64,000 bases of DNA from a virus: IMG/VR virus record IMGVR_UViG_3300019762_000001, positions 1-64,000 of that record; one strand, written 5' to 3'. The position numbers and the translations under genes were made by a program. The notes beneath the pieces are model-generated. The model did no database searches. It worked only from the letters and a program-made list of their open reading frames with translations, and had not been told where the DNA came from. Positions 1-64,000 of this stretch are shown piece by piece; the stretch's first letter is position 1, and each line of letters starts with the position of its first letter.

Positions 1-125
1 ATGCTGGGGTGGGCATTGACCTCTTCCACGGTATAGCACTTGATAGTATCCGGCAAATGTTTGTTCATGTATTTAACAGCCTGGCCTAAAGTTTTAGGTA
101 ATCTGGGTTTGAATAGCTTAAGCAT
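1..125 (-). CDS. Partial hypothetical protein (C-terminus outside window)
   Basis: An ATG at 125 opens a frame that stays open to the window edge, giving about 41 residues starting MLKLFKPRLPKTLGQAV. It overlaps the end of the 42-residue gene at 118-246 by 8 bases, the tight coupling seen throughout this genome. The visible part is basic at the N-terminus. I do not recognise the family, and the C-terminal part is missing. Confidence 0.6.
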   Translation of the reverse strand, partial: MLKLFKPRLPKTLGQAVKYMNKHLPDTIKCYTVEEVNAHPS

Positions 126-246
126 TGTCAGCTCCTTTCCCCTTATCCTCGGTGGTATTAAAAGCCTCGAGTTTACCCCTTAACTTGGCTTCCTCAGGGG
201 CCCAAGCTGGGTTCCAGGCAAAGCCATGCATGTTGTACCTTTTCAT
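118..246 (-). CDS. Small hypothetical protein, 42 aa
   Basis: A 42-codon frame starts MKRYNMHGFAWNPAWAPEE and ends in TAA. It sits directly behind the promoter at 272-302 with an A-rich leader, and its stop overlaps the next start. Position as first gene of a transcript and tight overlap support it despite its size. It has no recognisable domain; the N-terminal half is rich in Trp and Pro. Confidence 0.6.
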   Translation of the reverse strand: MKRYNMHGFAWNPAWAPEEAKLRGKLEAFNTTEDKGKGADNA

Positions 247-271
247 TTCTTTATTTTATTTATAGTTTACA

Positions 272-302
272 CAAATATAATAACAAAAATAACCCAGTGG
301 TG
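272..302 (-). promoter_or_regulatory. Bacteroidetes-type promoter (-7 TATATTTG)
   Basis: On the minus strand the -7 element TATATTTG lies at 279-272. The upstream spacer is the AT-rich GGGTTATTTTTGTTAT type shared by the other promoters. The -33 position reads CACCA rather than TTGCA, so this copy is weaker than the best ones. It is placed to drive the 118-246 and 1-125 genes. Confidence 0.7.
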
Positions 303-322
303 ATTTCCTATAATCTAACCCA

Positions 323-778
323 CTAAAGTTTAGAGCATTCATCTATTCTGCGGAATTTATTAGCTACTTCCTTGAGTTCTTTGGTTAACAGAATCTTCCT
401 TAGATCCTCTGAAACATTAATAGAGTATGTGGCATGGGAAAGTACATGATATAATTGTTGTATAACCTGCTTATCATCATAATAGGCTTTTAAATCCCCG
501 CACCATAGGGGCATTACAGAAAAGTCGAGATCAGCCCCTAGGAGATTAGCTCCTTGGAGATTAGCCCCTCTGAGATCAGCTCCTCTGAGATTAGCATCTT
601 GGAAATTAACCCCTATGAGATTAGCCCCTCTGAGATTAGCCCCTCTGAGATCAGCTCCTCTGAGATCAGTACTATGGCTAGGGTTATAACTAAAGCAAAA
701 TGATTGGTACCTATTAAAGGTTTTGGTATCCCCCTGCTTTAAGATGGAGATTAGACGGGTTTTTAGGTCTTTTTTCAT
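323..778 (-). CDS. Pentapeptide-repeat protein
   Basis: A run of about ten A(D/N)L-x-x pentapeptides ([20 protein letters not shown] and one FQDAN) occupies roughly residues 38-87 of this 151-residue protein and is expected to form a short right-handed beta-helix. I chose the ATG at 778 (MKKDLKTRL): the upstream GTG frame runs through the promoter at 803-833 and would start upstream of transcription. Pentapeptide proteins include DNA mimics that inhibit gyrase, but this one is short with long flanks, so its function is open. The gene is monocistronic or followed by the small genes at the window edge. Confidence 0.85.
529..668. repeat. Tandem 15-bp repeats encoding pentapeptides
   Basis: Nine to ten imperfect 15-bp units of the type GAGATTAGCCCCTCT are read on the plus strand. 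They lie wholly inside the 323-778 gene and encode its pentapeptides. The near identity of several units suggests recent expansion or homogenisation by slippage or recombination. Confidence 0.8.
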
Positions 779-802
779 ATCTATTTTTATTGTTTGTTTA
801 TA

Positions 803-844
803 CAAATATAAGAACAAAAAAATCCCGATGCAACACACCGGGAT
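803..844 (-). promoter_or_regulatory. Overlapping terminator hairpin and promoter
   Basis: TATATTTG (810-803) lies 18 bases downstream of TTGCA (833-829). The TTGCA box sits in the loop of an inverted repeat, ATCCCG/CGGGAT (844-839 and 827-822), which is followed by a run of seven T. The same bases therefore look like the intrinsic terminator of the gene ending at 875 and the promoter of the gene starting at 778. Confidence 0.75.
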
Positions 845-874
845 CCAACCATTCTTCTAGCCTTTTATTATACT

Positions 875-1753
875 CTATTGATCTATATACTGATCTTCAT
901 CGAGTTGTTCTTCTACCTCTCTTCTATTCTCATGAGATTTTCTTTTAACTGCCTTCTTTTTGGGAGCTTCTAATACCTTTTGGGTGATCTCATTGATTAC
1001 CTCAGCTTCCTGGTCCTCTTCCTCATCCCTATGAATAGGTACTCCGCCCGGGGTAAGCTTAAGGAATGTATTCTTATCTCCCTCAATATTCTGGCCATTA
1101 TAGTTTACCTCTGGGGTACCCAATTCGATATCATATTCCTCATATAGGGATTTCATCTTAACCTCATCCTCTTTTAATGGCTTAGCAGCTTCTGGGGCAT
1201 TAAGCATTGCAATTGCATCCTCAGTGGTAAGTACATCAGCATCCTCTGTCTGTTTTGGTTGAAAGATTTGTATCTTAGTGGATGTATCCTTAAAGAAATT
1301 GGAGTATACTTCACCGATGGATTTAGTGGAATCGAAAAGGTTTTTCATGGCCTTATTTACCTCTGCTGATATAAAGGGTTTATATACTCCGCCCTGTGCC
1401 GCAGCTAATAGGTCATGTTGGTTTTTGGCCTTACCGTAGTTATCCATTGTGGCCTGAATAGAAAGGGCAGCAAGAGTTTCTAGGGTACCCCCAAGGTTAT
1501 CAGCGGATACTAATCCAGATATAGCTCTGGCACCCTCTGACATGTAGGGATATAGTTCACTAAGTGGTACCTGGATGGTATGTGATAGCTGTTGTAGGTT
1601 CATGGATTGTCCCTGATAATGTAGTCCATCCATCACGTATTGCTGCATGAAATACCTAAGGACTTTGTCCCTATCCTCTTGTGATTTTGTCTTCTGATAT
1701 TGCATACTTAAGTGGGTCATCCCAAGTGGTCTGGGTACTCGTTTTTCTTCCAT
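875..1753 (-). CDS. Hypothetical protein, possible small terminase or DNA-binding protein
   Basis: This is a 292-residue protein. Residues about 50-75 (MNLQQLSHTIQVPLSELYPY) look like a helix-turn-helix, followed by an alpha-helical stretch to about residue 160. A charged, probably disordered tail ends in a basic segment (KKKAVKRKSHENRR) and an acidic end. An N-terminal HTH, helical core and charged tail is the general plan of phage small terminases, and head genes lie just past the other window edge, so a circular map could place packaging genes next. That is inference; no family signature is certain. A TTGCA box lies upstream near 1789 but the matching -7 element is poor. Confidence 0.45.
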   Translation of the reverse strand: MEEKRVPRPLGMTHLSMQYQKTKSQEDRDKVLRYFMQQYVMDGLHYQGQSMNLQQLSHTIQVPLSELYPYMSEGARAISGLVSADNLGGTLETLAALSIQATMDNYGKAKNQHDLLAAAQGGVYKPFISAEVNKAMKNLFDSTKSIGEVYSNFFKDTSTKIQIFQPKQTEDADVLTTEDAIAMLNAPEAAKPLKEDEVKMKSLYEEYDIELGTPEVNYNGQNIEGDKNTFLKLTPGGVPIHRDEEEDQEAEVINEITQKVLEAPKKKAVKRKSHENRREVEEQLDEDQYIDQ

Positions 1754-1860
1754 TTCTTGTTTGTTTTATAGTTAAAATGTAACTAAAGGTTGCAATAGTA
1801 GTGGTAGCTGTGGCAATAGGGTATACCCTTAGGTATAGTCTATAAACAGGTAACTCTAAA

Positions 1861-1892
1861 ATAGCCAGCACCTTAGAGAGGATACTGGCTAT
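1861..1892 (-). terminator. Intrinsic terminator
   Basis: On the minus strand TAGCCAG pairs with CTGGCTA across a 16-base loop and is followed by TTTT. It lies just after the gene ending at 1939. The rest of the 185-base gap down to 1753 holds only a weak promoter-like TTGCA and a short GGGTATACCC palindrome. Confidence 0.65.
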
Positions 1893-1938
1893 AAAAACAA
1901 ACTTCAAACTTATAGAAAAACAAACTAAATATTTTGTG

Positions 1939-2217
1939 TTATGGGTTATCCCCGTGATAGCTAGTGATAGCATCTGCCCCGAAGTTGAACTGAGAAAAGT
2001 AATCATCGATCTGTTCCCTTACCTCTCCCTCGTTAAACATCTCTGAAAATTCCCAGTTAAGCTTAGCATTAGAGGTATGGAGATATAGGCTAAACTCATC
2101 CATCCTTACCAATTGGGCCCTGTCAAAAGGGATTAGTGTAATAAGCTCCTCATCGTTGGATCTAATAATGAAAGCATCATGTTTGAGGATTGTGGTACTA
2201 TTGTTGTTATTACTCAT
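1939..2217 (-). CDS. Hypothetical protein, 92 aa
   Basis: I chose the ATG at 2217 (MSNNNNSTTIL): it overlaps the stop of the upstream gene by 8 bases (ATGAGTAA arrangement), whereas the ATG at 2247 lies inside the neighbour's coding end. The protein is acidic, with a hydrophobic strand-like middle and an acidic C-terminus. No family recognised. It is the second gene of a two-gene operon ending at the hairpin 1861-1892. Confidence 0.65.
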   Translation of the reverse strand: MSNNNNSTTILKHDAFIIRSNDEELITLIPFDRAQLVRMDEFSLYLHTSNAKLNWEFSEMFNEGEVREQIDDYFSQFNFGADAITSYHGDNP

Positions 2218-2533
2218 CTTCTTCCCCCCCTTTTGGTAGTTGAACATAGGATGTTTGTTTCTGAAGTTCCAGCAGTTTCATCCCATCTGGGTCTGTAAGG
2301 GCAATGATGAATGTGCTCATGGGATGGGTAACTAAGCTAATGATGTTATCCTTATCGATTAGCTCATCATAGATGTCGCAAATGGTTTTTCTGATTTTTA
2401 GTTTGAAGATGTGTTCCTTGGATTTCATGAACTTCATCATCCTTGATTTGTGTTCCTTTAGTAATTGTTCTTCGTAAGCGTACTTAGCAGTAGGGTGGAC
2501 GAAGTTGGTAAGAAATTCTGAGTTATCAGCCAT
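2210..2533 (-). CDS. Hypothetical protein, 107 aa
   Basis: The ATG at 2533 (MADNSEFLTNF) is preferred to an upstream TTG at 2575, because the promoter -7 element ends at 2578 and the TTG would be at the transcription start. It is a basic helical N-terminal half followed by a mixed segment and an acidic tail (GGEEDE). No family recognised. First gene of the small operon with 1939-2217. Confidence 0.65.
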   Translation of the reverse strand: MADNSEFLTNFVHPTAKYAYEEQLLKEHKSRMMKFMKSKEHIFKLKIRKTICDIYDELIDKDNIISLVTHPMSTFIIALTDPDGMKLLELQKQTSYVQLPKGGEEDE

Positions 2534-2577
2534 GGTATTAAATTTTTTGTTTATTTTATTTTGTTGTTTCTTCAATA

Positions 2578-2608
2578 CAAATATAAATAAAAAATTTAAT
2601 ATATTATA
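2578..2608 (-). promoter_or_regulatory. Bacteroidetes-type promoter
   Basis: TATATTTG reads at 2585-2578 on the minus strand, followed by TATTG and an A-rich leader. The -33 region is degenerate (TATAA). An imperfect AACCC/GGGTT hairpin lies just upstream, at the end of the 2631 gene, repeating the terminator-plus-promoter plan. Confidence 0.6.
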
Positions 2609-2630
2609 CTACCAAGTACCAACCCAGTTA

Positions 2631-2918
2631 CTAACCGGGTAACATCCAATAAACTAAATACCCAATTAAGGCTTGAGCAACAACTAAGATTAGGGAAAAC
2701 AATAACATCCCATATCCATGTTCTCTCCAGTAATAAGCGAATTGTTTTAGGACATCATTACTTGATAGAGAGTTTGATATGAACATGTGGTACTGTACAA
2801 AGATAATAGCATCCATCCAAAGATAACTGTAGTAATTAGTAGTTAAAAAACGTAGTATTAGATAGGTACCAATTGAAGCTTTTACTAGTGTATGGAATAT
2901 TAGGTGGGTTGATTTCAT
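2631..2918 (-). CDS. Small membrane protein, two TM segments; holin candidate
   Basis: This 95-residue protein has hydrophobic segments at about residues 15-45 (broken by polar residues) and 70-93, the latter a clear membrane helix rich in Leu and Val. It follows the fibre cluster directly. Small membrane proteins with two helices beside structural genes are often holins, but at least four other small membrane proteins exist in this window, so the assignment is open. Confidence 0.6.
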   Translation of the reverse strand: MKSTHLIFHTLVKASIGTYLILRFLTTNYYSYLWMDAIIFVQYHMFISNSLSSNDVLKQFAYYWREHGYGMLLFSLILVVAQALIGYLVYWMLPG

Positions 2919-2935
2919 GGCTTTTAGGTAAATTA

Positions 2936-2961
2936 GAGGAGGGGTGGCGGACCCCCTCCTC
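2936..2961 (-). terminator. Strong hairpin after the fibre operon
   Basis: GAGGAGGGG pairs with CCCCTCCTC across an 8-base loop, a 9-bp GC-rich stem just after the stop of the gene at 2986. The downstream tract (TAATTTACC) is only weakly T-rich, so termination could be partial. Confidence 0.6.
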
Positions 2962-2985
2962 GTTGATAGCTACTTGGTGAAAATA

Positions 2986-4125
2986 TTAACAATATTCGGC
3001 CATAATGATACCGGCACCTTGGGTTGAACTACCCACGTTAAAGGTAGCAACTACCATGGTGTCCTCGGTTAAAGGTATAATCATGTCGTTTCTACTGTGT
3101 GCAATATGGTGTAGGTCAATATTGCTGTCAGCCAAGTAAGCATCAGCATCCCCCGCTTTACCAATATCAAGGGTAGTGGTAAGACTGTCGAATACCTCAG
3201 TGATCTGTATTCTGATACCAGTTAGGCGTTTCCCACTTGGGATAGCTAAATCCTGGATATTGAAAGTAGCTGGTGATTCATGGGTAAAGGTTTGAACTCT
3301 ACACATGTTACTTTGCATATCAGTATTCACAGCCTCAATCGCAGTCTCAAGAGAATCCAAGGCACCAGATACTGTGGCATTCTCAGGAATGGTAGTACCA
3401 TTGGTGTTAGTACCAAGATTAGTTGCTCCACCTGATCCTAGGAAGGAAGTAAGGTTAGAGATATCTGTAGCCATACTAGCAAGCTTAGTATCTAAGTCTG
3501 CAAATACAGCCTGAGCAGTAGCCCCTGAAATCTGAGTAAACCCAGAATCATCCACAGATACATCTGCAGCAGTAATAGCATCAAGAGTAAATTCCCCTGT
3601 ACCAGAATTATAGGTAATACCCGATCCAGCTGAGAACATAGATCTGATTACTGCCTCTGATAAATCCGATTGTAATGCAGAGAAGTCATTTACATCACCC
3701 TGGTTGTCACCATTGTGAATATATGATCTCTTTGAATCGGTAGCAGTAGTCAGAATAACTACGTCTCCCTCTTGGAACTCAGTACCAGTGTAAGAAGCTG
3801 CTACAAAATCTGCTATAGTGGAGTGAGTTACATCCACTGTCACATCTGCAATAGCTAAGTCAGAAAGAGCAATTTCGTTGTTAACGATAGAAACTCTATT
3901 TTGACTACCAGCTGCTACTGATAATTGATCCTGTTTAGCATCTAATTGGGACTTTATAACAACCGAATCATCAACTGTTCCGGCTAAAGCTTGAATTTCT
4001 ACCAAGGCAGTTTCGGCATTGTTCATTGCCTTTACTCTGGTGCCATCGTTAATGACTTTAAAGCCACCTTTTCCTAATTCGACTTTGGCACCTAATCCGG
4101 TTAAACCATAGTTTTTGTTTTCCAT
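2986..4125 (-). CDS. Fibre-like structural protein
   Basis: This 379-residue protein is rich in Ala, Thr, Ser, Asp and Val, with no charged core, and is built of repeated short beta-rich blocks (TDISNLTSFLGSGG, SGALDSLETAIEAV) typical of trimeric tail-fibre or needle shafts. Near the N-terminus is KVELGKGGFKVI, which resembles the KFGKGGLQIV of the 1154-residue neighbour and suggests a shared attachment module. A compact C-terminal domain of about 95 residues may be a receptor-binding head. It is the last gene of the 9580-2986 operon. The exact location on the virion is unknown. Confidence 0.65.
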   Translation of the reverse strand: MENKNYGLTGLGAKVELGKGGFKVINDGTRVKAMNNAETALVEIQALAGTVDDSVVIKSQLDAKQDQLSVAAGSQNRVSIVNNEIALSDLAIADVTVDVTHSTIADFVAASYTGTEFQEGDVVILTTATDSKRSYIHNGDNQGDVNDFSALQSDLSEAVIRSMFSAGSGITYNSGTGEFTLDAITAADVSVDDSGFTQISGATAQAVFADLDTKLASMATDISNLTSFLGSGGATNLGTNTNGTTIPENATVSGALDSLETAIEAVNTDMQSNMCRVQTFTHESPATFNIQDLAIPSGKRLTGIRIQITEVFDSLTTTLDIGKAGDADAYLADSNIDLHHIAHSRNDMIIPLTEDTMVVATFNVGSSTQGAGIIMAEYC

Positions 4126-4143
4126 GTTACTAATGTTTTAGTG

Positions 4144-4761
4144 TTAAAATGTGAGTAATTTATACTTAAACTCAAAAGCCTTTGTAGGATCTCCTGAGAT
4201 TATTAAGTTGATTGAATTGCCAGTGAGTTCCACATTATACTCTACTCCTAGTAGGTTATCATTGAAGAATCTCTCTGGCCCTATACCAATGGCTTCCCCA
4301 TTGATAATGGTAAGCTTACCAGCCTCTACCCCAGTTCCCTGCAATAAGCAGTAATCTATAATAATGGTTTTGGCAGTCGTTTCTCCCACTTTAAGAGTGG
4401 TAGAACCGGTAAATAAATGTTTGAGTATTTGCTCAGTTGGTAAGGGGCTAGAAGTTCCACAGGTATCACTATTATTTACGTTGATAGTGATGTTGTTAGC
4501 ATCTCCGGGATTTGTTGGAGTTGTTTCTCCAACCCCCAGCCAAGAGTACTTGGCATACCCCATAAAATTCTCTAACCCAAAGTCAATGACGATAGAACTA
4601 TGGGTAAGGAATACGCTATAATCAAAGTCTGTAAGGGGCTCCCTATTAAGCCCGAATACGCAGTCAACCTCGGGGAATAGCATATCAAAGGCCAAGGGTA
4701 TCTCCCATTTATCGGAGGGAGTTTTCTGTTCGAATATTTCTACGTGTTGTATCTTGCTCAT
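4144..4761 (-). CDS. Hypothetical structural protein in fibre cluster
   Basis: This 205-residue protein has alternating hydrophobic, strand-like composition and many Gly, Thr and Asn residues in the middle, consistent with a beta-sandwich. It lies 18 bases behind the fibre gene start at 4125 and 10 bases from 4772, so it is co-expressed with them. It could be a fibre tip or an assembly partner. No family recognised. Confidence 0.55.
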   Translation of the reverse strand: MSKIQHVEIFEQKTPSDKWEIPLAFDMLFPEVDCVFGLNREPLTDFDYSVFLTHSSIVIDFGLENFMGYAKYSWLGVGETTPTNPGDANNITINVNNSDTCGTSSPLPTEQILKHLFTGSTTLKVGETTAKTIIIDYCLLQGTGVEAGKLTIINGEAIGIGPERFFNDNLLGVEYNVELTGNSINLIISGDPTKAFEFKYKLLTF

Positions 4762-4771
4762 AACTTAATTA

Positions 4772-7700
4772 TTAAACGTAAAAACCTAATACTATCCTAC
4801 CTGTTAATGCTACTGCCCCAAAGTGGAATTGTAGGGTTTTACCCACTGGGTCATAAAGGTAATCTGGATCCTTGATAGGCCTTACCTTATTATCAGCATC
4901 CTTCTTATGTACAGATAAAATGGCTAGTTCCACATCTACCGGGATATCAAGAGGAATAGATAGTTGGACTACATTATCAAAGTCATATCTTACTATCTGC
5001 TGATAATCGAACACCTTGTTAAAAGCAGAGAAATCCATTCCTAGATCTGGTACATCACTTGAAGCAATAACCTCTTCAAAATGGATGTCGGTGTCTACCA
5101 TAGGTTTACTATCATTCACACATTCAATAAATGCCCCGTCATCTACATCTGATTTACCAAATAGAGCAATCCGATCATCTGGCTTAACACCTATCTCAAA
5201 TTCAGGCATTTTTAATAGCATAGATGAAGTATGCTTAGGGATTACTGCGGTAACATCTGAATCCGCTATTTTAGTGGATGTACTTCCATCAGAGCTAACC
5301 CTAGCGTACCAGAACTGTACGTGATAATCCGATGATTGCTCACTCCATACTCTCAGGGTAGTAGCAATAGTGGCATTACCCGATTTCTTAAACTGTATTG
5401 CACCTTCGCCCCCATTGGCTTTACTGCCAGTAATGATGTTTATAGTGGGGTCTAGTATAATATCGGCTAACCCACCATCTATTTTCCCTACTGGGAGTGG
5501 TGTATCGGCTTGATTAATGGTATATCTTATACCCGGATATCCATGAGTATCTTGTTGTAGGTGTTTATACTCTTTATCCAAATATAGATGGCCTTCTGAC
5601 AATGGGTTAGTAGAATGTAAGAAATAACCACTAAAAGGATTTAGAACATCCACTTTAAACTCCTTAAGTAGAATCTCGGCATTACCCAAATCTGATTCTG
5701 GGTAAAGGATAACCGCATAGTTAGAGATATCATTTGGGATAGTAAAATTCTCCTCCACTGTATGGAAATCATTTACCACATCCACATTAATGATCTTCTC
5801 TGTTACCAAGGCCCAACCAGTATCAAATATTGGGGCTAGGGCATTACGGGATTTAAAGATATCCTTAGTATATACATCAGGCTTACCAACATGTTTTACT
5901 AATGCCAGAATATACCCGGTTTGTTTGTTGGTTAATTCAACGGTTACTTTAATATCCTTTCCCCATAGAGCTCTCGTCTCATCTGCGGTAAAGATATGGT
6001 GTATATTAAAGTCCCCATCTATTTTAATATGGCCATTTGAGACTTCCCATCGTAATTGACTAATTGGTACAACTCCCCAGCCATCTAATTGTTGTACAAC
6101 TGAGCCCTGAAGGATAGTTTCTGCAGCTACATTCTTTTTGTTAAGGTATTGCAGGGTACATCTTGATTCTCCAAGGTAAGCAGCGGTATAATTTATATCC
6201 TGCTTAGTGTCAGCTTCATATTGGAGAAGAGCTTGGCCAGTTTTCTCAACTGAGTTTAGTGATTGGATCATTAGCCCAGAAAGGCCATCTTCTTTACTGT
6301 TGATGTAAATCTCATCCCCAGTTATATCCGTGATAACTACGCATTTAAACTCTTCTAAGCCAGAGGTATTAACTACTCCCAGTATCTCCAAGTCCCCAAA
6401 GGACTCTCCTATTTTATAATAACGCTGGGCTATCATAAAATTACCATCCTTATCCTTGATATATGTATTTTCTGCTGTGTCCCCCTCTACAGCGGTCTTC
6501 TTAATCAACATGATACGGATAATACCACTGCTCCTAGCAATGCCCTCGAAAGATACTCTCATGGCTATCATGAAATCAGTACCACCAGTAACGTTAGGAT
6601 CCTTTCCATCGTATTCCTGGATACCATAGGCCTTATTACTACGGTCCTTCTTTATCCCAATGCCATCAGCATCTATTACCACATCATCGAACCATAATGC
6701 CCCTTTATGGTATTTGTCTGTGGCTCCATAAATACCCATAATATACTCCAGATTAGAAAGGTAAGCTAAGAACCCGGGATTATGCTGTTTCTCGTAAGCT
6801 AGCCTATCTATCTCAAGGTCTACTCCCAAATCTTTATTTGGGTCACTGAATGCTCTCAGCGGGGGTAGGAGCATTATATCATTGGCTTTAAACTCTTGGG
6901 GTAATTGTGGGGCTTCTCCCTCTACCTGTGGGATAGGAACTCTTACGTTAGTGTATGGTTTTATGACTGCAGTGGTGTTATCCATTGGGTCAACCTCTAC
7001 AATAGAGCTAGGCATTACCAAATCAGTAATACCCAGTGTTAAATCTGTAGGGTCATCCCCCTGTACCCCAATACCATCATTGGTAGCCTGGTTAAGATAA
7101 TATTGGAATTCAACTTTAATACTATCACCTGGGGTTATAGTGGTAGGTATAATGATTAACCCATAACTCTCATTCCCTATAGCATAACCCTGAACAAGTA
7201 GTTTATGCACATCAGCTCCAATCTTAACCGAGCTTATATGTGAGCATAAGATTGCGGGTACCAAAAGGGCTAAATATGGATCTGCACCCGATGGGATATT
7301 AATATCTGCTGGCTCTAGCATAGTTATGTTACTGACTATCCAGGAATTATCGGATGGCTTATAATCAGATGCAATAAACCCATAGTGAGCCCTAGCACTC
7401 AAATAACCCGCAGAATCCAATTGATGTATGATATCGGGTATAGTATGGAGTTGATCTTGGAATTCAGTTTGTATCTCCCTAAAAGTATGTAGTTTATCCT
7501 TTAGAGCTGCCTCAATAGAGGCAATGCTAAGTGATAGACCTGGGACTTTCGACTTGATAATAGAGATTAACCCAGTTAGGGAATCAGGTATAAAACCAGA
7601 GAAAGCTTTAACCCAACCTCCTGTGACTTTACTCAAGAATATCATATTACCAGCTGGCACATTAATAGAGGTTGTACCAATTGACCCATCTAGGGTTTCA

Positions 7701-8236
7701 CCAGTGGGAATGCCAATAAAAACATTGTTATTACTATCCTCATTGATAAAACAGAATGGAGAATCATTAACCACTCCCATACTTGTAGCGGGTAGGGTTA
7801 TGGTTTGGCTGTTTGACTTTAACCCATAGACGGAGATATAGTAAGCCTTTTTAGCTGTACTGGGTAGTGTTGGTAAGGTATTACCCCTGTAATTATACAC
7901 CTCGTTAGGAAGTGCGGTTGGGTGGGTTTTTAATCTACCAATATCACTGGTGTTCTTAGCAATTGAATCCAGTACAGATTGTGATACACCAGCATTACCC
8001 ACTGAAGTCTCAGCCCAAATAGTCCCATTGTGGGAATAGAACTTTGAAGTGGCTTTTACATAAACTAGTTTATCTAGCTTTCTTTCATCCGAGATGTTAT
8101 CCCGGTCGGCTTCAGTCTCTACTATCTGAAGTCCACCCTTTCCAAATTTAGCATCATGAGTAGGCCATGTGTTCTGATCATCCGTGCCGGGAGTAAGAAC
8201 CGCTGATATGGGGGTACCATTTAGTATTTGTGTCAT
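4772..8236 (-). CDS. Large tail-fibre/adhesin-like protein, 1154 aa
   Basis: One of the two longest structural genes here. Residues about 28-80 form a short module (KFGKGG, ETEADRD, then KLVYVK...FYSHNGTIW) that recurs in other fibre genes of this window as 'ERD ... G..V.....Y....W'. The rest is a chain of beta-rich segments with few cysteines, including short heptad-like stretches near residue 225-260 that could be a trimeric coil. Late in the protein, strand-rich segments resemble carbohydrate-binding jelly-roll folds, though I cannot name them. Receptor binding or host-surface recognition is inferred from size, composition and neighbours. Confidence 0.65.
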   Translation of the reverse strand: MTQILNGTPISAVLTPGTDDQNTWPTHDAKFGKGGLQIVETEADRDNISDERKLDKLVYVKATSKFYSHNGTIWAETSVGNAGVSQSVLDSIAKNTSDIGRLKTHPTALPNEVYNYRGNTLPTLPSTAKKAYYISVYGLKSNSQTITLPATSMGVVNDSPFCFINEDSNNNVFIGIPTGETLDGSIGTTSINVPAGNMIFLSKVTGGWVKAFSGFIPDSLTGLISIIKSKVPGLSLSIASIEAALKDKLHTFREIQTEFQDQLHTIPDIIHQLDSAGYLSARAHYGFIASDYKPSDNSWIVSNITMLEPADINIPSGADPYLALLVPAILCSHISSVKIGADVHKLLVQGYAIGNESYGLIIIPTTITPGDSIKVEFQYYLNQATNDGIGVQGDDPTDLTLGITDLVMPSSIVEVDPMDNTTAVIKPYTNVRVPIPQVEGEAPQLPQEFKANDIMLLPPLRAFSDPNKDLGVDLEIDRLAYEKQHNPGFLAYLSNLEYIMGIYGATDKYHKGALWFDDVVIDADGIGIKKDRSNKAYGIQEYDGKDPNVTGGTDFMIAMRVSFEGIARSSGIIRIMLIKKTAVEGDTAENTYIKDKDGNFMIAQRYYKIGESFGDLEILGVVNTSGLEEFKCVVITDITGDEIYINSKEDGLSGLMIQSLNSVEKTGQALLQYEADTKQDINYTAAYLGESRCTLQYLNKKNVAAETILQGSVVQQLDGWGVVPISQLRWEVSNGHIKIDGDFNIHHIFTADETRALWGKDIKVTVELTNKQTGYILALVKHVGKPDVYTKDIFKSRNALAPIFDTGWALVTEKIINVDVVNDFHTVEENFTIPNDISNYAVILYPESDLGNAEILLKEFKVDVLNPFSGYFLHSTNPLSEGHLYLDKEYKHLQQDTHGYPGIRYTINQADTPLPVGKIDGGLADIILDPTINIITGSKANGGEGAIQFKKSGNATIATTLRVWSEQSSDYHVQFWYARVSSDGSTSTKIADSDVTAVIPKHTSSMLLKMPEFEIGVKPDDRIALFGKSDVDDGAFIECVNDSKPMVDTDIHFEEVIASSDVPDLGMDFSAFNKVFDYQQIVRYDFDNVVQLSIPLDIPVDVELAILSVHKKDADNKVRPIKDPDYLYDPVGKTLQFHFGAVALTGRIVLGFYV

Positions 8237-8242
8237 TTTGAG

Positions 8243-9580
8243 TTATTTTTGTAGGGTTCGAAAAGTAGGACTACTATCGTATAATCTGTGAGGACTACGG
8301 ATGGTTGTATAGCTTACACCGTCCACCAATACAGTTGCTTTAGTCCAAATAGAGCCAAGATTGGATGGGGCTTGAGCCACATACCCAATATGGGCAGCAT
8401 CTACTGAGGGTAAGCAAATATAGAAGTAATTGGGGGGTACAGCCTGGTGTGCATAGAAATCCCCTAATGGGTTAGTTAATTCCTTATGTGTAAGGAGCTT
8501 GATAGCAGAACTAGGTATAGTATCACCATGATAAAACCCATAATAAATATCGAATTTATTACCAGGATGGGAACCACCTTGGCCCAGCACATCAACTATA
8601 ATTTGGAGGGGATTATTTGGGTCTTTATACACATCCACGTTACCCATAAACTTTATGGTATCTGCATTTTTTATCTCAGTACCTTGGTTATTAAAATACC
8701 GGGTTGGGAGATGTCTACGGGTTAAGTCAAGGTCCCTTATGACTATAGCCCCAGTCTGAATATCAAGTACAACAAATCCAAACTCTTCCCCAGAGGGTAA
8801 TACTAGGTTAGGCCTAACCTCTACTCTACCATCTGATAATGTTAGCTCCCTATTATAAAGAGCCATCTCGTTAGAGGCTATATCAGTGGGCTTTTCTCCC
8901 TTAATTAGCCTAAGTGTATCTACTATAATAGATTTACCTATCTCAGCCTTTATTGCCCAGGTACCGTCTGGTTGCTTTACCTCAAAATAATAATGGAGGT
9001 TAGTGGGGTTAAACCTTACCCTACCATCAGTCCCATAGTATTTGATTAAAGCTAAAGGATCACCACTTGCCTTTACTCCGGTATCTACTGTACCTATATA
9101 CCAATTGCCATTGGCTCCAATAGAGGGAGAAGTTCCCGAAGGCCCTCTTGCCAATAGCATTTGATCTACCCAGGCTGGTGATTTATATTTTTGTACTAGG
9201 TAATTTCCAGTGGGTTGTTTTATAGCAACCAATTCTCCCTCTGCTGGACTGGGTAGGGCGGCATCTCGTTCAGCTTCAGTATCGAAAAAATGATCCTCTG
9301 GGAGAGAGAGAACACCTGAACTAGATCCGCCCTTAAAAAAATATTCAGAAAGTTTTTGGATTAGATCCGCTCTACCGGTATGGGCAGGGGATGTAACTTC
9401 GGATACCTTTATAGTAAACCCCTTTTTCTCATACTCCGTTGGGACTATTTCTGGGGTTATTACTATGGCATCCAGTTTTTCGGGATGGGGGAAGACGTTA
9501 TAGCTTGGCAAAAAGCTGAAAGACTGAGTGCCAGACGTATAAACTACACTTCCCTTACTACTTGAGGTGAATGTACTCAT
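8243..9580 (-). CDS. Fibre-like protein with GPSGxSP/NGNW motif
   Basis: A 445-residue protein. Around residues 155-180 it carries GPSGTSPSIGANGNWYIG followed by DTGVKA, a motif I associate with Bacteroidetes phage and surface proteins. Just before it is the 'TEAERDA ... G..VAI ... Y....W' module shared with other fibre genes here. Near 65-95 a segment TSPAHTGRADLIQKL may be the anchor or linker. It is the first gene of a four-gene operon behind the promoter at 9612-9642. A virion fibre or baseplate-attached adhesin is most likely. Confidence 0.65.
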   Translation of the reverse strand: MSTFTSSSKGSVVYTSGTQSFSFLPSYNVFPHPEKLDAIVITPEIVPTEYEKKGFTIKVSEVTSPAHTGRADLIQKLSEYFFKGGSSSGVLSLPEDHFFDTEAERDAALPSPAEGELVAIKQPTGNYLVQKYKSPAWVDQMLLARGPSGTSPSIGANGNWYIGTVDTGVKASGDPLALIKYYGTDGRVRFNPTNLHYYFEVKQPDGTWAIKAEIGKSIIVDTLRLIKGEKPTDIASNEMALYNRELTLSDGRVEVRPNLVLPSGEEFGFVVLDIQTGAIVIRDLDLTRRHLPTRYFNNQGTEIKNADTIKFMGNVDVYKDPNNPLQIIVDVLGQGGSHPGNKFDIYYGFYHGDTIPSSAIKLLTHKELTNPLGDFYAHQAVPPNYFYICLPSVDAAHIGYVAQAPSNLGSIWTKATVLVDGVSYTTIRSPHRLYDSSPTFRTLQK

Positions 9581-9611
9581 GGCTATTTGTATTACGGTTC
9601 AATTAATTCTA

Positions 9612-9642
9612 CAAAAATAGGGATACCAGCCTTAGCCAATAT
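9612..9642 (-). promoter_or_regulatory. Promoter of the 9580-2986 fibre operon (variant type)
   Basis: TATTTTTG (9619-9612) fits the Bacteroidetes -7 consensus TAnnTTTG but differs from the TATATTTG used by the early promoters. The upstream part lacks TTGCA at the 18-base spacing, with TTGGC 15 bases away instead. A GGATA/TATCC inverted repeat overlaps the spacer. Different control from the early set is plausible. Confidence 0.5.
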
Positions 9643-9710
9643 CCCCAGAATCAAAAACAAACAATAAACAAACAAATCATTTAGTACTCACCAAGTGTTA
9701 CTATTTAGTA

Positions 9711-9771
9711 GGGGGATAGGGATTCGAACCCATGAGATTTTACCCCCCAGTGGTGGTATGCCTATACCGCC
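9711..9771 (-). other. tRNA-like element (degenerate or truncated)
   Basis: The minus strand contains GGGTTCGAATCCC, an exact tRNA T-loop, but only three T-stem pairs form. An 8-bp helix (GGGGGGTA with TATCCCCC, one wobble) encloses it, separated by a 9-base bulge. Upstream lies a second hairpin (GGCGGTAT/ATACCACC) resembling a D-arm that overlaps the stop codon of the 9762 gene. There is no normal anticodon arm and the total is too short for a tRNA. It could be a tRNA relic, a tRNA mimic or a terminator that resembles one. Confidence 0.35.
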
Positions 9772-10169
9772 TTTTCAGCGAAGTTCACTTTGCAGAACTC
9801 TTCATATTTAGCTTTTAACTCTTTCTTGTCTTTAACCTTGGCGGAGGCTATTTTAGCAAGAAAAGCAGTATTTTGCTTTCTGATTTTTTGGCGGTGTGAT
9901 TTTCTAGCTTGGGTATCGATACAGCCCTTAGGATAAACGTACTTTAGCGGTTTATTAAGTACTGTTTTTTGTGTTGCTGCAATTGCAACAGCTTCCTTGA
10001 TTGAATCGACCTCACCCTTGTTTTTCTGTAATTTCTTTTTCGGTTCTTTGGCAGCGGTAGCCTTAGATTTAATTGGGGTGGTCTTCTGTTTAGAAGAAGG
10101 TGATAGGTTAGATACTGCCTTTTTAAGGTCATTGTCTGTTGCCTGTTTAACTTTTTTAGTAGTTGCCAT
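9762..10169 (-). CDS. Lys/Ala-rich basic protein with YxYPxG motif
   Basis: This 135-residue, strongly basic protein has a low-complexity Lys/Ala/Thr/Gln N-terminal half like a histone tail. Residues 77-98 read YVYPKGCID then HRQKIRK, a motif also found in the proteins at 17203 and 20036. A helical C-terminus follows. Nucleic-acid binding is likely from charge and the shared motif, but the family is unknown to me. It is a monocistronic gene between the fibre operon and the early promoter at 10214. Confidence 0.65.
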   Translation of the reverse strand: MATTKKVKQATDNDLKKAVSNLSPSSKQKTTPIKSKATAAKEPKKKLQKNKGEVDSIKEAVAIAATQKTVLNKPLKYVYPKGCIDTQARKSHRQKIRKQNTAFLAKIASAKVKDKKELKAKYEEFCKVNFAEKAV

Positions 10170-10194
10170 GTCTTTAAATTTTTATTAGTTATAC

Positions 10195-10269
10195 TGATTA
10201 ATTATTTATACTACAAATATAAATAAAATAATAACTCGATGCAAGGATCTTCAGGGCCAACCAAGATCC
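10195..10269 (-). promoter_or_regulatory. Hairpin plus strong promoter (TTGCA-18-TATATTTG)
   Basis: TTGCA (10244-10240) is exactly 18 bases from TATATTTG (10221-10214), followed by TA, as in the best promoters here. Immediately upstream GGATCTT/AAGATCC (10269-10263 and 10251-10245) forms a hairpin at the stop of the gene ending at 10269. Bases 10195-10244 are nearly identical to 12355-12404. It drives the gene at 9762-10169. Confidence 0.8.
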
Positions 10270-11021
10270 TACCGTTTAGCCCTCTTTTTCTTTTTTCTCC
10301 TTTTTGCTATTGCTTTTTTATTAAAGCCAGATTTTGAGGAATTTCCACGGTCGTAAGGGGGATTATTATGAATAAGGTCTTTCTTTAAGCCCTCATGTTC
10401 ATACCCCATAGGGATATCATTCATGATAGATTCCCTGATGCTAAGTTGTAGATTTTTCATGGTATTACCGGATTGTCTAGCCTTCTCTACCATTAGGATT
10501 CTCTCAGTTGCTTCTACCAGAGTAAAGTTGGTAGTTCTTGATAATTGTATTGCTGCCTCCCTAAGGTTTTCTGCAGCATCATGGGCAGTCATTCCAACCC
10601 CTATTATCCTCCCCTTGGTATCCCAAGTTATTACCCCCCTAGTTTCAAAGTCTACCCTTGGGAGTTCATTATCCCATACTGTTGGTAAGGTTTTATGGCC
10701 ATTAACTTTTTCCCAAGCTTTTTCCCAGACTTCTTTTAGCCAAATATCTTTTTCTTGACTTGGTGTGAGACATATGAGTCTATCATGGCCAAGGCATTCC
10801 CCAAGCCTAGATACAAGCTCCATATTGTATTTCCCCATACCCCTATGGGCTATCATCTCAGCCCGTGTAATGTCTAATACCTTTTTCTCCGCAGCTTCAA
10901 AATCTGTGATTATGGCCTTGGGTAATGGGCCCACCCCCCCATAACTATCCACCGGGTATATAGCTTTTTGGTATTTATGGAGTCTTCTGCCTTTTAGGCT
11001 TTTATCGTTGTTCTCGCTCAT
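10269..11021 (-). CDS. Hypothetical protein with basic C-terminus, 250 aa
   Basis: The protein is a mixed alpha/beta sequence with a very basic tail of about 20 residues (KKAIAKRRKKKKRAKR at the end). The central part has a strand-turn-strand (RGVITWDTKGRIIGVGMTA) leading into a helical segment. It overlaps the upstream small membrane gene by 20 bases and belongs to the operon 12338-10269 behind the promoter at 12374. Nucleic-acid contact by the tail is plausible; function unknown. Confidence 0.6.
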   Translation of the reverse strand: MSENNDKSLKGRRLHKYQKAIYPVDSYGGVGPLPKAIITDFEAAEKKVLDITRAEMIAHRGMGKYNMELVSRLGECLGHDRLICLTPSQEKDIWLKEVWEKAWEKVNGHKTLPTVWDNELPRVDFETRGVITWDTKGRIIGVGMTAHDAAENLREAAIQLSRTTNFTLVEATERILMVEKARQSGNTMKNLQLSIRESIMNDIPMGYEHEGLKKDLIHNNPPYDRGNSSKSGFNKKAIAKRRKKKKRAKR

Positions 11022-11322
11022 ATTGAATGGGTGTTAAGTCATACTCATCTCCGAGGTATTCTCTCATATAATCTTTGAATTCATCCTCATCCATAAGTAA
11101 GATGTCGTTGTCTTTGGTTGTTTGCCTAGAGGGATCAGGCCCCATTGGGGTGTATTTGAAAGAGTCTACCCTTTCTCTTTTGGGTAGACTCTCCCTATAC
11201 TTGATTATCTCCATATCCTCTCTGTCGTATTTAGCATCTAGTCTCAAATTTGCATATGCGAGTAGAATTACTCCGATTAGTACAAAAATGAATGCTTGCT
11301 CAGATTGATTTGGTTTTGCCAT
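11002..11322 (-). CDS. Small single-pass membrane protein, 106 aa
   Basis: A hydrophobic helix at residues about 10-26 (AFIFVLIGVILLAYANL) is followed by a charged, mostly acidic domain, so the likely topology is N-out/C-in. The stop of the upstream gene and this start share one base at 11322. Middle gene of a three-gene early operon. Function unknown. Confidence 0.65.
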   Translation of the reverse strand: MAKPNQSEQAFIFVLIGVILLAYANLRLDAKYDREDMEIIKYRESLPKRERVDSFKYTPMGPDPSRQTTKDNDILLMDEDEFKDYMREYLGDEYDLTPIQYEREQR

Positions 11323-12338
11323 TAGTCATTAAAATAAGCGGTTAATTCCTCTGAAGTCTTTTGTATAATGCCCATGGCTTTTTCATATTCAGCTACCTTT
11401 GGTTTTATAGCCTTAAGTTTATTTATAAAATCCTCCAAGGGAGCTACCACCTCATCAGAGTATTCCTCCACGAAATCTCCGGATTGGATTACTTTAATAG
11501 CCAGGGCAGTTACGTTTACCTCATTATCTATATCATCTCCCCCGAATAGATACTTTAGGGAGTCGATAGCATCATCTAATTCATCTTCATCGGGTAATCC
11601 TCTAAAGGGGGGAGTATTTCTTATGATTTTTTGGAGATTTAGGTCATCCTTTATAGCCTCTATTCTTTCTTTAACCACCTCCCCAAGATATTCTATAGTA
11701 TCTTCTGAATGTTCCAAAACGAACCTTTTAAAGTTAGCTTTAACCTTTTTTTGTACCGGGCCCAAAGGTATCTCAATTGGTAAATGGTTGTTCAGCACGC
11801 TATTATCATGGAGCACCCTATCCATTTCTATCCCCAATTGCATAGCATTACCAAAGCTTCCTAGGATTAGGGATACTCTTTTGGTATCCATCAGGGGCTT
11901 AGCTCGTTTAATTGGCGCGGGCTTAGCTGGTATAGGGGTATACTCATATTTAAAGCCTATCTCCGGAAATCCCGAAAGATCAATATTTTGTACCATATCC
12001 GTAGGAGGGCTTTGGAAGTGTAGAGAATCTAACCCATAGGCTTTTTGGAATGATTTCACCAACCCGGTTTTTAATTGAGTTTCTAATTGATTGAACCAAA
12101 ATTCCACAGTATCCTCTGTAGATAGGGTTAGTTCCAGACTGTTATATAGCTCAATATACCAAGCAGATGAGGGATAATCCTTCACCTCATGTATAATGAA
12201 ATTGGGGTTAATGACAGTGTTAGAGCCCATATCTGCCAAGTCAAGGGCTTTTTCTATTGCTTCCCTTACTGTTTTGGTGTGTCCGGAAATTGTGGGTATT
12301 GCCAAGAATACCATCTTGTAGTTAGCTTCAATATTCAT
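11322..12338 (-). CDS. Hypothetical protein, 338 aa
   Basis: First gene of the operon behind the promoter at 12374-12404, with an A-rich leader (AAAACAAACAAA) before the ATG. The N-terminal part (MVFLAIPTISGHTKTVREAIEKALD) looks like a strand-loop-helix, as in many nucleotide- or sugar-binding folds, but the loop lacks a P-loop. Residues from about 250 on are acidic and helical. I do not recognise the family. Confidence 0.6.
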   Translation of the reverse strand: MNIEANYKMVFLAIPTISGHTKTVREAIEKALDLADMGSNTVINPNFIIHEVKDYPSSAWYIELYNSLELTLSTEDTVEFWFNQLETQLKTGLVKSFQKAYGLDSLHFQSPPTDMVQNIDLSGFPEIGFKYEYTPIPAKPAPIKRAKPLMDTKRVSLILGSFGNAMQLGIEMDRVLHDNSVLNNHLPIEIPLGPVQKKVKANFKRFVLEHSEDTIEYLGEVVKERIEAIKDDLNLQKIIRNTPPFRGLPDEDELDDAIDSLKYLFGGDDIDNEVNVTALAIKVIQSGDFVEEYSDEVVAPLEDFINKLKAIKPKVAEYEKAMGIIQKTSEELTAYFND

Positions 12339-12354
12339 TTTGTTTGTTTTAAAT

Positions 12355-12418
12355 TGATTAATTATTTATACTACAAATATAAATAAAATAATAACCCGAT
12401 GCAATATTCCACCGGGTT
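12355..12418 (-). promoter_or_regulatory. Overlapping hairpin and strong promoter
   Basis: TTGCA (12404-12400) and TATATTTG (12381-12374) are spaced by 18 bases. AACCCG/CGGGTT (12418-12413 and 12398-12393) forms a hairpin whose loop contains the TTGCA box and which is followed by a T-rich stretch. It is the likely end of the 12434 transcript and start of the 12338 transcript. Confidence 0.8.
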
Positions 12419-12433
12419 AACGGTTGACCAGCC

Positions 12434-12799
12434 TTATCTTTCTCTTAGTATAGCCTTTAAGCCTGGTCTATTTTTACTATCCCCGATGGTAAAGCTAAAG
12501 CTATCATCCAGGCAGCACCCATCAAAGTCATCATCTTTTCTGTAGCCTTTGCCCGTCCATAGGGAATAAGAAACATAATCATCAGGGGCATTCCTGTGGA
12601 AGGTTAGAGTAAAAGGATTGAACCTTATTGGAGCATCCCAGCAGTTATGGAAGTGGAGATCTCTCATAAGAACTTTACGTACATCCCAGTAGGTATTCCA
12701 GTTTTTATCTCTCCAAAGGCATAGGATTATTATGGCATGAAGGAATATGAATGATACCACTACTATAGCTATTACCACTCCGATATCTTGGATCATCAT
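12434..12799 (-). CDS. Membrane-anchored hypothetical protein, 121 aa
   Basis: A strong N-terminal membrane helix (residues about 5-29, VVIAIVVVSFIFLHAIIILCLW) is followed by a soluble, aromatic-rich domain with two adjacent cysteines (GCCLDD). The start overlaps the upstream gene by 4 bases (ATGA arrangement). It ends the small operon 14074-12434. Function unknown. Confidence 0.6.
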   Translation of the reverse strand: MMIQDIGVVIAIVVVSFIFLHAIIILCLWRDKNWNTYWDVRKVLMRDLHFHNCWDAPIRFNPFTLTFHRNAPDDYVSYSLWTGKGYRKDDDFDGCCLDDSFSFTIGDSKNRPGLKAILRER

Positions 12800-13032
12800 A
12801 ATATTCGATATTGGTTTAGTAATTCCATCACTTGGAAATCCTCTTGATTCTCCATCAATGTCTCAGCAGTTTCCTTGGCTGATAGCCCACTGTCTGAAAG
12901 CTCTTCCTGGAGTATCTCAATTTCCATTATCTCTGAAATTGGTATTTCATAATGCTCTTCAGTGTAATCCTGCCTCTTACTAGTAAAAGACAGATTAGTT
13001 GGAGTAAGTTTACTATGGGTAATAGTGCACAT
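12796..13032 (-). CDS. Hypothetical protein, 78 aa
   Basis: An acidic, mainly helical small protein ending in QVMELLNQYRIL. The ATG at 13032 lies 21 bases behind the previous gene and the stop overlaps the next start. No family recognised. Part of an operon of small genes behind the promoter at 14097. Confidence 0.55.
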   Translation of the reverse strand: MCTITHSKLTPTNLSFTSKRQDYTEEHYEIPISEIMEIEILQEELSDSGLSAKETAETLMENQEDFQVMELLNQYRIL

Positions 13033-13053
13033 AATACTAGATTTTAATGGTGT

Positions 13054-13293
13054 TTAATGAGTTTCCCTATTTTTGAGGGGGCAATATTTACAGTTTCCGA
13101 GATTCTCTGCTATATCCTGGGGTAGTACCAGTACTACTTGTTCAGCATCATTTAAAACGTCTGGCTCTCGTAAGTATATCGACTCAGCCGGGTAAATGCA
13201 GGATCCTATTTGTATGTTGAATACAGAGTTAGTATTCAGGTGGGGGGTCCCCATCAGATCTATTACTTTTGGTTGGGTTTTATTGTTTGCCAT
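13054..13293 (-). CDS. Hypothetical protein with C-terminal CxxC
   Basis: A 79-residue protein with a strand-rich N-terminal half and a C-terminal NCKYCPLKN, which could contribute to a metal site with the single earlier Cys (GSCIYP). It begins 2 bases after the upstream stop. No family recognised. Confidence 0.55.
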   Translation of the reverse strand: MANNKTQPKVIDLMGTPHLNTNSVFNIQIGSCIYPAESIYLREPDVLNDAEQVVLVLPQDIAENLGNCKYCPLKNRETH

Positions 13294-13295
13294 GA

Positions 13296-13577
13296 TTATA
13301 CCTCCTTTATGTATTCTTCTTTTAATAGCTTTTGTAGGATCTTATCATCCTCTGTTCGGGCATTTCTACTGGCTACTCCAAATACAACCCTATACCGGGC
13401 AAGTTCTTGGGAGCTTAACCCCATCCAATGGTAACTACAGAATTCCCCATTTAGTTTGGCATGTTGGGTAGCTAAGTTATCCCTCTTGTAGCTATTATGG
13501 AATTTCATTCCCTTTTGGGTTAATTTAATCCCAATGTCTGTTTTCTTGTTTTGGTCTTTTTTCTTACGTAAGTCCAT
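13296..13577 (-). CDS. Hypothetical basic protein, 93 aa
   Basis: A basic protein with a Lys-rich N-terminus (MDLRKKKDQNKKTD) and a central FCSYHWMGLSSQELARYR. The ATG at 13577 lies 11 bases after the denV-like gene. A small nucleic-acid-binding or takeover protein is possible but unsupported. Confidence 0.55.
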   Translation of the reverse strand: MDLRKKKDQNKKTDIGIKLTQKGMKFHNSYKRDNLATQHAKLNGEFCSYHWMGLSSQELARYRVVFGVASRNARTEDDKILQKLLKEEYIKEV

Positions 13578-13588
13578 GTTGTTAATGT

Positions 13589-14074
13589 TTATTCAATGTT
13601 AAACCTTCGTTTTAATATAAGATGGAAGTGGGGATGCTGAAATAGTTTTATAGACTCCTCAGTGGTAATCTCCCTACCGTAATATCTATTTGGGGTTTTA
13701 TACCCATTTATCCTTTCGATTAGCCTTTCCTCGATAGCCTCAAATCCATGGGGTTGGCTTGGTACAGTATTATAATACTCCGGATACTCCTCATAGATAT
13801 CCCAATTAGCTGAGTAATCAGTGAATGAGAATCCACGTAGTATCATTTCTTCTTGTAGGAGTAAATATCTATTGTAAGTATACTCCCCTTTGTCTAGGAA
13901 GTATAATACGTGCCCCTTATTTAGTGTGAATCTCTCAGGGATATCATCCATTGGTATACCCCTCTCCAGTCGTAATCGTAGATTGCCAGGTACTCGTTTT
14001 ATTTCCCTAAGCTCTGCTTTTACTAGCTTATCAATTAAGTCGCATGGGTGAACCCCATAATTAATTCGAGTCAT
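13589..14074 (-). CDS. denV: Pyrimidine-dimer DNA glycosylase/AP lyase (T4 endonuclease V family)
   Basis: The protein starts MTRIN, exactly as in T4 endonuclease V, and the match continues through AELREIKRVPG (T4: AEYRELPRVFG), NKGHVLYFLDK (T4: GAGHVTFFYDK) and ILRGFSFTD. The catalytic N-terminal Thr2 and the Glu (E24, equivalent to T4 E23) are present, as are Arg3, Arg23 and Arg27. At 161 residues it is about 20 longer than T4 DenV, with extra sequence in the C-terminal half (HFHLILKRRF). The family cleaves the glycosyl bond at cyclobutane pyrimidine dimers and then the backbone, starting repair of UV-damaged DNA. First gene behind the promoter at 14097. Confidence 0.88.
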   Translation of the reverse strand: MTRINYGVHPCDLIDKLVKAELREIKRVPGNLRLRLERGIPMDDIPERFTLNKGHVLYFLDKGEYTYNRYLLLQEEMILRGFSFTDYSANWDIYEEYPEYYNTVPSQPHGFEAIEERLIERINGYKTPNRYYGREITTEESIKLFQHPHFHLILKRRFNIE

Positions 14075-14096
14075 ATTATTTATTTGTTTTGTTATA

Positions 14097-14127
14097 CAAA
14101 TATAATAAAAATAATAACTCAGTTTAG
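14097..14127 (-). promoter_or_regulatory. Bacteroidetes-type promoter
   Basis: TATATTTG (14104-14097) follows the common AGTTATTATTTTTATTA spacer. The -33 position is CTAAA rather than TTGCA. It lies between the terminator at 14157-14187 and the denV-like gene. Confidence 0.7.
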
Positions 14128-14156
14128 GTTCTCAGGTCCATCCCAGATCCAACACT

Positions 14157-14187
14157 AAAAAGGCTTCTCATGATAGAGAAGCCTTTT
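14157..14187 (-). terminator. Intrinsic terminator
   Basis: GGCTTCTC/GAGAAGCC forms a perfect 8-bp stem with a 6-base loop, extended by A/T pairs and followed by TTTTT on the minus strand. It lies just after the lysin gene ending at 14230. Confidence 0.9.
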
Positions 14188-14229
14188 CTATTTCTTATTA
14201 CCAGAAATAAAGCAGTTACAGAAAATAAC

Positions 14230-14832
14230 CTAAATATTTAGTTCGGCTAGGGCATTAGCTCCGAACATCTTGTGATATATCTGCTTTAGTTTGGTTGTGT
14301 ATAAAGGATCTGTTGCATACCTTAACCATCGACCTCTATTGTCGCGGGTTAAGCGATTTAAGAAGTCGAAGTAATCCCCCTTTCTTGTTGGCGTGTACAG
14401 TTTATCCTGCCATTTCTTGTAGTACTTGAGAGATTCGGTTTTGTCGTTGAATCTCATGTTCCTGTGATGGTCACCACCTAACCCCAATAAGTTGTTGCGG
14501 TGATGGTAAGCATGGCTTGAGAAATGGCCGGTTTCGAGTATAACTTGGCAAAGAACTATGTCTGGATGCTGAATATCCAACTCTTGTAGTTGGTTGTATA
14601 CAGCCTGAGCAGTTTGCATATCCTTTGCCCATTTTATGCTAGGCTGCTCAGTTGAGGTCCGAGGACTCTCTATAGTCCAGGTATTTGTAGTGTCTACATC
14701 AGGTTCAGGCATCTCGGCTTGAACTTGGGTAAGGTGTGGGGTATTGGGATTATTCTTGAAGGCATATAAACCAGTAATTAGGTTTGATACCAATAATAGA
14801 ATTACAACCCCATGTCCTGTTCTCTTACTCAT
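14230..14832 (-). CDS. Endolysin-like N-acetylglucosaminidase (GH73 type), membrane-anchored
   Basis: Residues about 75-195 match the glucosaminidase fold of FlgJ-like GH73 enzymes: HPDIVLCQVILETGHFSS with the catalytic-type Glu in ILETGHF, then RNNLLGLGG, KYYKKWQDK and a C-terminal YTTKLKQIYHKMF. Residues about 8-26 form a hydrophobic segment (VVILLLVSNLITGLYAF), so the protein probably reaches the periplasm by a signal anchor rather than through a holin pore. It would cut the glycan backbone of peptidoglycan at lysis. A strong terminator follows. A structural lysin is a less likely alternative because it lies away from the tail genes. Confidence 0.8.
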   Translation of the reverse strand: MSKRTGHGVVILLLVSNLITGLYAFKNNPNTPHLTQVQAEMPEPDVDTTNTWTIESPRTSTEQPSIKWAKDMQTAQAVYNQLQELDIQHPDIVLCQVILETGHFSSHAYHHRNNLLGLGGDHHRNMRFNDKTESLKYYKKWQDKLYTPTRKGDYFDFLNRLTRDNRGRWLRYATDPLYTTKLKQIYHKMFGANALAELNI

Positions 14833-14919
14833 GGTTTTGGTTTTTGGTTAAACTTACTTCCCTTTCATCACCAAATGCCCGGTGTTACCCGAGCTTTGGC
14901 TTTTTTGCATGATACTTAA

Positions 14920-15016
14920 TTATGATTTATTCTGCTCCAATGGAGTCCTTGAGTATATCAATAGTAGATTTGGTTCTAGCATGCTACTCCCCATTGGGGG
15001 TTTTTCCAGGCCCAGG
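14920..15016 (-). pseudogene. Remnant of a duplicated gene junction
   Basis: Bases 14978-15015 are nearly identical to 15302-15339, the junction where the 15299-15574 gene ends and the next begins. In this copy the reading WAWKNPQWGVAC-stop matches WAWKKPQWGVSC-stop of the intact gene, and a short ATG frame of 20 codons (14920-14982) follows at the equivalent place. It looks like what remains of a tandem duplication of the gene pair. The rest of the gap up to 14832 shows nothing convincing. Confidence 0.55.
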
Positions 15017-15017
15017 A

Positions 15018-15305
15018 TTATGGGTATCTTGGCTCTATGATAGCTTTGTGCATACCCATCATTGGGATGATTAGTAGTCCCAGGAATACCCATGAAGCAT
15101 ATATAAGGGCCTCACCCAGTAGCTGCATAGATGTTAACCTACCAACTTTATGGGTTATTTTGGGGGTTACCTGGTCTAAGAAATTTGTCTTTCGTTTCCA
15201 TGCACAGTACCTGATTCGGATGGACCATGTTACTAAGAAGATTAGGCCTGGTATATAATATACCAGTACCCAAGTCCTAGTATCAGAGATAATTTCACTT
15301 AGCAT
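15018..15305 (-). CDS. Membrane protein with two TM segments, 95 aa
   Basis: I chose the ATG at 15305 (MLSEIISDTRTW), which overlaps the upstream stop in an ATGCTAA arrangement; longer starts lie inside the upstream gene. Hydrophobic helices occupy residues about 13-28 and 63-83, separated by a basic loop. This is the topology of a small two-helix inner-membrane protein; a holin or spanin-like role next to the lysin is possible but unproven. Confidence 0.6.
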   Translation of the reverse strand: MLSEIISDTRTWVLVYYIPGLIFLVTWSIRIRYCAWKRKTNFLDQVTPKITHKVGRLTSMQLLGEALIYASWVFLGLLIIPMMGMHKAIIEPRYP

Positions 15306-15574
15306 GATACTCCCCATTGAGGTTTTTTCCAGGCCCATTTGATAGCCAGGCATATTCTCCTAAATCGGTTAGGGATTTTGGGAGGTTTAAGATATCCGGT
15401 ATTACCCTGGTAGCCTTTGTATATCAGTAGTTCCTTGATATACTTAGCCTCAGCCTCGGTTACCTTATCATATGGTTTCTGGAAGAACTTAGAGGCATTA
15501 ACCTTGTAGGTGCTAACCACTTCCAGACCCGAACCCATGTCATGTATAGCCACCACCAAGTCTGAATCTAACAT
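15299..15574 (-). CDS. Hypothetical protein, 91 aa
   Basis: The protein has an acidic N-terminal half with a helix EAEAKYIKELLIYKG and a basic, aromatic C-terminus (WAWKKPQWGVSC). It overlaps both neighbours by a few bases. Its 3' end is duplicated at 14978-15015. No family recognised. Confidence 0.6.
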   Translation of the reverse strand: MLDSDLVVAIHDMGSGLEVVSTYKVNASKFFQKPYDKVTEAEAKYIKELLIYKGYQGNTGYLKPPKIPNRFRRICLAIKWAWKKPQWGVSC

Positions 15575-15849
15575 GCCATTTCCTCCACTTTGTTACCCCC
15601 CTTTTCCTTAACCTGGACTACCTCCAGTTTCTTGTTTGCCCGGATGGTTTTAGAGAATTCGGCTCCTACTGATTCCGCACTCAGTAGGGCCTTATAAATT
15701 CCCCTTGTTACGGGGTAGTACGTATACTCAGCCCCGGTTGTAAATTGTACCTTAAGTACATTATTCGATTTTGAGTGGCCTATAGCCTTGATGTTAGATG
15801 ATTCTACATCGTGCATCTTAAATTTTAATACTTGTGGTGTTTTGCTCAT
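15568..15849 (-). CDS. KTSC-domain protein
   Basis: Residues about 14-72 match the KTSC domain: VESSNIKAIGHSKSNNVLKV, then FTTGAEYTYYPV, then YKALLSAESVGAEFSKTI. KTSC domains occur at the end of some lysyl-tRNA synthetases and as stand-alone phage and bacterial proteins; their biochemical role is not settled, with RNA binding suggested. At 93 residues this is a stand-alone copy with a Lys/Glu-rich tail. It lies in the operon behind the promoter at 16265. Confidence 0.8.
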   Translation of the reverse strand: MSKTPQVLKFKMHDVESSNIKAIGHSKSNNVLKVQFTTGAEYTYYPVTRGIYKALLSAESVGAEFSKTIRANKKLEVVQVKEKGGNKVEEMAC

Positions 15850-15851
15850 AA

Positions 15852-16235
15852 CTAGTTAATTCTAAGTTTAGGTCTATCATTTACTAATATTCGTTTCCAG
15901 AGTTTAGCTAGATTCTCCCGGTTTATTTGAGTTTCCATGAATCTATTCTCTATAGCATTGAGGGCAGTGGAGAATAGCGATTTCTCAACCCCAACCGGTA
16001 AATTCCTTATATCAGAGGGCTCTGCCATAAGGTCTTCGAAGGTTTTTCGAATCAGGTTTAAGGAATTATCAAAATCCCCAACAGTGCAACCCCTTTGTGA
16101 TATGATATCAAGGAACTGATCGGTATATTTTTTGTCCTCATTAATAGAATCTAAGGACTTGATAAGCTCCGAGCATACTTCTCTAGTGATTTGATCCACT
16201 GTGGTACACTGGCTAGATAATCTAATTATTTTCAT
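15852..16235 (-). CDS. Hypothetical helical protein, 127 aa
   Basis: First gene of the operon behind the promoter at 16265-16295. The sequence is almost entirely predicted helix with amphipathic periodicity, and has single cysteines near residues 10, 21 and 50. No family recognised. Confidence 0.6.
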   Translation of the reverse strand: MKIIRLSSQCTTVDQITREVCSELIKSLDSINEDKKYTDQFLDIISQRGCTVGDFDNSLNLIRKTFEDLMAEPSDIRNLPVGVEKSLFSTALNAIENRFMETQINRENLAKLWKRILVNDRPKLRIN

Positions 16236-16264
16236 ATTATTTTTATTGCTTTTTAATTATGAAA

Positions 16265-16295
16265 CAAATATATAAATAATAATAACCCAATGCAA
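16265..16295 (-). promoter_or_regulatory. Strong promoter (TTGCA-18-TATATTTG)
   Basis: TTGCA (16295-16291) and TATATTTG (16272-16265) keep the exact 18-base spacing. The 26 bases 16291-16316, covering the -33 box and sequence upstream of it, recur identically at 22046-22071. Confidence 0.8.
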
Positions 16296-16323
16296 ATCTT
16301 GGAGGGTACTTTTTTACCACGTT

Positions 16324-16353
16324 AAAAGGGGAGCCCCGTAGTAGCTCCCCTTT
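16324..16353 (-). terminator. Intrinsic terminator
   Basis: AAAGGGGAGC/GCTCCCCTTT forms a 10-bp stem with a 9-base loop, ending in TTTT on the minus strand, 4 bases after the gene ending at 16357. Confidence 0.9.
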
Positions 16354-16356
16354 ATG

Positions 16357-17115
16357 TTATTTTGGCATTTTTACGAATGGTTCCCACCTTCTGTAGAACT
16401 TGGATTTTGCAGGTTTACCGTTTGCCAGTTCTCTACATTCTTTTCGGAATTTTTCCCTTTCCTCTTCTGTCATGGCCCTATCGAACTTCATAGCACCATT
16501 ACTCTTGATCACCTCAGTAGCATGTTTAGGTATGGATAGCTTTACCTTTTTATATAACTCTCCATTTAAGTAAATACTCAAACGCTCTGAACGTTTTCCA
16601 ATGAGTCTAGCACATATAACCATTTGCGGGTCATATTTATCATTAGCGGGATCTTTAGCAAACTTGATAGCTCTCATCATATAGGAATATTTCTCATCCT
16701 GATGAATCTTGCTTAACCCTAGTTTATCCCATAAGCCCAAGGCCTGTAGAAAGGATTTATCTACGAATCTGAAGTCCCCCTCGTTTCGTAGGTAGTCGAA
16801 AAAGGAGTTCTGATCCTTTTTGGTACATGCAACATCTAATAGTTCTTTGCGTTGATCTGCTGACATTTCCGGTTCTGGTTTGTTTATAGCTGTTCTTCCC
16901 CTCCCTCTTGGTGATTCTAGGTTACCAACTAGTTGGTCCAGGTATATCTTGGCTTTTTCTACATCGGCAGTTGTGAGCAGGGTGAACTCTACTCGGAATT
17001 TACCATTATGTACATCTTTGGGCCCAGCATAGAATTCAGTTGCCTGATCCACCAGTCTATCCTGGGTAATTACCCCCTCCTCATTAAATAGCTGTAATCT
17101 CAGTTTAGATTTCAT
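16357..17115 (-). CDS. Hypothetical protein, 252 aa
   Basis: The N-terminal third is strand-rich (KLRLQLFNEEGVITQDRLV and KFRVEFTLLTTADVEKA), followed by a basic linker (PRGRGRTAINK) and a helical middle. It ends with a strand pair (ERLSIYLNGELYKKVKLSIP) and a basic segment. It is flanked by terminators on both sides. The linker and C-terminus could bind nucleic acid. No family recognised. Confidence 0.6.
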   Translation of the reverse strand: MKSKLRLQLFNEEGVITQDRLVDQATEFYAGPKDVHNGKFRVEFTLLTTADVEKAKIYLDQLVGNLESPRGRGRTAINKPEPEMSADQRKELLDVACTKKDQNSFFDYLRNEGDFRFVDKSFLQALGLWDKLGLSKIHQDEKYSYMMRAIKFAKDPANDKYDPQMVICARLIGKRSERLSIYLNGELYKKVKLSIPKHATEVIKSNGAMKFDRAMTEEEREKFRKECRELANGKPAKSKFYRRWEPFVKMPK

Positions 17116-17132
17116 TTATTTCCCTTTAAATT

Positions 17133-17168
17133 AAAAAAGGCTTACCCCGGTTAAAGAGTAAGCCTTTC
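17133..17168 (-). terminator. Intrinsic terminator
   Basis: AAAGGCTTAC/GTAAGCCTTT forms a 10-bp stem with a 12-base loop, followed by TTTTTT on the minus strand. It ends the transcript of the gene at 17203. The next gene starts only 18 bases on, so its promoter must overlap or read-through supplies it. Confidence 0.9.
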
Positions 17169-17202
17169 TACATTATGATTCAGATTATAAGCTTACCAGA
17201 TA

Positions 17203-17781
17203 TTAATCGTCTTGATCTTCTTCTGCTTGAGCTTTTTTCTTACCTTTCTTCTTTGACTTCTTCTCTACCTTGGCAGCAGCCTGTGAAGCTTCTTCTAAGT
17301 CCTCCTTAGAGACCTTAGCTTTCTTTGATTTCTTTTCCTTTTTGCCTTCCCCAGCATCTTCTTCTTTAGCCTTCTTAGCCTTCTTCTCCTTTTTAGGAAC
17401 ATCGGTATCTCCGGCAGCTTCTCGTCGCATTTTTGCACGATATTTCTTTTTCTCTGCATCGGAAAGCCCCTCTGGGTACTCATACTTAGTGTTTCTCTCA
17501 CCAGCTTCTCGTTTAGGCTTAATAGCCTCGTATTGCTCCTTAAGAGAATCCAACTTAGCCACCTCAACAGTTAAGGTTTTTTCTAACTCAGCTAATTCCT
17601 TAGCTACCTTTTTGTCAGATGGTACTGAACCCGACTTCATGCACTTGTGCTTCATTCGGATTGATTTGCAAGGTTTACGGGCTGCAGCAACTACTGCTTT
17701 TTGCTCAACGATTGCCTCTTTTAATTGTTCTGGGTTTAAAGCCTCTGCTTCAGTAGCTTTTGGTGCTTTTTTCTTAGCCAT
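17203..17781 (-). CDS. Lys/Glu-rich protein with YxYPxG motif
   Basis: This 192-residue protein has a helical Ala/Lys N-terminus, three cysteines at 38-47, a coiled-coil-like heptad stretch at about 58-88, then the motif YEYPEGLSD followed by YRAKMRR (residues 100-120). The C-terminal 70 residues are a Lys/Glu/Ala polyampholyte. The motif is shared with the proteins at 9762 and 20036. Its reverse strand also holds a long open frame, which I treat as a composition artefact. A histone-like or nucleoid role is possible; the family is unknown. Confidence 0.65.
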   Translation of the reverse strand: MAKKKAPKATEAEALNPEQLKEAIVEQKAVVAAARKPCKSIRMKHKCMKSGSVPSDKKVAKELAELEKTLTVEVAKLDSLKEQYEAIKPKREAGERNTKYEYPEGLSDAEKKKYRAKMRREAAGDTDVPKKEKKAKKAKEEDAGEGKKEKKSKKAKVSKEDLEEASQAAAKVEKKSKKKGKKKAQAEEDQDD

Positions 17782-17861
17782 CTTTTGTAATGTTTAATTA
17801 ATGAAACTTGTTTATAGTTTAGTGGGATCCTTTGTTCCCATTGATAATATCCAATAGTATT

Positions 17862-18233
17862 TTATTTACCAGTATTACTGGAATAGATAATACCGGGTTT
17901 TAATTCTCTGCAGGTAACCTTGATTCTAGGGTGTTCCGCAATGGTTGGCTCATGTATTTGGAATAAAGCTAAAGCCTCAGATTCTGAAGCAAGTCCTGTA
18001 TACATCTTAGACCATTTTTTATTTTGATACTTCCACTCTAAAAGGTATATAGTATGTGTTGTACCATACCTTTTCAGATGTTCTCTGTGGGTTTGTATAT
18101 TACCTAATAGTTGATTTCTGCGAATCCTATATGTTTTACTAGTTGGGTTTTCATCTAAACCCTTTTGGTTCTCCTTGAGCATTTCTTCAGCCCGTTTGAG
18201 TAACTCTAATATTTCGAAAGCTCTTCTACTCAT
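17862..18233 (-). CDS. Hypothetical protein, 123 aa
   Basis: The N-terminal 60 residues form a probable helical hairpin (AFEILELLKRAEEMLKENQ); the rest is a mixed domain with a WKYQNKKWSKMYTG segment. It overlaps the upstream gene by 4 bases (ATGA). Last gene of the operon behind the promoter at 19025. No family recognised. Confidence 0.6.
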   Translation of the reverse strand: MSRRAFEILELLKRAEEMLKENQKGLDENPTSKTYRIRRNQLLGNIQTHREHLKRYGTTHTIYLLEWKYQNKKWSKMYTGLASESEALALFQIHEPTIAEHPRIKVTCRELKPGIIYSSNTGK

Positions 18234-18994
18234 GGTATGAATCTTTTATTGTGCCATTTCCGGCTTAGTGCATGTTTTAGTTGTGGCTTGGTCTGGTAGT
18301 TATACTCCTTATAATCGAGTTTTATAGCACACGGTATCCATAGTTCTAATAACTCCGATCTAAACTTAGGCATAAGGTTAACTTTCTCGGATTCTAGTTC
18401 TTTCTCTATAGTATCAGAGCATAATTGGATTAACTCCCCAACTTTAGCACTAGCATAAGATGCAGCAGTGGGGAATAATTCACGGTTTACATTACCCTTA
18501 GATACCGCATAGGAGTAGTTAGCTCTATGATATTTCCGATATGTATCTAACTGCTTAAAGTAGTAATCCAGTATTATACCTGTAAGATATACATGATTCT
18601 CTGAACCCACTACCGTTATGCTCCTTATGGGGTTATCCCTTGACATAACGTATTCCCACATTATCCGGGTATGTGTTACCTTGCAGATCCTAGATAAGAA
18701 CTCTACATGTCTCTCTGTTACCTCCTCATGGAAGTATTTTTGGCATTTTAGGATGTTTACCGGTGAGGTGTATTTTACTACGATACGGGTATTAGTATAG
18801 GATATTCCCTTGGAATAGGTGGGAGTGTTGAATCCCCTATGTTCTTTTCCTTGTTCCTCTATAATAGCCCTTAGAGCAGCCACCATCCTATCGGGTATTT
18901 TCCAGGAGTGTTTTTCTGTCAACTTTAAGTACGGTACAAACCTTTGGCAGGCCTGAAAGGAATACTTAGGAAGTCGAGTTTGTTTAAAAGGCAT
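18230..18994 (-). CDS. Hypothetical protein, 254 aa
   Basis: I chose the ATG at 18994 (MPFKQTRLPKYSF); the longer TTG frame begins inside the promoter -7 element at 19025-19032 and cannot be translated from that promoter. The protein is basic and Tyr-rich, mixed alpha/beta, with a basic C-terminus (HALSRKWHNKRFIP). No family recognised. First gene of a two-gene operon. Confidence 0.6.
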   Translation of the reverse strand: MPFKQTRLPKYSFQACQRFVPYLKLTEKHSWKIPDRMVAALRAIIEEQGKEHRGFNTPTYSKGISYTNTRIVVKYTSPVNILKCQKYFHEEVTERHVEFLSRICKVTHTRIMWEYVMSRDNPIRSITVVGSENHVYLTGIILDYYFKQLDTYRKYHRANYSYAVSKGNVNRELFPTAASYASAKVGELIQLCSDTIEKELESEKVNLMPKFRSELLELWIPCAIKLDYKEYNYQTKPQLKHALSRKWHNKRFIP

Positions 18995-19024
18995 ATCTTG
19001 TAGTTTTTTATAATTATTATAATA

Positions 19025-19055
19025 CAAATATATATAAAAATATAACTCAGTGCAA
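19025..19055 (-). promoter_or_regulatory. Strong promoter (TTGCA-18-TATATTTG)
   Basis: TTGCA (19055-19051) and TATATTTG (19032-19025) are spaced by exactly 18 bases. A perfect TAACCCA/TGGGTTA inverted repeat (19069-19085) lies 14 bases upstream of the -33 box. Confidence 0.8.
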
Positions 19056-19092
19056 TAATCCCTGGATCTAACCCATAGTGGGTTAAACTAAT

Positions 19093-19123
19093 ATGGGCTT
19101 TGAGTGATTAGCCCAAAGCCCAT
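19093..19123 (-). terminator. Hairpin after the tRNA-like gene
   Basis: ATGGGCTTTG/CAAAGCCCAT is a perfect 10-bp inverted repeat with an 11-base loop, 37 bases past the tRNA 3' end. The tract after it (ATTAGTTTAA) is only moderately T-rich, so it may act as terminator or RNA-processing barrier. Confidence 0.65.
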
Positions 19124-19160
19124 AAGACATGTTACTAAAGTTACCATTGGCATGATGGTG

Positions 19161-19263
19161 TAATCGGAGAGGGATTTGAACCCCCGACTGACCCTAGGCC
19201 TTACGAATTTGCAATTAAATTCAGTGTACCTAGACTGCTCTGACCAGGCTGAGCTATCCGATT
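19161..19263 (-). tRNA. tRNA-like gene with an expanded anticodon domain
   Basis: The acceptor AATCGGA/TCCGATT pairs over 7 of 7 bases, the D-arm is GCTC-AGCCTGGTCA-GAGC, and the T-arm is GGGGG-TTCAAAT-CCCTC (one wobble). The anticodon stem is CTAGG/CCTAG, but it encloses 30 bases rather than 7; inside these GAATTT/AAATTC can form a second hairpin. Total length is 103, so about 28-30 bases are extra. No anticodon can be assigned with confidence. It is too small for a group I intron. Options are a tRNA carrying an insertion, a tRNA mimic, or an inactivated tRNA. Confidence 0.7.
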
Positions 19264-19268
19264 ATAGT

Positions 19269-19293
19269 GGGGAGGGACTTCGAAACCCTCCCC
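19269..19293 (-). other. GC-rich hairpin before the tRNA-like gene
   Basis: GGGGAGGG/CCCTCCCC is a perfect 8-bp stem with a 9-base loop containing TTCGAAG, reminiscent of a T-loop. It lies 5 bases upstream of the tRNA 5' end on the transcribed strand and has no T tract, so a simple terminator is unlikely. The rest of the gap 19294-19378 shows nothing else. Confidence 0.6.
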
Positions 19294-19378
19294 GATCTAG
19301 TCTATATTTCCCAATTAAGACTCGAATGTTTAGTTTCTAATAAATAATACTGTTTAATACTAGGTTAATTACAAGGGC

Positions 19379-19975
19379 CTATTTTTTACCCTTTTTCTTT
19401 GACTTCTTTTCCTTTTTCTTCTTAGGAGCTTCAATATCAAGTTCCTCTGCGATTGCTCTTCTCAAGCCATCCTCATCACCATCGAAATCTTCTGGATCAG
19501 TTTGAAGATCGTTCTCATCACAGAATTCTTCTAGTTCCTCATCGTCCATTCCGGCAAGGTCTTCCCAGGTAGTTTCCTCTTCTTCCTCGTCTCCATCCTC
19601 GTCCTCATCATCGTCTCCATCCTCATCCTCGTCTCCATCCTCGTCCTCATCCTCATCTTCTTCCTCGTCCTCATCTTCTTCCCCATCCTCGTCCTCATCC
19701 TCATCCTCGTCCTCATCCTGGTTCTCCTTGAAAAGCTCGATGATATCTTCATCACTCATGCCTTTCATTTTCTTTTTGGTAGCCAGCTTGTTCTCGAATA
19801 AGAATGCCTTAGCTTCCTCTACATCGATTTCTTCTTCTTCTGAGTCAGCTCCTGTTGAAGGTAGGGTACCACCATTAAGTACTACCTGACGGTGATTGCC
19901 TTCAAAAGAAAGGATCATCATACCGTTTTCCAATTCCTCAACGTTAGTTAGTTTTTTACCTGTAAGATTTTTCAT
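19379..19975 (-). CDS. Highly acidic protein with a SAP-like segment
   Basis: This 198-residue protein has an N-terminal 45-residue domain, an Asp/Glu tract of about 45 residues near 85-132, and then a motif resembling a SAP DNA-binding helix pair (WEDLAGMDDEELEEFCDE ... LRRAIAEELDI). It ends in a Lys-rich tail (KKKKEKKSKKKGKK). The acidic tract could mimic DNA or bind basic proteins such as those encoded nearby. Two TTACGTGTG direct repeats lie just upstream (19979-20000), where a promoter or operator would be. The family is unknown. Confidence 0.65.
   Translation of the reverse strand: MKNLTGKKLTNVEELENGMMILSFEGNHRQVVLNGGTLPSTGADSEEEEIDVEEAKAFLFENKLATKKKMKGMSDEDIIELFKENQDEDEDEDEDEDGEEDEDEEEDEDEDEDGDEDEDGDDDEDEDGDEEEEETTWEDLAGMDDEELEEFCDENDLQTDPEDFDGDEDGLRRAIAEELDIEAPKKKKEKKSKKKGKK
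19572..19718. repeat. Low-complexity GAT/GAG/GAC codon repeat
   Basis: Short GATGAGGAC-type tandem units encode the acidic tract of the 19379 gene. Prone to slippage; the alternative-frame Arg/Met open frame over it is a shadow. Confidence 0.75.
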
Positions 19976-20035
19976 TTTGTTACGTGTGTTACGTGTGTTA
20001 ATAATTAATTATAGTTCTCAATAGAATTTCCAATT

Positions 20036-21001
20036 CTAGTAATTCATATCCTGTGTGGCCCTTGTGTACCCGGATAGCCCCCATCTCTCATGGTGAAGGT
20101 AGATATCCATTAGGTCCTCATCATTATCCCCATTTACCGGGCTACAGATTAGGGGGTGTGTTAGTTTACGATCTATAGATTGTAGTACTGACCCATTCCC
20201 AGGTGTAAACCCTATCTGGCTTGATGGTAAAAATCCCCTAGCGATTAACTCCTTGTGAGCTTCCTCTGGGGTATGGTTAGGGCTCATTGCCCTACCATCT
20301 GATGCTAGTGCCTTATAATACCGGGATTTTCTTGATTTTATCTTATCCCCGTATTTCTTATATAGTTTAATAGCAACCGGAGTTCTAGAATAATTCCCCG
20401 GATAGAACCTATCCAGTACCCTGATGATGTTTGTCATGATAACGAACTCACTTGGGTAGAATCTACCCTCCTTTCGTAGGGCCTTTTTAATCTTATGGAA
20501 ACAATTTACCGGGTTACTATAAGCCAGTTCATTATTCCAATAGTACTTAACATACCTGGTGATAAACAGGTTTGGCTTATGTTGTATGACTTCTTTTGGG
20601 TTCATCTCCTTGTATTGTTTTTGGTTATAAATGTTTTTCCTCCTGATCTTAGTTCTGTATTGTAGCTTTTGCCTATCAGTTAAGCCGGGTGGGTATTTAT
20701 ACTTAGAAACTCTGTACCTCTCGTCGAACCACTTAGCAGATAGTATGAACATTGGAGTCCTGATCCTTAAGTCTTTAACCTTGTTGTATGGAAGTATTAC
20801 AAAGGAATCAAGATGGGCTTTGAATTTTGGATGTAATGCCAAATTCTCTATCCATACATTAGCAAGTTCCTTAGTGTAGAAATGTCTACGTACTAAGACT
20901 GGGCTATTTGGGTTTTTAAAATCCACGGCATAGAAATACCCCAGCTTAATCTCGAAATTGCTGTCATACCTTTTATTCCATACTACCCCCTTATTTGCCA
21001 T
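20036..21001 (-). CDS. Hypothetical protein with YxYPxG motif, 321 aa
   Basis: A basic, Tyr-rich protein. The N-terminal 95 residues are strand-rich. The motif YKYPPGLTD then YRTKIRRK (residues 101-122) is the same as in the proteins at 9762 and 17203. The middle is helical and basic, with a short C-terminal region ending YTRATQDMNY. The stop is overlapped by a TAGAATT/AATTCTA repeat (20022-20038). Third gene of the operon 21990-20036. Nucleic-acid binding is inferred from charge and motif; family unknown. Confidence 0.6.
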   Translation of the reverse strand: MANKGVVWNKRYDSNFEIKLGYFYAVDFKNPNSPVLVRRHFYTKELANVWIENLALHPKFKAHLDSFVILPYNKVKDLRIRTPMFILSAKWFDERYRVSKYKYPPGLTDRQKLQYRTKIRRKNIYNQKQYKEMNPKEVIQHKPNLFITRYVKYYWNNELAYSNPVNCFHKIKKALRKEGRFYPSEFVIMTNIIRVLDRFYPGNYSRTPVAIKLYKKYGDKIKSRKSRYYKALASDGRAMSPNHTPEEAHKELIARGFLPSSQIGFTPGNGSVLQSIDRKLTHPLICSPVNGDNDEDLMDIYLHHERWGLSGYTRATQDMNY

Positions 21002-21557
21002 CTCCCATGCTCTTTATAGCTTTATTAAACCAGATACCTATTGATTTTTCCCGGGCATCCGGAAATTCCTCTAATACCATTTTAATCACATCAGCTTTTG
21101 GAGTACCTTTAGTGGCAAGTTCATAAGTTAATGCTTTCTTGGTACCTTTAAATACTCCTTGCTCGCTACGTTCACGTTTTTTCTTTACGGTTTTAAACCC
21201 TTTTATTCGTGCAACTCTAGGAGCTCTGTCTGAGTCTTCTCCAGCATATGATAACCTTAGTGATGGATGTGCTAAACTAGGCTCCATAGTTTTACCAAGT
21301 TTCTCATTACGTTTCTGGATAAGTTCCATTACCGCCTTATCATGTTCGATTAGGTTTTGTGGTACTCTATCATCCAGGAAATGCTCCAGGAACCAGCTAG
21401 ATAGTTTGGGTACATCCCATTTTACTACCCGCCTTGGGGATAATCCCCTTAGAGCACATTCCTTTTGAAGAGCCCTAATATTCATATTCTCAAGTTCCAC
21501 AGCAGCTCTACCCTGCATGGTACCAGCTTTTACCTTTTTAACCTTCTTTCTTGCCAT
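20991..21557 (-). CDS. SAP-like / helix-turn-helix basic protein, 188 aa
   Basis: Residues about 24-60 (NIRALQKECALRGLSPRRVVKWDVPKL with a following SSWFLEHFL) resemble a SAP DNA-binding motif. The C-terminal 50 residues (TKKALTYELATKGTPKADVIKMV and IGIWFNKAIKSMG) resemble a winged or HTH-type repeat seen in small DNA-binding proteins. The centre is basic and Lys/Arg-rich. A DNA-binding protein is likely; the target is unknown. It overlaps both neighbours by about 10-20 bases. Confidence 0.6.
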   Translation of the reverse strand: MARKKVKKVKAGTMQGRAAVELENMNIRALQKECALRGLSPRRVVKWDVPKLSSWFLEHFLDDRVPQNLIEHDKAVMELIQKRNEKLGKTMEPSLAHPSLRLSYAGEDSDRAPRVARIKGFKTVKKKRERSEQGVFKGTKKALTYELATKGTPKADVIKMVLEEFPDAREKSIGIWFNKAIKSMGDGK

Positions 21558-21990
21558 GGTTATCCTCTATTTGTATAGTGATAATATCCTGTATAAACTT
21601 CTCAACATGTTCACAACCTGTGATGTTTTTTATCTTGGTAAGGTGTACTATAACATCCTGTGAGTTTAGGTATACCTCCCCAGTATCTACCGCACTTATG
21701 ATTGATATTCCCGTACTTGGTGAGATGGGTGGTACTTCGAGATTATGTCTTACTACCAACCCAAGGTCTTCTAATTTTGTAACCAATTCAGATACCTCTT
21801 TTAGAGGTGCATCCACATATACTTGTACCCGTATCTTTTTACATGCCCCATGTAAGACAGAAGCTGAAATAACTTTACCTGTTATAGGTGAGTCATTTAG
21901 TAGGTTAAGTACTTCTTTCGATTTGCCTAATTGAAAGAATCTGGGAGTTTTTTTAAACTCGAAAATGTTAAAATCTTTAGTATTACTCAT
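21538..21990 (-). CDS. Hypothetical protein, 150 aa
   Basis: First gene behind the promoter at 22020. It is a compact alpha/beta protein with alternating strands and helices (KKIRVQVYVDAPL, VSELVTKLEDLGLVVRHNL, DVIVHLTKI), suggesting a ferredoxin-like fold with two beta-alpha-beta units. No catalytic motif seen. Confidence 0.6.
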   Translation of the reverse strand: MSNTKDFNIFEFKKTPRFFQLGKSKEVLNLLNDSPITGKVISASVLHGACKKIRVQVYVDAPLKEVSELVTKLEDLGLVVRHNLEVPPISPSTGISIISAVDTGEVYLNSQDVIVHLTKIKNITGCEHVEKFIQDIITIQIEDNHGKKEG

Positions 21991-22019
21991 ATCTTTAGTA
22001 TATGTATTAATTAATAGTG

Positions 22020-22050
22020 CAAATATATATATTATAATTACTCAGTGCAA
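22020..22050 (-). promoter_or_regulatory. Strong promoter (TTGCA-18-TATATTTG)
   Basis: TTGCA (22050-22046) and TATATTTG (22027-22020) keep the 18-base spacing. The 26 bases 22046-22071, which include the stop codon of the upstream gene, are identical to 16291-16316. Confidence 0.8.
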
Positions 22051-22068
22051 ATCTTGGAGGGTACTTTT

Positions 22069-23055
22069 TTAGACATGGAATTTTTCATCCTCGGTTCTTT
22101 CGGCTCCCTCTAATTCCATCTTTGAATCTCTAGCTTTAGACCTATTAGCTTTATCATTAAAATCTACTGTTCGTAGAATATGAGCTCTAGTTTTCTTGAT
22201 ATGCTCTATGGATTCATAGTTTATAGCTTCCTTTAGCATTAGTCTAAAGTTTTGCCAGAACTTCTGACCAAGCCTTGGAGTTTTTGTTTTCTCTACGAAA
22301 TAGTAATTAGCTATGAGCTGGCCAAAGTCTGTTGCTTTACCCTGTTTTATATACATTGGGATCCCAAGCTTACCAAAATAATCCCGTACTGTTTGGGTAT
22401 TCTTTACTGTTATTATTTTATACATGGTTGGCTGGTACTCAGGGTTTGGAAGAGCAACATAGACTCTATCGTGAGTTCCAGTATATTTGTATTTTTCAGT
22501 GATTAAGAAAAGTGTGGTTGAGGGTAGGGTGGTTATATTCTTTAGGTATTTCTGGAACCTAGCCTTAGCCCGTCTCTTGAATGCAGATGGTTCTTGTAAG
22601 TCATCCGGTAATATCCTAAAGTTATTCCATCTGTCGAACTCCATGATGAGTTGGAATAGATCCTCGCAAGCCTCATTGTCGGTATTAATAATGTTGAACA
22701 TTTCTTGGTATACCTTTCGATCCCTAGCAGTTCGTATCATATACCTTTTATCATCCAGCCTTCTTACAGCAGCTTTCATTGGAACTCTATCCTCCATGAG
22801 GTAGGCTAGGTATAATTTGAAGTTCTCTGATACTGGGATTCCCTCCGGGATAAGGGTATGATACTTATTATAATGCAATGTAAAAATCCGGATAAAGGTT
22901 TTAGCTCTATCCAGAATCTCCAGGTATTTATAATGTGATTTTTTCATTATCTCCCCAGCTTGCCAGGTGGATTTCCCAAATTGCACGGATAGGTTAAGGG
23001 CTGTTTGCTCTTCCTCTGTTAGTATTTTCCATGCCTCAATTCCATTCATCTTCAT
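22069..23055 (-). CDS. Hypothetical protein, 328 aa, possible HTH
   Basis: Near the N-terminus, QFGKSTWQAGEIMKKSHYKYLEILDRA reads like a helix-turn-helix followed by a long helix. The rest is helical and basic up to about residue 180, then a mixed domain. It overlaps the NusG-like gene upstream by 20 bases, so it may share a regulatory role. A second start at 23049 (MNGIEAW) is possible. I do not recognise the family. Confidence 0.6.
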   Translation of the reverse strand: MKMNGIEAWKILTEEEQTALNLSVQFGKSTWQAGEIMKKSHYKYLEILDRAKTFIRIFTLHYNKYHTLIPEGIPVSENFKLYLAYLMEDRVPMKAAVRRLDDKRYMIRTARDRKVYQEMFNIINTDNEACEDLFQLIMEFDRWNNFRILPDDLQEPSAFKRRAKARFQKYLKNITTLPSTTLFLITEKYKYTGTHDRVYVALPNPEYQPTMYKIITVKNTQTVRDYFGKLGIPMYIKQGKATDFGQLIANYYFVEKTKTPRLGQKFWQNFRLMLKEAINYESIEHIKKTRAHILRTVDFNDKANRSKARDSKMELEGAERTEDEKFHV

Positions 23056-23761
23056 TAGATTCTTCGTAAGTTAGGTTAGCATATAATTTATCTAATACTC
23101 TAGGACCTAGCTCGCATAGTTCATCTAAGCTATCCTCTCGCATTGATTTCTCCTCGTAATCCTCATAGACAGTGTAAAATATATTTTCGAAGTCCACTGT
23201 TACTTGGGTTGGGTTATCCCCCAGCATTAAGTCTAGTATTACTTGTTTATTTTTGTGGTCTATCTTTATAATAGTACCAACTAGACCTTCATAGGGATAA
23301 CCTTTTAAAGAGATTTCGTCACCTTTTTCTATCTGTCCAATTTCTAAGTCATTGAATATAGACTTACTCCTACAGGCTCTCTTTACTGCAACTATTTCCC
23401 TAGATGAAACTATGGAGATGTTATGGATCCCGATAGATGAGTCAGCTTCTTCATCATATAACATTCTTGCAGGATCTTTTACCCAGCTGTGTATCCCAGG
23501 TATTTGGTCCTTTAACTTTCTCAAGAAGTCAGGGCTAAAGATAAATTGCTCGGGTATTTTTAAGAACCCATAGTTTAGTAGGAATGGTATGTCCTCATAC
23601 TCCTTTTTGTTTTTGAAGCATTTCTTAAGGACTCTGACCATTGGTATGTATACCGTTATGTCAGAATATCCATTCTCTATTAAGTCCTGTTCGAAGGTAT
23701 CAAGAGCTTTACGGTTTACATGTACCGCTACCCAGATCCGGCTAAGTTTAGAGTCTTTCAT
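23036..23761 (-). CDS. NusG-like transcription factor (NGN + KOW)
   Basis: The N-terminal 70 residues fit a NusG NGN domain: WVAVHVNRKALDTFEQDL, a helix, then VYIPMVRVLKK and a hydrophobic LLNYGFLKIP that corresponds to the 'FPGYvfv' segment. Residues about 146-195 fit a KOW domain: EKGDEISLKGYPYEGLVGTI, then a strand with VILDL and a final VTVDFENI. NusG and its paralogues (RfaH, LoaP) travel with RNA polymerase and control pausing and termination. This copy has an extra acidic C-terminal 45 residues. Given many intrinsic terminators in the genome, an antitermination role is plausible. It lies upstream of the 22069 gene in the same operon. Confidence 0.7.
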   Translation of the reverse strand: MKDSKLSRIWVAVHVNRKALDTFEQDLIENGYSDITVYIPMVRVLKKCFKNKKEYEDIPFLLNYGFLKIPEQFIFSPDFLRKLKDQIPGIHSWVKDPARMLYDEEADSSIGIHNISIVSSREIVAVKRACRSKSIFNDLEIGQIEKGDEISLKGYPYEGLVGTIIKIDHKNKQVILDLMLGDNPTQVTVDFENIFYTVYEDYEEKSMREDSLDELCELGPRVLDKLYANLTYEESNEDEWN

Positions 23762-24306
23762 CGGTAAATACGTTTTTTATAAGCCTTAGCTATTTTGTGG
23801 AATTTTTTGTAGTCCATTGAGAAGAAGTCTCTGGAATTTAGTAGGACTACAGTTTCATGGTTTGGGTCTTGGAATGATAGTATGCCATGTTTACATTTGA
23901 AGATAGGCCCTATAGCTTGGAAGAATTCTCCAGATATAACCACAAAGTGCATGTCCTTTGGCATTCTGTCATATCTCATGAATACTATTGGGATTAGTCT
24001 ATGGTCTAATCCATCAGAACTGGATTGGGCCCAGAATTCTTTTATCTTAGTTTTCTTACTACCCACTGACCCATCTATTAACCCCTCAAATGAGATGTCT
24101 TTATGATGCTTAGCCTCTATAGATAGTGTGAAATATCTCGAGTGCTTCTCATCGGTACAGATTATATCCCCAGAGGAATTTTTAGATTGCCAATGTAGAC
24201 CCCCGGATTGGGGGACTCTAGAGAACTCTAGCCCTGTCCAACTCATAAATAGTTTGGATAGGGCCAGTTCATTTTTGTTTCCTTTGTTTTTTGAGTTTAC
24301 CGCCAT
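23758..24306 (-). CDS. PD-(D/E)XK nuclease, Holliday-junction-resolvase-like
   Basis: The order GNKNELALSKLF, then a Gln/Ser-Gly-Gly loop (VPQSGG), then GDIICTD and LSIEAKHH gives the E...D...ExK arrangement of the restriction-endonuclease-like fold, as in archaeal-type resolvases. The 182-residue size suits a resolvase. It would resolve recombination or replication junctions before packaging; it overlaps the NusG-like gene by 4 bases and follows SbcC. A modification-dependent or general nuclease is the alternative. Confidence 0.65.
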   Translation of the reverse strand: MAVNSKNKGNKNELALSKLFMSWTGLEFSRVPQSGGLHWQSKNSSGDIICTDEKHSRYFTLSIEAKHHKDISFEGLIDGSVGSKKTKIKEFWAQSSSDGLDHRLIPIVFMRYDRMPKDMHFVVISGEFFQAIGPIFKCKHGILSFQDPNHETVVLLNSRDFFSMDYKKFHKIAKAYKKRIYR

Positions 24307-24361
24307 AGTATATTGTGTATAGTTTATATACTAATAGCCGTCTAGTGTAACAGTATTGTAG

Positions 24362-26236
24362 TTACGGTCTATCATATTGAGTAACACCTTGATGTAACCT
24401 TAGAGCCAACATACGTGCATTGGTAGGCGCAAAGGATTTTTGGTGTGTGATTAATGTAACAGATTTAGTCTCAGCTTTTTTCTGGATTATCTCAGATACT
24501 ACCTCTATATTATGGGCATCCAGAGATTCAAAGGCTTCATCTATGAATAAGATATTGGTATTCAGTACCTTGTTAACCACATCATGTAAAGCAAAGGCTG
24601 CAGCTATATTAACCAGTTGGCCCTGGCCCCCGGATAGATCCTTTTGGGGTATCTCCATACCATTCTTTAGTATGTAGGCATCTATTGATTTCCTAGCTGA
24701 GTCCATGTTTACTTCGAACTTAACCTGGAACCCAAGTATATCTGCATACTCTAGTAGTAAGTCATTGAAGTCACCCATCATTTGATCAAAGATGAAAGCC
24801 TTGATACCATGGTTTGATAGTGGATCATTTATGCACCATTCTAAATCCTCAACCAATTTTCTACTCTTCCTGGCTAATTTCTTTATTGGCTTAACTTCTT
24901 CTTTTAATTTTTCTATTTGCTTCTCTACCTTACTAATATCCCCAGTAAACTTCTCTTTCTTAATAACCTTAATCTCAGATTTATATTCTTTTATTTGAGA
25001 TTCGTACTCACTCCTTAACCCCTCATTAGAGTTAAAGCTATCCCGTTGTTTTTCTAGTACTTTCTTTTCTTTAGTAAGTTGTTTTTCTTTGCTTATAAGT
25101 TTATCTTTACTAGCAATTTGTTGAGTTAGCTCATTAATCTCCGATTTACTTTTGGTTATAGTATCCCCGGTAATCTTTAAAGAAGTTTCAAGGGCTTTGT
25201 GATTTGCTTTTAATACCCCCTCCCTTTGTTTTCTTTCTGACTTAGTATAGGGTTTACCGCATTCCATACATGAAGTAGGGATATGTTGTAGTTTCTCCCA
25301 AGATTCATCCCTCTCTTTCTTTATACTCTCGTAAGTCCGTTCCTCGAATTTTAGACTACCATTTAACCTGGCCAACTGGGTTTCTAGTTTCCTCCTTTTG
25401 TCTTTAGCTTTAGTTATGCTCTTTAGGCTTTTGTCTATAACTATGATCTTGGAGTTGGGTATGCTCCATTTTACTTTATTCCCAACGCATGACTTTAGTT
25501 TTTCTTCAGCCTCCTCAATTTTAGCTTTAAGTTTTTTAATCTGTTTCTTCTTGTTTGTGTCGAAGGTGAGACTCTGCTCTTTAAGCGATTCAAGTAGTTC
25601 TTCCTTTCCTTCTTGTTTTGAGCTATAGCCCAGTAGTTCAGACTCAAGCTTGGATAACTTTTCTCTTTCATTCTTTAGTTTAGTTTTACCTATTTCCTTT
25701 GCTTTATTTATATAGGCCACGTCAAAGGCTTCTTCAAAGATCTTAACCCGGGATGAATTATCTTCTTCTACTAAACCCTTAACCTTCTGACCCATTGCCA
25801 GTGCACTTTTGAATAACCCATAGCTGAAGCCAAGGATCTCTTGTAGCATTTCTTTTGCTTTACCTTTTGACTTAGCTTCCCCTATTTCCTGTCCGTTTTT
25901 CAGGAGTATTAGCCGGTTCTTACCCTTTGAACCCTGCACTTTGCCGGTAAAGTCTTTACATCTGATGGCCTCATAGGTATCATCGAACTTTTCAAAAACT
26001 ACTCTTACTCTAGTTCCCCGCCATAGGTTAGTTCTTAGCCTTTCCCAAGTCTCAATGGTAGCCCCCTCTTTGAGAGGGTAACCCGTACATACCCAGGATA
26101 GTGCGGATAGTATAGTGGTTTTTCCTGTACCATTTGGAGCCTTGATGGCTGTAAGGCCAGGGTGGTCCAATCTAAACACGAAAGGGATTTGGAATGAACC
26201 AAACCCCTCTATCTCGAGCTCTTTAAAATATAACAT
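24362..26236 (-). CDS. sbcC: SbcC/Rad50-like ATPase (T4 gp46 type)
   Basis: Walker A is APNGTGKTT at 33-41. Two coiled-coil arms flank a zinc hook CMEC (C323, C326), and the C-terminal lobe has LSGGQGQLVNIAAAFAL (signature) and ILFIDEAFESLD (Walker B). At 624 residues it is short for SbcC but close to T4 gp46. With SbcD it forms the exonuclease that resects ends and, in T4, drives recombination-dependent replication and host DNA breakdown. It lies 1 base from the SbcD gene. Confidence 0.93.
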   Translation of the reverse strand: MLYFKELEIEGFGSFQIPFVFRLDHPGLTAIKAPNGTGKTTILSALSWVCTGYPLKEGATIETWERLRTNLWRGTRVRVVFEKFDDTYEAIRCKDFTGKVQGSKGKNRLILLKNGQEIGEAKSKGKAKEMLQEILGFSYGLFKSALAMGQKVKGLVEEDNSSRVKIFEEAFDVAYINKAKEIGKTKLKNEREKLSKLESELLGYSSKQEGKEELLESLKEQSLTFDTNKKKQIKKLKAKIEEAEEKLKSCVGNKVKWSIPNSKIIVIDKSLKSITKAKDKRRKLETQLARLNGSLKFEERTYESIKKERDESWEKLQHIPTSCMECGKPYTKSERKQREGVLKANHKALETSLKITGDTITKSKSEINELTQQIASKDKLISKEKQLTKEKKVLEKQRDSFNSNEGLRSEYESQIKEYKSEIKVIKKEKFTGDISKVEKQIEKLKEEVKPIKKLARKSRKLVEDLEWCINDPLSNHGIKAFIFDQMMGDFNDLLLEYADILGFQVKFEVNMDSARKSIDAYILKNGMEIPQKDLSGGQGQLVNIAAAFALHDVVNKVLNTNILFIDEAFESLDAHNIEVVSEIIQKKAETKSVTLITHQKSFAPTNARMLALRLHQGVTQYDRP

Positions 26237-26237
26237 G

Positions 26238-27236
26238 TTAATCCTCCGTTTCTTTAAGTAGGTTAGTTAATGTCCTTACCTTAGTTTTACTTTTTACTTT
26301 CTGAGCTTTGCAGTATGCACTTCCAACCTTAGCCCTATCCTGTGGGTTTTTGATTTGTATCTCTGTCTTTCTCTCAATGGTTTTAGGGGTAGGAACCATA
26401 GTCCAATAATTATAATCATCCTCTGGTTCTTCTCCCTCTTTATAGTATTTAAAGGTAGGTGATTCATATGGTTGAAATCTCATTGACCCATCATTATAAG
26501 CTACCCAGTACCCCATCTGACAACCAGCATCACTTCTTCGTTGTTGATCCGGTGACCCAACCATGTATAGGTTTTTTCCCAATTGTTGTGGCTTATGTAT
26601 ATGACCAGCTGCAACTATATCGAATTTCTTAAATACCATTCTCATTTGACGGTTGATGTTCTCGGTAGAACCCACCTCCCTACCAGAAGGATCCTTTGCT
26701 CCATAAAGGTCTGTGTGAATTAATAGGATGTTTACTTTATCCTTATCTAATTTCAGGCCCTTTACATAGTCTACGAATCCAACGTTATGGTCTATGTATG
26801 GTAACCCATATACCACCATATTCTGGTTCTTAAATTCCTTTGATTTAAAGTCAAGGTTATGGAATAGGTTAGGAAATAGTATAGAATTAACATTCCATAA
26901 TGATGGTGATCTTTTGTTTGGGTTTGGGCTATTTATTTCGGGTTGGTCATGGTTACCAGAAATACCCCAGATAGAAAATAGTTTGTTTTCTATATTAGAT
27001 TCCATCTCCTTTAGCCTTGGCATTACATGCTCCATTAACTTTGTAGTTAAATGTTCTGGGGTATGCCAAAAATCTCCAGTATGTAGGATAGGTATCTTAT
27101 ATCTTGCTGATAGGGCTAAGACAGTTTCTAAAAACTGAAGAGTTACTTCGGTTCTCCTAAAGTCCATGTTAAACTGATTCCAGTTATTTAGGTGGACGTC
27201 TCCGATAAGTATCCCTATTCTTTTTAATTTACCCAC
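26238..27236 (-). CDS. sbcD: SbcD/Mre11-like nuclease (T4 gp47 type)
   Basis: Calcineurin-type phosphoesterase motifs are in order: GDVHLNNW, HTGDFWHTP, GISGNHDQPE, LLIHTDLYG and AAGHIHKPQ, giving the Asp/His metal ligands. The start is GTG at 27236, overlapping the FEN gene end by 8 bases; the next in-frame Met lies after the first metal motif, so GTG is very likely. At 332 residues it matches the T4 gp47 size. It works in complex with the SbcC-like protein. Confidence 0.93.
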   Translation of the reverse strand: MGKLKRIGILIGDVHLNNWNQFNMDFRRTEVTLQFLETVLALSARYKIPILHTGDFWHTPEHLTTKLMEHVMPRLKEMESNIENKLFSIWGISGNHDQPEINSPNPNKRSPSLWNVNSILFPNLFHNLDFKSKEFKNQNMVVYGLPYIDHNVGFVDYVKGLKLDKDKVNILLIHTDLYGAKDPSGREVGSTENINRQMRMVFKKFDIVAAGHIHKPQQLGKNLYMVGSPDQQRRSDAGCQMGYWVAYNDGSMRFQPYESPTFKYYKEGEEPEDDYNYWTMVPTPKTIERKTEIQIKNPQDRAKVGSAYCKAQKVKSKTKVRTLTNLLKETED

Positions 27237-28137
27237 GGCTTATCTTTTTAAAGTTTTCTTTAAAGTCTTTATTCTTAGTAAATAAGCTGATATTGTACTC
27301 AGCTGCAATATCTAATACTGTTGGCCAGTCGAACTTTGGCCTCCTGCAGGCAAATGGTACTTTCTTACCCTTTTGGAATTTGTTGTAGAAATGTTCTAAG
27401 TCGATAAGCTTATAGTGTAGGTCTTTTATCTCCTTAAGTTTTTCCCTATCTACTCTAGGAAATTTCTCTGTGGCATCGGGGTGGATATACCTATCTATAC
27501 TGTCCCATTCGCTAAGAAACTCTATTGCAGTCTTTTCTCCACAACCCGGTAATCCAGGTATCTTATCAGACTTGTCTCCAAGTAGAGTTAGATAATCCAC
27601 TGTTTGCTCAGCTCGGTACCCATAATGCCTAAGTATGGTTTTATGGGTGATCTTAGCCTGTTTACTTGGGTGGTAAATAGTGATGTCCTTGTGAATTAGC
27701 ATTTGATTAAAATCCTTATCCCCAGATACTATGATAACTTTGTACCCCTTATGGATATGCCGTATGGCTAAGGCATAGATTAAATCATCTGCTTCCCCAT
27801 TTGGGTCACTCGCAACGGGTATACCAAGTGCAACCATTAATCTTTGTACAGTAAACTTTTGATTTTGGAAGTCCTCATAATCAAAGTCTACCCTAGCATT
27901 ATGGGATCTATCTCTATACCCATCTAATAAATTCTTTCTGTACTCATGGCTGTGGCCATCGAATGCAGTGATTATTTTGGTTGGTTCAAATTTATTAACC
28001 ATTGATTGTAATACAAGGGGAAAACCATAGATGCAAGCACTACCTTTACCATCCATTGATTTAAAACCCTTGAACTTATGGTAGGACCTGTGTAACAGGT
28101 GATTCCCATCCATAAGTAAAAGTGTTTTGTTTTTCAT
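27229..28137 (-). CDS. 5'-3' exonuclease / flap endonuclease
   Basis: The FEN/5'-exonuclease motifs are present: LLMDGNHLLHRS at the N-terminus, TAFDGHSHEYRK, the acidic cluster GEADDLIYALA and VSGDKDFNQ, and a helix-hairpin-helix KIPGLPGCGEKTA. The 302-residue size resembles T4 RNase H and the PolI exonuclease domain. It removes RNA primers and flaps during lagging-strand synthesis. The family A polymerase here carries a 3'-5' but no 5'-3' domain, so this gene supplies it. Confidence 0.92.
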   Translation of the reverse strand: MKNKTLLLMDGNHLLHRSYHKFKGFKSMDGKGSACIYGFPLVLQSMVNKFEPTKIITAFDGHSHEYRKNLLDGYRDRSHNARVDFDYEDFQNQKFTVQRLMVALGIPVASDPNGEADDLIYALAIRHIHKGYKVIIVSGDKDFNQMLIHKDITIYHPSKQAKITHKTILRHYGYRAEQTVDYLTLLGDKSDKIPGLPGCGEKTAIEFLSEWDSIDRYIHPDATEKFPRVDREKLKEIKDLHYKLIDLEHFYNKFQKGKKVPFACRRPKFDWPTVLDIAAEYNISLFTKNKDFKENFKKISRG

Positions 28138-28138
28138 G

Positions 28139-29269
28139 TTATTCCTTTTTAGCTAACTCAACCACCTTATTAGTGATTGGGTAAAGGTTACCTTCTAGTT
28201 TTTCTATTACTCGTTTAGTTTTGGATATAGTATTTATACCCGCCTTTCTGAGTAGTAGTTTCCTTAAACCCTGGTCTGTTGCGAGCACTTCTAGTAGTTC
28301 ATCTTTACTCGTTGCAATTACTTTCTTCTTAAAGTAAATCTTTCTCGCTGTAGCAGATTCTTTTGTTAAAACCCCCTCCTTAAATAAGATCTCTTCCAGG
28401 CCTAAGTATTTATCAAATCCAATTTTATAACCCTCATGGAAGTATACCTCGGTTTTGAAGGTTGGTTTGGGAGCAGCAACCTTATTTTTTTTAATTCTAA
28501 CAGAAACGTTTCTACCTACCCTTTCCTCGAAGCCATGGATCTTCTTTTTAATTTGCTTACCCCCATAAACTCCCACTCTTTGAGAAGCAAAGAATTTCAT
28601 AGCGGCCCCACCTGGGGTTGCATCCGGATCTTCCCATTGGGTTGCTCCTACTTTTTTACGTAGTTGATTAATGAAGATAGATGTGATACCAAGTTCAGCA
28701 AAGAGTTGGTTTCGGATTCTAAGGAATTTGTATATTGCCTTAGCTCTGTTACCCATCTCCGCTTTTGCTTCGGTTTGTTCTGAATTGATATTGGCCAGGC
28801 AGTCCAAAGCTGCAACTGAATCAAGTACGAATAGTATCGGTTCATTATTGGTTAGTTTAGACCTCCAGTATAGGGCCATATCAGCAGCCCAGTCAGAGAT
28901 TGGTTCTACAGCAGTTTGATTCCATACTACAAGTTGATCCATGTTTAAGCCATTCTTCTCCATCCAGAATCTATCGAATGCCTGCTCAGCATCTTCCCAT
29001 ATAACCATACCACCAAGCTTTTGACAGCAATATGCAAAGTCAATAGCGGTAAGGGATTTACCTGAGGATTCTTCTCCGAAAAGTTCCAGGATTTTACCAA
29101 AAGGAATGCCCCCACCTAATGTATAGTTGAGGGCCATATTCCTGGATGGTAACCATGGCAGGTTTTCGGGTAGAAGAGATATCTCACTTGCAATACCGAA
29201 TCCAGGATATTTTTTCTTAAGATCCTTATCACTCAGTACTTTTGTTTTCGATTTCTTTTCTTTAGCCAT
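28139..29269 (-). CDS. uvsX: RecA/UvsX-like recombinase
   Basis: Walker A is GEESSGKS at 65-72, followed by the RecA-type catalytic Glu region (WEDAEQAFD), Walker B ILFVLDSVAAL and IFINQLRKKVG (L2 side). A long N-terminal helix with basic residues and a 376-residue length fit phage UvsX/RecA proteins. It forms filaments on ssDNA and performs strand exchange, with the SbcCD pair and the SSB around it. Confidence 0.92.
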   Translation of the reverse strand: MAKEKKSKTKVLSDKDLKKKYPGFGIASEISLLPENLPWLPSRNMALNYTLGGGIPFGKILELFGEESSGKSLTAIDFAYCCQKLGGMVIWEDAEQAFDRFWMEKNGLNMDQLVVWNQTAVEPISDWAADMALYWRSKLTNNEPILFVLDSVAALDCLANINSEQTEAKAEMGNRAKAIYKFLRIRNQLFAELGITSIFINQLRKKVGATQWEDPDATPGGAAMKFFASQRVGVYGGKQIKKKIHGFEERVGRNVSVRIKKNKVAAPKPTFKTEVYFHEGYKIGFDKYLGLEEILFKEGVLTKESATARKIYFKKKVIATSKDELLEVLATDQGLRKLLLRKAGINTISKTKRVIEKLEGNLYPITNKVVELAKKE

Positions 29270-29280
29270 GTTGAGTTATT

Positions 29281-30090
29281 TTAGAATGGTAAATCATCTT
29301 CTGCTACTTCCGACTTAGACTTCTTCTTTTTAGTCTTTACGCTTTTTTTTACCGGCTTCTTCTTCTTTGAAGATTTATCCTCCTTAGCACTGGACTTTTT
29401 CTTCTTTTTCTTCTTAGGCTCATCATCTGAAGAGTCAATACCCAAGAATTGATTAAGTTTCTCTTCAGCAGTTTCATAAGAAGGAACTATCCCCTGAATT
29501 AGCTTTGTAAGGTTTATCGGTTTATGATATGCCTTATCCTTTATTTTGGTTTTAGGGCAAGGGCTCATAGAATACTCAGTGTCGAATTGTCCAGAGCCTT
29601 TACGGGTAAGTTTGATGTCATACCCATCTTTAGGATCAGTCATATCTCCCCAATCATCCTCATCCAACCAATGGTCAATTAGGTCATTGTAAAGAGAGGG
29701 AGTAACCTGTACAAGAGTGATCCCCTTTTCTTTATCAATCTCTTTACCTTTCTGATCCTTGTAGATAATACAAGGCATAAGGTACTTGGTTTTTGGCTTC
29801 AAAGATTTTGCTAATTCCTTATCGTCATCATCATCCGACTCCATTAGCTCTCTGTACTTATCCTGTAGAGGGCATTCGTTACCAAAGGTAGATTGTGAGA
29901 ATACCCCTTTGATCTCTGCTCCCAGGTAGAACTGTACTACTTCCTGAGCAAATTCTTCTTCTCCCTCTAAGGGTAGGATACGGACTCTCATTGTGCCCTC
30001 TTTGATGTACGTAATATTACTTGAGCCTCCCTTTGACTCTAGTTTCTTCTTACGTTTTAGCATTTTTTCTTTTAAAGATTCTTTAGCCAT
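29281..30090 (-). CDS. ssDNA-binding protein with SSB-type acidic tip
   Basis: This 269-residue protein has an OB-like core of about 190 residues (MRVRILPLEG, CPLQDKYREL, KYLMPCIIYKDQKG, TLVQVTPSLYNDLIDHW). A Lys/Ser linker of about 50 residues follows, and the last residues are EDDLPF. The core layout resembles T4 gp32-like proteins, though the full gp32 zinc set is not obvious. The tail is the same kind as bacterial SSB (DDDIPF), which recruits replication proteins. It is one gene from the RecA/UvsX gene. Confidence 0.78.
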   Translation of the reverse strand: MAKESLKEKMLKRKKKLESKGGSSNITYIKEGTMRVRILPLEGEEEFAQEVVQFYLGAEIKGVFSQSTFGNECPLQDKYRELMESDDDDDKELAKSLKPKTKYLMPCIIYKDQKGKEIDKEKGITLVQVTPSLYNDLIDHWLDEDDWGDMTDPKDGYDIKLTRKGSGQFDTEYSMSPCPKTKIKDKAYHKPINLTKLIQGIVPSYETAEEKLNQFLGIDSSDDEPKKKKKKKSSAKEDKSSKKKKPVKKSVKTKKKKSKSEVAEDDLPF

Positions 30091-30109
30091 TGTATTATAG
30101 TATTAGTGA

Positions 30110-30574
30110 TTAAACTTGTTTTCTGACATTAGCGGATATAGTTTGAATTAAATCCTTTCTTTGTTCGAAGGATTTTAAGCAAGTGTATAGAATACCGGTT
30201 TGATATTTTAACTCATCTAATTCCTGCAGCTTACTTTGATATTCTTCATTCAGTTCTGCTTCTGCTTCAGCCAATTCTTTTGGCTTAGTCCTGAGGGTAA
30301 GGGGGTCCGCCACCCCCTTAGCCCTGACTAAAGCTAATGACCTCAATCTATCGACTTCTCGTTGAACCTCAGCTCGTAGCCGAGTTAGTTTCTGGTGAAC
30401 CATGCCCAAATAGCCATAGAGTAAGGGCTGCTCTAACGATTCATCGGTTAGATTGTTTTCATTAACTACTAACTCATCAAAAAGATTGAACCGAATAATC
30501 TCTTTTCCGAGTTTGATTTTTATGCGGTTTAGCTTAGAGCCTCTAGCTAACTCTAGTAATTTCTTTTTTCCCAT
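30110..30574 (-). CDS. Coiled-coil hypothetical protein, 154 aa
   Basis: The ATG at 30574 (MGKKKLLELARG) is preferred to the upstream TTG. Residues about 60-95 and 105-140 are charged helices with heptad-like Leu spacing. The position between SSB and the P-loop kinase suggests a replication accessory role, but the family is not recognised. Confidence 0.6.
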   Translation of the reverse strand: MGKKKLLELARGSKLNRIKIKLGKEIIRFNLFDELVVNENNLTDESLEQPLLYGYLGMVHQKLTRLRAEVQREVDRLRSLALVRAKGVADPLTLRTKPKELAEAEAELNEEYQSKLQELDELKYQTGILYTCLKSFEQRKDLIQTISANVRKQV

Positions 30575-30616
30575 TGTGTAGCATTTATTATACAATAGTA
30601 CTTTGGTGAAATAGTA

Positions 30617-31249
30617 TTATTCTGCTAGGATAAACTTCTTAGCCAACTCAGCCCTGTCCTGTGGATCATCCGACCAAGTGTCAATTACTAAGACCTTAGG
30701 ACCACATTCAGTGGTACCCTGCAGCTCAGTTAAGTAATACTCGAATACTCGATCTACCATACGCTGATAGTAGAGGTTAGCTACTCGAGAATTATTAACC
30801 TCAATATCTGGGCATACAGATTTAACGTAGATAAGATGAGTTAAATTCTCGAAAGCCTCTAAAGCTTCTTCAAAGAACTTCTCAAACTCTTTTTCTGTAA
30901 AATTATGCCCGCATTGTAATGAAGCATAAGTTAGGTTATCTACCGGGCTTCTATCCAAGATCATTTGGTCAGCCCCATAAGATAATATATTAGCCCTAGC
31001 CTCCAGTGCATACTGCTGAAAGGTTTTACCAAATTCGGGGTTAGCATTAGATAGGTTAATCACGTTTTGATGCCCCATGTTCTTATACCCGAACTCAGCT
31101 AAGTGTTCTTTTTGTTGGTCTGTAAAGATTAACCCAACAGATGATGGTATAAATCTCAAATGTAACTGTTCTGATAATAGGTTACATAATGTGGTTTTGC
31201 CCGAACCCGATGGTCCACAGCATGCGACTTTAATGTTCTTTGCATCCAT
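30617..31249 (-). CDS. P-loop (deoxy)nucleotide kinase-like protein
   Basis: The N-terminal CGPSGSGKTTLCNLL is a clear Walker A. The rest has the kinase-like plan of an AAA_28/dNMP kinase fold: MILDRSPVDNLTYASLQ supplies the Asp/Arg after a strand, and a helical lid region follows. T4 gene 1 kinase and related enzymes phosphorylate dNMPs, including modified ones. Two TS-fold genes and a gp56-like pyrophosphatase are a few kilobases upstream in the same transcription direction. Confidence 0.65.
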   Translation of the reverse strand: MDAKNIKVACCGPSGSGKTTLCNLLSEQLHLRFIPSSVGLIFTDQQKEHLAEFGYKNMGHQNVINLSNANPEFGKTFQQYALEARANILSYGADQMILDRSPVDNLTYASLQCGHNFTEKEFEKFFEEALEAFENLTHLIYVKSVCPDIEVNNSRVANLYYQRMVDRVFEYYLTELQGTTECGPKVLVIDTWSDDPQDRAELAKKFILAE

Positions 31250-31269
31250 TTGTAATGTAGTTTTAGTGT

Positions 31270-33495
31270 TTAGTCATAATCTTCTACTTGAGTGTCACCG
31301 TATAGTTCCATCTCCCATTTCTTAGCTAGCTCAACGTAATCAGTTTTAGGATCATAGTCGTGGTAATTACCCCACGTTGGACCCAACTCGCAACTAACTT
31401 TCATGTTAACATGCTTAGCCTGAAATCCAAACCATTTCTTAGTTTGGGGGTTAGCACATATATCAATCATGGGAGGTACTATCTTATGAACATCTTTTGG
31501 TTTTATATAAAATCCTAAAGAGTCATGAACAGTATAGCACTGTTGGAAATACTCTGGGAAATACCCCTGTAGTCTTTTTTCTCTTACTAAGATACTCGAG
31601 AATTGAGTGTAATCTGAAGAGGTTCCCTGAATGGGAGCATTCACTGATTGTCTCTCAGCCTCTGATCTTATCCCTATTACGTTAGAGTATATATTTGGTA
31701 GCCTTCTTTTTCTACCAAAGTATGTTCTTACATAGCCATCTCTGGCAGCTTTCTTGTGTTGGTTCTTAATCCATTTCTCAACCTTTGGGTAAGCAGCATA
31801 CCAATCCCGTTTGAACTGACCGGCTTCATCTGCAGTACATCCAATTGTCTCTGCTAGCATTGGATCTGATTGGCCATATAGGATACCGAACCCAATAGTC
31901 TTAGCTCTTTTCTTACGCTTAGTCCAATAGATATGTTCTGGATGTGATTCATCCTTGGTTATCTCATATACCTCCTCGTATTTTTTGTAAAGCTCATCTC
32001 CCTTTAAATGGGGGAACTCAGCTCTGGTGGCAGTATAAACGTGTAATGAAAGCCCAGATCTAAATGCTTCTATTAGATTCTCATCTTTAGACATCTCAGC
32101 TACCACTCTCATCTCAGCCTGTGAGTAGTCAAACTCTATCATAAGCATACCCCTAGGTGGCCTGAACATGGGTTTAATATCAGAATTTGTTGTAGCCCTT
32201 GGGATATTCTGAAGGTTAGGTTCTACCGAGGATAATCTCCCAGTTACCGTTCCAAAGATTTTATATGAAGTATGGAGTCGGTTATCTTCTCCAAGTATCT
32301 CATACATACCTTTGATGTTAGTGGAGTATAGTTTGGATAATCCCCTATGTTCTAGCATCCTTGCCACAAACCCATCTTTGTCTTCCCCAGATTTACGTAT
32401 CTTAAGCAGAGCCGATTCAGCTGTGGATACTACCCATTCCTTCTTCTTATTCTTCTCCTTAACCTCAGTAAATCTAAAACCATGTTTGTTGTAGTATAGA
32501 AGTTCTTTTAGTTGGGTTGAACTACTCAAATTCAGGTTTGCTATTGCATTTCTTTCCTTATTCGTAGTAAACTCTCCAGCTATATACTTGCTAACTTTAT
32601 CTTCTCTAGTTTTGATCTTTCTAGAGTTATCTATACTATCATCCTCTTTCTCTTCTTTTTTAAGAGCCTTGATTTCCTTCTTGGTATCCTTAATGAGTTT
32701 CTTTTTGGCCTTCTCAACCTTCTTAAGGTTATACTTCTGAATTACCTTCATCTCATATAACCCCTTTTCAGATTCCTCAATCTTTTTACCATATACTTCT
32801 ACCAAGTTCTTAAGGTATGGCCTATCTACAATCATACCCGTATACTCGGACTCTGATAGAACTCGTAGGTTCATCATCAGAAGGTTCCTGAATAACGGGT
32901 AGAAGCCAAGGCTCATTAGCTTTGGTTCAAAGAATAGCCATAATCTAAGAGTAGAGTCACAGTCCTTTGCACAGTACTTAGATAAGCCCTCAAGTGGTTT
33001 TTTATTCCAAGGTAATTTGCTCCCCTCGTAATCTTCATAGCCATCAAATTCTGGTATAAACCTACCAACCTGCTCTTTCAAACCATGGGGTCTTTCCTCA
33101 TCTAATAGGTATTTTGCTAGGATAGTATCAAACCAATATCCTTTTGGAATAATGCCATACCTCTTAAACCATTTCATTTCAAAAGAGGCATTGTGGGCTA
33201 TCTTGACTATATTTGGATCTGCCATTACCTCTCTTCCAAATTTCTGTAGTAGTTTTATCCACTTATCGGATTTTTTGAATGGCGAATCGAAATGACCTAA
33301 AGGTAATACCCAACCAGATCCAGGTTGGAAACTACAACCCAATACTGTGGGATATCCCCCTGGATCACAGAAGGCTCCATCATCATCCCGGGTGGTAGTT
33401 TCGAAATCGACAGAAGCATAACCGGTCATCTTGCAATAACGGATAAGCTTATCCAGCTCTTTCTCTTTGGTTATTATTTTGTAGATTGATTTCAT
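31270..33495 (-). CDS. DNA polymerase, family A, with 3'-5' exonuclease
   Basis: The exonuclease has DFET (D30, E32), HNASFEMKW and YCAKD (D178). Polymerase motif A is EFDYSQAEMR (D456), motif B is KRAKTIGFGILYG (about 528-541) and motif C is VHDS (H657, D658). Between the exonuclease and palm, residues about 232-305 form a long charged helical insertion (Lys/Glu-rich), longer than in typical PolI thumbs. There is no 5'-3' exonuclease domain. The 741-residue length resembles phage T7-type or other phage PolA proteins. It replicates the phage genome, probably with the helicase and primase of this run. Confidence 0.95.
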   Translation of the reverse strand: MKSIYKIITKEKELDKLIRYCKMTGYASVDFETTTRDDDGAFCDPGGYPTVLGCSFQPGSGWVLPLGHFDSPFKKSDKWIKLLQKFGREVMADPNIVKIAHNASFEMKWFKRYGIIPKGYWFDTILAKYLLDEERPHGLKEQVGRFIPEFDGYEDYEGSKLPWNKKPLEGLSKYCAKDCDSTLRLWLFFEPKLMSLGFYPLFRNLLMMNLRVLSESEYTGMIVDRPYLKNLVEVYGKKIEESEKGLYEMKVIQKYNLKKVEKAKKKLIKDTKKEIKALKKEEKEDDSIDNSRKIKTREDKVSKYIAGEFTTNKERNAIANLNLSSSTQLKELLYYNKHGFRFTEVKEKNKKKEWVVSTAESALLKIRKSGEDKDGFVARMLEHRGLSKLYSTNIKGMYEILGEDNRLHTSYKIFGTVTGRLSSVEPNLQNIPRATTNSDIKPMFRPPRGMLMIEFDYSQAEMRVVAEMSKDENLIEAFRSGLSLHVYTATRAEFPHLKGDELYKKYEEVYEITKDESHPEHIYWTKRKKRAKTIGFGILYGQSDPMLAETIGCTADEAGQFKRDWYAAYPKVEKWIKNQHKKAARDGYVRTYFGRKRRLPNIYSNVIGIRSEAERQSVNAPIQGTSSDYTQFSSILVREKRLQGYFPEYFQQCYTVHDSLGFYIKPKDVHKIVPPMIDICANPQTKKWFGFQAKHVNMKVSCELGPTWGNYHDYDPKTDYVELAKKWEMELYGDTQVEDYD

Positions 33496-33791
33496 TTATT
33501 TCCATTCTTTATCCGTTCGGTGAATAGGGTGAGCTTATCTCTGTGCTCTCTTTTCCTAGCCTGTTTCTCTAGAGGTTTATCAAATACATGCTCTTCTAGA
33601 ACTGTTAGGTATATCCTAACCTGAGCCATTTCGGCTTGCAGGTTAGGATCTTGGAAGTCTTTATTATCATTTAAGCCCTTTGCTAAGCATTGTGTAAGCT
33701 CAGCCATTTCCTCTATGAGTTTTGGTATAAAATATTTCTTACCCCTCAGCTTAACATAGGACTTAAGTATTTTAACATCAGCCTTGTTCAT
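33492..33791 (-). CDS. MazG-like NTP pyrophosphohydrolase
   Basis: The helical protein has FIPKLIEEMAELTQCLAKGL (E27, E28, E31) and a second motif LQAEMAQVR (E54). The usual final Asp of the ExxD metal motif is a Gln at residue 57, so metal binding may be altered. MazG-like enzymes hydrolyse (d)NTPs or alarmone-related nucleotides; phage versions are common. It starts in the 3' end of the TS-like gene. Confidence 0.65.
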   Translation of the reverse strand: MNKADVKILKSYVKLRGKKYFIPKLIEEMAELTQCLAKGLNDNKDFQDPNLQAEMAQVRIYLTVLEEHVFDKPLEKQARKREHRDKLTLFTERIKNGNK

Positions 33792-34506
33792 ATAGTTGGT
33801 CTATGCAGGTTTTTAATCCCTCCCAATCTCTCCGGTAAGAGTGAAGTGAGGCAATGTTGTGATATAGGAAGCCAGGTTCAACTCCTACCATTTCAGCCAC
33901 GTATTCCATTAGCTCCCATGCTAACCAAATATCATTTCCGAAGTGTAGGAATACATCAGCAGATCTTTGTGAGTAGATAATGTGCATTTTACCATTTCGT
34001 ATGATAAACTGATAGCCCAGTGTACAAGGTACTCTCTTCTTACCCCCGATAAAGCTTGGATCTCTAGGGTGGAATACTGGTAAATAGCATTGCCTAGAGT
34101 CACCGTGAACCCTTAGTTCATCGATTATCTTTTCCAAGTTATGGTATCTGTTTAACCTTTCATTGTAGGTATAACAAAATTCACCAGCTTTGCTAAGGAA
34201 TGGTTCCCAAGTATCTTTCCTAATTAACCAAGCCTTTCCCGGGTTAACCCAGCTACGAGATATTCTCTCAGAGAATTCTGATTTACACCAGTAAAAGTTT
34301 TGCTTTGGGTTAGATATAAATAGGTTCTCCTGGTCAGCTCTACTGGTTAAGCAGTAACTGTAGTTAAGGAGCTCCTTTGTTTGGAACTCCTCGTTATCAG
34401 CTACTCTCTGGTTTTGCATTGTCTGGGGATGAACTATTGTACCTTGTTCAGATACATCTCTCATTATCTCAGATAACAATTCTCGACAGTTACTAAATAT
34501 CCTCAT
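33778..34506 (-). CDS. Thymidylate-synthase-family enzyme (atypical subclass)
   Basis: Key TS motifs are present: DSRQCYLPVF, the nucleophile loop VPCTLGYQF (C161), the phosphate-binding QRSADVF (R181, S182, D184) and SLHSY (H222, Y224). The usual FN before IASY, where Asn contacts the uracil base, reads GNDI (D192 in place of Asn). In T4 dCMP hydroxymethylase an Asp at this place reads cytosine; other Asp-bearing TS relatives also exist, so the substrate could be dUMP, dCMP or a relative. At 242 residues the gene is at the short end for TS. Confidence 0.8.
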   Translation of the reverse strand: MRIFSNCRELLSEIMRDVSEQGTIVHPQTMQNQRVADNEEFQTKELLNYSYCLTSRADQENLFISNPKQNFYWCKSEFSERISRSWVNPGKAWLIRKDTWEPFLSKAGEFCYTYNERLNRYHNLEKIIDELRVHGDSRQCYLPVFHPRDPSFIGGKKRVPCTLGYQFIIRNGKMHIIYSQRSADVFLHFGNDIWLAWELMEYVAEMVGVEPGFLYHNIASLHSYRRDWEGLKTCIDQLYEQG

Positions 34507-34805
34507 TATTTCTTAGGGTTAAGTACGTAAATGATATCAGTGTAGTCAGTGATATCAAAATTCTCAATAGCAGTTAAATTGCTATCGGAGCTAATCTTCA
34601 TATCAAATGGGAAAGCTGTAACAGAGTTCTCATGATACATAACTCTAGTACCTTCATGGTAGTTTTCGGGTACATCCTCTCCAACCTGTACAATAGTACC
34701 CCATTTAGACTTAGTTACATCTCCCTGAGCTTTTATTTCATCAGCTTTGATTATTACTCTTTTGCCCTGTATGGCTCCGTCCTTAATACTGTCTAATTTT
34801 TGCAT
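34506..34805 (-). CDS. GroES-like co-chaperonin candidate
   Basis: The 99-residue protein has the GroES plan: RVIIKADEIKAQGDVTKSKWG (a strand, then a mobile-loop-like stretch), GTIVQVGEDVPENYHEG and a C-terminal ITDYTDIIYVL that matches the typical last strand. T4 gp31 is a phage GroES needed to fold the capsid protein. The sequence identity is low and the mobile loop lacks the usual hydrophobic tripeptide, so this is tentative. Its stop overlaps the next start by one base (TAATG). Confidence 0.5.
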   Translation of the reverse strand: MQKLDSIKDGAIQGKRVIIKADEIKAQGDVTKSKWGTIVQVGEDVPENYHEGTRVMYHENSVTAFPFDMKISSDSNLTAIENFDITDYTDIIYVLNPKK

Positions 34806-34842
34806 GTTCTATAGTTTATGTGTTTAAAATAGTGAATAGTAC

Positions 34843-35712
34843 TTACTTTCCTAGTTTTTTATTATACTCCCGTTTGAAAGCCCTACGCTTAGATGGGGAG
34901 ATACAGTCCTCTGGATATGGTATACTCTCTTTATATAACTTTAGATCTTTTACTAGAAGTGGTTTTCTTCCAGAGATCTTTTCCCCCTTATCATTTTCTT
35001 GTAGTTGATTAACACTTCTCAAGTGCACCTTGTACCTAATAGTTTTTGGGTCCACGGTTTTAAAGTAGTGTAAAGTTTCCAAGATCTTTTTCTCGAATTT
35101 GGTTGGGTTCTTTTTCTTTCGGAATAATCTGTCTATACTCTTGTGGTTATCATACATCACAAATGACTCAGCAACTAGGTATATGTTAGGACAAAACATT
35201 TCCAATGATACGCTTTGATCAATCCCATATACATATTCAGCTATCCTCTGTACTAAGAGGAAATCGAATAGTAACCTCTTAGTTACTTCTGAAGATCTCA
35301 GGGTCATGTATAATACAGGTACATCCCTATCCACTCTTCGAGAGAATGTCAAGGTTAATAAGCACCCCTTACCAGAACCATGGGAGTTGTCAAACAAGTA
35401 ACTGATATTGTAGTTAGTTGCTCTCTTTTTCTCCCTGGCTAGTATCTGAGATTTGATTAGGTCAAGATAATCTAAGTGGAGGTAGTTATTTATTAACTTA
35501 GTCCACTTAGCTGTAGTATACCCAAATGTAGAACCAAAGTCAAATTCAGGATCTACCCAGACCTTATTAATTTTGATGTAATGGTTATAGGCAATAATCT
35601 CTGGCCCATACAGTGAGCCTCCAGTTTCCATTACCTCATCAGATTTAAGGGCTAAGTATTCATTAATACCCTCCCAGGCTTCCTGAGTGTTTGAAAATTC
35701 TAGTTCTTTCAT
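34843..35712 (-). CDS. Second thymidylate-synthase-fold protein (divergent)
   Basis: This 289-residue protein has a TS-like core: GKGCLLTLTF (C117 at the nucleophile position), TLRSSEVTK (R139, S140, S141) and LLFDFLLVQRIAEYVYG (D150 at the Asn position). The final His-x-Tyr is not clear. The N-terminal half and C-terminal 80 residues differ from normal TS; the C-terminus is basic. It may act on a pyrimidine nucleotide or be a regulatory or partner subunit of the neighbouring TS. A paralogue with lost activity is possible. Confidence 0.55.
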   Translation of the reverse strand: MKELEFSNTQEAWEGINEYLALKSDEVMETGGSLYGPEIIAYNHYIKINKVWVDPEFDFGSTFGYTTAKWTKLINNYLHLDYLDLIKSQILAREKKRATNYNISYLFDNSHGSGKGCLLTLTFSRRVDRDVPVLYMTLRSSEVTKRLLFDFLLVQRIAEYVYGIDQSVSLEMFCPNIYLVAESFVMYDNHKSIDRLFRKKKNPTKFEKKILETLHYFKTVDPKTIRYKVHLRSVNQLQENDKGEKISGRKPLLVKDLKLYKESIPYPEDCISPSKRRAFKREYNKKLGK

Positions 35713-35715
35713 CGA

Positions 35716-36501
35716 TTAGTATTTAGATTTTACTCTGAATAGATTGATACGGTTCTTTTTATAGTATACCTGTATGAATCCTAGTGGAGTCATTTGCAAT
35801 GTACCTAAGCATAGTTTAAAATAGATCGTAGCAGCTTCTATTAATCTACTCTTAAACTTATTCTCATCGGTCATTACCTGATGCTGTTTCCAGGGTTTAT
35901 TCTTTAGAACATTCTTGGCCATCTGGAGTTTGTAATTGAATTGCCAGTGGGATTCTATGAGTAATGCTGTGTACTCGGAATCTACCTCTCCAAGTATATC
36001 CCCAGCGGATAGGTAATCAATATGATTCGGGTATTCTCCGGCCAGGTTAAAGAGTTTGCAGGTAGAAACTGGTTTAGCAAACCCCCCATAGTACATTGTA
36101 CTCATAGGGTCTAGGTTGGTTTCATCACCCGCCATAGCTATTTCTAACTCCCTTGGTGTAACCCCAACATAAATCAGGGTCTCAAGTAGGAATGCAGTAG
36201 TATCCGCAATTTCCTCATTGAAACCAGCAAGGTTAGCTAAACTTCTTGTACCTAAGCTCATTAGCTTTTCGTAGTATTCCCAACCTTCCCCAAGTTCCTC
36301 AGCAATTCTGCCGATGAAATCTTTTAGGATAACCTGACTCTTAGGTTCGTGTGGATTGATTGGCCACTGTGGTAGTGATTCTACCCTTACATACTCAACC
36401 ATCAATTCTTTCTGAAGGTCGAATAACACTGATATACCATCCCCGTTGTGTATTTTACTTACCAATTCTTTGGGAAGATTAGGTGCTGATTGAATGTCCA
36501 T
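35716..36501 (-). CDS. All-alpha dNTP pyrophosphatase (T4 gp56/dUTPase-2-like)
   Basis: The metal-binding helices are IAEELGEGWEYYEKL (E68, E69, E72) and NEEIADTTAFLLETLIYVG (E96, E97, D100). The protein ends YYKKNRINLFR plus KSKY, which closely resembles the end of T4 gp56 (YYLKNKENFARQ plus DNGY). T4 gp56 hydrolyses dCTP and dUTP, giving dCMP and dUMP for modification and thymidylate synthesis. At 261 residues it is longer than gp56, with an insertion between the motifs and the tail. Confidence 0.75.
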   Translation of the reverse strand: MDIQSAPNLPKELVSKIHNGDGISVLFDLQKELMVEYVRVESLPQWPINPHEPKSQVILKDFIGRIAEELGEGWEYYEKLMSLGTRSLANLAGFNEEIADTTAFLLETLIYVGVTPRELEIAMAGDETNLDPMSTMYYGGFAKPVSTCKLFNLAGEYPNHIDYLSAGDILGEVDSEYTALLIESHWQFNYKLQMAKNVLKNKPWKQHQVMTDENKFKSRLIEAATIYFKLCLGTLQMTPLGFIQVYYKKNRINLFRVKSKY

Positions 36502-36503
36502 GA

Positions 36504-36956
36504 TTAGCTTACTATTTTAAAATTGGTTAACTTATAATACTCGGCTTTAGCTACCTCCTTGGTAACTCCATACCTTTTAACAGCCCTCTTTATGGTTAGG
36601 TCTGAGTTTAGTTTTTTAGCAATCTTCTTTTTCATCCATATCCTCATCTCATGATTAGCTGATTTGGGTTTTTCATAAGGTTGCTCAAGATCTTTAAATG
36701 CTTGTTTCTTTTCAACAGCTGATCTTTCATTGTGTAGTTTCTGGCCCATAACAGCCTGGCATAACTCATTATCCCCGCATCTCCTACAAATAGAATCTGT
36801 GAGGTCATGTAGTTTACCAAAGCATGGGTCCTCAGATGATCCTAATTTAAAGATATCTGATGAGATGGGTTTCAACAAGTCTACCCCAGTTTCTGAGATA
36901 GTATTTCTTGCTTCCCTTTCACCCTCTGGTTTATTTACTTTTTTCTTCTTAGCCAT
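36504..36956 (-). CDS. Small cysteine-cluster protein
   Basis: Residues about 44-66 hold PCFGKL, then ICRRCGDNELC, giving four cysteines in a spacing that suits a zinc site. A basic, helical C-terminal half follows, with a helix-turn-helix-like LTIKRAVKRYGVTKEVAKAEY. A DNA- or RNA-binding accessory protein is possible. It overlaps the UvsW-like gene by 22 bases. Confidence 0.6.
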   Translation of the reverse strand: MAKKKKVNKPEGEREARNTISETGVDLLKPISSDIFKLGSSEDPCFGKLHDLTDSICRRCGDNELCQAVMGQKLHNERSAVEKKQAFKDLEQPYEKPKSANHEMRIWMKKKIAKKLNSDLTIKRAVKRYGVTKEVAKAEYYKLTNFKIVS

Positions 36957-38416
36957 TTTCTATATGCTTTTGTTTTTAATAGTACTTTCCTGTATAGTTG
37001 AATAACTTTAAACTTCTCTTGGATATAATAGTTAACCCTATGATTAGAATGTCTTTTAAGGTATGTTCCCTCATCCATGAAGTCTTCCATGTAGGTCTTC
37101 TTCTTTGACTCATGTTTTCTTTCACCTCGACCCATTATCTGTATTAGGTTCTCCTGTGAGTCACCAGCCCCGGCATTTAGGAGGCATTTCAGTAAGGGTA
37201 GGTTTTTACCGCGTTTAATGATCATGGATGAGATTAGTATGTCTATATCTCCATCCTTAAACATCTTTATAATGTCCTTTCTACCTTTAGTCTTATGGTG
37301 CACTGCAGCTATAGTATATTTACTCCCTAGCTGTTCTTCGAATAGTTCATGTAGTATTTCAATGTGCTCATGGAATTGAGCTACTACAAGTAATGGAAAT
37401 CTATTTCTCTGTAAGTTATATAAAGTTCTTATCAGTATCTTTAGATTTCTATCCCGGTTAGTAGTAATACCCTCATGGTATTGAGCCTGCCAATCATTAC
37501 CAGATAGCTTTTTGGTGTTACCAGGTGTTATCTTTATAACTAGTGGAGTGGAGTGCCCTAGTTTTACCAATTCTTCCTTTGTAATTACAAATCGTTCTGG
37601 CCCAAAGTAAGATTCTAAGTTAAGGTTTTTTGGTTTATCTTTAACCAACTTACTGGTAAAGATAGATCCTGATAATCCAACCCTGATTGTAGCATTTATA
37701 CAGGCTTCCAATACTCGTTTATAAGATTTGTTATCAGCAAGGTCAGCCTCATCTACCAGCACCATCTCATATTGAGCCAACATCCGTTTCATCTTTGCTA
37801 GGTTCTGTGAGATAGTTTGTACCATCCCAACTGTGAACCTGTTCCAGTCTTTCTCTTTACCCCTTACAAATCCAGCGTCATCCCCCACTAGCTCTGGTAT
37901 CTCAGTATGAAATTGGGTATAAAGATCTGAGTCATTGATTAATACTAGAGCTTTCTTTTTACGGCCAAAGGATTGATATATACCAGCTGTAATCATAGTT
38001 TTACCAGCATTTGTGGCAGCCTTTATAACCCCCCTATGCCATGGTATACTTGTACCTGGGATAGTGTTATGAACTATAGAGGAGATAGCCTCATGCTGAT
38101 ATGGTCTGGGAGTAAGTCCCCCGATTACGTCTGGGATAATAGGGTTCTTTTCTACATCATCTCGTTCATCAACATAGGTTATATCTACTTCGTACTTTTC
38201 TAAGAACTCAAGAACTCTATCCAGTAGCCCAGTCCTAAATGCCCCCCTATCATTTATATAGTGGAACATACCATCCCACCCTTTAGGCATATACCTCCGG
38301 ATATGGAAGGCGGATGGGTGTTTTACTGAGAAATACTTATAAGCTGCTAAGATAATCTTACGATCTCCGGTTAAGAAGCATTGCTTATTAGTGATACCGA
38401 TTTTTATTTTACTCAT
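36935..38416 (-). CDS. uvsW: SF2 DNA helicase (UvsW/RadD type)
   Basis: Superfamily 2 motifs appear in order: RPYQHEA (Q-like), ATNAGKT (I), VDEADLAD (II), LSGSI (III), VAQFHEH region, SSMIIKRGKNLP and QIMGRGERKHESK (V-VI). A residue block before motif I (about 1-95) resembles the N-terminal domain of T4 UvsW. UvsW unwinds branched and R-loop structures during recombination and late replication. The 493-residue size fits. Confidence 0.88.
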   Translation of the reverse strand: MSKIKIGITNKQCFLTGDRKIILAAYKYFSVKHPSAFHIRRYMPKGWDGMFHYINDRGAFRTGLLDRVLEFLEKYEVDITYVDERDDVEKNPIIPDVIGGLTPRPYQHEAISSIVHNTIPGTSIPWHRGVIKAATNAGKTMITAGIYQSFGRKKKALVLINDSDLYTQFHTEIPELVGDDAGFVRGKEKDWNRFTVGMVQTISQNLAKMKRMLAQYEMVLVDEADLADNKSYKRVLEACINATIRVGLSGSIFTSKLVKDKPKNLNLESYFGPERFVITKEELVKLGHSTPLVIKITPGNTKKLSGNDWQAQYHEGITTNRDRNLKILIRTLYNLQRNRFPLLVVAQFHEHIEILHELFEEQLGSKYTIAAVHHKTKGRKDIIKMFKDGDIDILISSMIIKRGKNLPLLKCLLNAGAGDSQENLIQIMGRGERKHESKKKTYMEDFMDEGTYLKRHSNHRVNYYIQEKFKVIQLYRKVLLKTKAYRKWLRRKK

Positions 38417-39263
38417 TACTCATGGATTTTAAAGTATCCCAGAAATTACTGTTATCTTTCTTCTTTCTCTCAGGATTTACTTTTAAGTTGTTTTCATATA
38501 GATATTTAGATAATCTCTTCTTTGCTGCATCACCCACTAATTGTACAGGATCTGGTATACCATCTCTATAACTGAACCCAGCAAACTGAGCTTCTAGGTA
38601 ATCCTTATAGGTTACTCCTATCTCTTCAGCTATCATACGGGTTTTATAGAAGTATAGGTATTTCTCCCTATTGTCTAAGTAGGATTCTCCCATGCCAGTT
38701 TTCTGGTAAATCTTCTGAACGTAGTAATCGTGGATTGATTTGGTTGCATTTGGTTTATCATCATCCTTCAGTATTAGGTCAGCTTCATAGGAACTAGCTA
38801 TACCCTCGTACATATTAGGGATTTTGTTTAATGAGAATTTTTGCATTTTACTAAGGGCCTTAGTAATGTAGATAGTGAAGCCCTCTTTTTTTGAAAGCTG
38901 AAATGAATTGGAGAAGTCTAAGGCCTGTGCAGTTATTTCTTTTATTATACCCCATTCCCGGGCATTTTGGTTTATCAACCTAACCCCCCGGTGTTTAGCT
39001 TTTACTCTTGAGGCATGTATAATCTTGGACATTAGGTATGCGTCACTCTTATCGGATTTTAGTATGGTGTTAGCTTTTCTCTCCATCCTCTCATTGGTTA
39101 TTACCATTGATCGATTTACTAGGGAATATCTCTTGGACTCTGTAGATATGTCCATTGCTAGTTGTTTACTATTAAAGTTAAGTAGTTTATCCCCCTCTAA
39201 TAACTTCTCTAATACTAGAACTAAGTCCGATTCCTTGATATGTATGCTAGGATCTCTTCTCAT
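38409..39263 (-). CDS. Hypothetical protein between primase and helicase genes, 284 aa
   Basis: A basic, mostly helical protein; no enzyme motif stands out. It overlaps both neighbours (ATGAGTAA-type overlap at 38409-38416), so it is translated with the primase and UvsW-like genes. A helicase loader or primase accessory role fits the location, but this is only context. Confidence 0.55.
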   Translation of the reverse strand: MRRDPSIHIKESDLVLVLEKLLEGDKLLNFNSKQLAMDISTESKRYSLVNRSMVITNERMERKANTILKSDKSDAYLMSKIIHASRVKAKHRGVRLINQNAREWGIIKEITAQALDFSNSFQLSKKEGFTIYITKALSKMQKFSLNKIPNMYEGIASSYEADLILKDDDKPNATKSIHDYYVQKIYQKTGMGESYLDNREKYLYFYKTRMIAEEIGVTYKDYLEAQFAGFSYRDGIPDPVQLVGDAAKKRLSKYLYENNLKVNPERKKKDNSNFWDTLKSMSNE

Positions 39264-40209
39264 GTTGTAGCTGTATTTTAAGTTTTAATAAATCCATATG
39301 GCTCATCCATTCAGCCTGTTGCTCTAGGGCTTTAGTAGATGGTTTCCCTATATCATTAACATCCTTTTCTTCAGGTAATAGGAGTACCTTTAGTTTCTTA
39401 TGGAATGATAATTCCATGGCTAACTCGATAGCCTCTTTAAGAGCATCTGGGTCCAGTATGATAACTATCTTCTCAGCTTTTGAGGATAATATCTTATCCT
39501 TTTGCCATGGTGATAGTTTCTTACCACCGGCCCCTATTGCATGATCACCTAGGGTTTCCGCATTTATTGCCGACTCTACTAGGTAAATCTTTTTGTATAG
39601 GTTTAAAGCACTTATATTATATATAGCCATAGATTTACCAAGGCCAATATCTTCCTTTGTGGGGTTGTTAAACTTTGGGCCATTGCCTATTACCCTACGG
39701 GCATTAAAATATACTACCTTACCATTGACAAAGTATGGGATAATTAAATGCCCTTTATATTTACCCTTAGTACAGTATCCCCAGCCCTTTAGAGCAACTT
39801 TGTTTGGGTTAAACCCCCGCTTTTGAACATACCTCCTCATCACTTTAGCCATTTCACTTGAGCCTAAAGAAAGTATCCGATATGATTCTGGTAATATAGA
39901 ATCTACCTTTGGAGCAACTAGCTCATACTTTGGTTCTTTGTACTCGAGTTGTTCTTGCTTATTAAGTATTTTAAAAGCCTCGTTATACTCAACCCTTTCA
40001 AATTTTGCAATCAGTTCTATGAGTCGTGGCTTATGGCCACATACAAAGCAATTACTCTTATTACTTCCGATGTGAACTCCGAACTTATCATGCTTACCGC
40101 ACTTTGGGCAATCTCCCTTAAGCCAACCATTCCGATACTTGTGCATACCCATACGGGTTAGGAAGTATCGGAATAATTTATTTTTTGTTTCTCTAGTGAA
40201 CCTAGCCAA
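39247..40209 (-). CDS. dnaG: DnaG-like primase
   Basis: A zinc ribbon (GDCPKCGKHDKFGVHIG, then SNCFVCGHK) is followed by a TOPRIM-like domain with YLVESAINAETLGDHAIG and VIILDPDALKEA. It is short (320 residues) and lacks the long C-terminal helicase-binding domain of bacterial DnaG. The start is TTG at 40209, overlapping the helicase gene by 8 bases; an ATG at 40155 just before the zinc ribbon is a real alternative. It makes RNA primers for lagging-strand synthesis. Confidence 0.85.
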   Translation of the reverse strand: MARFTRETKNKLFRYFLTRMGMHKYRNGWLKGDCPKCGKHDKFGVHIGSNKSNCFVCGHKPRLIELIAKFERVEYNEAFKILNKQEQLEYKEPKYELVAPKVDSILPESYRILSLGSSEMAKVMRRYVQKRGFNPNKVALKGWGYCTKGKYKGHLIIPYFVNGKVVYFNARRVIGNGPKFNNPTKEDIGLGKSMAIYNISALNLYKKIYLVESAINAETLGDHAIGAGGKKLSPWQKDKILSSKAEKIVIILDPDALKEAIELAMELSFHKKLKVLLLPEEKDVNDIGKPSTKALEQQAEWMSHMDLLKLKIQLQHEKRS

Positions 40210-41638
40210 GATCCCCTCCTTTCTTTATCTTATCGTTACCCTCATCCGAGGTATTATAACCAGATAGTTTATCACCTGAGAATCCAGCCCAGTTCTCATT
40301 CCAAAGTTTCCTTTGATCAGAGGTAAACTCTGTCATAACCTGTGTAGCTTCTTTTACCATGAATAGAGCTCTTCCCTCCTGGAGTCCATCTCGTTGCTCT
40401 ATTAGTTCCATCCTCATTACACCCTGCTCAACTTCTTCTTCAGATCTGTTTAGTCCGAACATAGCATGTACATGTCTACCGATCTCTGTACACTTTGCTA
40501 AGTCATTTGATTCATACCTTGTTGCCCGTTTTTTGTAAGCATCTGCTTTAACATGATGAGGTGTCCAGGTATGTATGATATCTCGTTCATTGGCTAAGTT
40601 AGCTATATCCAGGTAAGCATCTGAGATACGATTATGGTCATCTATCTTTCCAGATATAGCAGCCATAAGCCCAAGGTAGTCAATGATTAGTATTTCTGGT
40701 TCAAAGTTGTTTTCCCTTTTCTGCTCATCGAGTACTGCCCTAAAGTCATTAGCTGTACTAAATGCTGGCATCCTTTTGATAAATACTTCTCCACCTAGCC
40801 TTTTATATTTACGTAACCTTTTCTGTACTTCTTTATCGTATTGGCCACTCATTAATTCACGTTTGTTTTTATTCATGATGGATTGTTCCAAACGTAAGGT
40901 AAATCCATCCTGGCCATTCTCAAGGTCAAATACTGCTATCTTATACTTCCTCTTGAGATAACCCCGGATAATATTAACCATTGCCCCCGTCTTAAACTTC
41001 TTTGGCCTATCGACTATTACTATGATAGAACCCCTTTCATAGCCACCGGCATTGGTTAGGTCGTTTATTTGCTTGAACGGAGTTGGTATAATAACTCCCT
41101 CTGTTTGCCTTTCAGCCTGACGATTCTTGATATCCTTGATTAGATAAGTTCCCTCATCTTTTTTCTGTTTAAGCTTTGGAGCAACAGCTTTTTGTACTTT
41201 CTGAGATAGCTGGCTATACTCGTGGTAATTGGTTAGATCCGCATTTTCTACTAAGTCTTTTAGCTCAACAAATTGAGCAAACTTTTCAGCTTTCTTTAGA
41301 ATCTCTAGACCATCTTCTGCGTGCTTAGAGTATAAATCTTTAACTATACCATTTATCTCACTAGTATCTTCCTTAGTTAAATGCTCAGCATATTCCTGCA
41401 TTAAGTAAACTTCTCTTAATTCCTCTAAGAGAATGGATTTACTTGGGATCTTTCTGTTTTTCTTAAAATACTTCTTTAGTGCATAGGCAATTATATTGTG
41501 TTGTAATAAAGTAAAATAATGATACTCATAAAGAGCTACCACTTTAGGGCCTAATACCCTGTCAGTTAAAGTAAACCTTAATAAGTCTTCTTGGAATTCC
41601 GAGGTAAACTCGAATTTAATTCCCTTATTTTTAGCCAT
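40202..41638 (-). CDS. dnaB: Replicative DNA helicase, DnaB-like, with unusual P-loop
   Basis: The 478-residue protein has an N-terminal helical domain (to about 160) and a RecA-like C-terminal domain: FDLENGQDGFTLRL, EILIIDYLGLM (Walker B) and SNDLAKCTEIGRHVH (near motif H4). Walker A reads DRPKKFKTG (K216, T217): Lys-Thr are kept but the Gly before Lys is Phe and the loop is changed. It is the first gene of the replication run, facing the divergent sigma-like gene. Confidence 0.85.
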   Translation of the reverse strand: MAKNKGIKFEFTSEFQEDLLRFTLTDRVLGPKVVALYEYHYFTLLQHNIIAYALKKYFKKNRKIPSKSILLEELREVYLMQEYAEHLTKEDTSEINGIVKDLYSKHAEDGLEILKKAEKFAQFVELKDLVENADLTNYHEYSQLSQKVQKAVAPKLKQKKDEGTYLIKDIKNRQAERQTEGVIIPTPFKQINDLTNAGGYERGSIIVIVDRPKKFKTGAMVNIIRGYLKRKYKIAVFDLENGQDGFTLRLEQSIMNKNKRELMSGQYDKEVQKRLRKYKRLGGEVFIKRMPAFSTANDFRAVLDEQKRENNFEPEILIIDYLGLMAAISGKIDDHNRISDAYLDIANLANERDIIHTWTPHHVKADAYKKRATRYESNDLAKCTEIGRHVHAMFGLNRSEEEVEQGVMRMELIEQRDGLQEGRALFMVKEATQVMTEFTSDQRKLWNENWAGFSGDKLSGYNTSDEGNDKIKKGGDLG

Positions 41639-41697
41639 GTTTTAATAGTTTAGTATTGCAGTATCATAATAGTATTCCTGGATTTAGTATATATTCC

Positions 41698-41712
41698 TAC
41701 TGGAGTCCAGTA
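41698..41712. promoter_or_regulatory. 15-bp palindrome in the divergent control region
   Basis: TACTGGAGTCCAGTA is a perfect inverted repeat of 7 bp around a central G, 60 bases from the helicase start and 125 from the sigma-like start. It lies in the only divergent gene gap, where a dimeric regulator could bind to control both sides. An origin element is another possibility. Confidence 0.5.
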
Positions 41713-41750
41713 AGTTAGCTATAGGTAGATTCAATTTATACCCTGTAATT

Positions 41751-41781
41751 CTTTTTTACTTGAGAATTTTAGATATATTTG
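41751..41781 (+). promoter_or_regulatory. Plus-strand Bacteroidetes-type promoter
   Basis: TATATTTG (41774-41781) followed by TAAAG, with a T-run at the -33 position (41752-41757), points to the plus-strand gene at 41837. The leader is A-rich (AATAAACAAACA), as in the other early genes. Confidence 0.7.
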
Positions 41782-41836
41782 TAAAGTTATTAATAAACAA
41801 ACATATGCTTATATAGTATATAAAACTAAAGTTATT

Positions 41837-42478
41837 ATGGAATTACATCGATTAAAGCCCCTTAAGGATGGCTTCCCAGAAGAGCTCTTCAATAAGATCT
41901 ATCTGGAAGTTCAACCCCTTAAGCACAAACTAATCTCTGGCATAGACTGCAGGAGATTGGGAGTTTCAAAGGATATAGTTGAATCCTGGTTTGATGATAA
42001 AATACTTTATGTGTTTAATAAGTATTTTGATGAGAAGCCGGACACAATAAAAGGCTATGTGCTTAGCTCCCTATCAACATTTAAGTATAGGGTTTTGAGA
42101 AAAGCCTACCAGGCGGATATTCATGAGAATTTGGTAGAGCTAGAGGGTGAGAAAGAACTCATTAATATTATACCAGATGAAAGTGAGATGAATGAAGCGG
42201 AGTTATTCTTAGAGTTAGCCCATTCCTTTATGCAGAAGGCATTAACCGAGGATGCTTTATTGGTTTATGAACTCCAATTAAATCCCCCACCGTTTATTTT
42301 AAAACGGCTAAAAAACCCAAACTCAAGGATACCAACTTGTTTATTGTCGGATTTCTTGGGTTTGGGCGATAGTAGAGATTCTTTAGATTACGTTAATAGC
42401 TTGAGGGAGGAAATTACCATGGCTATAAAACAAGCTAGGGAGTACTTTAAAGAATCTGGTGTTTGCTTAGTTGAGTAA
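41837..42478 (+). CDS. Divergent sigma-factor-like protein
   Basis: This 213-residue protein is the only plus-strand gene. Residues about 52-90 (WFDDKILYVFNKYFDEK, GYVLSSLSTFKYRVLRKAYQ) resemble sigma region 2: a core-binding helix, then a basic helix. Acidic residues follow at about 100-120, and ALTEDALLVYELQLN then LLSDFLGLGDSRDSLDYVNSLREEI resemble a short region 4-like HTH. The order and size recall T4 gp55, the late-gene sigma. No identity search is possible, so the assignment rests on fold-like pattern and position. Confidence 0.55.
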   Translation: MELHRLKPLKDGFPEELFNKIYLEVQPLKHKLISGIDCRRLGVSKDIVESWFDDKILYVFNKYFDEKPDTIKGYVLSSLSTFKYRVLRKAYQADIHENLVELEGEKELINIIPDESEMNEAELFLELAHSFMQKALTEDALLVYELQLNPPPFILKRLKNPNSRIPTCLLSDFLGLGDSRDSLDYVNSLREEITMAIKQAREYFKESGVCLVE

Positions 42479-42481
42479 CCC

Positions 42482-44227
42482 CTAATATCTTTGGACTACT
42501 CTTACTACGGTTATGGTAGATGGGTCTTCTTTAGCTGATATTTGGATTAAAGCCGTCCTATCTACTCTAAGTGGATTAGATGTTATAGAGAATGTTATTC
42601 GGGGTTGGCCCGGTAAACCCCAAGCCCAGCTTACCCAGCCTGGTGCATTGAATGTACCATCTGGGTTTGGTGGGTAGGTAATAACTGGGGAATTAACTCC
42701 TCGGTCTGACCCAATAACATCGATATCGATGATGTTACCGTAGTGAGCCCCTCTATCAAATACAAAATCCCCTGGGGTAGCTGTAATAAATAGGGATGAT
42801 GATTCTTGTTTTACTGCTATATCCAGGGTAATAGATGGATCATCAGTAGACCTAATCGTTATTACTCCCCCTATGCCAGCTTTACCCGAGTTTGGAGTAG
42901 TTGGTATTACCTCAAGTGTATCACCTGTATTATAGTCTGTATCTAAGCTTTTATCTAGAGTTATAAATACTGGCTTAGCTATCACTCGCCATTTTTGGGT
43001 ATCACCACCGGTTACGCTTAAGGTGATTGTTTTAGGGAGCCCTGGTACAGCCTCAAATTCTAGCAGGTTTGAAGAAGTAGCTAAAGTAACAGGGTCTGGT
43101 AATGGGTTTGGAGTCCCAATTGGTGAAAAATTGTCAATAACCCATTGTTGTATATTTGCTATGAGGTCCGAGTGTTGCTTATTAATTTGAGCCCTGGTAT
43201 ATACATCATCAGAGTTAGCCTTCCTATCAACTGAGCTCCTTAAAAAATCCAGTTGCTTATGTATATAAGTATGTGCCGGTACCCATTTCTCAAGGTTATA
43301 AGCCAAGGAGATAGCCCCAGCAGGTCCTGTTAATTCTAACTTACCATAGTTAACCCCTGTACCCCCCAGTTTATCTAAGTTACCACCTATGGATAGATAT
43401 ACAAGTTTAGATGTATTGTTTACTAAGAATATAACAGTGTTAGCTCTAAGGTTAAAGCTATCAGCTACTATATTTTCTATAACACTATTTGTGGCTATAC
43501 TGGGGGGCAATTTAAAGATATTACCATCATCTCCTATAGTAAGGGTTTTAGTAGCTGAATCATAGGTACAAGTGCCCTCAGATTCTGTATTAGTTACTCC
43601 CTGATATAGGTTATAGGTTTTACCGTTAAGGGGTTGAGTTATAGCAGAACTTTGTATATCCTTCTCAAGTTTTGAAAGCCTGCCAGCATCTGAGAATTCC
43701 GGAGTTACTTCTGGGTGATAGAAAATTTGGTCGATAGTGTTTGCTCCTGCTGGTACATCTATTACACCAAGTACTACTTGAGAAAGTGGACTAGTGTACG
43801 CAGGGGCTACTGGTGTATCTGCTGGAGTACCCTTTATTACTAAGTAAGTTGGGGGGTTTACTCCAGGTATGTTGTCTTTATATAGGTGTTCTAATACCAC
43901 TATATCCCTACGACCTTTAGTATCTGTGTTATAGTCTATCACAAGAGAGGCTATACTAACCTCTCCCTCTTCGTGGATGATAGTACCTTGGGGAGTTATT
44001 GATATCCCGGTTCTATCACTTAATAGCCCATCTTTGGTTTTTATTATGACACCAGTGCTATCATGTGAGAGTTTAAAAGATATCTTACCCCCCACTGGAG
44101 TACCAGGTTTTATAGTGTCAAAACCACGATATCTACCTGGGGGCATTATACCAGACCTCTCTAATAGCCTATCCCAGGATAATACCGGATCTTTATACTT
44201 ACTGAATTGCCTTGAATTGGTTGACAT
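42482..44227 (-). CDS. Fibre protein with BACON-like repeats
   Basis: The N-terminal 330 residues are fibre-like (SRQFSKYKDPVLSWDRLL start, Gly/Thr-rich strands, and a coiled segment near 325-360). The C-terminal 190 residues hold two beta-sandwich repeats of BACON type: KWRVIAKPVFITLDKS to ITLDIAVKQESS, and the last ends SAKEDPSTITVVRVVQRY. BACON domains bind carbohydrates or mucin in Bacteroidetes enzymes and occur in gut phages of the crAss type. A receptor or mucin-binding role is likely. Its stop is 3 bases from the convergent sigma-like gene. Confidence 0.7.
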   Translation of the reverse strand: MSTNSRQFSKYKDPVLSWDRLLERSGIMPPGRYRGFDTIKPGTPVGGKISFKLSHDSTGVIIKTKDGLLSDRTGISITPQGTIIHEEGEVSIASLVIDYNTDTKGRRDIVVLEHLYKDNIPGVNPPTYLVIKGTPADTPVAPAYTSPLSQVVLGVIDVPAGANTIDQIFYHPEVTPEFSDAGRLSKLEKDIQSSAITQPLNGKTYNLYQGVTNTESEGTCTYDSATKTLTIGDDGNIFKLPPSIATNSVIENIVADSFNLRANTVIFLVNNTSKLVYLSIGGNLDKLGGTGVNYGKLELTGPAGAISLAYNLEKWVPAHTYIHKQLDFLRSSVDRKANSDDVYTRAQINKQHSDLIANIQQWVIDNFSPIGTPNPLPDPVTLATSSNLLEFEAVPGLPKTITLSVTGGDTQKWRVIAKPVFITLDKSLDTDYNTGDTLEVIPTTPNSGKAGIGGVITIRSTDDPSITLDIAVKQESSSLFITATPGDFVFDRGAHYGNIIDIDVIGSDRGVNSPVITYPPNPDGTFNAPGWVSWAWGLPGQPRITFSITSNPLRVDRTALIQISAKEDPSTITVVRVVQRY

Positions 44228-44490
44228 TATTTAGAAGTTTTAAATAGTTTCTTTATAAGTTTCTTTAATAGTTTGTAGAGTTCTCCTACCAAAATACCCA
44301 CTAATGAACCAACAGCTGCTAGTATTATAGTATCGGTTAGCCCAGGTACTGTGATTTCTAGTAGGATTACTTTGTGACTGACCCCATACAGTACACCGCC
44401 TACCCCGCCGGAGCTGGATAGGAAATGTTTCTGTATTGCAGGGTATAGTTTTTCTGATAGTGGTTCTAAGAATCGGATTATTGAGTCCAT
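44227..44490 (-). CDS. Small membrane protein, holin-like
   Basis: A hydrophobic helix at about residues 48-68 (LTDTIILAAVGSLVGILVGEL) and a Lys-rich amphipathic C-terminus (KKLIKKLFKTSK) match the plan of many holins. An N-terminal amphipathic region precedes it. It shares one base with the fibre gene start and is transcribed from the same promoter region as 44563. Confidence 0.55.
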   Translation of the reverse strand: MDSIIRFLEPLSEKLYPAIQKHFLSSSGGVGGVLYGVSHKVILLEITVPGLTDTIILAAVGSLVGILVGELYKLLKKLIKKLFKTSK

Positions 44491-44508
44491 GTAGAGAGCG
44501 TTAAGAAG

Positions 44509-44528
44509 TTATGTATACTAATACATAA
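44509..44528. promoter_or_regulatory. Inverted repeat upstream of the holin-like gene
   Basis: TTATGTAT-ACTA-ATACATAA is a perfect 8-bp inverted repeat with a 4-base loop, centred 28 bases above the 44490 start in a 72-base gap. A regulator site or an AT-rich hairpin are both possible. Confidence 0.5.
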
Positions 44529-44562
44529 TTGAGATTGTATTACTAGGCTTTATTGTGTAGCT

Positions 44563-45324
44563 TTAATCATTAAATACAAATTCTATTTTAGGTACATAGT
44601 AGGAACCCCTTTGTATCACCTCCACATCAAGTGAGTGATACCCGGTAGTAATCCTTGTATATCCCGATCCCTCTATCATACCCACTGGGGCTAAAAACAT
44701 ACTTGTCTTTGTCCTAAGGGTAGAAGCTTGCACGGTAGTAGTGGTTTTTCCGGGTGTGTTAGCTGGCATTGAAACTATGAAAGGTTGTATTGGGGTAACT
44801 TCCATTACTGCCTCTCCATACATCCCAGAAGGTGATGCTGTGGCGTAAAAAAGAGAATACCAGGCAGTACCAGTTTGATCTGTACTTGTAGCTCTTGAGA
44901 AATGTATGGTGATATCTACTGTAGTAGCTGAGGGTGGAATTGTTGGGATATTAAAGGATATTAATCTGTCAAGCTCTGTACTACCGGCATAGCCAAATCC
45001 AACATTTGGCATCTCAGCGGTTAATGGAGCCCTAGTAGTTGTCTTACCACCAAGTTGCTCTCGTCTAAAGTAATAGTTAGTAGGTGGTGGGTATATAGCT
45101 GAAACATAGTTCCTAAATTCAGATAGCCAATGTCCATCCTTAGCATAGGTGGGGTCAAATCCTGTATCACCAGCCTCAGTAAAACAATCTTCTAATGAGA
45201 ATGGAGCAGTAAGGCCTAGCTCTGTTCCCACCACGCTTAGAGTAACTATTGGATTATCTGGTACCTGAGCAAACAGCCCAATACTTAGTATCAGGCTGAT
45301 TAATAGAGTTTGTAGCTTTTTCAT
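44563..45324 (-). CDS. Secreted fibre-like protein with signal peptide
   Basis: The N-terminus MKKLQTLLISLILSIGLFAQ is a classic Sec signal peptide: Lys/Lys, a Leu/Ile core and a small residue before Gln. The mature part is a 235-residue beta-rich domain with GYHSLDVEVIQRG near the end. No enzyme motif seen. A signal peptide is not expected on a virion protein, so this protein may go to the host periplasm or surface before assembly. Its gene is 3 bases from the fibre gene at 45327. Confidence 0.6.
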   Translation of the reverse strand: MKKLQTLLISLILSIGLFAQVPDNPIVTLSVVGTELGLTAPFSLEDCFTEAGDTGFDPTYAKDGHWLSEFRNYVSAIYPPPTNYYFRREQLGGKTTTRAPLTAEMPNVGFGYAGSTELDRLISFNIPTIPPSATTVDITIHFSRATSTDQTGTAWYSLFYATASPSGMYGEAVMEVTPIQPFIVSMPANTPGKTTTTVQASTLRTKTSMFLAPVGMIEGSGYTRITTGYHSLDVEVIQRGSYYVPKIEFVFND

Positions 45325-45326
45325 AG

Positions 45327-47633
45327 TTAGTTTAGTTTTCCATTGTTAGCTTTCATAAACTGCTGATCCCAGTATCCCTCCCCTCCATAGGGTAGTATCT
45401 CAGAGTTTTGGTTAGACTGGGGTACTTGTAAGATATCTTCTAATCTTTGTAATCTTTCTTCTAAGCTAGTAACCTTTTGTTTAAGTTTAGCATTATTATA
45501 CTGCATACTATCCTTGAGTTGTTCTAGCCGAGCAACTTTAGCACATAGAAGATCTATATAATTAACTGTCTTAGTTTTCATTGAATCTTGTAGAGTTAAC
45601 ACTAATTCAGGGTGAGTAAGAAGTATAGAATCAGCAACCACACCCACACGTCTTCTATCTGGGCTAGAATTCATGTGAAATTGTTTAATCTCAATCTTAT
45701 CGTAGGATTCTAGATTTTCAATATCTTTGATATCATGTTTAAGTCTGATATCTGAAGCTGTTGTAGATACATCTAATGCAGTAACTGTACCACTAGCTAC
45801 TATATTGCCAATTACATCTATACCGCTATCATCTATAGTAACTAATCCTTTTGAACCAGATGTTTCGTTGAGATTCTTGGTTATTCTTAATGCACCATTA
45901 ACATTATCTATTCCTATATTAGAGTTGTTGCCATGAGAAAATATCATACCTGGTGTATCTGATGTGCCATTGTTCATTTGTACATTGCCACTATCCCTGA
46001 AACTCCAGGCTGATCCATTTCCTACTATTACCCCATCACTAAAACTACCGCTACCTGTTACTTCGTGATTACCTGTTGTTTTAGTACCTAGTAGGGTTGT
46101 TTCAAATTTTAGGTCGCCTAAACCATATAACTGTTGATAAGTATTTGGAGTAAAGAGAGCCCCCAATCTACCCGAAATATTATCATATACTTGAAATGAT
46201 TTACCACCCGCTAAATCTTCAAGAGATAGATTAGTGCCACCAAGTGTACCTCGTTGCTTGAAATCCCAAGCTCGTTCAATATCCAGCTTAAGGACACTAA
46301 CACCATCACCTGTTGCACTAAAACTACCACTGCTAGCATTAATATCACCGCCAACTGCTATATCGCCTGTTATATCTATGCCGCTAGAAGATAGTGTTTG
46401 AACATCAGTCCCGCCAATATTTAGGTTTAGCTCAGAATTTGAGTGATTATATTCTAGATAAGCATCTAATCCACTTGATCCAAATGAAACTCTCCCGATA
46501 GAAGAATTCCCACTCTGGATAGCTATCCCGGCATTACCAGAGTTTACAATTGATACCTGTTTTAAAGAAGTCCAAGATGGGGGGTTTATGCCCCCTATAA
46601 TAACATTGCCACTAAACATACCACTACCCCCTGTAAAGTTACGAGAATCATCTATTGCTAGATTTCCCCCTACAGAGTAAGATTGAGCATTCCAGGGAGT
46701 TGTATTGTTGTTTGAGTTTTCTGAATGATAAAATTCCTTCCATGCCCCCCACGATGAACCATTATCGCCACTGTACCTCTTCCAAATACCTCCGCCTCTG
46801 GAATCAGAAGCGTAGAATATCTGATGTATCTCATTAGGATCATACCCTCTATATACATTCATAGTATGGCCATTATTAATAACCACAGGACTATCCCCTG
46901 TTGTTGAAGTACTAATCTGGTAATTACCAAGAGCTGTAACATCATTAATATTACCAGACGCAATACCCCTAAAATATTGAACGTTGGTTAAAGCCCCAAG
47001 GGTATTAAGTTCAGTTGTTGTAGAGTAATTTGGTTTATCGTTTAACCAGATTGGGTCTGTTTCTGAAAGATTAGCTTGTGTAAGAACTTCACTATATCCC
47101 GAAGAAGCACTTCCCACTTCTACCTTATCATTATCCTGACTTATCCTTAGAGCTAAGCTAGTACTTCCCCCATTATTATTAGCTAAGTAGGTAGTTCCGT
47201 CAGACCCAGTTGATAATACCGATTTATAGTTGGTAGGCCCCACAGTACGGGATTGGGCTATCTCTGAGTAGTCAGTGCCCTTTGACACCCCTATTCTATC
47301 ATGGAAGTAAGTTAATCCCCCGAAATGGGTTAATCCAGTAAAACTTTTATTACCTGTTAGAGTTTCTACACCATCCAGGGTTACATAGTTTGATAGGTCC
47401 CCAATAACATTTACCCACTGTGTACCATCTGACATATATAAGATATGGTTAGATGATACATAGAAGCTACCTGGTAATCCCACGGTGGGAGGGGTAGCGG
47501 AAGCTAATGGTACAACCCTAAACTCATAGGCTTTTAGTTTTTCATAGTATTCCCAGCCTTGCTGAGCATATACACTATTGATGGTGGCAATAAGAGCCAC
47601 CATTAAAATCAGTAATCTTTTCATCTGTTTCAT
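45327..47633 (-). CDS. Tail fibre with S74 chaperone domain and signal peptide
   Basis: The N-terminus MKQMKRLLILMVALIATINSVYA is a strong Sec signal peptide ending in A-x-A-like residues before QQGW. Repeats of the 'GSFYV....ILYMSDGTQWV' module are followed by a pyocin-knob-like segment (VYRGYDPNEIHQIFY, SSWGAWKEFYHSE). The C-terminus holds SDIRLKHDIKDI, the S74 endosialidase-type autoproteolytic chaperone with the Ser-Lys dyad, then a coiled coil (VARLEQLKDSM, KVTSLEERLQRLEDIL). A 768-residue receptor-binding fibre is likely. Confidence 0.75.
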   Translation of the reverse strand: MKQMKRLLILMVALIATINSVYAQQGWEYYEKLKAYEFRVVPLASATPPTVGLPGSFYVSSNHILYMSDGTQWVNVIGDLSNYVTLDGVETLTGNKSFTGLTHFGGLTYFHDRIGVSKGTDYSEIAQSRTVGPTNYKSVLSTGSDGTTYLANNNGGSTSLALRISQDNDKVEVGSASSGYSEVLTQANLSETDPIWLNDKPNYSTTTELNTLGALTNVQYFRGIASGNINDVTALGNYQISTSTTGDSPVVINNGHTMNVYRGYDPNEIHQIFYASDSRGGGIWKRYSGDNGSSWGAWKEFYHSENSNNNTTPWNAQSYSVGGNLAIDDSRNFTGGSGMFSGNVIIGGINPPSWTSLKQVSIVNSGNAGIAIQSGNSSIGRVSFGSSGLDAYLEYNHSNSELNLNIGGTDVQTLSSSGIDITGDIAVGGDINASSGSFSATGDGVSVLKLDIERAWDFKQRGTLGGTNLSLEDLAGGKSFQVYDNISGRLGALFTPNTYQQLYGLGDLKFETTLLGTKTTGNHEVTGSGSFSDGVIVGNGSAWSFRDSGNVQMNNGTSDTPGMIFSHGNNSNIGIDNVNGALRITKNLNETSGSKGLVTIDDSGIDVIGNIVASGTVTALDVSTTASDIRLKHDIKDIENLESYDKIEIKQFHMNSSPDRRRVGVVADSILLTHPELVLTLQDSMKTKTVNYIDLLCAKVARLEQLKDSMQYNNAKLKQKVTSLEERLQRLEDILQVPQSNQNSEILPYGGEGYWDQQFMKANNGKLN

Positions 47634-47637
47634 GTTT

Positions 47638-48387
47638 TTAAAGTTGAGAATTTATTCTGTAATATAAAGTTCCATTTGGGTATCTCGTTGGGGGCATAAA
47701 TATGAATTTACCTATTTCTTTAGTTCCAAAACCCCAACCAGATCTAACCTTAGTCCCATCGGTAGCAGCATACTCTACCACCTCTATGTAATACCTATCA
47801 TTGGTTTGTCCCACTACAGTAACCTCTGTGTCTCCAGATATGGCTTTAGGGGTTATAGCCAATTGATTTTTTATATGGTTTACATCACTATCTACTTCAG
47901 GCTTACTATACACGTTTAGGTTTGTCCTAGCCACAGCCCTATCCGGTAAGTCCCCTAGGTTATTAGCTTTCTTTACATAGTCAGTTAGAGAAAAGTCTAT
48001 ACCCTCTTGCTCTGCTAACTTGTAAAATATATCGTTTGTCTTATCATACCTGTATATAGCCCAACCGGCATTAACAGTCGGATCATCAGAAGCATCCTGG
48101 ACAAATACGTTTTCCCCATTGGTTATATTAGCTTTATCCGCATCTCTCTCAGGGATATCTGGATAACCTTTATCTGCTGCCAAATGTAGATTGATACCAT
48201 TTAGTAGTACCTGCTTAGTAATATTCTTATTTACCCCTGCTTGTACTATGGTTAGTATATCCGGATCCTCAAAGGTATCAGCTGAGGGTAATTCTGATAT
48301 TCTAACCCTATTTAGGGATTGTTGTAGGGTATTAACTCGGTTAGTTAAGTTCTGTACCTGTAGTTCTAATTCTGCGTTACTGGCCAT
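47638..48387 (-). CDS. Fibre connector / trimeric fibre protein, 249 aa
   Basis: Residues 1-30 are a heptad-rich coil (AELELQVQNLTNRVNTLQQSL). After an 'ERDADKANIT...VFVQDA...GWAIYRYD' module the C-terminal 90 residues are strand-rich. It lies between the tail protein I gene and the S74 fibre gene, and probably links fibres to the baseplate. No exact family. Confidence 0.65.
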   Translation of the reverse strand: MASNAELELQVQNLTNRVNTLQQSLNRVRISELPSADTFEDPDILTIVQAGVNKNITKQVLLNGINLHLAADKGYPDIPERDADKANITNGENVFVQDASDDPTVNAGWAIYRYDKTNDIFYKLAEQEGIDFSLTDYVKKANNLGDLPDRAVARTNLNVYSKPEVDSDVNHIKNQLAITPKAISGDTEVTVVGQTNDRYYIEVVEYAATDGTKVRSGWGFGTKEIGKFIFMPPTRYPNGTLYYRINSQL

Positions 48388-48390
48388 GGT

Positions 48391-49086
48391 TTAAGGTTTT
48401 TGTGATTCAAGTTCAAAATGGGAGCCAGCTTCATCACTGAGTATTCCTAGCCCATTTTCTAAAGCTATTAATTTAGTCCCAGTGGTTATGGTCTTTAGCC
48501 TCATATCAATTGGCTCCATCCATCGTATAATTGGGTATATCTTAGAGATCAGAGTATCATCAACTGGTAAAGCTCCCTCGTGAGTAAATAAAATAGATAC
48601 ATCATAGGTTCCGAAGTCTGCAATTGGAGAATCGTAGTAATGGCCATCATCATATCTATGGTGGATTTTACCAATGTCTAGTGAGTCATAATAGAACTCT
48701 GTTTCTAACTTCTCATTAATACTTACTATGTACCCGAGATAAGCAAAAATCATTCTTATACCCTCATATGTACCCTTTAACTTTCTTAGACTTACATAGT
48801 AGTTCAATAGCCCACGGTTATATCGGTCTTTAAATACTGAACCAGAAGAGAGGAGTTCTGGGGGATTACCAAATTGCTCAGAGATAACCCATAAGAACCT
48901 TTCTGGTGTACCCAAAGCATCGTGTTTATCAAGGAAATTTTCTCCCTCTGGTATAATGTTCTGGGTTATTTCATCCTGGAATATTTCTATGTACCTCTCG
49001 AATAAGCCCTTACCATTACTATCCCTATAGGTATCTTGTGATTTATGGTAAGGCTCAAAAAAACTGTTGAATAAGTTATTTAGCAT
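48391..49086 (-). CDS. Tail protein I-like (baseplate)
   Basis: The 231-residue protein has a pattern similar to P2 gpI-type: RFLWVISEQFGNPPEL, RNGLLNYY-like (RGLLNYYVSLRKLKGTYEGIRMIFAYLGY) and a C-terminal IRWMEPIDMRL. It shares one base with the J-like gene upstream. In P2-like tails I joins the baseplate wedge to the fibres. Confidence 0.75.
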   Translation of the reverse strand: MLNNLFNSFFEPYHKSQDTYRDSNGKGLFERYIEIFQDEITQNIIPEGENFLDKHDALGTPERFLWVISEQFGNPPELLSSGSVFKDRYNRGLLNYYVSLRKLKGTYEGIRMIFAYLGYIVSINEKLETEFYYDSLDIGKIHHRYDDGHYYDSPIADFGTYDVSILFTHEGALPVDDTLISKIYPIIRWMEPIDMRLKTITTGTKLIALENGLGILSDEAGSHFELESQKP

Positions 49087-50762
49087 TATACGTTGGTTAT
49101 AGTTAGATTATTTACTGATAATACCGGTAGAGTATAGTCTGATATTTCCATATCATTGTTATATGGGTAAGTAGTAAACTCCCAAGAATCCCCCACAGTG
49201 TAGCTACCATCTGATAATTCTAATTGTATAGCTCCATCTACCGATAAATAGTTTGAGTAGAAAGAGATGGATGGTTGAGCTTTACCATCTTTATATAATA
49301 GGTATTGGTTACCGGCATATACTACCTTCCAATAAGCTCTTTGTGATGATCCTGGTAGTACTTCTATTAAAGATACATTCAATACATGGGTATTATCTCC
49401 TAAAGGTTTTGGTACTGGTTTAGTACTAAGCTTAGTAATGGTTACATACTCTGTAGAGGGTGAATTTTCTATAATTGCTATTATATCTGAATACCTGATA
49501 GCCTTGTTTATCCTAGACTTAGTAGCAGAATATTCAGCTAATAAAGCTAAAGCTACCTCGTTGGTATTAATCCCCTTATCATGCCTGAATTTAGTAGCTA
49601 AATCAAATGAAAGTAATAGCTCTGTTTGGCCAGCGGATTTTACAGTTATATTCCTACCCAATAATCTACGGCTAAAAATAAAGTTATAGGTACTTTCCAA
49701 TAGCTCGGTAGAAGCTTCTCCACCGTTTATTGGGCTTATAAATATTTCCAAGTATCTTGGGTGATAGTATCTTAGTACTGCATCAGCAACACCTGGAGCC
49801 AGTTTAGCTATATCTTCATGGTCTGATTCTGTTACTGCATACCATAGGGTCCTAAGGCTTAGTACAGAGTTCTTACGAATAGATTCCATAGATTCCACCT
49901 CTGAACCCCCAGTTGGGGCCATTGGATTTTTACATTTTAGATTATCGCTAGCTAACCCCGGTAGGGTTATTTGAGTTACGAAGTCTGTTATAGTTAGAGC
50001 CTTAACGTTATTCCCAGCATCACCAATTGTTGTTTTATAGGTAGCTATAATATCTTTATCTTTTGGGGGTATCTTGCCCTGTACTCCATTCCCGAATATA
50101 ATTGTTGGGACTTTATTTACTGATAGGGTAGTAGTAAAGTGGGCATCCATGAAATTAGAACTTGATAAGGTTTCTTTAAATACATAGATTTGCCCATCTA
50201 TTATTAACTGGATACTACCCTCTGCAACATCCTTTGGCATATCCACTATCTGTGAGGGTAATCCATTGGTCCTACCCACATTTTGATTAATCGCTGCCTC
50301 TACTTGGTAGGCTGATATAGTAGTTTCTGATGTACCATTTTCTATCGTAGCATCCGATACTGTCTGGAATTGTATACCCCCAGCTTCAATTATTGTACCA
50401 GAGGGAATAAGATGGTCAACAGCAGCTATTATAGGGCTTCCATCATTTGCTTCTAAGTAAAGGATTAAATCTACCGTAGCTGGTATACGAGAATTTATGT
50501 GGTAGTCATAAGCTCTAGCATGTTTTAAAACGCTACTAAACCTCCTTGCTGTAGGCAAGAAGGATTCCCTGGATAGGTTATCAAGGTAAGCATTTAGTAG
50601 TTCTGCTATCCCAGAAAACATCTCTATAATAACTATAAGGATATGGTTAGGAGAGAAATCTGTGATTTCAGGTACCTTTATCTTTAGCCGGGTTAGCAAA
50701 CTAGCTTTAACCTTTTCGTAGCTCCTATCAAAGTAAGTTACCCAGTCATTTGAAAATTTCAT
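49086..50762 (-). CDS. Baseplate J-like protein (wedge)
   Basis: The protein has the baseplate-J pattern: FSPNHILIVIIEMFSGIAELLNAYLDNLSRESFLPTA at the N-terminus split over several strands, GTIIEAGGIQFQTV, GNGVQGKIPPKDKDIIATY and MAPTGGSEVESMESIRKNS. It assembles around the tube end as the wedge protein. It is 558 residues, with an extra C-terminal domain (beyond about 450) compared with small P2 J proteins. Confidence 0.88.
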   Translation of the reverse strand: MKFSNDWVTYFDRSYEKVKASLLTRLKIKVPEITDFSPNHILIVIIEMFSGIAELLNAYLDNLSRESFLPTARRFSSVLKHARAYDYHINSRIPATVDLILYLEANDGSPIIAAVDHLIPSGTIIEAGGIQFQTVSDATIENGTSETTISAYQVEAAINQNVGRTNGLPSQIVDMPKDVAEGSIQLIIDGQIYVFKETLSSSNFMDAHFTTTLSVNKVPTIIFGNGVQGKIPPKDKDIIATYKTTIGDAGNNVKALTITDFVTQITLPGLASDNLKCKNPMAPTGGSEVESMESIRKNSVLSLRTLWYAVTESDHEDIAKLAPGVADAVLRYYHPRYLEIFISPINGGEASTELLESTYNFIFSRRLLGRNITVKSAGQTELLLSFDLATKFRHDKGINTNEVALALLAEYSATKSRINKAIRYSDIIAIIENSPSTEYVTITKLSTKPVPKPLGDNTHVLNVSLIEVLPGSSQRAYWKVVYAGNQYLLYKDGKAQPSISFYSNYLSVDGAIQLELSDGSYTVGDSWEFTTYPYNNDMEISDYTLPVLSVNNLTITNV

Positions 50763-50765
50763 AGT

Positions 50766-51134
50766 TTATAGGTTTATTGTAGTAGTTAATGTATCGATTT
50801 GATTATAGGGTAATATTCTATACTCAAGTGTTGCTGAAATAGAAGTTTGGGTTACTCTAGAGGTTACTATGCTTTTAAACTCTACCCTTGGTTCCCATAG
50901 TTCTATAGCATCTATAACAAAGAACTTAACCAGAGACTGTGTAATGAAGTCGTTTGGTTCCTCTATTATAGTTGGTATTCTTGAGCCATATGTATTTCTC
51001 CTATACCTTTGCCTTATCTCCCAATTGAGCAGCATTAGTAATGAGCTTTTTATAAGCTCTACCCGATCGGATAACTCCAGTTTACCATCGGTTAAATACC
51101 AAGGGTAAGCTATTCCTTTTTCTTTTAAAGCCAT
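50766..51134 (-). CDS. Baseplate wedge gp25/gpW-like
   Basis: The 122-residue protein matches gpW/gp25: DRVELIKSSLLMLLNWEIRQRYRRNTYGSRIP (a helix then the R-x-R loop) and ITQSLVKFFVIDAIELWEPRVEFKSI. It is a conserved sheath-initiation piece of contractile tails. The gene starts 36 bases after the spike gene. Confidence 0.85.
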   Translation of the reverse strand: MALKEKGIAYPWYLTDGKLELSDRVELIKSSLLMLLNWEIRQRYRRNTYGSRIPTIIEEPNDFITQSLVKFFVIDAIELWEPRVEFKSIVTSRVTQTSISATLEYRILPYNQIDTLTTTINL

Positions 51135-51170
51135 TGTGTTTAGTTTAATTTTAGTGGTTATGGTCTCTAC

Positions 51171-51950
51171 CTATTGGACTACTTCTTTATTTTCTATATC
51201 CGGGATAGAACTCTCTTTTAGGCTTTGTTCTAAATAGGGTTTAACTAATGGGGTAGTTGGTGATCCGGGTGAAGCTGAAGTATGTGTATGTACCTTATAG
51301 TCCTCAATCAATTTATTATGGGCTTTTTCCAGGGCGTTTAATTTTTTTATAACTTCCTCAGCTTTTGGTATACCATATAATTTACCACCATTAATAGTAA
51401 TCTTATCCTTAAACATTTCTATACTTTTCTCCTCGTATAGTGCTTTAATATACTCGTCATGTAGAATAATGCTGCATTTATCTGAGTGGTTTACTAGAAT
51501 ACGCTCTTTCTCCATTCTAATAACAGACCCATCTGCATGAGTTATCTCTATTATATTATCTAGGTCGCTTAGTAGTACTTTATGCCCAGAGGGAGTTTTA
51601 AAACCATAACTTTTTTCAGTGAACTCATGGGGTTTTTCCTCCTCAAGATATCCAGAGAATTGCCACCTTGGGAATCTTGAATCCCCGAAGTCAAACCTTA
51701 TCTCTACCTTATCCCCTACCTCTGGTAATATATGAGCTCCATAGTTTTTACCAGAGAATTGACCTAGGGTAGGTACCCATCTTGGGTGTTCCGTGCTTTG
51801 GGTAATATTTGGTATGATTACTTTTATCCTATTCCTATTCTCTGGATCATCTACCCTAGTAACTATCCCCTCATAATGGGAATAGTATTTACCTATAGAT
51901 TCTAATCCATGATATAGTAAAGTCCTTAGAAAGCCTATTACTGATTCCAT
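51171..51950 (-). CDS. Baseplate spike protein, gpV/gp5-like
   Basis: The N-terminal OB-fold is YEGIVTRVDDPENRNRIKVIIP and WVPTLGQFSGKNYG, followed by VEIRFDFGDSRFPRWQF. Strand-rich repeats (GHKVLLSDLDNIIEITHADGS) follow, and the end has the HTH-type TSASPGSPTTPLV common in gpV. It is the puncturing spike; no lysozyme domain is visible. Confidence 0.85.
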   Translation of the reverse strand: MESVIGFLRTLLYHGLESIGKYYSHYEGIVTRVDDPENRNRIKVIIPNITQSTEHPRWVPTLGQFSGKNYGAHILPEVGDKVEIRFDFGDSRFPRWQFSGYLEEEKPHEFTEKSYGFKTPSGHKVLLSDLDNIIEITHADGSVIRMEKERILVNHSDKCSIILHDEYIKALYEEKSIEMFKDKITINGGKLYGIPKAEEVIKKLNALEKAHNKLIEDYKVHTHTSASPGSPTTPLVKPYLEQSLKESSIPDIENKEVVQ

Positions 51951-51952
51951 TG

Positions 51953-53920
51953 TTAGAAATTTTCGGAGTTAATTCTGTATAAGTTTTTATTGTTGTAGTT
52001 GTTAAGCAGGGTAGAAACATTCTCATCCAGAGTTCCACTTGGGTAACTTAGGATATCTACTGCTTTTAGTGTTTTGTATTCTCTCTGGTAATTAACACTT
52101 GTAGCTACTCCACCCTGTACCCTTATGTGGTCTGGGTCTAACTTGCCAGTTGGTATCTCAAGATCTACCCCAGGTTTGAATATCATCTTCTCCCTTTCAT
52201 ATCTCTTACTATAATCCTCTTTAAGGATATTACCATCTTTGTCTACTTTAGCTGGAGATATTACAGAGGTAATACCACTGAAAGGGATAGCTTTTATTAA
52301 GCTCCCTGTACATAGGTAGGATGAGGTTGGGCTTATGTGATGTTCTATCTCCTTAATATAGTAGTTACCCTTATCTTCATTAGCTACTCCCCCGATAGCG
52401 ATTGTATCTTTTGTTTTAAGTATAGGGTTCCCAATCACTTTTATAGTGGCTTTACTCTTTTCCATATCTATCTCCCTCTGCTTATTAGATACTGAATCCC
52501 GCTCTGCATCAGGGTCCTCTTCTCTACGGATATATACTCTGTGCATGTCCATTTTACCAAGCATCACATTATCTATTCCTTCCCAATCCTGTGGCCTATT
52601 CTCTGGACGTTTACCCTCGGGGTATTCTTTTAAAGATTCAACTCTCTGGAATATGCCATATTTGTCATGAGCTAAATATGCCATGTACCAAACTCTGATT
52701 TCTTCCTCTTTTAAGTTATCCCCTATAGTTGTATCTGCAAGAATTTCTGGTAAGGGCCTTAAGTTTTTTAATACATGAAGGTAATGGTACATGTTCGTAA
52801 ACCCCTTTTCCTTATCAAGTGAAGTAGTACGGAGGAAATTGTTAGATCGGTTTTGTTTGAATTTCATGTCAGGAGTAAATTCCTGCAAGTCTCCAGGCTC
52901 CTCCCTATACCCATAGTAGTACCTAGGATCTTTCTCCAAATGGCGATTATGTAGGGTTAATGTATCTCCATTTCCGTCTATATACCAAGGTCCATCTGGT
53001 GCTGATTTTAGATAAGCTTCTATAATTTGGTAGGGGGATGATGAGAATGGTACAATATCAAATTGCCTAGCAGAAATGTACCGACCAAATACAGAGTTTA
53101 GTTCTTTCTTTTCGGACTTAACTTTTAGCTTTTCTATCTCCTCATCTATCTTGGATTCAGCTAAGGTAAACTCTAAGACATTACGCCTTGCTTCAAATAT
53201 AGCTCCAACATCTCTATCCTCAAAGGCTACCCCCTCTGTTAGCTTAGCAACTTTCTTTTTATTATCAGCTATTTTTTCAGCAAGGATTCTCTTCTTTTCC
53301 TGGGCAGCTTCATAATCAGATAGTTCATCCCATTTTATTGGGTCCTCAAGGTATGAGTTAGATATACTAACCGCATAATCATCCTCAGCCTCTGAGTTCC
53401 CTGCATCCCTATGTGGTATCTCATCGGGTTGAAGCTCATGTACCTTTAGGGGTTTATAGTAGATAAGCTTACCCTGGTTTTCTATACGTAGGTTATATCT
53501 ACCCTCTGTAATACTCTCTAAGTATTCTAGTAAAGTAGTTTTTTTAGTACTGATGTCTTTCATGTACTTTAGCTGTGATACCATATCGGTACATGTAATG
53601 ATATAGAATATTCCACCAGTGCAGTATCTACGTTTATACTCCTTTACCATAACCGGTACTAATCCGGAATTAGCTTTCTTTAACCAGCCCCAGTTTAGGT
53701 ATAGCTTAGTCCTATGCTTTATATTAAGGTTGTTAAGATCTTGGGTACTCCTTAGGAATATAGTGATAGTACACTCATCATCATCAGCCTCTTTATACTT
53801 GTATGTGAAGTTAGTTATAAACCCCCTAGCGTCTGAGTCATTTGAGGCTAATGGCTTATCCTCGGAGTTATAAACAACAACAAAAGGGGTACCATACCCC
53901 TTGTTTATTACATTACTCAT
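51953..53920 (-). CDS. Baseplate hub protein (gp27/gpD-like)
   Basis: The 655-residue protein lies between the LysM gene and the spike gene, where the hub is coded in contractile phages. The N-terminal 150 residues are strand-rich (ECTITIFLRSTQDL; RTKLYLNWGWLKK), then a charged helical insertion (about 200-275) and a C-terminal strand-rich part (ATIKVIGNPILKTKDTIAIGG). The insertion looks like a coiled-coil spacer. Identity is from context and pattern. Confidence 0.7.
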   Translation of the reverse strand: MSNVINKGYGTPFVVVYNSEDKPLASNDSDARGFITNFTYKYKEADDDECTITIFLRSTQDLNNLNIKHRTKLYLNWGWLKKANSGLVPVMVKEYKRRYCTGGIFYIITCTDMVSQLKYMKDISTKKTTLLEYLESITEGRYNLRIENQGKLIYYKPLKVHELQPDEIPHRDAGNSEAEDDYAVSISNSYLEDPIKWDELSDYEAAQEKKRILAEKIADNKKKVAKLTEGVAFEDRDVGAIFEARRNVLEFTLAESKIDEEIEKLKVKSEKKELNSVFGRYISARQFDIVPFSSSPYQIIEAYLKSAPDGPWYIDGNGDTLTLHNRHLEKDPRYYYGYREEPGDLQEFTPDMKFKQNRSNNFLRTTSLDKEKGFTNMYHYLHVLKNLRPLPEILADTTIGDNLKEEEIRVWYMAYLAHDKYGIFQRVESLKEYPEGKRPENRPQDWEGIDNVMLGKMDMHRVYIRREEDPDAERDSVSNKQREIDMEKSKATIKVIGNPILKTKDTIAIGGVANEDKGNYYIKEIEHHISPTSSYLCTGSLIKAIPFSGITSVISPAKVDKDGNILKEDYSKRYEREKMIFKPGVDLEIPTGKLDPDHIRVQGGVATSVNYQREYKTLKAVDILSYPSGTLDENVSTLLNNYNNKNLYRINSENF

Positions 53921-54182
53921 TTTCGATATTTGGTATTATAAGTGTAGTGCCCGGGGTTAGTTCCCAAGGCTTAATGATTTCGTTAGCTTGCATTATTATA
54001 AACCATGGCTCTGGACTACCATAATAATCCTCAGCTATTCTGGCCAGTGTATCTCCACTAACCACTACATGGGTTTTGTCTAGGTGGCTTGGTATGTATA
54101 CTTCGGGTAATATCTCTAAAGAGGAATCACCCTGTGGGTAGTTTACTACCAAACTTCTATCATACATTTTTCTGTCAGCCAT
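53913..54182 (-). CDS. LysM tail protein (gpX-like)
   Basis: The 89-residue protein carries a LysM motif (HVVVSGDTLARIAEDYYGSP ... IMQANEI ... LTPGTTLIIP). Small LysM proteins sit between the tape measure and the hub, connecting tube to baseplate. The gene overlaps the hub gene by 8 bases. Confidence 0.88.
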   Translation of the reverse strand: MADRKMYDRSLVVNYPQGDSSLEILPEVYIPSHLDKTHVVVSGDTLARIAEDYYGSPEPWFIIMQANEIIKPWELTPGTTLIIPNIENE

Positions 54183-54183
54183 T

Positions 54184-54939
54184 CTATCTTGTGTTTATAT
54201 TGGTTATTACTTCTTTAGACAACCGGTTAGTTTTAGTAACCCGTTTGAAGGTTAGTTTTTGCTCAGCCATTTGGGGTAATAAATCGGTACTTATAAATTG
54301 GCCATCCCTACCTATATACCCATTAGTGAATTGAGATAATTTGTATGGGGCATGTACTAATAGCCATTTATCTTTCTCAAATAGGGTAGCATTCCTACCC
54401 CACATAATCCTTACCGAATGTGGATCTTCTAAGTATCCATCGGCTTTGGTTAGAGCTTCTAGCCACCTACAGTTTTGTATTACATCTTTACGATCCTCCT
54501 GCTTAGAAAACCATTGTACCGTAAATTCAAGAGTATCCTCAGAACCATTAAATTGATAGTGAGGATTATTCCTTCCGGGTGAGGCAATAGCTTTAAAGCT
54601 AGAATTTGGATCCATATTGATTTCATCTGGGATATAGGGTAACTCCAAATACTGATATTTTCTTTCTCCTATCTTAGAGGTTTTAACATCCAGATCATAG
54701 ATAACTATCTTATCTATGTCAGCCCTTACCGGTTCATCAAATACTACATCCTGGCCTTTTTCTCTACTATCCTCTATTAGAGTTTCTTTACTATACCTGT
54801 ATGGTTGGGGCCCCTCCCCAATTACTGAAGTTCCTAATTCCCTACTGATTAGAATCGCAGATCTCTGTGCAACTCCCGTTATCTTGTGAAGACTTTTTAG
54901 TTTATTAAGCCTATCTATCCTTGGTATCCGTATAGCCAT
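54184..54939 (-). CDS. Tube-initiator / CIS tube-like baseplate protein
   Basis: Residues about 95-170 (LELPYIPDEINMDPNSSF, GSEDTLEFTVQWFSKQED) resemble the 'contractile injection system tube' domain, in which a strand pair is followed by the small binding loop. C-terminal residues have KLTFKRVTKTNRL. It precedes the LysM gene by 1 base, as in known systems (Afp7/8 type). It likely starts the tube on the hub. Confidence 0.7.
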   Translation of the reverse strand: MAIRIPRIDRLNKLKSLHKITGVAQRSAILISRELGTSVIGEGPQPYRYSKETLIEDSREKGQDVVFDEPVRADIDKIVIYDLDVKTSKIGERKYQYLELPYIPDEINMDPNSSFKAIASPGRNNPHYQFNGSEDTLEFTVQWFSKQEDRKDVIQNCRWLEALTKADGYLEDPHSVRIMWGRNATLFEKDKWLLVHAPYKLSQFTNGYIGRDGQFISTDLLPQMAEQKLTFKRVTKTNRLSKEVITNINTR

Positions 54940-54941
54940 AA

Positions 54942-57053
54942 TTATTCAGTTATATTCCCAAGGGCTTGGTCTAATGATCCCTGGAATAAGTTATCTATTG
55001 GAGCCCTGAAGATGGTTTCACCATCAGGCATCATAAGTATAAGGTCTCCGTTCTGTCTTTTTTGTTTAAACCCGTAGTCCTGAGCAAATGCTCCTTTCTC
55101 GAATACCTCTACCATATCCCTGGCCACTGCTACCACATCCCCCATAGCCTTATAGGTTTTAATATCATCAGTTTTACGATAATCAAAGTCGGATTGGTAG
55201 GTATAAGCTCCCTTGGGTATAGATAGTTGTTTTCTTCTTGTTTCTTCTTCCTGAGCTTTAGTGTTTTTACCGATTGAATCAGTTAGTAGGCTTATAGCTG
55301 AGGGTAATAAGAAGCTTATTGCCATACCCCATGGTCCTCCAAGGAATCCAAGAGTTCTACCAAGTAATGGAGCCATCTTAGAAAGTGGTCCTACCAGTTT
55401 TGACCCAACCCTAGCAGTCATACCAAGTTTAGATCCATACATAGACATCCATCTTGCTTGGGTAGCCATTGTCTTAGAAGCAAATCCTGCCCCGCCACCA
55501 GCAAATCTAGCCATATATCTCATACCAGCACGAGTTGACATAGGGGTAACAGATTGTACTCCTCTAGCTCTTAGTGCTCCACCAAAAGATCCATACCTTG
55601 CCATCCCAGCCATTCTTGGGGACATACCAGCCATTGACATAGCCCCGGAGGTCATTCCATAGCTTTTTGCTGCGGCACTCATTTGGGCATATCCGGCAAT
55701 TGTACTCCTTACCCTACCAGAAAAAGCAGATTGATTAGACATGGTGATTAACCTTAATCCAGCCTTTACTGCTTTGTAGGCAGTAGCAGCTGTTTTAATA
55801 GCTACCCATGATCCAACCATTGTTACCAAGCCTGGGCCTATGATTGGGGTATTTATTATCCCCACCAACACATCCATTATGCCAGTGAATAATTTTAGAG
55901 CTGGTTTTAATACAGGCTCTATACCCTTAGTAAAAGCAACCTTGAATGTCTCAATAGCAGAAGTTGCTTCCATGATATTACCCTGTAAGCTGGACATCAT
56001 CTCAGACATAAGCCTTGCAGCTTCACCAGGTGAGTCCTCTTTTACTTTCTTAAGTAGTTTATCATAGTTAGCCATAGAGTTAATCATCATTAGAGCATTA
56101 CGTTTACCACGTACTCCAAAGATGGCTTCAACAATTCCTTGTTTTTCTAAGGTACCCAGCCCTTGAGCTTGTTGTCCTATTATTTTAAAGATATCCGCTA
56201 CTGGTTTTAGTTCTCCAGATTTTGTTTTAAGATCATCTATCCCAAGCCCAAGTATCTTTAAAGCTTTACTCTGCCTACCAGTTGAGAAATCGGTTAGAGT
56301 TTTAGATAGGTACCTAAAAGAGTTATCTACCGAGGTACCAGCCATGGAGCCTTGTATACCGGCATTACCCATTAACATGAACATTGCTGCTGTATCCTCC
56401 AATCCAACATTTAATTGGTGTAGGGTATTAGCAGCATATTTTGTAGATTCTCCCAACATTGGTAAAGTAACGTTGGCAGCATTAGTTGCAGTAACTAAGA
56501 TATCAGATATTCGTTTGGATTGTGAAGTTGGTATATCAAAAGCTCTCATGATATTGGTCATGATATCAGCTGCTCCACCAACTCCCCCCAGTGCAGTACC
56601 AGTAGCACCAGCCAAGTCAACAGTTGATTTCAAACCAGTTATTATCTCATTTGCAGACATACCGGCTTTAGCCATAAAGTGTTCCGCAGATGCAACCTGT
56701 TGGGCAGTAAACATAGTGCTACGACCCAGTTTTAGGGCCATAGCATCTAGTTTGAGTAGCTCAGCATGAGTAACAGGCCCAGCTTTCTTGGTAACAGCTT
56801 CCACAAACTTCATAGTATAGCCAAACTTTGCCCCAACCTGTGTCCATTGAGCCATACCCCGAATAGCAGCAGCCCCAGTCATAGCCCAAGCAGCGTTTAT
56901 ATTACGTACAGTACGGAGTTGGGATTTCTCCCACTCCATAACTTCTTTACGTAAATCTTTCGCATTGGCTTTTATGGTACGAGCTGGCCCGGAGAATTGA
57001 TCTCTCAAAAACATCCCAACACCAATACCAATTGCTGAACTTGATCCTACCAT
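54942..57053 (-). CDS. Tail tape measure protein
   Basis: The 703-residue protein has a TP901-type tape measure pattern: AMALKLGRSTMFTAQQVASAE, GLKSTVDLAGATGTALG and repeated helical blocks, plus strongly Gly/Ala-rich hydrophobic middle segments (about 390-600) that are probably membrane-active. At 1.5 angstrom per residue the tail would be near 100 nm long (inference). It follows the chaperone-like pair. Confidence 0.93.
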   Translation of the reverse strand: MVGSSSAIGIGVGMFLRDQFSGPARTIKANAKDLRKEVMEWEKSQLRTVRNINAAWAMTGAAAIRGMAQWTQVGAKFGYTMKFVEAVTKKAGPVTHAELLKLDAMALKLGRSTMFTAQQVASAEHFMAKAGMSANEIITGLKSTVDLAGATGTALGGVGGAADIMTNIMRAFDIPTSQSKRISDILVTATNAANVTLPMLGESTKYAANTLHQLNVGLEDTAAMFMLMGNAGIQGSMAGTSVDNSFRYLSKTLTDFSTGRQSKALKILGLGIDDLKTKSGELKPVADIFKIIGQQAQGLGTLEKQGIVEAIFGVRGKRNALMMINSMANYDKLLKKVKEDSPGEAARLMSEMMSSLQGNIMEATSAIETFKVAFTKGIEPVLKPALKLFTGIMDVLVGIINTPIIGPGLVTMVGSWVAIKTAATAYKAVKAGLRLITMSNQSAFSGRVRSTIAGYAQMSAAAKSYGMTSGAMSMAGMSPRMAGMARYGSFGGALRARGVQSVTPMSTRAGMRYMARFAGGGAGFASKTMATQARWMSMYGSKLGMTARVGSKLVGPLSKMAPLLGRTLGFLGGPWGMAISFLLPSAISLLTDSIGKNTKAQEEETRRKQLSIPKGAYTYQSDFDYRKTDDIKTYKAMGDVVAVARDMVEVFEKGAFAQDYGFKQKRQNGDLILMMPDGETIFRAPIDNLFQGSLDQALGNITE

Positions 57054-57055
57054 GC

Positions 57056-57280
57056 TTACTTCTTTTTGAGTTTTACTTTATTAATTTCCCTGTTAATATA
57101 TTCTTGGTGCTCATCACAGAGTTTTACAAATTTACCCCGTTGAGTTACCGGAAGTGATAGGAAGTGATCCCATGAAAAGTTCATCTTATTCTGTATAAGA
57201 TAAAACCATTCCCTCTCTAGATCTCCTCCGGAAAGTAGAAATCCTGAACCATTACTAATGGGATATTCTGAACTTCTCCA
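57056..57280 (-). CDS. Frameshifted tail assembly chaperone extension (-1 frame)
   Basis: A frame of 74 codons in -1 phase runs past the stop of the 57217 gene: EREWFYLIQNKMNFSWDHF, SLPVTQRGKFVKLCDEH and a Lys-rich end. It begins within the 57217 gene and ends 2 bases before the tape measure start. Frameshift fusion just before the tape measure is the classic G/GT arrangement. A heptamer of the usual X-XXY-YYZ form is not obvious; a GGAGGAG sequence (57229-57223 on the minus strand) lies 4 bases before the zero-frame stop. A separate start at 57184 (MNFSWDH) is the alternative. Confidence 0.6.
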   Translation of the reverse strand, partial: WRSSEYPISNGSGFLLSGGDLEREWFYLIQNKMNFSWDHFLSLPVTQRGKFVKLCDEHQEYINREINKVKLKKK

Positions 57281-57990
57281 TTATCACTAACTATCTGGGT
57301 GGTTAGTTCATATGCTGGGTCATGTAGTTTTACCTGAGCCCTGATCTCTCTCATATCCCTAGCAGAGAAATTAGTAAAACTTGTAATGGTTATCCAACTT
57401 TGTGATCCATCAAGTAGCATCTGGAAGCCCCTAGCATAAAGCTCTGTATTCTTTGTGTTAGTTTCTTCTGTGGCCTCCATCATATATATCTCGGATAGCC
57501 CATCCTGGAATCTAAACCTAAGTTGTTTACCAGAGGTTGTAGTAAACTCATGGTATCTATCTTTAGTTTTATAAGGGGGCATCAAGAATTCAAAGTATCC
57601 TGGCATATCCTCTGTATGTGGAAATAACTCAGGCTTGGAATAATCATAGCAATAACGATTTAAGTCCTCAACGTATTCTGTTGGAGCCCCATTTGGTGTC
57701 CATGACCAGTTGAAATGAAAGTCTGCTCCCAATGAGAAGATACGGGATTGTAATAAGATATAATACTTATCACGTAGCTTCATTTCTTTTACAGTTTGTA
57801 GTTTTACTTGGCTATCGCCATCGTATTCAACTAGAATACCCTGGATAAACTTATTGAAAGCTATGTGAGCTTTTACGTCTGAGGTTCTTGAGATTACCTC
57901 ATCATCATTACCATTCTGTTCTCTGATGATTGCTTTGATACCCGATGGAGTATAGAACTCATGGGTTTTTGGGGATTTAAAATTTTCCAT
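57217..57990 (-). CDS. Tail assembly protein (chaperone G-like, zero frame)
   Basis: I chose the ATG at 57990 (MENFKSPKTHEFY); the ORF can be read from 58080 but passes through the transcript end after the tube gene. The protein is 257 residues, with a strand-rich N-terminal half and a Tyr/Phe-rich middle. Location between tube and tape measure and the overlapping -1 frame suggest a tail assembly chaperone or tube-completion protein, although it is long for G. Confidence 0.65.
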   Translation of the reverse strand: MENFKSPKTHEFYTPSGIKAIIREQNGNDDEVISRTSDVKAHIAFNKFIQGILVEYDGDSQVKLQTVKEMKLRDKYYILLQSRIFSLGADFHFNWSWTPNGAPTEYVEDLNRYCYDYSKPELFPHTEDMPGYFEFLMPPYKTKDRYHEFTTTSGKQLRFRFQDGLSEIYMMEATEETNTKNTELYARGFQMLLDGSQSWITITSFTNFSARDMREIRAQVKLHDPAYELTTQIVSDNGEVQNIPLVMVQDFYFPEEI

Positions 57991-58043
57991 TTCTGTAAGT
58001 GTAAGTGGGTTTGTGTTAAAAACATGAATAAGCAGTATAGAAT

Positions 58044-58076
58044 AAAGAGCCCTCCCACTAAGGGGAGAAGCTCTTA
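58044..58076 (-). terminator. Hairpin after the tube gene
   Basis: AAGAGC/GCTCTT with an inner CTCCC/GGGAG forms an interrupted 11-bp stem with a 6-base loop and ends in TTTATT on the minus strand. It may reduce expression downstream of the abundant tube protein. Confidence 0.75.
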
Positions 58077-58100
58077 TCAACTAAACTACTTACAGATGGT

Positions 58101-58565
58101 TTAGAGTTTATGGCAAGTATCAACACATATCTCTATGGATTCTATAGAGTTATCTGCATCTGATGTTCTATCAAATTCTTGTCCGTTTATCTTGCAAGGC
58201 CAGCAGCCCTCGCATACCCATTGATTTAATGGGGTTTGGCCATCCTGAGATATCTCAGTAACGATGATTACCTTTTTATAAACCTCTGGGATAGTACCCC
58301 CACCGATTAGTGGGTCGGCTACTGAGGCAGCCCAATTCCAGAAGTAAGTATCTGAGTCCTTAGCAGAGAGTAATTTCTCTATCATTAGGTTACTAAATGA
58401 TACCCTCCCACCGGTTTTTATATTGTGGTTAGTGTGGCCATGCTCAGCCACTGCAATGTCCATATCTGGAAGAGTTACTTTCTGGGATAACATTGGATTT
58501 ATTGGGTCCGGAGCTATCGATATAGAGAAGTTAAACTTCTTCCTAGGATCTACTTTATCAGCCAT
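58101..58565 (-). CDS. Tail tube protein
   Basis: The 154-residue protein begins ADKVDPRKKFNFSISIAPD and continues with KVTLPDMDIAVAEHGHTNHNIKTGG and a strand-rich end, matching gpFII/gp19-like tube subunits of contractile systems. The gene lies directly after the sheath gene, with 19 bases between, and is followed by a hairpin. Confidence 0.9.
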   Translation of the reverse strand: MADKVDPRKKFNFSISIAPDPINPMLSQKVTLPDMDIAVAEHGHTNHNIKTGGRVSFSNLMIEKLLSAKDSDTYFWNWAASVADPLIGGGTIPEVYKKVIIVTEISQDGQTPLNQWVCEGCWPCKINGQEFDRTSDADNSIESIEICVDTCHKL

Positions 58566-58584
58566 ATCTTAAGAATTTATTTAG

Positions 58585-60105
58585 TTAGGAAATCTGAGCA
58601 CTTCCAGTGGAACTGTCCAGGATTATATTAAGTGAGAACTCCTGCATACTTGCTACAGGGATAATAGTAAGAGATACTTTGTACTTTCCTTGTAGTACAT
58701 CTGCTTTCTTATTAACCTGTAGGTTGTCAAGTGATGAGGCAAATTGGTCCCCCTCCCAAGAGTAGTCATAAAGAGCTCTGTTTTGTCCGGTTGATAATCC
58801 ATCAAAGAAAGGTTTTACTGTGTAGTAAATCTGACTCCAAGTTGGAATATCATTGGGCTCTTCTAGGTAATTCTCTAATGTTGGTAGTAAGGATTTACGT
58901 AGGTACATTACCAGTTTAACTACGTTAGCCCATTGTTCTTGGGAATTATAGTTAAGCCCAGTAAAGTTACCGGTTAGGAATACTTCTCCCCCCCTTTGTA
59001 CTACTAGGTTAATTTGAGAGTTAGCTAATGTATCCATATCAAGGGTACTAGCTGGAGACCCAAAGTTGTTTATAACTTTAGATACATTGCCAAGTACTCC
59101 CCTTTTCTTACCCGAGAAAGAAAGCCATGGGGTATAATTAACCTCGCTTAATACAGCTTTTGAGCATACATCAGCTAAGTTACCAACTTGAATATCAGAA
59201 CCTTGTGGTCCTTGATATTCTAAAGCCCCAGCAAAATACCTGATGTATTTAGAGTTGCTGTTTACTGAGTCTCTTTCGGCTTTAATGTCAGTTGTGGTTT
59301 TCTTGGTGGGATCTATTTCACAAAAATAGAATAGATCTTTTCTTTTGTTTGCATAGGCTATACCAATAACATGGACAGCACTATCATACATACCAAGAGC
59401 CGCTACATGATAAGCCTCATTATAGTTATTGAATGATTCGAAAGCAACAGCGGTATAATCCGCAGAAGATACTGCAGTACCATCTGAACCCCCAGAAAAT
59501 TGATACTCAGCTACCTTAGGTGGTTCTACTGTGATAGAGTAATCTATAGTCTCATATACTACATCAACCAAGTTACTGTTATCCACAATATCTTTCAGAT
59601 AGTTTTGGGGTAAATTATGATCTACTGTTGGATCACCGGTTATGGTTAAGTTTCTGTAATACTCGATAGTTTCAGAATTACCCGTATCGATCATAAGATC
59701 AAAGAAGTCATCTTCATCATTTGAGGGTTGTAGTATTTTAACCTTCCATCCATTCGCTTCTTCTCCCTCGTATTTGGGTACTATCTTAAATAACTCATCA
59801 GCACTAACAGAATCATCTAAGATAGCCACGGCTGCAGCTTTTGCTGCATCATTATGAAGTATTCTACAGATTCTGGCTGAACCCCCAGATTCTAGGTACC
59901 TTTTTACCATAGTGGAGAACTTATTGTCAGGTACTTCCCCACCAAATATTTTTACGTACTGGGGCCAAGAAGTTATCAAGTCCTTTGGGTCTTCCACAGG
60001 ACCCGTTTTAGTTGGCCCTATAAAGAATGATACTCCATTGGCCGGCTCTGTAACTCCCACTATCTTGTTAGTTACATTGATTTTTACTTTAGCTGCGTTT
60101 GCCAT
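58585..60105 (-). CDS. Tail sheath protein
   Basis: The 506-residue protein has sheath features: GVSFFIGPTKTGPVEDPK at the N-terminus, SGGSARICRILHND, FSFCEIDPT-like (FYFCEIDPTKKTTTDIK) and a C-terminal domain with LRKSLLPTLENYL, RALYDYSWEGD and VSLTIIPVASMQEFSLNIIL. These are the conserved pieces of contractile sheath proteins. A 506-residue size is between P2 FI and T4 gp18. Confidence 0.93.
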   Translation of the reverse strand: MANAAKVKINVTNKIVGVTEPANGVSFFIGPTKTGPVEDPKDLITSWPQYVKIFGGEVPDNKFSTMVKRYLESGGSARICRILHNDAAKAAAVAILDDSVSADELFKIVPKYEGEEANGWKVKILQPSNDEDDFFDLMIDTGNSETIEYYRNLTITGDPTVDHNLPQNYLKDIVDNSNLVDVVYETIDYSITVEPPKVAEYQFSGGSDGTAVSSADYTAVAFESFNNYNEAYHVAALGMYDSAVHVIGIAYANKRKDLFYFCEIDPTKKTTTDIKAERDSVNSNSKYIRYFAGALEYQGPQGSDIQVGNLADVCSKAVLSEVNYTPWLSFSGKKRGVLGNVSKVINNFGSPASTLDMDTLANSQINLVVQRGGEVFLTGNFTGLNYNSQEQWANVVKLVMYLRKSLLPTLENYLEEPNDIPTWSQIYYTVKPFFDGLSTGQNRALYDYSWEGDQFASSLDNLQVNKKADVLQGKYKVSLTIIPVASMQEFSLNIILDSSTGSAQIS

Positions 60106-60131
60106 AATATAAACAGGTTTTATTTACAGGT

Positions 60132-60392
60132 TTAGACTTTTTTATTCATACCTGGGAGGTTAGTGAACTTGATGTCTGCAATAGACTTTAGGTGTTGTGG
60201 GACAAATGCTGCTACTAATAAGATTAGCATCATACCAATAACGTAGAGGTTGAGGTCTACAGACTTAATCACTAAAGTCATCAGGAAGATAAATGAAAAG
60301 ATTAGGGTTAGAAAACTCTTTAATCTAGTTGAGCTTTTAGTACCATCTGATTCTTGTAGGTATCCCGCTGGTTTTTTAGTTGTAGTTTCCAT
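60132..60392 (-). CDS. Small membrane protein, two TM segments
   Basis: Two hydrophobic helices (about residues 25-43 and 47-64, TLIFSFIFLMTLVI and LYVIGMMLILLVAAFV) follow a polar N-terminus with KSSTRLK. The poly-A leader contrasts with other genes. Holin or tail-associated membrane role is possible. It lies between tail terminator and sheath genes. Confidence 0.6.
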   Translation of the reverse strand: METTTKKPAGYLQESDGTKSSTRLKSFLTLIFSFIFLMTLVIKSVDLNLYVIGMMLILLVAAFVPQHLKSIADIKFTNLPGMNKKV

Positions 60393-60402
60393 GGTTTTTT
60401 TT

Positions 60403-61080
60403 TTATTTTTTGATAGTTATAGTATCTAAGTTATTTACAGTTACATCTATCTCGGTTATTGGAGATAGGTTTTCTGGACCTTGTTTAGGAATAGATTCCC
60501 ATAGATCTTTTATCTCAAAGGAATATATCCTCTCCATAATACCCCTCTCAGGGTCTTCAGGAGTAGTAGTATTTATTTCGTGTACAAATATTTTACGGCC
60601 TGGTACATCTGGTAAGTCTAAGTAGCCTCTTTTTGGTATAGCAGTAGCGATTACTCCATTTAGTAAGTTTTTTTGGCTAGCATCACCTGAAATAGCATGG
60701 ATATTGATATAATAATCAGAAGTCCTTGGCGGTAAAGTTTCAGTCTTATACCTATTAGTAGCTTGGTCTTTAATATACACGGGTTCAGGGTTATTCCCAA
60801 CATCTCCAGCTAAAAAGGCTCTACTTGCAACAACTATACGAGGATATTTCTCATACCCTTTATCATCGGTATTTCCAACGCCAAAAAGCCCAACGCAGTA
60901 TCCCCGGTTGGTTTTTATTTGTTGTATCATATTCAGTAGGTTATTATACCCGGCCTCAGTATCTGGGTAGTTAGTTGTATCTGTTATATCTGGGGTTATA
61001 CCCAACTCAACCAATACATCGAGTATAGCCTTATAAAAGGCATAATCTACCTGGTCCTCTATTTGTGGTAATGTGATCAT
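60403..61080 (-). CDS. Tail terminator-like / tail completion protein
   Basis: The 225-residue protein lies between the gp10-like neck gene and the sheath gene. Middle residues (CVGLFGVGNTD, RIVVASRAFLAGDVG, YYINIHAISGD) are strand-rich; the rest is less regular. The position suits the tail terminator. No exact family. Confidence 0.6.
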   Translation of the reverse strand: MITLPQIEDQVDYAFYKAILDVLVELGITPDITDTTNYPDTEAGYNNLLNMIQQIKTNRGYCVGLFGVGNTDDKGYEKYPRIVVASRAFLAGDVGNNPEPVYIKDQATNRYKTETLPPRTSDYYINIHAISGDASQKNLLNGVIATAIPKRGYLDLPDVPGRKIFVHEINTTTPEDPERGIMERIYSFEIKDLWESIPKQGPENLSPITEIDVTVNNLDTITIKK

Positions 61081-61655
61081 CGTATTTGTAATTTAAAGCC
61101 ATATCTACGTTTATAATACTGGCTAACATTCCGGGTTATAAACATCATAATTCTACGCTTACCCCCAAAATGACCTTTCCTTGTGAATGTATCTTTAAAC
61201 ACTGGGTAAGGTTTAGCATATTTTGTACCTTTCTCAAGCATGTAAGCTGCTTCATATACAGTGAGTCCTCCACGGCCCCTACTTGTATCTTTACGGGATA
61301 CTCCAACTACATAGTTACCTTTTTTTGTCCTAGTAACTTTTACTGAATTATGTAGTTTACCCGAGAACATAAGCAACCCCTGATGAGTAGCAAATCTCCG
61401 TTTGTATGAAAAATATGAACCTGAGATAGCAGAGCTAGATGGCACATACCCAAGTCTTACCCCATGAGTCCTAAGGTTTAATCTTACTTGCCTACGGTAC
61501 TCATTAGCTGCATTGTGCATTCCCTTGTCCACCTGCATAGCCATTTGTATTGGCATTTCATCTATCATATTCATTAACCTGTCCCATTCCCCCTCAAGTT
61601 TAACTGAGAGGTTACCGGACATACCTCTACCCCTTATTCTACTGTGTATTGCCAT
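61077..61655 (-). CDS. HK97 gp10-like neck/tail-completion protein
   Basis: The pattern LEGEWDRLMNMIDEMP, HNAANEYRRQVRLNL, YMLEKGTKYAKPYPVF and a basic C-terminus is that of HK97 gp10-like head-tail joining proteins. Basic stretches (KRRFATHQG, KRRIMMFI) are consistent. It overlaps the neighbour by 1-4 bases. Confidence 0.75.
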   Translation of the reverse strand: MAIHSRIRGRGMSGNLSVKLEGEWDRLMNMIDEMPIQMAMQVDKGMHNAANEYRRQVRLNLRTHGVRLGYVPSSSAISGSYFSYKRRFATHQGLLMFSGKLHNSVKVTRTKKGNYVVGVSRKDTSRGRGGLTVYEAAYMLEKGTKYAKPYPVFKDTFTRKGHFGGKRRIMMFITRNVSQYYKRRYGFKLQIR

Positions 61656-62107
61656 TAGTGTGGTATATTGCCGGTTTCTACCCTATCCGGACACAGGATA
61701 AGATGTTCCATCATTGGGTTAATACCTACTTGTGAAACATCTGTGAATCCAGCATCTTTATAAGTTACTCCATTTATTATAAACTTATCCTCTCCAGGAC
61801 TATAATCCAGGTTACCCTTTGAGTTTACAAGGTTTTTTTCAACCAGGTAATCCTTATGGAACATTACAACCATATTTTGGTTATCGAAGTCACCTTGTAC
61901 ATCGTTTTTAACACTTGGCCAAGTCCTGAAAAAGTTGTAAGCTATTATACCCACTAGCTGTACACTGTCAAACTTTGTAGCATTGTCAGAACCCCTACGA
62001 GATATCCTTCTAGTTTTCTTTTTCCAGAGGATAGGTTGTAGGGCTTGGTCATCAAAGTATTCCTTATGGAGGCTCCTGAATAAGTCAAGAGAGGGTTTAG
62101 TAATCAT
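61655..62107 (-). CDS. Head-tail connector / head closure protein
   Basis: The 150-residue protein (DLFRSLHKEYFDDQALQP; ARRISRRGS-like basic stretch) shares one base with each neighbour. Strand-rich middle and end (FIINGVTYKDAG) suit a head-closure or connector component. The family is not certain. Confidence 0.6.
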   Translation of the reverse strand: MITKPSLDLFRSLHKEYFDDQALQPILWKKKTRRISRRGSDNATKFDSVQLVGIIAYNFFRTWPSVKNDVQGDFDNQNMVVMFHKDYLVEKNLVNSKGNLDYSPGEDKFIINGVTYKDAGFTDVSQVGINPMMEHLILCPDRVETGNIPH

Positions 62108-62834
62108 GGGTATCTATTTTAGAAACTATGAATGGTATTACTGGTGTAGCTGGTTTAGAGCATATGCCAGGAATGTAAATAGTTAGTCGGCTTGCCAATG
62201 AACATATAGTTTGGGCCAAAGTATCAAATGTACCCCCAGGTGCAAAAATCTTAGAAAGAGTCTCTGATCCCTGGAACCATTCAGTTTCCATTGGGCCTTG
62301 TACCATTTTCTTTATTTCCTGCCCATTAGTTTTACCCTGGCTTATTAAATATTTAGAAGCTCCCTCTACTACTAAGTCATATGCAATTAATTGAGCAATC
62401 AGCGTATTTTCTAGTGCAGTATAAGAGAATTCATCATAAATATCGTCCAGTGCTATCTCATGGTTTACTAGAGGGGATAGATATAATTGCCATTTCTGTA
62501 TACGGATTTCTTTATCTTCTGGGTCCAAAGTAATACCTTCTGGAATGTATTGATCTACCAATTGATAAAGTGGTAGAGCTAATGGTTGCCCTATGTTTGA
62601 GGCCCCAATGGTCCTTTCAAAAGTGTAATCCGTTGAGGATTGGTTAATGGTTAATTTAACATCAAAAAACCCAGAGTCATTATAGGTATGCTCTGGGTTT
62701 TTATCAGTAGAGGTTTTACCGTCTCCAAAGTCCCAAGTGAAACTTGCAGTAGATATTACCCCGGTTGAAGTGTTAGATCTAAAATTAACCTTAAGCCCAT
62801 CCCCTTTATAACTAAAGTGAGCTTTTACTGCCAT
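62097..62834 (-). CDS. PKD-domain-fused neck protein
   Basis: The N-terminal 75 residues form a PKD domain: SFTWDFGDGKTSTDKNPEH and NDSGFFDVKLTI are the diagnostic WDFGDG and T-Y-x-x-G-x-x-x-V-x-L blocks. From residue about 105 onward the sequence is helical (LYLSPLVN, ALENTLIAQLIAYDLVVEGASKYLIS), a pattern of gp6-like connector proteins. Such a fusion would display an Ig-like PKD module at the neck. It shares one base with the 62834 gene. Confidence 0.75.
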   Translation of the reverse strand: MAVKAHFSYKGDGLKVNFRSNTSTGVISTASFTWDFGDGKTSTDKNPEHTYNDSGFFDVKLTINQSSTDYTFERTIGASNIGQPLALPLYQLVDQYIPEGITLDPEDKEIRIQKWQLYLSPLVNHEIALDDIYDEFSYTALENTLIAQLIAYDLVVEGASKYLISQGKTNGQEIKKMVQGPMETEWFQGSETLSKIFAPGGTFDTLAQTICSLASRLTIYIPGICSKPATPVIPFIVSKIDTHDY

Positions 62835-63325
62835 TACTCAGTGGTATCTTCTAACTCCTTAAGATAGGCTTCCAGTTTGCCCTTATTGTTAGAAATCTTC
62901 TCAAGCTCAGCTTCCTGCTCAGCATCAAGTTCATACTCGGCTTTGATTTGGAAGTAAATAGCCTTTTTCTCTGCTGCTAATCTTTTTTCAGCTTCTTCTT
63001 CGGCTTTTTCTTTAGCCTCGTTAGCAATTTCAAGGGACTCCTTGGTTTTATTTTCCAAGTCTGCTATATAATCATCATCCTTGTCAGTTACTGTTGGTAC
63101 TGCAGGTTTTAGAGCTTCAACTGCCTCCAGATAAGATTTATAATCTCTTTCTGTAGCTACTTTTAACCCACCAGCCATAAGGTGTCGATTAACTTTTGTA
63201 GAGTCTGCTACTACTTGAGTAGTTTCTACTACTTCCCCGTGGCAAAGCTTGATACCGGTTTTAGGGTCATAGAATGAGGCAGCTTTTGGGCCCAGTTTTA
63301 AATATACTTTATCTTGAGTTTCCAT
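62834..63325 (-). CDS. Head protein or scaffold-like, coiled-coil
   Basis: The N-terminal 60 residues contain KVYLKLGPKAASFYDPKTG and a strand. From about residue 85 to 145 there is a charged Glu/Lys/Ala coiled-coil stretch. It follows the capsid gene, so it may be a head accessory or completion protein. Confidence 0.55.
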   Translation of the reverse strand: METQDKVYLKLGPKAASFYDPKTGIKLCHGEVVETTQVVADSTKVNRHLMAGGLKVATERDYKSYLEAVEALKPAVPTVTDKDDDYIADLENKTKESLEIANEAKEKAEEEAEKRLAAEKKAIYFQIKAEYELDAEQEAELEKISNNKGKLEAYLKELEDTTE

Positions 63326-63358
63326 TGTAAGTGGTATTAATCTTGGTTATAAACTATG

Positions 63359-63385
63359 TATGGGGGCTCTAATAGAACCCCCATA
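63359..63385 (-). terminator. Hairpin after the capsid gene
   Basis: TATGGGGG/CCCCCATA forms an 8-bp stem with an 11-base loop just after the stop of the capsid-like gene. Downstream T content is modest (CATAGTTT), so attenuation rather than full termination is possible. Confidence 0.75.
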
Positions 63386-63393
63386 GAATGGTA

Positions 63394-64000
63394 TTACTTA
63401 ATGATGGTGTTAGCTTCGAATTGTGCTACGTTTAAGAAAGCAGGGAATACGTTAGATCCAGTAAATGTCTTGCTTGAATCAAGTATGAAACAGGCATCAC
63501 GGAATAGTTTAGCAAACCCCAATTCAGTGGAAACATAGGTTGCCTCGAATTGAGCAGAAACGATTCTTTCAGACTCAACTGTTAAAGGCTTAGCAGTATA
63601 CTTAGCCATGGCCATGCCAGGGTCAAGTAAGATCTGCTGATTAGCCGGTACAGCATCATGAACGAAGAACTCAAGGTCTCTAGGGATAGCAGTACGGATA
63701 TTCAATCTGTGCATTGGAGATCCCTGTACCGGTGTTTTAAACTCTGGTAAATCAAGAGTATCCATCATGATCTCTTCTCCCCCGATAGACACGTTTGCTT
63801 TTCTACCCATACGTGATAACCTAGTCCAAAGTCTTAGGTAATCCTTGTATACAAGGTTGTTGGCAGTAGTTACCCCGATAACTGGAGATGATTCAGAACC
63901 ATCTGCCTGGTCACCATTTAATAGGCAGTCGATAGCCATATGATCAACCCCATGACCCATCTTAATACCAAAATCTCTCAAGAAGATAGACAGGATATTA
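63394..64000 (-). CDS. Partial major capsid-like protein (N-terminus outside window)
   Basis: A frame runs from the window edge to the stop at 63394 with about 200 residues. It starts NILSIFLRDFGIK, includes TPVQGSPMHRLNIRTAIPRDLEFFVHD broken over strands, and LLDPGMAMAKYTAKPLTVESERIVSAQFEATYV, a pattern like the end of HK97-type capsid proteins. Its position before head-completion and neck genes supports a capsid. N-terminal part is absent, so start cannot be given. Confidence 0.65.
   Translation of the reverse strand, partial: NILSIFLRDFGIKMGHGVDHMAIDCLLNGDQADGSESSPVIGVTTANNLVYKDYLRLWTRLSRMGRKANVSIGGEEIMMDTLDLPEFKTPVQGSPMHRLNIRTAIPRDLEFFVHDAVPANQQILLDPGMAMAKYTAKPLTVESERIVSAQFEATYVSTELGFAKLFRDACFILDSSKTFTGSNVFPAFLNVAQFEANTIIK

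Follow-up and report, generated by a model that had tools for sequence, protein, structure and literature searches.

Putative composite terminator–promoter cassettes at early-gene junctions of an uncultured Bacteroidota-type phage

Introduction

The promoter early stem-loops (PeSLs) of T4-like phages were reportedly described by Arbiol in 2010 and by Comeau in 2014, the latter under a title that calls them "composite conserved promoter-terminator motifs". A paper citing this work states that these elements mediate shuffling (PMC4503421). In E. coli, the frd terminator overlaps the ampC promoter region (PMC11838884), and the RNA polymerase of this bacterium can be recycled after termination and initiate again at whichever promoter is nearest (PMC11347151). 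The primary-sigma promoter of Bacteroides consists of a −7 element, TAnnTTTG, and a −33 element (PMC7366714). Here we describe short intergenic cassettes of a phage in which, at two sites, a terminator-like hairpin and its T-rich tail overlap a promoter of this kind.

Results and Discussion

The window, that is, the whole stretch of DNA analyzed, comprises 64,000 nucleotides (bases 1–64000) of an 80.7-kb IMG/VR virus record (G000) whose genes lie almost all on the minus strand. Tail sheath, tape measure and baseplate proteins, a PolA-like DNA polymerase, RecA, and SbcC-like and DnaB-like proteins identify its source as a tailed phage whose tail is contractile. No close DNA relative was found among named phages, and the tail-sheath and early-gene proteins retrieved no relatives when used as baits. 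The DNA polymerase retrieved G001 (82.7 kb) and G002, and the promoter core retrieved G003, a partial record of 43.9 kb. G001 is ~68–76% identical to G000 in aligned blocks and mostly 82–98% identical to G003. The phage is uncultured and of Bacteroidota type, and we infer from the many small unknown genes and the host-type promoters that the cassette-bearing region is early.

Other features of the genome were recorded. The sole substantial plus-strand gene of the replication region (41837–42478) has no Pfam match and has a counterpart at the same place in G001 (35139–35783); it is a candidate regulator. On the minus strand, 19161–19263 gives a tRNA match (Rfam, 41.9 bits) that ARAGORN missed; its anticodon region is interrupted by a large insert able to fold an inner hairpin, GAATTT/AAATTC. 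Also on the minus strand (~9690–9761), a T-arm-like sequence, GGGTTCGAATCCC, lies directly 3′ of gene 9762–10169 and is found 3′ of the orthologous gene in G001 as well, with no Rfam match at E 0.5.

The promoter pattern TTGCA-N17..19-TAnnTTTG has six matches, compared with 0.08 expected from shuffles, and all six are on the minus strand. Each takes the exact form TTGCA-N18-TATATTTG and stands at a gene start, with the start codon 24–44 nt downstream, which bears out an initial reading that the strong copies share this form. With the −7 box fixed as TATATTTG, the whole 80.7-kb record contains no TTGCA promoter beyond these six. TATATTTG itself occurs in eight cassettes of G000, labeled A–H, of which D and G lack TTGCA. 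It conforms to TAnnTTTG and is invariant in all 25 cassettes across G000, G001 and G003. The −33 box is less constant, being absent from C, D, E and G in the relatives and from D and G in all three phages. The promoters share an extended core, YGRGTTATT, and a CGGGTT-like core occurs both with and without a hairpin. Sites with and without a hairpin cannot be told apart by the number of T residues in their spacers; since a T-rich tract is also present at hairpin-less cassettes, the tract is no proof of a terminator. In a rumen Bacteroidales genome, TTGCA-N17..19-TAnnTTTG has 42 matches versus none for the reversed pattern, so that TTGCA can plausibly be regarded as a −33 element of the host type.

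A second promoter-like type, TTGCA-N16-TATGTTTG, is conserved in all three phages. It lies at ~76585–76617 of the G000 record, beyond the window, at 18075–18103 in G003, and at 11–39 and 82669–82697 in G001. The two ends of the G001 contig are direct repeats of each other and contain the two G001 copies, which suggests that this genome is complete.

The cassette features, all on the minus strand, are as follows.

820–846, minus: cassette H putative terminator hairpin GGATCCCGGTGT-GTT-GCATCGGGATTT, 3′ of gene 875–1753, with a T-rich tail
829–833, minus: cassette H −33 box TTGCA, mostly within the 3′ arm of the hairpin
803–810, minus: cassette H −7 element TATATTTG, pattern match
12392–12419, minus: cassette E putative terminator hairpin TAACCCGGTG-GAATATTG-CATCGGGTTA, ~15 nt after gene 12434–12799, tail TTATTTTATT
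12400–12404, minus: cassette E −33 box TTGCA, half in the loop and half in the stem, absent in both relatives
12374–12381, minus: cassette E −7 element TATATTTG, upstream of gene 11322–12338
10244–10270, minus: cassette F hairpin AGGATCTT-GGTTGGCCCTG-AAGATCCT, −8.7 kcal/mol, abutting the promoter
10240–10244, minus: cassette F −33 box TTGCA, pattern match
10214–10221, minus: cassette F −7 element TATATTTG, upstream of gene 9762–10169
16265–16295, minus: cassette C promoter TTGCA-N18-TATATTTG, with a weak overlapping hairpin TCCAA/TTGGG (16303–16286)
19025–19055, minus: cassette B promoter TTGCA-N18-TATATTTG, no overlapping hairpin
22020–22050, minus: cassette A promoter TTGCA-N18-TATATTTG, no hairpin
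14097–14104, minus: cassette D −7 element TATATTTG, without TTGCA
2578–2585, minus: cassette G −7 element TATATTTG, without TTGCA, overlapping hairpin negligible at best

The hairpins of H (12 pairs, 3-nt loop) and E (10 pairs, 8-nt loop) are both on a mechanically compiled terminator list. Only these two cassettes combine a stable stem with a U-rich tract, the signature of an intrinsic terminator; the E tail is U-rich, yet has no classic U run. At the other cassettes the overlap is weak or absent. The F hairpin shares the first T of TTGCA and is without a proper U tract of its own. Cassette C has an additional stand-alone hairpin (~16351–16327), cassette D has a stand-alone terminator-like hairpin (~14187–14158) and no overlapping hairpin of note, and a TAACCC/GGGTTA hairpin lies immediately upstream of cassette B. 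A putative terminator and a host-type early promoter occupy one short intergenic cassette at E and H, where they overlap, and at C and D, where they are adjacent. The next gene after H, which starts with ATG (323–778) or GTG (323–838), encodes a pentapeptide-repeat protein.

The first-pass annotation had taken the T-rich tract after the stem at 803 and 12374 to be the promoter spacer, and at both sites the hairpin and its T-rich tail indeed overlap the promoter. The six-base-pair arms that it gave, ATCCCG/CGGGAT and AACCCG/CGGGTT, are correct but short, as the pairing runs into TTGCA. Consequently, the box that it placed in the hairpin loop is mainly stem at 803, where the loop is a GUU triloop, and half stem at 12374. 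The hairpin said to abut TTGCA at 10214–10269 was recovered at 10270–10244, with one base shared with TTGCA.

The mechanical list contains 26 terminators in 20 kb compared with 18.3 expected, a count so close to expectation that listing alone proves little. The pairing at E and H has p ~0.0007 each in G000 when the 5′ side is swapped for random 39-mers of the same genome. When the cassettes' own 5′ arms were compared with those of other cassettes, the swap test gave p = 0.036 for G000, 0.0007 for G001 and 0.0012 for G003. A hairpin of ≤−10 kcal/mol ends in the 19-base overlap zone at 1.1% of random G000 positions, and strong overlap was found at two of the eight cassettes versus 0.09 expected (binomial p = 0.003). 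Orthologous sites of the three phages are not independent, so these p values are not to be multiplied.

Cassettes A–H occupy corresponding gene junctions in G000 and G001, and C–H do so in the partial G003 as well; an extra cassette, I, occurs in G001 and G003, and another, J, in G003. None of the 22 pairs of the E and H hairpins is broken in the relatives; in three pairs both bases differ, and in five only one does. The two-sided changes are T-A to A-T at H in G003, and C-G to G-C and G-C to A-T at E. These compensatory changes, with no pair broken, indicate that E and H are selected RNA hairpins. The hairpin and the box do not travel together. At the E locus TTGCA has been lost from both relatives while the hairpin and the T tract persist, and at the F locus TTGCA is present in all three phages and a weak surrounding hairpin only in G001 and G003. 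H alone keeps both in every phage. Since hairpin and TTGCA are kept independently, the case for a dedicated box-in-loop switch is weakened; judged from the sequences compared, the arrangement is an overlap of two signals evolving separately.

A fusion of terminator and promoter, with termination coupled to initiation, had been proposed in the first-pass annotation. The overlap stands, and compensatory change supports the hairpins as RNA structures; the coupling is not supported as it was put. Opening or forming the hairpin is a poor candidate for a switch, as orthologous sites do not keep box and hairpin jointly, and a −33 box in double-stranded DNA cannot be covered by folding of the upstream gene's RNA alone.

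Terminator–promoter overlap is not confined to this phage but turns up elsewhere. The phages crAss001 (first 50 kb), B124-14 and FCL-2 have one overlapping hairpin each (≤−10 kcal/mol) followed by a T-rich tract, though individually these are not significant (p 0.05–0.10). In the rumen Bacteroidales genome, an overlapping hairpin (≤−8) was found at 4 of 39 sites not picked by the cassette pattern, which is not clearly above the background of that genome, and the overlap counts show no significant excess in the phage relative to this genome (Fisher p 0.12–0.15). The cassette core has two matches in GTDB genomes, one of which, in a rumen Bacteroidales genome, abuts a strong hairpin. Among the viral contigs searched, the exact cassette E string is absent, and GGTTATTATT...TATATTTG occurs in 72 stretches, few of them with a strong hairpin. 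No strong overlap was seen in the DP SC_2 and DP SC_6 contigs, which carry a related DNA polymerase.

Individual arrangements were also observed in this survey. Among the four rumen Bacteroidales sites, two near-identical copies (L114 and L131), possibly a mobile element, have TTGCA at the loop edge of ATCTGCC.../...GGCAGAT before TAnnTTTG. In a 175.8-kb viral contig (L075, minus strand, ~4113), the hairpin AATAACCA/TGGTTATT carries a sigma-70-like TTGACT in its loop, and a T-rich spacer and then TATATT come after it; this is the same overlap with a different promoter type.

The cassettes behave as repeats within the genome, and junctions that are not orthologous have them in common. In G000, E and F have 41 identical bases and A and C have 26, compared with a maximum of 17 for random pairs. 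The gene downstream of H differs among all three phages, and G003 has an extra gene directly upstream of C. The gene before I in G001 is the one before J in G003, and the homology ends at TATATTTG of J. Several homology blocks end no more than ~60 nt away from a cassette (C, D, E, H, I and J), but gene borders generally carry breaks too. It is therefore suggestive only that the cassettes lie at junctions of early-gene exchange.

We propose that these are composite terminator–promoter cassettes, used by the host RNA polymerase, at junctions of early-gene exchange, and we consider this reading probable. It draws on the sequence, conservation, covariation and intergenic position of the cassettes, from which termination, initiation, use of the host polymerase and a role in recombination are inferred. 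At the strong cassettes, the intrinsic terminator of the upstream gene would be laid over the Bacteroidota-type primary-sigma promoter of the next gene. The 3′ arm of the hairpin would cover the −33 region and the U-rich tract would serve as the spacer before TATATTTG, so that one transcription unit is ended and the next begun within ~60 bp. The overlap may be tolerated because most of the promoter information resides in the −7 element and an AT-rich sequence suffices as spacer. A domain search gave no sigma-70 region 2 in either phage, nor any RNA polymerase domain of the cellular type, which favors the host enzyme. The cassettes look like a compact form of promoter–terminator cassettes already known in other phages; our literature search returned no direct description of overlapping terminator and promoter.

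The hairpins could instead be chance pairing with a conserved promoter extension, TTGCAYYGRGTT. The CGGGTT-like core seen with and without a hairpin would fit, as would the weak hairpins of C (in G000) and of D, F and I (in the relatives), which are individually near chance. For E and H, however, this is disfavored by p ~0.0007 in each phage, by the significant swap tests and by the compensatory changes; as a general account it is highly improbable, and for the weakest sites it is likely. An equally faint prospect is that the inverted repeat, rather than being a terminator, serves as a DNA operator through which a phage regulator controls the promoter. The repeat does cover the −33 region at promoters with the shared core YGRGTTATT, but its arms differ among sites and change by compensation, whereas the sequence of a specific operator should be preserved; moreover, most promoters have no strong repeat.

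Coupling of termination to initiation is possible in view of the sequence layout. The predicted 3′ end and the next predicted start are only ~15–23 bp apart, so a terminating polymerase would be left beside the promoter, and bacterial RNA polymerase recycles after intrinsic termination and restarts at the nearest promoter (PMC11347151). The terminated polymerase might stay on the DNA and restart at the overlapping promoter, or read-through might occlude that promoter, linking neighboring early units. We regard this as unlikely, and slightly more so the specific version in which a polymerase ending on the hairpin sits over the next promoter and restarts, linking early units without a regulator. 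Strong overlap occurs at just two of eight cassettes and is not conserved jointly with the box. Moreover, short terminator–promoter spacing is common (14 bp is reported in a T7-group phage), and the literature search found no test in Bacteroidota.

Comparison with Known Systems

Bacteroides sigma-ABfr promoters have a −7 TAnnTTTG and a −33 element with an AT-rich spacer between them. The composite cassettes share the −7 element and the spacer, which doubles as the putative terminator tail in some copies; in the −33 position they either carry TTGCA or have no such element. As in frd/ampC, start signals overlap with the end of the preceding operon; there, however, the terminator is an attenuator downstream of the ampC start, whereas the phage hairpin lies upstream of the start. 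RNA polymerase recycling would supply a coupling mechanism at adjoining promoters, but it is described for the E. coli polymerase and not for Bacteroidota or this geometry.

The cassettes illustrate how compact regulatory signals can become in Bacteroidota and their phages: a putative terminator's T-rich tail can double as a promoter spacer, since the promoter resides mostly in its −7 element. Annotating terminators and promoters separately misses such shared bases. The cassettes are also natural test objects for termination-coupled reinitiation, and they extend the idea of promoter–terminator shuffling cassettes past the T4-like phages.

The likeness to PeSLs, as these are reported, lies in short repeated cassettes, a terminator joined to a host-type early promoter, a plastic early region and, possibly, a position at gene-exchange junctions. 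In the T4 stretch examined, where the clear case is upstream of soc, the terminator lies ~13 nt before the −35 box with no overlap, whereas the phage cassettes have stem and tail within the promoter, which is of the Bacteroidota type. The phage has contractile-tail genes, but its DNA polymerase is of the PolA kind and its nearest named matches are not T4-like. The cassette would work like a PeSL and is not classed as one.
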